A DNA stretch of 15,798 bases, taken from Bondarzewia mesenterica (lineage: Eukaryota; Basidiomycota; Agaricomycetes; Russulales; Bondarzewiaceae). A program made the translations under genes and the position numbers. The notes below the pieces were generated by a model. It saw nothing but the letters and a program-made list of their open reading frames with translations. It had not been told where the DNA came from and searched no databases. Positions 1 through 15,798 of the stretch are shown piece after piece. The stretch is taken from contig SGPL01000676.1 of NCBI GenBank assembly GCA_004802705.1, positions 1-15,798 on the forward strand, in the 5' to 3' direction. Within the stretch, counting starts at the first letter, position 1. Every line of letters starts with the position of its first letter.

Positions 1-798
1 CATCTTCCACCGTCGACCCCTGCATCTGCTGTGCCCAATGGCATCGATGAAGGCGACAGCACGTGCCTTCAAGGACTTGTATCGAACGAGAAGGACCTTC
101 TCAGCACAACCCTTGCCCGGCACGATTGCGACCGAATCCCATATGGCTTGCATTCCCGGCTCCCAATCTGCCGATCCTGCGAAGTCCGCCCGCTCATCGC
201 GTATCTTCTCACCGTCGACCTTGACCTCTCAGCTCGACGGCAACGCTGCGTCGCAGACCGAAGACGACCCATTCATCCACACAAGCGGCGAGCAGAAACT
301 CAAGCTGAAGAAGCGCTCCAAGTCCGCCTATCTGAAGCACGAACGGAAGAAGTCGCAGCGTAAGGTGTAGGTCAGCGATTTCGCACTCAAGGCCAGCACG
401 AACCGGCAGGTGCTTGCCCCTCAGGAAGTTCAGCATACTTTGACGGAGTAGGCGGTTCTGAAGAGGATGGCCACTAAGGGCATGGATCCGTTTGTTGTCA
501 AGCTGTGGTGGGGCCTCCAGGACAAAGAGAATTTGTTCTTAGTTCTGGTGGGCCCGTTTTTCTTGCATTTCTGACCATTCTATATTGAATTACAAAAGGA
601 TTTTCATCCCGGAGGCGATTAGGTCACACAATTGGCGCGCTCGGGAAGACTCGGCTGGGACAGAGCTCGATTTCATGCCTCAAAAATCGTAGGAGTGGAA
701 GGCCTTCATCTGCCAGCGTTATCTATCGCCATCTCAAGCTGGAGAACATACTCATTGCTGTGGATGGACATATCGCACTCCTGACTTCGTTTCTCTAA
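1..798 (+). pseudogene. AGC-family Ser/Thr protein kinase relic, 5' end open
   Basis: This is a decayed copy of a fungal AGC-type kinase. Frame 2 runs from the left edge through a basic Ser/Lys-rich segment to a stop at 368-370. In the same frame it continues with VSDFALK, QVLAPQEVQHTL, a stop (TAG 449-451, probably once CAG), AVLKRMA, PFVVKLWW and DKENLFLVL. A 51-nt GT-AG intron (548-598) follows, then DFHPGGD and another stop (TAG 620-622). After a frame change, YRHLKLENILIA (from GTT at 718) matches the catalytic loop of kinases, where the family has YRDLKPEN, so the catalytic Asp is now His. The DFG motif is also gone and the reading ends at TAA 796-798. The glycine-rich loop is missing: VSDF runs straight into ALK, as if about 25 codons were deleted. 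The rest of the C-lobe is not found downstream. The retained intron argues against a retrocopy. The subfamily is uncertain. Confidence 0.72.
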
Positions 799-1771
799 AG
801 AGTGCCCTAGATGCACTATGGCTATTACCGCGCACGAATGGAGTCGAAAATGGTTTCCACTCAAGGCAGTCCCCCCCTCTTACCGATTGAGCGAGAAGAA
901 AGCATGGGGAGGAGCAATCTGCGCGATGATCAAAGTGGATCTACTCTACGTCAGGTACCAATGAAGGGTATCCTTAGTGTGAGTAAAGATAACGGGACTT
1001 ATTTACCATCTAATACTACCTTCCTCCGGGTCATACACACTGAAAACCCTAATTATTCACTATGGCTGAACTTTTATGATTCGACCTCTCAGGTTGCTCG
1101 CATGACCTCAGCTGCTAAAGCCCGCTGTCAAACCCCTTGCCGTTGATAGCGTCTTTCAGTTTAAGATTTTGCCTCAGGCCTGATATCAACTTGCTTCCTC
1201 ATAATGACGGCCTTAGGGATGCGGGCAACACCTTACCTTCAACTAGTGAGATTTGCCTGAAGTTGACGGTAAGCAGGCCAAGTGCCTTCAACGTCAGCTA
1301 CGTTCAATTTATTGAATGACATAAATGACAGAGGAAAAGGGCAAGGACAATACCTCCATTCCATTCTGACTTCTCAACTTGACACTGACCTTCAAGCGGA
1401 GCTTGTCTATCGTCGTATCCATAATATCTTTAAGCAGCATCATAACTGCCCTCTGCACGAACATAGCGAGCTTCTAAGAAAGATCCCCCTCCCCGAGCTT
1501 GTATAGAGGAAAAGATAGGTCTGATTCTATTATACTGGGTGTTGGATTTTAGCCAGCGATGCCTGCTGCAGCTTGCTTAAATAACTGAGATAGTTGGTCC
1601 TTACGCACCACCACAAAAACTAGATGATAACGACTATGCCCTCAATTGTGACCATTTGTCTAAGTAAGCGAGATTCTGGCGGGTCCATTTAGAGCGTCAC
1701 CTTACGTTATGGTGCCTTTCTATTGTGGCGGTTGACTTTTCCCTACCATCCGGCAAGACTTCGACATATTC
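799..1771. other. Non-genic stretch before the OrsD-like gene
   Basis: I find no supportable gene here. The open frames are short and have no recognisable motif. One short frame at 1372-1506 (+) encodes SQLDTDLQAELVYRRI. It vaguely resembles a segment of proteins associated with basidiomycete DNA transposons, but the match is too weak to name. The last 100 bases presumably hold the promoter of the gene starting at 1772, with no clear TATA box. Confidence 0.4.
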
Positions 1772-4700
1772 ATGGCCTCAAGCTCAGGTAAGATATAAAA
1801 GAGTTCTTTTGCTTAAGCAAAGAAACTCAATTTACGTTTTTGGCAGCCCAAAAAGAAAATAAAAATGACTTTGGACTTGCTCTTAGCCCCCGAGTTATGG
1901 AGCCCCTTGACAACGAGCGCGTCCCACTTTTTCCAATGACCGACAATAATGCTGGCAGGGTAGGTAAACATTTTATCGTATTTTGGATAACTTAAAACTC
2001 TGTCATGCAGAATGAGAGTTTGAGGAAGCGGAAGCAGACAGAAGCAGAAATAAATACTCTTGACATCTCGGGGTTCTATCCAGCAGGCCAGGTTAGTTTA
2101 TATCGCTCTCATGATATCTTTTATCTATTTTAACTGAACTTTACCAGCACATCTTGCCTCCTTTGATGGAGGTAAGTAAAGGTGCTTCAAGCTCACCGGA
2201 CGAGGATAGAGGCCTTGACCGAGAGAATAGCAATGAGCCACCTCAAAAGAAGCTACGATCGTCATCTCTCATCACGTCCACCACTAATCAGTCCTCCATA
2301 CTTCTCAATAAGAATAACAAACATCGACGACGAATGGTTTATGTTCTAATTCCACCGCGAAAGTTTCTCCGAAAGGCTCACAGAGCTCCAGTCCCTATTA
2401 TCTCTGGGCCTTCATCACCAGCTTCATCTCCCTCCCTTTCTCGTGAGGACTTGGTGCCAAGCAATGACTTATCTTCTATCGATTTGATGCCTTCTAAAGC
2501 CACTGCAGCTGTTGCTTTCCATTCAGGGATGCCACCTCTAACCTTACGGGCGCGATCACAAAGGCCACCTCAAAGGTTCTCTCAGCTCTCCGACAACGAG
2601 GATATAGACGATGATTATGCCTCCACTTTTTGTTCTGAACAATTATCTATGGAAGATTCATCAGACGAGGGCCCCCCCATGCGGCAAAAAAAGCAAAAGG
2701 AGAAGCGCTTGCCATTAGTAGGGGCTGGAATTCGTTATATTCAAGGGGGCGATCAGGTGCAGCAAGAAGACTCTGGGGAACATCATTCATTCCACTTTCT
2801 AGATGGCCACATCTGTCGTCTAGACAATCATCAGCATCGAACTGGCCGGTGTCCAGTGCTCACATTCTTCAATATGATCTTTGTTCCTGAGTTAGGCGCG
2901 GTAATTTGCACCTTACATCGTGGCGGCTGCATTGTTCCAATGTCCAACTGGATCACCCATGTTAATCATGATCATCCCTTCAAGTTTGCTAGGAAGAAGT
3001 CCTTTTTGCCGGATATGGCCGAGCATGTCGCCTCATCTCATGGTCTTGGGATCAAACAGACGGTAGAAACGCTTCATCTGCCCCAAAATCTTCCTCATCC
3101 TATCAACCTTCCCAACCTTTATGCTCGGCTCACTGGCACTGTGATGTATCGCTATCGTTGCCCATTCATAGATTCTGATGGCCAACGCTGCTCTCGCTGG
3201 GAGCAGGCAAATAGAGGCGAAAGTGGACCAATACATCAGTATATAAATCGTCACATCAGCCGTATACATGGCCAGCGGCATCAACTTCCTGATTACGAAG
3301 GTCGTTGGGTTCAACGCTTTTATATTTGTTCCCGAACATCCACTACCGATATCTATCACGCTTGTTTGCTTCCCAAGACTTGGCATCCGTCAGAAGCACC
3401 CAATCTACTTCCGCAATCCCTTGCAACTCCACTTTCACTCGCAATCAAAAACCCTTCCGTCGCCGAGAGACTAGCTCCAGCCTGGATGGAAAGCCTGGGG
3501 TACAACGCTTATCTTAAAAGCCTAGGAGAATTAGATTTTGAACGATTGAAGGCTTTATTCGCTCTTCCTTCTATCAAGTTGGTTAAGATGAAGACGGGTT
3601 CCGCGAGATGGATTGAATCCGGGCTATTGATGGCACGTCAAGATGATGTTCCTTATCTGCAAAATGCAAATGCCTTTTTATCAAGTCGACATCCTTTACT
3701 TCGGGATGCCCTAGTCTTTGGGTAACTTCTTTTCTCCACTTAATATTTACTTCAGGCGGCTAAACTAGTCTCGTCTTTCATTTATAGGAGCGAACGCTCA
3801 CAATTCCGAAATATTCAAGCACGATGCTACTTTGAATATAGCTCGCCCATTTCCATTACTATGGCAATGATGATACGCTTCATTCACGCTTACAAGTCTA
3901 GAGACCTCCGAGGCTTAGGAAATTTCGTTCTAATTGGAGATGGAGAGCAAGCTCAGGCAGCTTTAGAGCTTTACGAGCTCATTTTGAGTTCAAAAGGTTG
4001 TCCTAATATCTCCCAATTACAGCATCTCAAGCATCGACTGTACACCACCCTTTTTCAATCTCAGCATCTATCTGAGGACCCTATCGCCTGCCCTACAGAT
4101 CAGACCATTTTTTTTCTCCGCCATGAATGCTATGGATCGTGGATTGTATCGTCCTTCAAACGTTGTGGCTGGCATCTGTGCAATGCTACAGTTTTGCTTC
4201 AGATGCATCCTCGTACATGAGGCGCGGCTTCTTGCCTCTGGTGGTGACAAATATGTCCCTTACAAGCCGGATGAAATGGATAACAAATTGGTATTGGATA
4301 AGAAGGAGGGCTCAGCCAAACTAAATTTTGGCGCCATCGAAGATCTTCTTCATGGTGAGTATAGCGAAGGAGAGGATGAAGATAGCGAAGAGGAGAGCGA
4401 CGCGGAGTTGGATAATGATAGAGCAGACCTTAATGAAGTGTCTCAAGTGGTTCATAGCGGCCAAAGTGAGTCCTATAGTTTTATCAACCTAAAGTATCGT
4501 TGCTAAAATGCATATATTTGCGTTTAAAGGTTATATTTTTCGGAAGTCCGCTCTTGGTTTTATGAAGACCACAAAAAGTCACTCACAATCAGATAAAGGG
4601 AAGAATAAGAAGCCAGATCAGGTTATGAAGTATGCACAGATCTATAGTGTTTCGCCTTGATGCTAAGGATACATCCTTGATTTTAGGTACCTGCAGGACA

Positions 4701-6559
4701 AAAGCATGTTTGCAACCCCTTTCGCACACTCTGGCCTTACCACTGCCTTCAATCGATTGAAGTCCGTGTGGTACATTGTCCGACCATTTGCTTTAACGGA
4801 AAAAGGCCGATCTCAGTTTCGAATGCAAAAAGATGGCCAAACTCTGGAGTATTTTCGATTCAGTCATGCTCCTACTCCTCAGCTTGTGGACATGGAAGTA
4901 TGGGCATCAATTACTAGAGGCTTTCTCGTCCAGTTTCAACATGCGGTAGAATCTATGCTTCCCCCAAACTCTAAGCTTGACGACAGCCTTATTACCAAAA
5001 TAATCGATCAGGATGTTCGAGAAGCGGCCCATCGACAACCTCAAAACAAAATCTGGTTAGATCCAATTCGTTCATCGATCGCCTCCTCGCTTTTCCATCC
5101 TGGAGTTAAGAATCATGGACTGATTCAGAGTGATGGTCAAATACATATGGGAAACTCTAACAGATGGCTCTCTCAAGATCAAGACGTATTGTCACTCCTA
5201 ATCACAATTGCGATAATGGCCCCTGGCGTTCCTTTTTGAGGATTTCAATTTGAACTTTTGCGCTTCGACTCTACCGATCAAAATAACCGGAACGTCGCCA
5301 TTCTTAGAAATGGGACGTTCATTATTCACAGTCCACGAGCAAAGCAATCAAATATTCGCATTGCTGACGCCTTATTTGCTTTTCCTCGAAGCATGTCCAC
5401 CCATCTTGTCTACTACTTCTATATCATCCGACCTCTAATTTGCGATCACCTTCAGGCCATGGCGAGATCGGTACCAGAGTATGACTCTCTAATATGGTCT
5501 CGCACCTTGCCTCTACGAAGGCGAGACAATAAATGGCTTTGGATAGGAGTAGACGTTGGAAAGGCATTGCAGCATCATACAAAAGATCATTTTGGTTTTG
5601 CTCTTTTTCCGGCCACCGCACGACAGATTACGCTGGCGATTTTTCGAGAGAAATTTCCACAATTATTCGAGAATTTCTTCATTCCAGCTTTCGAAAAGGG
5701 CGCTGATCGAACCCTTCCCATAGCCTTGAAGACCTATGGATATAATTGTCATTTTCCAACGTTCGAGAATATGGATATGAATCAAGCTGTTTGCCTTTTA
5801 GCCCTTACCGAGATCTGGCAGGCTACGTTGGCCATTGGGCCTTTAAACGAGGCCTGGCGGGATATAGTCGAAGGCTCACACCTTTTTCCGACCATAATAC
5901 ACGGCCGATTAGCTTTTGAAGTAGCTCGAAATGCGGTTGGCATTTATTACGGCGTGCATGGTGGAAATCCGGAGGTTCAAGCCCTAATTCAAGCTCTATT
6001 AATCGACTTGCCTTTTCTTTATGGCTCGAAGGTAAGACTGAGCTTTTTGATACAGATTTTCTTAGCTGAACAAATAAACGATAGAGAGGGAAGCCACAAT
6101 CACCCCATAGCACTAATCTTGGCGATGAAGTGCTGAGCGAAGTTCTTCAGGCCATCCTCTTTGGAAGTGATCAGGCTCGGGTTGCTTCCACTCCTCCAAT
6201 TGGTGGAATTTTGATTGATGATGGAGCAGAAGCCATAACTCTGGTATGAATTTTTTTTTTCGCTCCAAATGACTTGTTTATATTATTTCATTCAGATTGT
6301 CAAAGCCTTGAATGAATGGTCCTCCGAGAAATACGTCGACCTTTCTGTTCTAGACGGCAAATCCCTCTCCCACTATCAACAGGTCAAGAACAAGGCTAAA
6401 GATGCATTATTCGCACTGAAAGAGGGGGATCAGAAAGGATGGATTTCCTTTAGCGCCTATGTTTTCACAATTTCCGCATCTTCTAACATTCCGACTACTC
6501 ATATCACCACGGCTGAAATGCTGTCCCTCGCGTTTAATCCTTCACACCCCCATTCTTAA
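1772..6559 (+). pseudogene. OrsD (DUF3505)/telomere-linked-helicase-like protein, nine exons, two lesions
   Basis: Proposed exons are 1772-1787, 1847-1959, 2011-2091, 2148-3721, 3788-4465, 4530-4629, 4687-6031, 6085-6243 and 6296-6559. All introns are GT-AG, 51-66 nt, with matching phases. Allowing for one extra T, this gives about 1442 codons. ATG 1772 is chosen because exons 1-3 splice in phase into the long exon. The N-terminus (residues 1-240) is Ser/Pro-rich with basic clusters such as NKHRRRM and QKKQKEKR, suggesting nuclear location. Two zinc-finger-like motifs follow: C324 and C330 with THVNHDH, and C408-x8-C with H439-x4-H444. An acidic stretch lies near residues 785-810. The pattern of two finger-like motifs resembles the OrsD family and the half of TLH/RecQ proteins that precedes the helicase. 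No helicase domain is present. Lesions are a T8 run at 4108-4115 that shifts frame, and TGA 5237-5239. Function is unknown. It could be a young pseudogene, or an intact gene with sequencing errors. Confidence 0.68.
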
Positions 6560-6765
6560 CTTGTTAGGAGAGGGCCGCTGCGTTACACGGCATGAACGAT
6601 TCTCACCTCTTTTTCTCTTTATTTTAATATTCCATCAGACTCTGGAAGAAATTAATATAATATTGATGCTGATCTCTCATTGTAATGAGTGTAGTTTACT
6701 ATGAATCCCTGGCGGTATAATTTTAGATTTTAAGGATCTCATAGGACAACAAGGGGTTGGAGATG
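6560..6765. other. 3' flank of the OrsD-like gene
   Basis: This AT-rich stretch follows the TAA at 6557-6559. It contains no RecQ helicase continuation in any frame and no recognisable gene. It probably holds the 3' UTR and terminator of the upstream gene. Confidence 0.4.
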
Positions 6766-6960
6766 GAGTGGGTGAGCATGAAACCCCGTCACATCAAAAT
6801 GACGAAATGATGGGACAGCGTGGGCAAGCATGAAGCCCGATTCTGTCAAAATGGCAGGATTAGGGACATGCTCAGCAAACTATCATGCCGAAACGACAGG
6901 GCTGAGGATGGAGTGGGTGCACGTAAAAGATAAATACTGTTGCCGATGTGGATGAATCGA
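6766..6960. repeat. Degenerate 52-bp tandem repeat
   Basis: Two units, 6766-6817 and 6818-6869, align over their length. They share GTGGG, AGCATGAA, CCC, TCAAAATG and GGGACA at the same spacing. The start of the unit (GATGGAGTGGGTG) recurs at about 6906-6918, so a third, decayed unit probably fills 6870-6910. No coding meaning is evident. Confidence 0.55.
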
Positions 6961-7280
6961 GATCGGATGGAATGGGCAAGGTGACGATGCACGTGCGCGT
7001 GTGTACTCGAATTATGTGCATGTGCCGGGTTCGAAGAAGTGGGGATAGTGGAGGAGGAGGAATTGATAAGGCCTGAGGGGTGGTGAAGATGAACGGGAAA
7101 TTGAAATGCTCGCCGGTACATGAGAGGCAAACAAATGTGGGTATGATCTGGGTGAACTGCCGCTGCTGCTCAGTCCGCTCAACAATTGGGGCATCGAAGT
7201 CGTGCCCGAACCCATCGTCGCCGTCAAATGCAGTCCATGCTGATGTAATAAGGTGACAAAAATGAGAAACATACTGCGTA
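6961..7280. other. Non-genic stretch downstream of the amylase relic
   Basis: On the minus strand, 7150-7257 can be read as a weak continuation of the alpha-amylase C-terminus (the fragment TAFDGDDGF resembles the AFGRGxxGF segment of the family). The match is too poor to include in the gene. The remainder shows nothing recognisable, and the open frames on both strands look like chance. Confidence 0.3.
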
Positions 7281-8809
7281 CCATCGCCTAGGCATTGCGG
7301 AAGCTGACCATGGCGACGACGGACGTGTGGCGGTCTTGGCAGAGCTAGCTACTCGAACCACCACAAGTCCCCGAGCATGGGAGAGAGGAAGAAAGGAGAA
7401 ATGTTTTTAGCACAAGGGATTCAGAAAAGAAAAGGACGGGAGGCGAACCATTGTTGGGCACGCCATCATTCCGGCCTGAATACTTGTAACTCGAGAGCAC
7501 CGTCGGACGACCGTAAGGGTGTGCGAGGGAGAAGATGAGCGCGTTGGTGTAGGTGTTAGAAGGGGAGGTGTAGTTCAGGGAGTCACCTGCCTTTTTGAAT
7601 GTACGACAATTAAGCAAGGGAAAGGAAGAATGGTGATGAGCAGAGAGGAAAGAGCTCACGCGTTCAGTGTCGTGATTCATAACAAAGACGTTTGCCGATT
7701 TGCTTGGGACCCAACCTAGAAAACAGGAAAAAGGTCGATATTCAGAAAATCTCGTTTAAGAAAGTAAAGGCAGGAGGAGGTGGAGAAGAAGGGGTTACAG
7801 ACCGAGGTTACTAAAGTTCTGCAGACTCGAGATATTGTTCGAAAAGCCCAGAAACGCGGTCATCAGCGCAGTTGTGTACCGGAACATTGTCGTTCACCAA
7901 GAGCGGGGATCAGCAAATGGGAGTTCTTAAAGAAGAGGATTGGTTAAGGAGAGAAGGTGCGCTTGCTCTTGTACGTTTCCTAGAAAATTCGATCGAGGTT
8001 AATAATGAGTGGTGAAGACGGAGAGAGAGATGAGACGCACCTATGCCAACATACTCGGTAGGCTGGATCGGCTCATCGGGGCCCCAAATGACTTCCTGTT
8101 TGATGTACGGCTGCTTGCTGATGAGTGTCGTGAAATTCTTGATGTTCGACGCAGCAATATCTGGTGCGGTGGACGCAGAAGCAGTGAGTTCTCATGTTCG
8201 TAGAACACGAATGTGAGTTGTCGGAAACGGAGGTGGAGAGACGCACTCTTCACAATATCTAGACGGAGGCCGTCGACGCCCAGAGAAAAGATATCATTGG
8301 CATACGCTGTGAACTTTGATGGTACATCCGATGTGTCCGTCGCAAGGCTTTATGAATCACCCAACCACACACACAGATGTCAGCACACGCGCCCCATCAG
8401 AAGACAAAAAAAAGTGGTCAATCCGCATTTGAAGGGAAAGGGAGAGAATGGGTACGTACTCCGCAAGGTTAATGAGCATGCACGTCTGCACTTCCACTCA
8501 GTTCATGTTCATCTGGCCGTCGGGCTTGAGGGTGCAGTGGTGGAAACTGTCATTGTTATACAAGTTGCCGTACTTGAAATGCGTGAACGATGTCCTGCCA
8601 ACACCCGTCCTGCCTTCAACACCAGTCATATGGTTGAATATCGTATCTGTCTGAGTTCAATTAAAGCGTGAGCATGAGATGATGGAACGCGAGAGAAGAG
8701 AGGCGGGAGAGGAAGAAGGGCGCGCACCGGCGATGACCTGCACGCCCGTGGTGTGGCAGGTCTTGACCATGTTGGCAAACTGGGTGCGGCCGCTGCGCTT
8801 GGAGATGAT
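7281..8809 (-). pseudogene. Alpha-amylase (GH13), 5'-truncated and broken
   Basis: Minus-strand exons, in transcript order, are 8809-8728, 8646-8460, 8347-8247, 8160-8041, about 7886-7803, 7715-7660 and 7590-7449, then a remnant to about 7281. Splice phases match at most joins. All four GH13 signature regions are visible: DTIFNHM (region I), GVDGLRLD with the nucleophile Asp, KQEV with the acid/base Glu, and FVMNHDTER with the third Asp. SPSNTYTNALIFSLAHPYG is typical of fungal secreted alpha-amylases that hydrolyse alpha-1,4-glucan. The signal peptide and roughly the first 100 residues are missing; similarity starts abruptly at SKRSGRTQFANMV. Lesions are TGA 8498-8500 (family: Arg), TAG 7345-7347 where WLCQ is expected, TAG 7288-7290, and an unclear start to the fifth exon. 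Intron 8161-8246 is somewhat long. The upstream neighbour is a protein kinase C fragment, not the amylase's own 5' end. Confidence 0.85.
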
Positions 8810-8849
8810 CTGTCAACAGTGGACAATCAAGTTTGTATCTTGAACTTAC

Positions 8850-9869
8850 CTCTCAACTTCATTATTGTCGATGATGAACTCCTTCTTCAACACCTTGATA
8901 GCGTACAAAATGCTGCTGGATTTCTCCTCCGCCAACATAACCTTTCCGAAATTACCCTTTCCAAGGACAGCCGAGAAATTGAAGCCGTCCAATCCAACCC
9001 TACGCTGAGGCTTGGCCTGTATGGTACCCGGCCGCTGTTGTTGCTGTTGCTGCATCTGCATCTGCTGCGCGGGGTGTACGGGCAAACGTTCACCTGGAAC
9101 AGGCACCCGCTGCGCCGCCATGGGGATCAGCTGACCAGCATAGTGCTTCGGTGGTACAACAGGAACCTGCAGCTGCGGCGATGGGCGTCCTTGTACAGGG
9201 TATCCGTCAACCACAGGAGCATGCTCGAAGCCGCCTGAAGCAGGCCTTGCGAGTGGAGGCTGACCCATGGGCTCAGCATAGGTAGGAGTCACAGGAGGTG
9301 AGCACCAGGTGGCGGCTATGTGGGGAAGGAGCCGGGAAGAGGTTGCTGCTGCCGCCGGTCATACGGAGTGAGGGGTTGTTGGGGTTGCTGGTGGCCATGG
9401 ACAGGTTCGGCTGGCTGTTCGGCTCCCGAAAGACGGAATCGGTCCATTTCGCCGGAGACGCCGGTCATGACATCGTAAGGAGGGGGAATCATGGCCTGCG
9501 TACGAGGTGGAGGACGGCCTGTCATGGCCGCCTTACTGCCGCGTGTACGATTGATATCTCTCCAATCGCGAAGGAGCTGGTTGGCAGTCTCCATCGATAT
9601 ACCGCAGAAGTCAGGAACGAGATGAGCGCAATTGGCATGACATGTAATGTCACACTCAGTGCATCAATGAGCATTCTTATGACCGAGGGGGAGCATATAA
9701 CCCCAGTGACAACACCAATTCGTGCTGATGTTGGTAATGGGCCCAAACCGACGAGGTATCCGGTCATTGATCTTTTCTTCGTCACCTTCCTATAAGAACT
9801 GTTAGCATACGGGAGACGGGGAAAGCATGTATTGCGTACCCCGGCATTAGACTTTGATATGCATTTCGT
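8850..9869 (-). pseudogene. pkc1: Protein kinase C fragment (C1B domain to glycine loop)
   Basis: On the minus strand, TKCISKSNAG (9869-9840) splices across a 50-nt intron (9790-9839) to EGDEEKIN. The second C1 zinc domain follows ([13 protein letters not shown], then TECDITCHANCAHLVPDFCG) and leads to METANQLLRDWRDINRT, a sequence characteristic of fungal Pkc1. Next come a Pro/Gln-rich linker with a short poly-Gln tract and the start of the kinase domain: [17 protein letters not shown] (ATP loop), AIKVLKK (ATP-binding Lys) and [10 protein letters not shown], ending at the donor site 8849. The HR1, C2 and C1A domains and the remaining kinase domain are absent. Lesions are a zinc-ligand Cys changed to Trp at 9703-9705, TGA 9664-9666 within C1B, TAG 9316-9318, and a frameshift between about 9296 and 9315. 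In the intact family this kinase acts in cell-wall integrity signalling. Here it is a relic inside a chain of fragments. Confidence 0.87.
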
Positions 9870-10137
9870 GCGGTGTACACTTCCTTGGCGGTCGGCTGGA
9901 TGAATGGCGGTGGAGAGGCGGAGGAGCTGGGGGTGGATGGAGGAAAGGGATTTTGATATCGGGAGGCGAGACACTCACTGAGAAGAGAGAGTGCAGTGGG
10001 TTGTGGAATTTGTCTGCGGGCAGAGGCGGCAGGATGCCAGAACCTGGGCGACGATGCTTCTCGCGCACGGTCATGCTCCACCAGTCGTTCTCTACCTCCT
10101 CATCACGTCCATCGATGTTGATCTTGTCCGCCGCCAC
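9857..10137 (-). pseudogene. Fragment of a ubiquitin-hydrolase-like basidiomycete gene
   Basis: The minus-strand frame reads EEVENDWWSMTVREKHRRPG, then SGILPPLPADKFHNPLHSLF and a Pro-rich stretch. In another frame, PTAKEVYTARNAY follows at 9895-9857. This order resembles the N-terminal part of large basidiomycete proteins annotated as ubiquitin carboxyl-terminal hydrolase-like, which carry WWSxTVREKHRRPGSG, then LFSV, then PTADEVRTAxPHPNAYYC. That match is from recall and not verified. A frame change lies in the Pro-rich part. The start is unclear: the frame begins with GTG after an in-frame TGA. The fragment ends within NAY and gives way directly to Pkc1 sequence, sharing about a dozen bases. 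No active-site region is present. Confidence 0.45.
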
Positions 10138-10408
10138 GCGTCAGGACGAATGCATACGAGCCCATGCCGCTGTTTCCGGGGAGAAAGCAAGTAAAGGAGA
10201 CGTACCAATGATATAAGTTCTACTTATTTATTGTTTACAAGATGCTGCGGGACGCCCTTGCTGTAATGGGCACGAGTCGCGGTCTGGCGTCCTGCATTCC
10301 CAACGTTCGAACAGTGCGAGTGGGAGAAGGAAGCGAGAAGCGGAAGAAGTGGGAGAGTTTCTGGTGCAAGAGAATCTGCGGGACTACGCGTCAGAGTTGA
10401 AGTCAAAC
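10138..10408. other. Non-genic stretch upstream of the relic chain
   Basis: There is no recognisable coding sequence. A minus-strand GTACGT...ACAG pair (about 10171-10206) could be a short remnant intron of the ubiquitin-hydrolase-like gene, but no exon upstream of it can be identified. Confidence 0.3.
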
Positions 10409-10622
10409 TTACCGGTAAAGAGGATCCCCGGTTAACCGGTGAAGGAACACTACAAAACCGGTGAAGTTACACTACAAAACAAAGAAAGCTCATTTGCGCG
10501 AGACTTTCCATTTTGTAAGGACACTAGTCCGATTTGTAGTCCGACTAGTAATTTCCCCAATTCTGCGAGCAAAATGGCCCGACGTCCCATCCACAAGTAA
10601 CGATTCCCTAATCGGGAATCGT
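10409..10622. repeat. Cluster of short palindromes, direct and inverted repeats
   Basis: The cluster contains the palindromes TTACCGGTAA (10409-10418) and CCGGTTAACCGG (10428-10439). A 22-bp direct repeat starts with ACCGGTGAAG at 10435 and 10457, and each copy carries CACTACAAAA (10448-10457 and 10470-10479). TAGTCCGA is repeated at 10525 and 10537. ACTAGTC (10523-10529) is inverted at 10543-10549, and TTTGTAGT (10533-10540) is the inverse of the ACTACAAA core. A 9-bp stem, ACGATTCCC with GGGAATCGT (10600-10622), has a 5-nt loop. This density suggests the end of a small DNA transposon or MITE. No matching opposite end or target duplication was found. Confidence 0.5.
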
Positions 10623-11128
10623 AATAAGTTTGCCTCCTGTAACGATGGAGTTTTATAATTTGGAGACGCATTTTAAGATCTATTTTCAAATTTACCTCAA
10701 TTCTGGTCGCCAAGCCCCAATCACCTTTGCCTGCGCGAATACAATAAGAAACATATGGCTATGATGATTGCTATATATAGCTAAAATTTAGAAAGAAAGA
10801 AAAACACTCTTATCGCACGATCATATATTACTAGGACCAAATATGATGGTTTTCACTTGAGCCCGCCCTCTCTTGGCTTTCCTCTGGGGAGCAATATTTT
10901 GGGCTGGCGCACCCTAAGCCTATGGTTGGTCATCATCAGATGTGACAGCCGGACGGGATGCTCACAGAATGTACAGTTTTGACATTTGTACTACCAACAA
11001 CCCCGAGACGACTAAGGTGCCGCAAACATTGCATTGCTTGTTTCTGGGGGCGTGAGTCGTCCACAGAGGTCCACCGCAACTGCTTCCGGGCCATCCTGCT
11101 GGCTCCGCGGTGAACCCATAACCATGGG
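10623..11128. other. AT-rich non-genic stretch, distal upstream of the Ecl1-like gene
   Basis: I see no gene. Bases 10740-10850 are AT-rich with runs such as GCTATATATAGC. The short open frames on both strands have no recognisable motif. Confidence 0.35.
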
Positions 11129-11183
11129 CCAATTGCCCGTACCATCACGTCGCTTGTAGTCACTGATCACCCTTATTTATCCC
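11129..11183 (+). promoter_or_regulatory. Possible promoter elements of the Ecl1-like gene
   Basis: A CCAAT box (11129-11133, within GGGCCAATTGCCC) and a TATA-like TTATTTAT (11173-11180) lie about 230 and 185 bases before ATG 11363. A pyrimidine-rich leader precedes the start codon, as is common in fungal genes. The assignment rests on position and motif alone. Confidence 0.3.
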
Positions 11184-11362
11184 CATACCACCGCTCTCAT
11201 ACGGTACACACCCACAAAGACTAGCACAGTTCACCCCTTTGGTTCTTATGATCACCACGCGAGCACCACATGCCTCGACGGCGATTTTAGTACCGCTCCT
11301 TTTCCCCCATCCTCTTTTATTTTGCGCACTGCCACGGCGTCTCGTCCTCCTCTCCTCTCATC

Positions 11363-12914
11363 ATGGATCATCTCGATACCTCCTTGTGTCCCATCTGTGG
11401 TCATCACATCCTTTCCAAGCGATATACCATTGCCGTGCAACCCTCCAACGCTTTTGCCAGCGTCAAGCCCAATGGCATTATCGGGCGTTCAGCCTCGAAG
11501 AAGAACCCGTCTGCTCCCACTTTGCCTCCCGCACCCCAACGGCCTCTGACTGCCCCGGTAAAACATCGGACGGTCATTGATCAGAATCCCACCCCATTGT
11601 ATTGCTCTGACAAGTGTCGCTTGGCCGTCCTCAACAACATCTATATTGACCCCGATGGACGTGATTCCCCTACCCTTCCTCCCGTTCCTCACAACTCCCT
11701 TACCAACATTGTCTCTCCTCTAAGCAGCAAGACGGAGACCGATAGCGCCTCATGTGCTTCAACTTCTCCCGAGTCGGAGGAGAATGTCCTCAGACGTGAC
11801 TCCGCTCACCTATCCAGTTACGCTTCGATATCTCCTAGCGTGGCCGCCCTCGCTCGTATGTACGACTTCCCCCCCCTGCCGCCTCGCGCGCCGCTTTTGG
11901 AGAAGGAGGAGGCGACGTCATCCTTTCCGGAGCCTCCGAATGACTATCAGAGCGGTGTCATGATGGCCGCAAGTCGTATAAAGGCTGCTCTCTATCCTGA
12001 ACCCACTTCAAAGCGGTCGTCGCATCCCTTTAACCAAGCTCCTTCACGTGATAGGAAGCCCATTCCGGGTTGGACGGATGGCAGCGATATCCGGAGATTA
12101 TCCGTCTATTCCTTGTCAACAGTCGAGACTGCCATGAAGCAGGCTTCTGGAGTCCAGGACCGGTCTTCTGCATACAAATCGTTCGCGGCTTCCTCGCACC
12201 ACTCTATCCGCGTCTATTCTACGCTCGTCGAGGATCCCACGTCAATGGCATCCCACTCTTCTGCTGCTTCCGCCTCGACCTCAAAGCCCACTTTGGCAGT
12301 GAGATCGAGCATGCAGGAGGACGAGGGTTCCAAATACCATCTGACCTTCGCTCGTTGCTCGGATTCACACGCGTCGCTCTCGGGCATCTCTGCACGTATG
12401 CCGTCTCTCCCCGCAATTCCGCACCGGCGGGAACGCAGCCTCCTCAAACCGGGTGCTGAAGGCATGCTCCTTGTTCCGGACGTCAAACTGCGATCTCCTT
12501 CGGCTGCTTCCTTTTACTCCAACAATACCCCCTCGCCGTCAAGCTGGCGATCGGGATCGACGCGCAGTCTCGTGAGGAGTCCGCTTAGTCAGAAGGGTAG
12601 CGATTTGAGTAAGGATTCAATATTGGAGCTGGGCGACGTTGAAGCATTATCGACACCGAAGAGACCCAGCATTGAGAGTGAGTACCGCTCAGCACCATCT
12701 TCAGTCATTCTCCTGATGTTCATTCCCTGTAGCACGACCTTGGTCTTACGACAATGTCCTGACATATCCCCTCATGCCCATGCCGAAGAGGAAGGAGATC
12801 AAATTTGAAAGGCATGTCGTGAATGGGATGACCAAGATAGTTGAAGTTGAGATCGAGGTGCAGCCGCAGATGAAGCGACTGTTCCTGTTCCCCGGCAAAG
12901 AGGTCAGGCGGTGA
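11363..12914 (+). CDS. Ecl1-family life-span regulatory factor-like protein
   Basis: The gene has two exons, 11363-12677 and 12733-12914, joined across a 55-nt intron (GTGAGT...TGTAG) with matching phase, giving 498 residues. Without splicing, the first exon would run on to 12808 with an unrelated tail. The N-terminus has LCPICG (residues 8-13), and TVIDQNPTPLYCSDKCRL lies near residues 71-88. These Cys pairs form the short zinc-binding unit of the fungal Ecl1/life-span regulatory factor family, small nuclear proteins known in yeasts to extend chronological life span. Further blocks match the basidiomycete version from recall: PTLPPVPHNS, SGVMMAASRI, RKPIPGWTDGSD, GAEGMLLVPDVK, and the C-terminal RPWSYDNVLTYPLMPMP with KRLFLFPG. 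The Ser-rich middle is probably disordered. ATG 11363 is chosen because the zinc motif follows at once. This is the only recognisable gene in the window without a lesion. It converges with the zinc finger relic at 13623. Confidence 0.82.
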
Positions 12915-13622
12915 TCGCCGTCTTCCCTTCGCTGTCAGCTTTTCTCCCTCTCAAGTCCAACATATCTCACCATCCCTTCCTCTCGCATGTCCCCACATCA
13001 GACGCATACCACAGACACAATGCTGATGATCTCAATTAAGTTCTCCTCCCTCATAATCTCCCCTAATGGATCGTTCGTCACCTCGTTCATCAGGAACATC
13101 ACCTACACGCGCTGCGAATCCTTTGCATCCAATGTCTTCAATTCTAAAAGTTGTGTCTGACCTGATGTGTCTCTTGTTTCTGTTCATTGGCTTTGTACAT
13201 TGTGTATCACCATCCTGTGTTTCGCGCTATCTATTCATTTGCTGTACGATCAATCTCTATCCTGTAGTTATGTTTTTGGTGTCAATTTTTCCTACATTCC
13301 CACTGACAAGTACTTATTATTGCAGGCACCACCAGGCAGACCTCCAACTCTGTCATGTAACTACATTCATTCAATAGTTCTAGAGTACTGCCCAAACCAA
13401 AAAAAAAGGGAACAAATAAAGAAATGGAACAAAACATCACGACGGAATGTATAGACAGCGATGATGACTCACAAGGTCTAACAAGGAGGCTAGAGAAAAA
13501 AAAAAGAACGCGGGAAAGAGCCAGCAGACACATACATACATACATGTGACTTCCGCACTAGCGCAGTTCATTCATGCGTTCATCATAAGTATCAACCGTG
13601 AAAAAATAGATCTGGTGAAAAC
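12915..13622. other. Intergenic region between two convergent genes
   Basis: This stretch holds the 3' UTR of the Ecl1-like gene and that of the minus-strand zinc finger relic. It is T-rich in its first half. An AATAAA lies at 13415-13420, just after an A9 run, and a purine-rich A-run lies near 13497-13506. A short CATA microsatellite (about 13529-13543) follows. No coding sequence is recognised. Confidence 0.4.
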
Positions 13623-15140
13623 CTACGCATCCCCTTCGCACTTGACGTACTCGTCACTATTTTCACTTGCCTTTTCAGCCGCATCGACCGCTTCCAAAAG
13701 CTCAAGTTCCTCATCCACCTTGCCGTCACCATCTACCTCCATACCATGCTCACGTCCATCGTCATCCGCAAGTGCGTCCGCATCGGCATCGACATCTCCC
13801 TCAGCGTTGACATCCAGGTCCGACGGGCGCGCGCGGCTAGACAAAGCGGTGCCGCGAGCCTCAGGGGACCGTGAACTTTCAGGTTTGACAGAGAGATGGA
13901 CGATGGACGGGGAAGGGTAAACGAACGCGGTGTCGTTGCGATGGACGCTGTGGGCGGAGCCTTGGCTGTTTACTAGGGCTTCGCCATCGCGGTCCGAGAT
14001 GTGTTGGAGGGAACGCGCGCGGGAGGCGCGGACTGAGGGCGTGAGAAAGGAGGTGTGGGGTGGAGGTGAGAAGGGGGTGGATGAGAGAGGAGGGATCGTG
14101 ACCGGGCGTGGTGCCACGTCGTTCAACGTGTTTCATTTTTTGGTAGCAGCGGTCCATACGGTGCCAGGACCCTCAGGACCTGGGCCTTACTTTTCGACAC
14201 CCTTGCCGTCCTTGTAGCGACCGGGCAAGCCGCACTGCCGACAGATCCTCTGGCCCTTATCGTTGGTCAGTGGATATAAGCGCGTCGGCACTGGGATGGG
14301 GGCGAAGCGCGTGGGAGGGTCTGATCGATGTTGGTCAGTTAGGTCGTTGAGCAAAGGGACAGACGTTGACTCACCGACGATGACGTTGGCTTTAATGACC
14401 GTGATGGGGGTGGCGGGCATCGAAGCTGAAGGAAGGGAGAGAAACCCTTCACGCGCCAGCTTGGTCCTCTTTCCTTGGGGCTCAGTGACGGGGAGTGCGA
14501 ATATATGAGTCTGATAGCTCTGGAGCACGGCGCCGTTGCCCTGGGAGGGACTGCGGGTGGAATTTGACGCGACGAGGGAAGGAGAGACTTGGTGGGTGCC
14601 GCAAATGTGATAGCTCGGATAATCGGGAGAAGGAGGAGCAGCGGGGTTGAAGGGGGAGATGGGACGGTCGCGGTCATCCGTGGAGACCTGAAGCAAGATC
14701 TCCTCGAGGGACTGGGAGGACGAACGTGAACGTGAACGATGAGAGGGAGTGCGGGAGGGTATCTGCCTCGAGCATGAGTGTGTGGGGGGCCGCGTGGGGG
14801 TGTGCCAGAGTGTAAGAAGGGTGTAGGTAATTTTTTTGCAGGAGATAATTCTATGTGGAAGATGAGTTTCGACGGAGAAAAGAAGGATAGGAGGAGTACG
14901 CATCAGGATGGCGAGTTGCACGATGTCTTTTGGATGGAGAGGTTGCGAATCCTGGTAGGGGGTTAGGGTTGGGAGGGGGTGGGAGAGAAAGGAGGAGAAA
15001 GGGCAGGGGGTTGAGAGTGGAATGAGCCGTGGGGAGGGGGCGGTTGAATACGAGGAAACGAAGGGAAAAATGAGAGACTTACCCTGGGCCGAGGTATCTG
15101 GATCATCGACGATCCTTCCCTCCTCTCCTACCCTCACCAC
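13623..15140 (-). pseudogene. GATA-like zinc finger protein, frameshifted
   Basis: On the minus strand, a Ser/Pro-rich region (SLEEILLQVSTDD near 14710, then THIFALPVTEPQGKRTK) splices over a clean 54-nt intron (14321-14374) to DPPTRFAPIPVPTRLYPL. The first half of a zinc finger follows, QRICRQCGLPGRYKDG, then VEK and a TAA (14187-14189) where the family has Trp. GPGPEGPGTV comes next, and a one-base loss near 14154 removes a zinc Cys. The next frame reads DRCYQKMKHVERRGT. A second frame change (about 14100-14125) returns to the first frame, which continues to an acidic tail (DVDADADALADDDGREHGME, EELELLEAVDAAEK) ending at TAG 13623-13625. The C-x2-C...WGPGPxGPGTVC-x2-C layout resembles GATA-type DNA-binding fingers, so the intact relative is probably a transcription factor. 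The 5' end is unclear; one candidate exon (GRIVDDPDTSAQ) ends at donor 15082. Confidence 0.65.
14958..14983 (+). other. G-quadruplex-capable motif
   Basis: Five runs of three or more G occur at 14958-14962, 14966-14968, 14971-14973, 14975-14979 and 14981-14983, with loops of 1-3 bases. They lie in a probable intron of the zinc finger relic, so the transcript strand is C-rich. The motif satisfies the usual four-run rule. Whether it folds is unknown. Confidence 0.5.
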
Positions 15141-15798
15141 TACAACGATCGGTCAAACTCACTGCCCCTCACCCACTCGCATCACCACTAAGTCACCTAT
15201 TCCTCCTTCACTCCATCCTAAATGACCTCGACGGCAGCCTGTCCCAGGCACTCGACATAACGCTGTAGCAGTCATAGCAGGAGGAGGAGAGAGGAGGAGG
15301 AGGCAGAGGAAGGAAAAGGGCCGGACGCCACATCGAGGAAGAGTGAGGGCATGCTCCTGGGTCCCCGCTCGTCCCCGCTCAGGTGAGCATGAAACGTTAT
15401 TTAGCGGTCGAACGTGGGAGTCATCTTGTGAGAGAAGTGGATACGGGCGGCACAAGCGCTGCGTACGTACGGTCCCTTTTGCTTCCGCAACAGCCATGGA
15501 TTTGACCTTAGAAACACGGAAGAAGCGTGCCATCAGAGCGGCAGCTTAGCACCTCTTAGAGCCTCTATCAGGAGAGAGGGCTTTCCACAATTTCTACATT
15601 ACCTTGCTTGCAAGGTTTATTGCCCCCTCATAATTGTCAGGCACCGAGCAACCTGGTACATATGTGCAAACAAAAACAGCCTTTCGGACTTTCAAAAAAG
15701 TTGTAACTGCACCTAGCGTCTTGTCTTGTCGATGCTCGGAGGCACGCACAGCATTACTGACTGGACGAAAGCCACCCAATCTCACCCAATATTANTAC
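15141..15798. other. Right-end stretch without a recognised gene
   Basis: The sequence upstream of the zinc finger relic may contain its promoter or lost first exons, but no motif supports this. Visible structure is a purine-rich GGAGGA tract (about 15280-15315), an exact 10-bp tandem duplication GTCCCCGCTC (15361-15370 and 15371-15380), and a near-perfect palindrome ACCTTGC-TT-GCAAGGT (15601-15616). Base 15795 is N, close to the end, which suggests a contig or scaffold edge of lower quality. Confidence 0.4.

Follow-up and report, generated by a model that had tools for sequence, protein, structure and literature searches.

Pieces of three host genes joined within a probable Helitron2-like element of the basidiomycete Bondarzewia mesenterica

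The capturing Helitrons of maize have canonical Helitron1 ends. Gene capture by Helitrons is already known, and the maize elements hold fragments of several unrelated genes within one Helitron, for which stepwise capture has been proposed (PMC3288121); the element described below is alike in this respect. The FoHeli elements of Fusarium oxysporum are non-canonical and Helitron2-like. They encode RepHel and have an asymmetric inverted repeat, the 3' copy of which lies about 20-40 nt inside the element, and FoHeli1 and FoHeli2 carry hairpins at both ends (PMC5148889). These traits are all encountered again in the Bondarzewia family. HELPO1 and HELPO2 of Pleurotus ostreatus resemble it as agaricomycete Helitrons with RepHel, and differ from it in that their ends are mostly of the canonical type; some of them hold genes regarded as captures, with other hosts as the probable source, and the conclusion of that study, as given in the cited text, was that the Helitrons of P. 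ostreatus capture no host gene fragments (PMC4289320). Helentrons and HINEs are also non-canonical rolling-circle elements with fungi among their hosts, and gene fragments occur in them occasionally (histones in Culex, one gene in Phytophthora; PMC4067079). No report of patchwork capture of host fragments by a Helitron2-like family of a basidiomycete was found in the open-licence literature, as far as the cited texts extend.

The window analyzed here is the complete contig C636 of the wood-decay fungus Bondarzewia mesenterica (Russulales), 15,798 bases long, from a 33.1-Mb draft assembly in 844 contigs. A preliminary description had noticed three gene fragments joined in one orientation on the minus strand, at 7281-10137. 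BLASTN against the organism's own genome bears out the chain: pieces of a USP25/28-like gene, of PKC1 and of an alpha-amylase gene, all sense on the minus strand, abut between 7291 and 10173, with edges at 7291, 8812, 9870 and 10173. Neighboring pieces overlap by 1 nt, one base being common to both parents at each of the two joints. The limits given earlier, however, have to be moved to these edges, and the block is part of a larger element of 4.07 kb. Judging from the ends of this element and from its relatives, the block is very probably cargo carried by a non-autonomous, Helitron2-like rolling-circle transposon. The features of the element are as follows.

Positions 6559 to 10625, minus strand: the whole putative non-autonomous Helitron-like element, 4,067 bases, with recurrent sharp ends and a relative on contig C618 that has the same ends in the same order.
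Positions 10600 to 10625, minus strand: 5' terminus, with a terminal A or G in all 33 true right-end rows and, by folding, a hairpin whose 9-bp stem starts 3 nt inward.
Positions 10407 to 10625, minus strand: 5' region common to family members, including those on C85, C361, C447, C268, C323 and C534 (genome matches).
Positions 9870 to 10173, minus strand: captured fragment 1, an internal stretch of a USP25/28-like ubiquitin carboxyl-terminal hydrolase gene (genome match and names of relatives).
Positions 8812 to 9870, minus strand: captured fragment 2, PKC1 (genome DNA match).
Positions 7291 to 8812, minus strand: captured fragment 3, an internal part of an alpha-amylase gene with introns, both cuts lying inside exons (genome DNA match).
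Positions 6960 to 7255, unstranded: a further repeated piece with copies on C265, C766, C548 and C412 at 74-79% (genome matches).
Positions 6744 to 6919, unstranded: a piece shared with the patchwork element on C45, 81% (genome matches).
Positions 6559 to 6740, minus strand: 3' terminal region, with the inverted repeat of the 5' tip 36 nt inside, a weak hairpin and the terminus CCTCTCCTAACAAGT (end alignments, folding).

Matching genes for the three pieces are present in the same genome, where a BLASTN search for parents had been proposed; all are on other contigs and continue beyond the fragment edges. The amylase piece (7291-8812) corresponds to C496:1165-2695 with 88% identity over 1,542 columns, and the PKC1 piece (8812-9870) to C129:16861-17919 with 94% over 1,060 columns. 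The USP piece (9870-10173) matches C518 at about 90% over 46 + 263 columns. Weaker copies of this stretch lie on C145, C699 and C151, and C518 was chosen as the parent because it is the closest match. The piece had been taken for the start of a ubiquitin hydrolase; it proves to be an internal stretch, approximately residues 156-267 of the 402-aa frame on C518.

The identity of the fragments is based on their DNA match to the parents, on the names of the USP relatives, and on PDB matches of an amylase parent frame and of the PKC1 piece. The C129 parent has HR1, C2, C1 and kinase domains (Pfam). The N-terminal frame of the C496 parent matches alpha-amylases in the PDB, and Pfam finds an Alpha-amylase_C domain in this gene, the only one of its four frames to be recognized, while several PKC1 parent frames are recognized strongly. 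One source gives relatives of the C518 frame the name ubiquitin carboxyl-terminal hydrolase 25 or 25/28. The window fragments themselves are recognized weakly by Pfam; the PKC1 piece matches PDB sequences, and one amylase exon of the window gave no match. The PKC1 piece extends through the second C1 domain and the linker to the first kinase residues and terminates within an intron; we take it to begin at the end of the first C1 domain.

For PKC1 and amylase, the alignment to the parental genomic DNA continues straight across introns, in agreement with the earlier remark, for these two pieces, that introns are retained. Because the pieces run through the parental introns, copying took place at the DNA level. 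When 7281-10137 was used as a query against the genome, the only full match was the window itself; among the 11 matches listed there was no second copy of the block, and none other than the window spanned a joint.

The direction of copying was assessed by counting CpG changed to TG or CA in the fragment against the reverse, a loss in the parent. The amylase fragment has lost 42 of 130 CpG, versus 9 of 91 in its parent, and the USP fragment 8 of 31, versus 1 of 24 in C518. For PKC1 the direction is weak (11/68 versus 7/63). These losses suggest a transfer from parent to fragment, clearly for amylase and USP and weakly for PKC1. Compared with C145 (7/22 versus 7/23) and C151 (7/18 versus 8/24), the USP piece shows no direction; these two USP25/28 copies have themselves lost CpG relative to C518 and may likewise be fragments. 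For the pieces of the elements on C45 and C27, an excess of CpG loss in the fragment was found in all seven comparisons made. Outside CpG, amylase has diverged by 0.075, PKC1 by 0.044 and USP by 0.030, values compatible with a stepwise capture in which amylase came first, a dating blurred by donor identity and parental constraint.

Relative to its parent, the main PKC1 exon has a pS of 0.105 and a pN of 0.049, two stop-making changes and one frameshifting deletion, and the longest ATG frame in the element's sense has 140 codons. The fragments have the appearance of decayed passengers, and the chimera is most probably without a protein product. If it has an effect, this would be exerted through a putative chimeric or antisense RNA. 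A new intron at the joint of PKC1 and amylase, formed from the PKC1 donor and a CAG of an amylase codon, was considered and rejected: its branch-to-acceptor distance seems insufficient, and stop codons lie beyond it.

Since the window makes up an entire 15.8-kb contig of a draft assembly, its joints might be ascribed to a misjoining of unrelated reads. Misjoined parental reads, however, would equal the parents and therefore cannot explain fragments that differ from them at about 6-10% of aligned bases, with indels. The directional loss of CpG in the amylase and USP fragments and the four other contigs of the same design described below also speak against an assembly artefact, which is scarcely credible here.

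Both ends of the element recur in the genome. Window positions 6530-6760 have at least 43 genome matches and positions 10395-10660 at least 40, the window being included in each case and some contigs giving several rows. When the left ends are aligned, the start ACTTGTTAGGAGAGGG is common to 36 rows from 35 sources, with a first A in 35 of the 36, and the information per column stays at or below 0.32 bit in the 11 columns outside and reaches 1.35 or more in the 13 inside. At the right end, 33 true rows from 32 sources end in ATAA or GTAA, followed by T (22 rows) or C (11). The right-end table had 43 rows, 10 of which were the palindrome read on the other strand and were excluded. The sources of both tables were picked for matches reaching the end, and some rows share flanks and are not independent; the left-end table is without one further end each in loci L046 and L026, and the right-end sources are without L036, L012 and L013.

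The sequence ACGATTCCC is at the 5' tip, and its complement lies 36 nt inward of the 3' end; this copy is exact in 5 of 14 rows, has one mismatch in 7 (including the window) and two in 2. Folding with RNA parameters, and no shuffles, gives a 9-bp stem at the 5' tip and a weak 5-bp stem near the 3' end. A paralogue on C11, 78% identical to window 5915-6557, stops 2 nt short of the element. Its match resumes at window 10836 over 27 bases, which is not significant (E 0.51), and the stretch from 10626 to about 10830 is without assigned similarity. C11 thus supports the 3' boundary and is a possible empty site only. On C45 (L043, 1115-1332) two 5' ends occur about 161 bases apart, a multiple-terminus form.

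The C618 relative (62540-72540) has both window-type ends. Pfam recognizes in it Helitron_like_N (PF14214, 2.7e-17, profile positions 108-191 of 191), a PIF1 helicase (PF05970, 2.7e-14) and DUF6570 (1.8e-35), in frames that are interrupted and contain N. All these domains are on the minus strand relative to the window orientation, which is the element's sense strand. The element therefore reads from 10625 to 6559, with the three gene fragments in sense. The 5' end was placed at 10625 and the 3' end at 6559 from this strand and from the position of the inverted repeat, and the opposite reading, with the left end of the element as its 5' end, was given up on the same two grounds. The naming of the ends could be swapped: RepHel is inverted in some Helitron2-like elements (PMC5148889), and on the plus strand the hairpin end is invariably followed by T or C.

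The sequence common to the window and C618 is mainly that of the ends, 133 columns at the 3' end and 52 + 78 columns at the 5' end. All six contigs named above for the 5' region combine a window-type 5' end with C618 sequence on the same strand and in the same order. Ends in matching order were found on 6 of 8 other contigs (C451, which has several ends, was left out), those on C821 and C534 not pairing in order. The ends on C168 also pair in order, the left match there covering only window 6617-6702. Within C618 (L040, 7600-9990) there are pieces that match few places (C386 at 89%, C194 at 88%), with a second copy on C534 at 86%; thus even the RepHel-encoding relative carries such pieces.

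The element may be called Helitron2-like by the end layout described for Helitron2 and FoHeli (PMC5148889). Through the C618 relative, which shares the ends, the family encodes Rep and a PIF1-type helicase. The terminal inverted repeat is asymmetric, with its 3' copy in the range of 20-40 nt inside, and hairpins are present at both termini, the 3' one being weak. Helitron2 inserts between TTTT and T or C (compiled in PMC5148889). In all 33 rows the base past the hairpin end, on the plus strand, is T or C, which would fit the T/C side if the element is read reversed; the TTTT side was not seen, the commonest base reaching at most 0.50 in the 11 outer columns. The Helitron1 pattern of 5'-TC, 3'-CTRR and A/T insertion is not present: the 5' end is R-TTACG or R-TTATG, the 3' end has CTAA 5 nt inside the conserved end and not terminal, and no AT target was seen. 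The asymmetric terminal inverted repeat and the hairpins at both ends also distinguish the element from the capturing Helitrons of maize. Its terminal sequences differ from those of FoHeli (PMC5148889). Helentrons carry an endonuclease domain (PMC4067079), whereas none was found in the 9 C618 frames scanned with Pfam, out of 13 listed (at least 120 aa).

In this single strain, no target-site duplication is visible at 6559/10625, and the flank columns are close to random. Pack-MULEs likewise carry gene pieces in patchworks enclosed by conserved ends, and a Pack-type cut-and-paste transposon with terminal inverted repeats and captured fragments had been put forward as one source of the chain. 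The inverted repeat at the ends is, however, only 9 bp long and asymmetric, a target-site duplication is not visible, and the coding relative has Rep and helicase domains, all of which makes a Pack-type origin very improbable. Capture by a Helitron, the other transposon proposed, is supported by the multi-copy sharp ends, the C618 relative and four further patchworks.

All five non-autonomous elements examined (the window and those on C27, C45, C169 and C374; C168, with its ordered ends, is outside this count) are patchworks, most of whose pieces were not identified as genes. On C45, pieces from C77, C334 and C201 meet at joints within 2 nt. From our own reading of the frames, and not from a database, we take the C77 piece to be Ish1/Msc1-like and antisense, the C334 piece to be sense and unnamed, and the C201 piece to be PRP31-like and sense. 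The C27 element has two runs of neighboring pieces, one from C1, C156, the C95 group and C156 again, the other from C671 or C329, C113 and the C57 group, with joints ranging from a 3-nt overlap to an 8-nt gap. C169 contains pieces from C76, C446, the C95 group and C640; two of its joints are within 1-3 nt and two are gaps of 37 and 66 nt. C374 is made of pieces from C675, C31, C359, C737, C759 and C588, several within 3 nt of each other and others 150-170 nt apart. It is 99% identical to C441 over 2,102 bases and 98% identical to C409 over 1,123 bases, each match spanning several pieces. Since the flanks of these near-identical copies differ, this patchwork has moved as a unit. For FoHeli, 27 putative captures are recorded, and no important role for them is seen in the cited text (PMC5148889), versus patchworks in five of five elements here.

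The process by which such an element is formed can be outlined as follows. The RepHel protein of relatives such as C618 would nick the element, peel it off as single-stranded DNA and copy it to new sites, a transposition in trans suggested by the family. The fragments would, somewhat more probably than not, be added successively within the element, through template switching or filler-DNA repair, and would afterwards decay under cytosine methylation. Filler-DNA repair or template switching has been argued for insect Helitrons (PMC6544945), and the stepwise capture in maize is compatible with it (PMC3288121). The two joints of the window do not reveal the mode of joining because only 1 nt is shared at each; judged by eye, the joints show no more shared sequence than chance might give.

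A different joining step in the same Helitron is end bypass, in which the transposase overruns the 3' end and takes downstream host DNA repeatedly, with a new terminator each time. End bypass was shown experimentally for the bat Helraiser (PMC4778049), and it fits the common sense orientation of the three window fragments. The fragments, however, are enclosed by a 5' end and a 3' end of the family type. A scan of the five non-autonomous elements for the 3' end, with up to 5 errors allowed, gave one in each and none further inside, and one of the three C45 gene pieces is antisense by our reading. Earlier terminators may have been lost to decay or, in C45, be masked by N. The 5' motif, scanned in the same five elements, occurs besides the 5' ends (two in C45) as one weak match with 4 errors inside C27 (L042:4077-4095). 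Internal template switching or filler repair appears to fit somewhat better, and end bypass is the less likely alternative.

Patchwork capture by a Helitron2-like family in a basidiomycete would run against the published views of fungal Helitrons, as far as the cited texts express them (PMC4289320, PMC5148889). The chances are about evenly balanced that such a family shuffles host DNA in the maize manner, adding pieces inside by template switching rather than overrunning its 3' end, which would make fungal Helitrons a genuine source of multi-gene chimeras. Several elements in a genome of 33 Mb are made up for the most part of sequence that also occurs at other places in that genome; for some, parent genes can be identified, the order in time is given by divergence, and one has near-identical copies. 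A small genome thereby offers a test of how fragments are joined, by end bypass or by filler repair. In a 2024 screen, capture by helicase-bearing elements was suggested as a possible origin of host-transposon fusion genes in fungi (PMC10799480), and elements like that at 6559-10625 would provide raw material for such fusions.

The mosaic structure is not confined to the element, because its flanks, too, match several contigs piece by piece; most of these matches lie at 69-84%, some short stretches reach 91%, and the contig-end repeat reaches 99%. These flanks, together with a small displaced inversion at 72-124, are what a subtelomeric or general patchwork made by break repair, with no transposon involved, would have in its favor. 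Yet their pieces are mostly less similar than the 88-94% seen in the block, neither end motif was found in these flanks with up to 3 mismatches, the same ends enclose different patchworks, and one patchwork has copies of 98-99% in different flanks. The subtelomeric patchwork joining proposed earlier is not needed to account for the block, and break repair of this kind is highly unlikely.

Several observations concern these surroundings. Open frames, including one of 536 aa (2115-3722), occupy window 2115-6559; a DNA copy of 2163-5825 is present on C583 at 76%. The 536-aa frame has no Pfam match at E<=1, and scoring of 7,992 candidates gave no homologue at E<=0.001. Within window 8-904, the 53-base stretch 72-124 is inverted and displaced relative to C661, C161 and C235 and resembles a template-switch scar. 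At its other end (15595-15798) the contig terminates in a roughly 200-base repeat that is found on many contigs at 80-99%. This repeat also opens a 1.5-kb block inside the C27 element, and it lies near the copies of 6960-7255 on C265 and C548.
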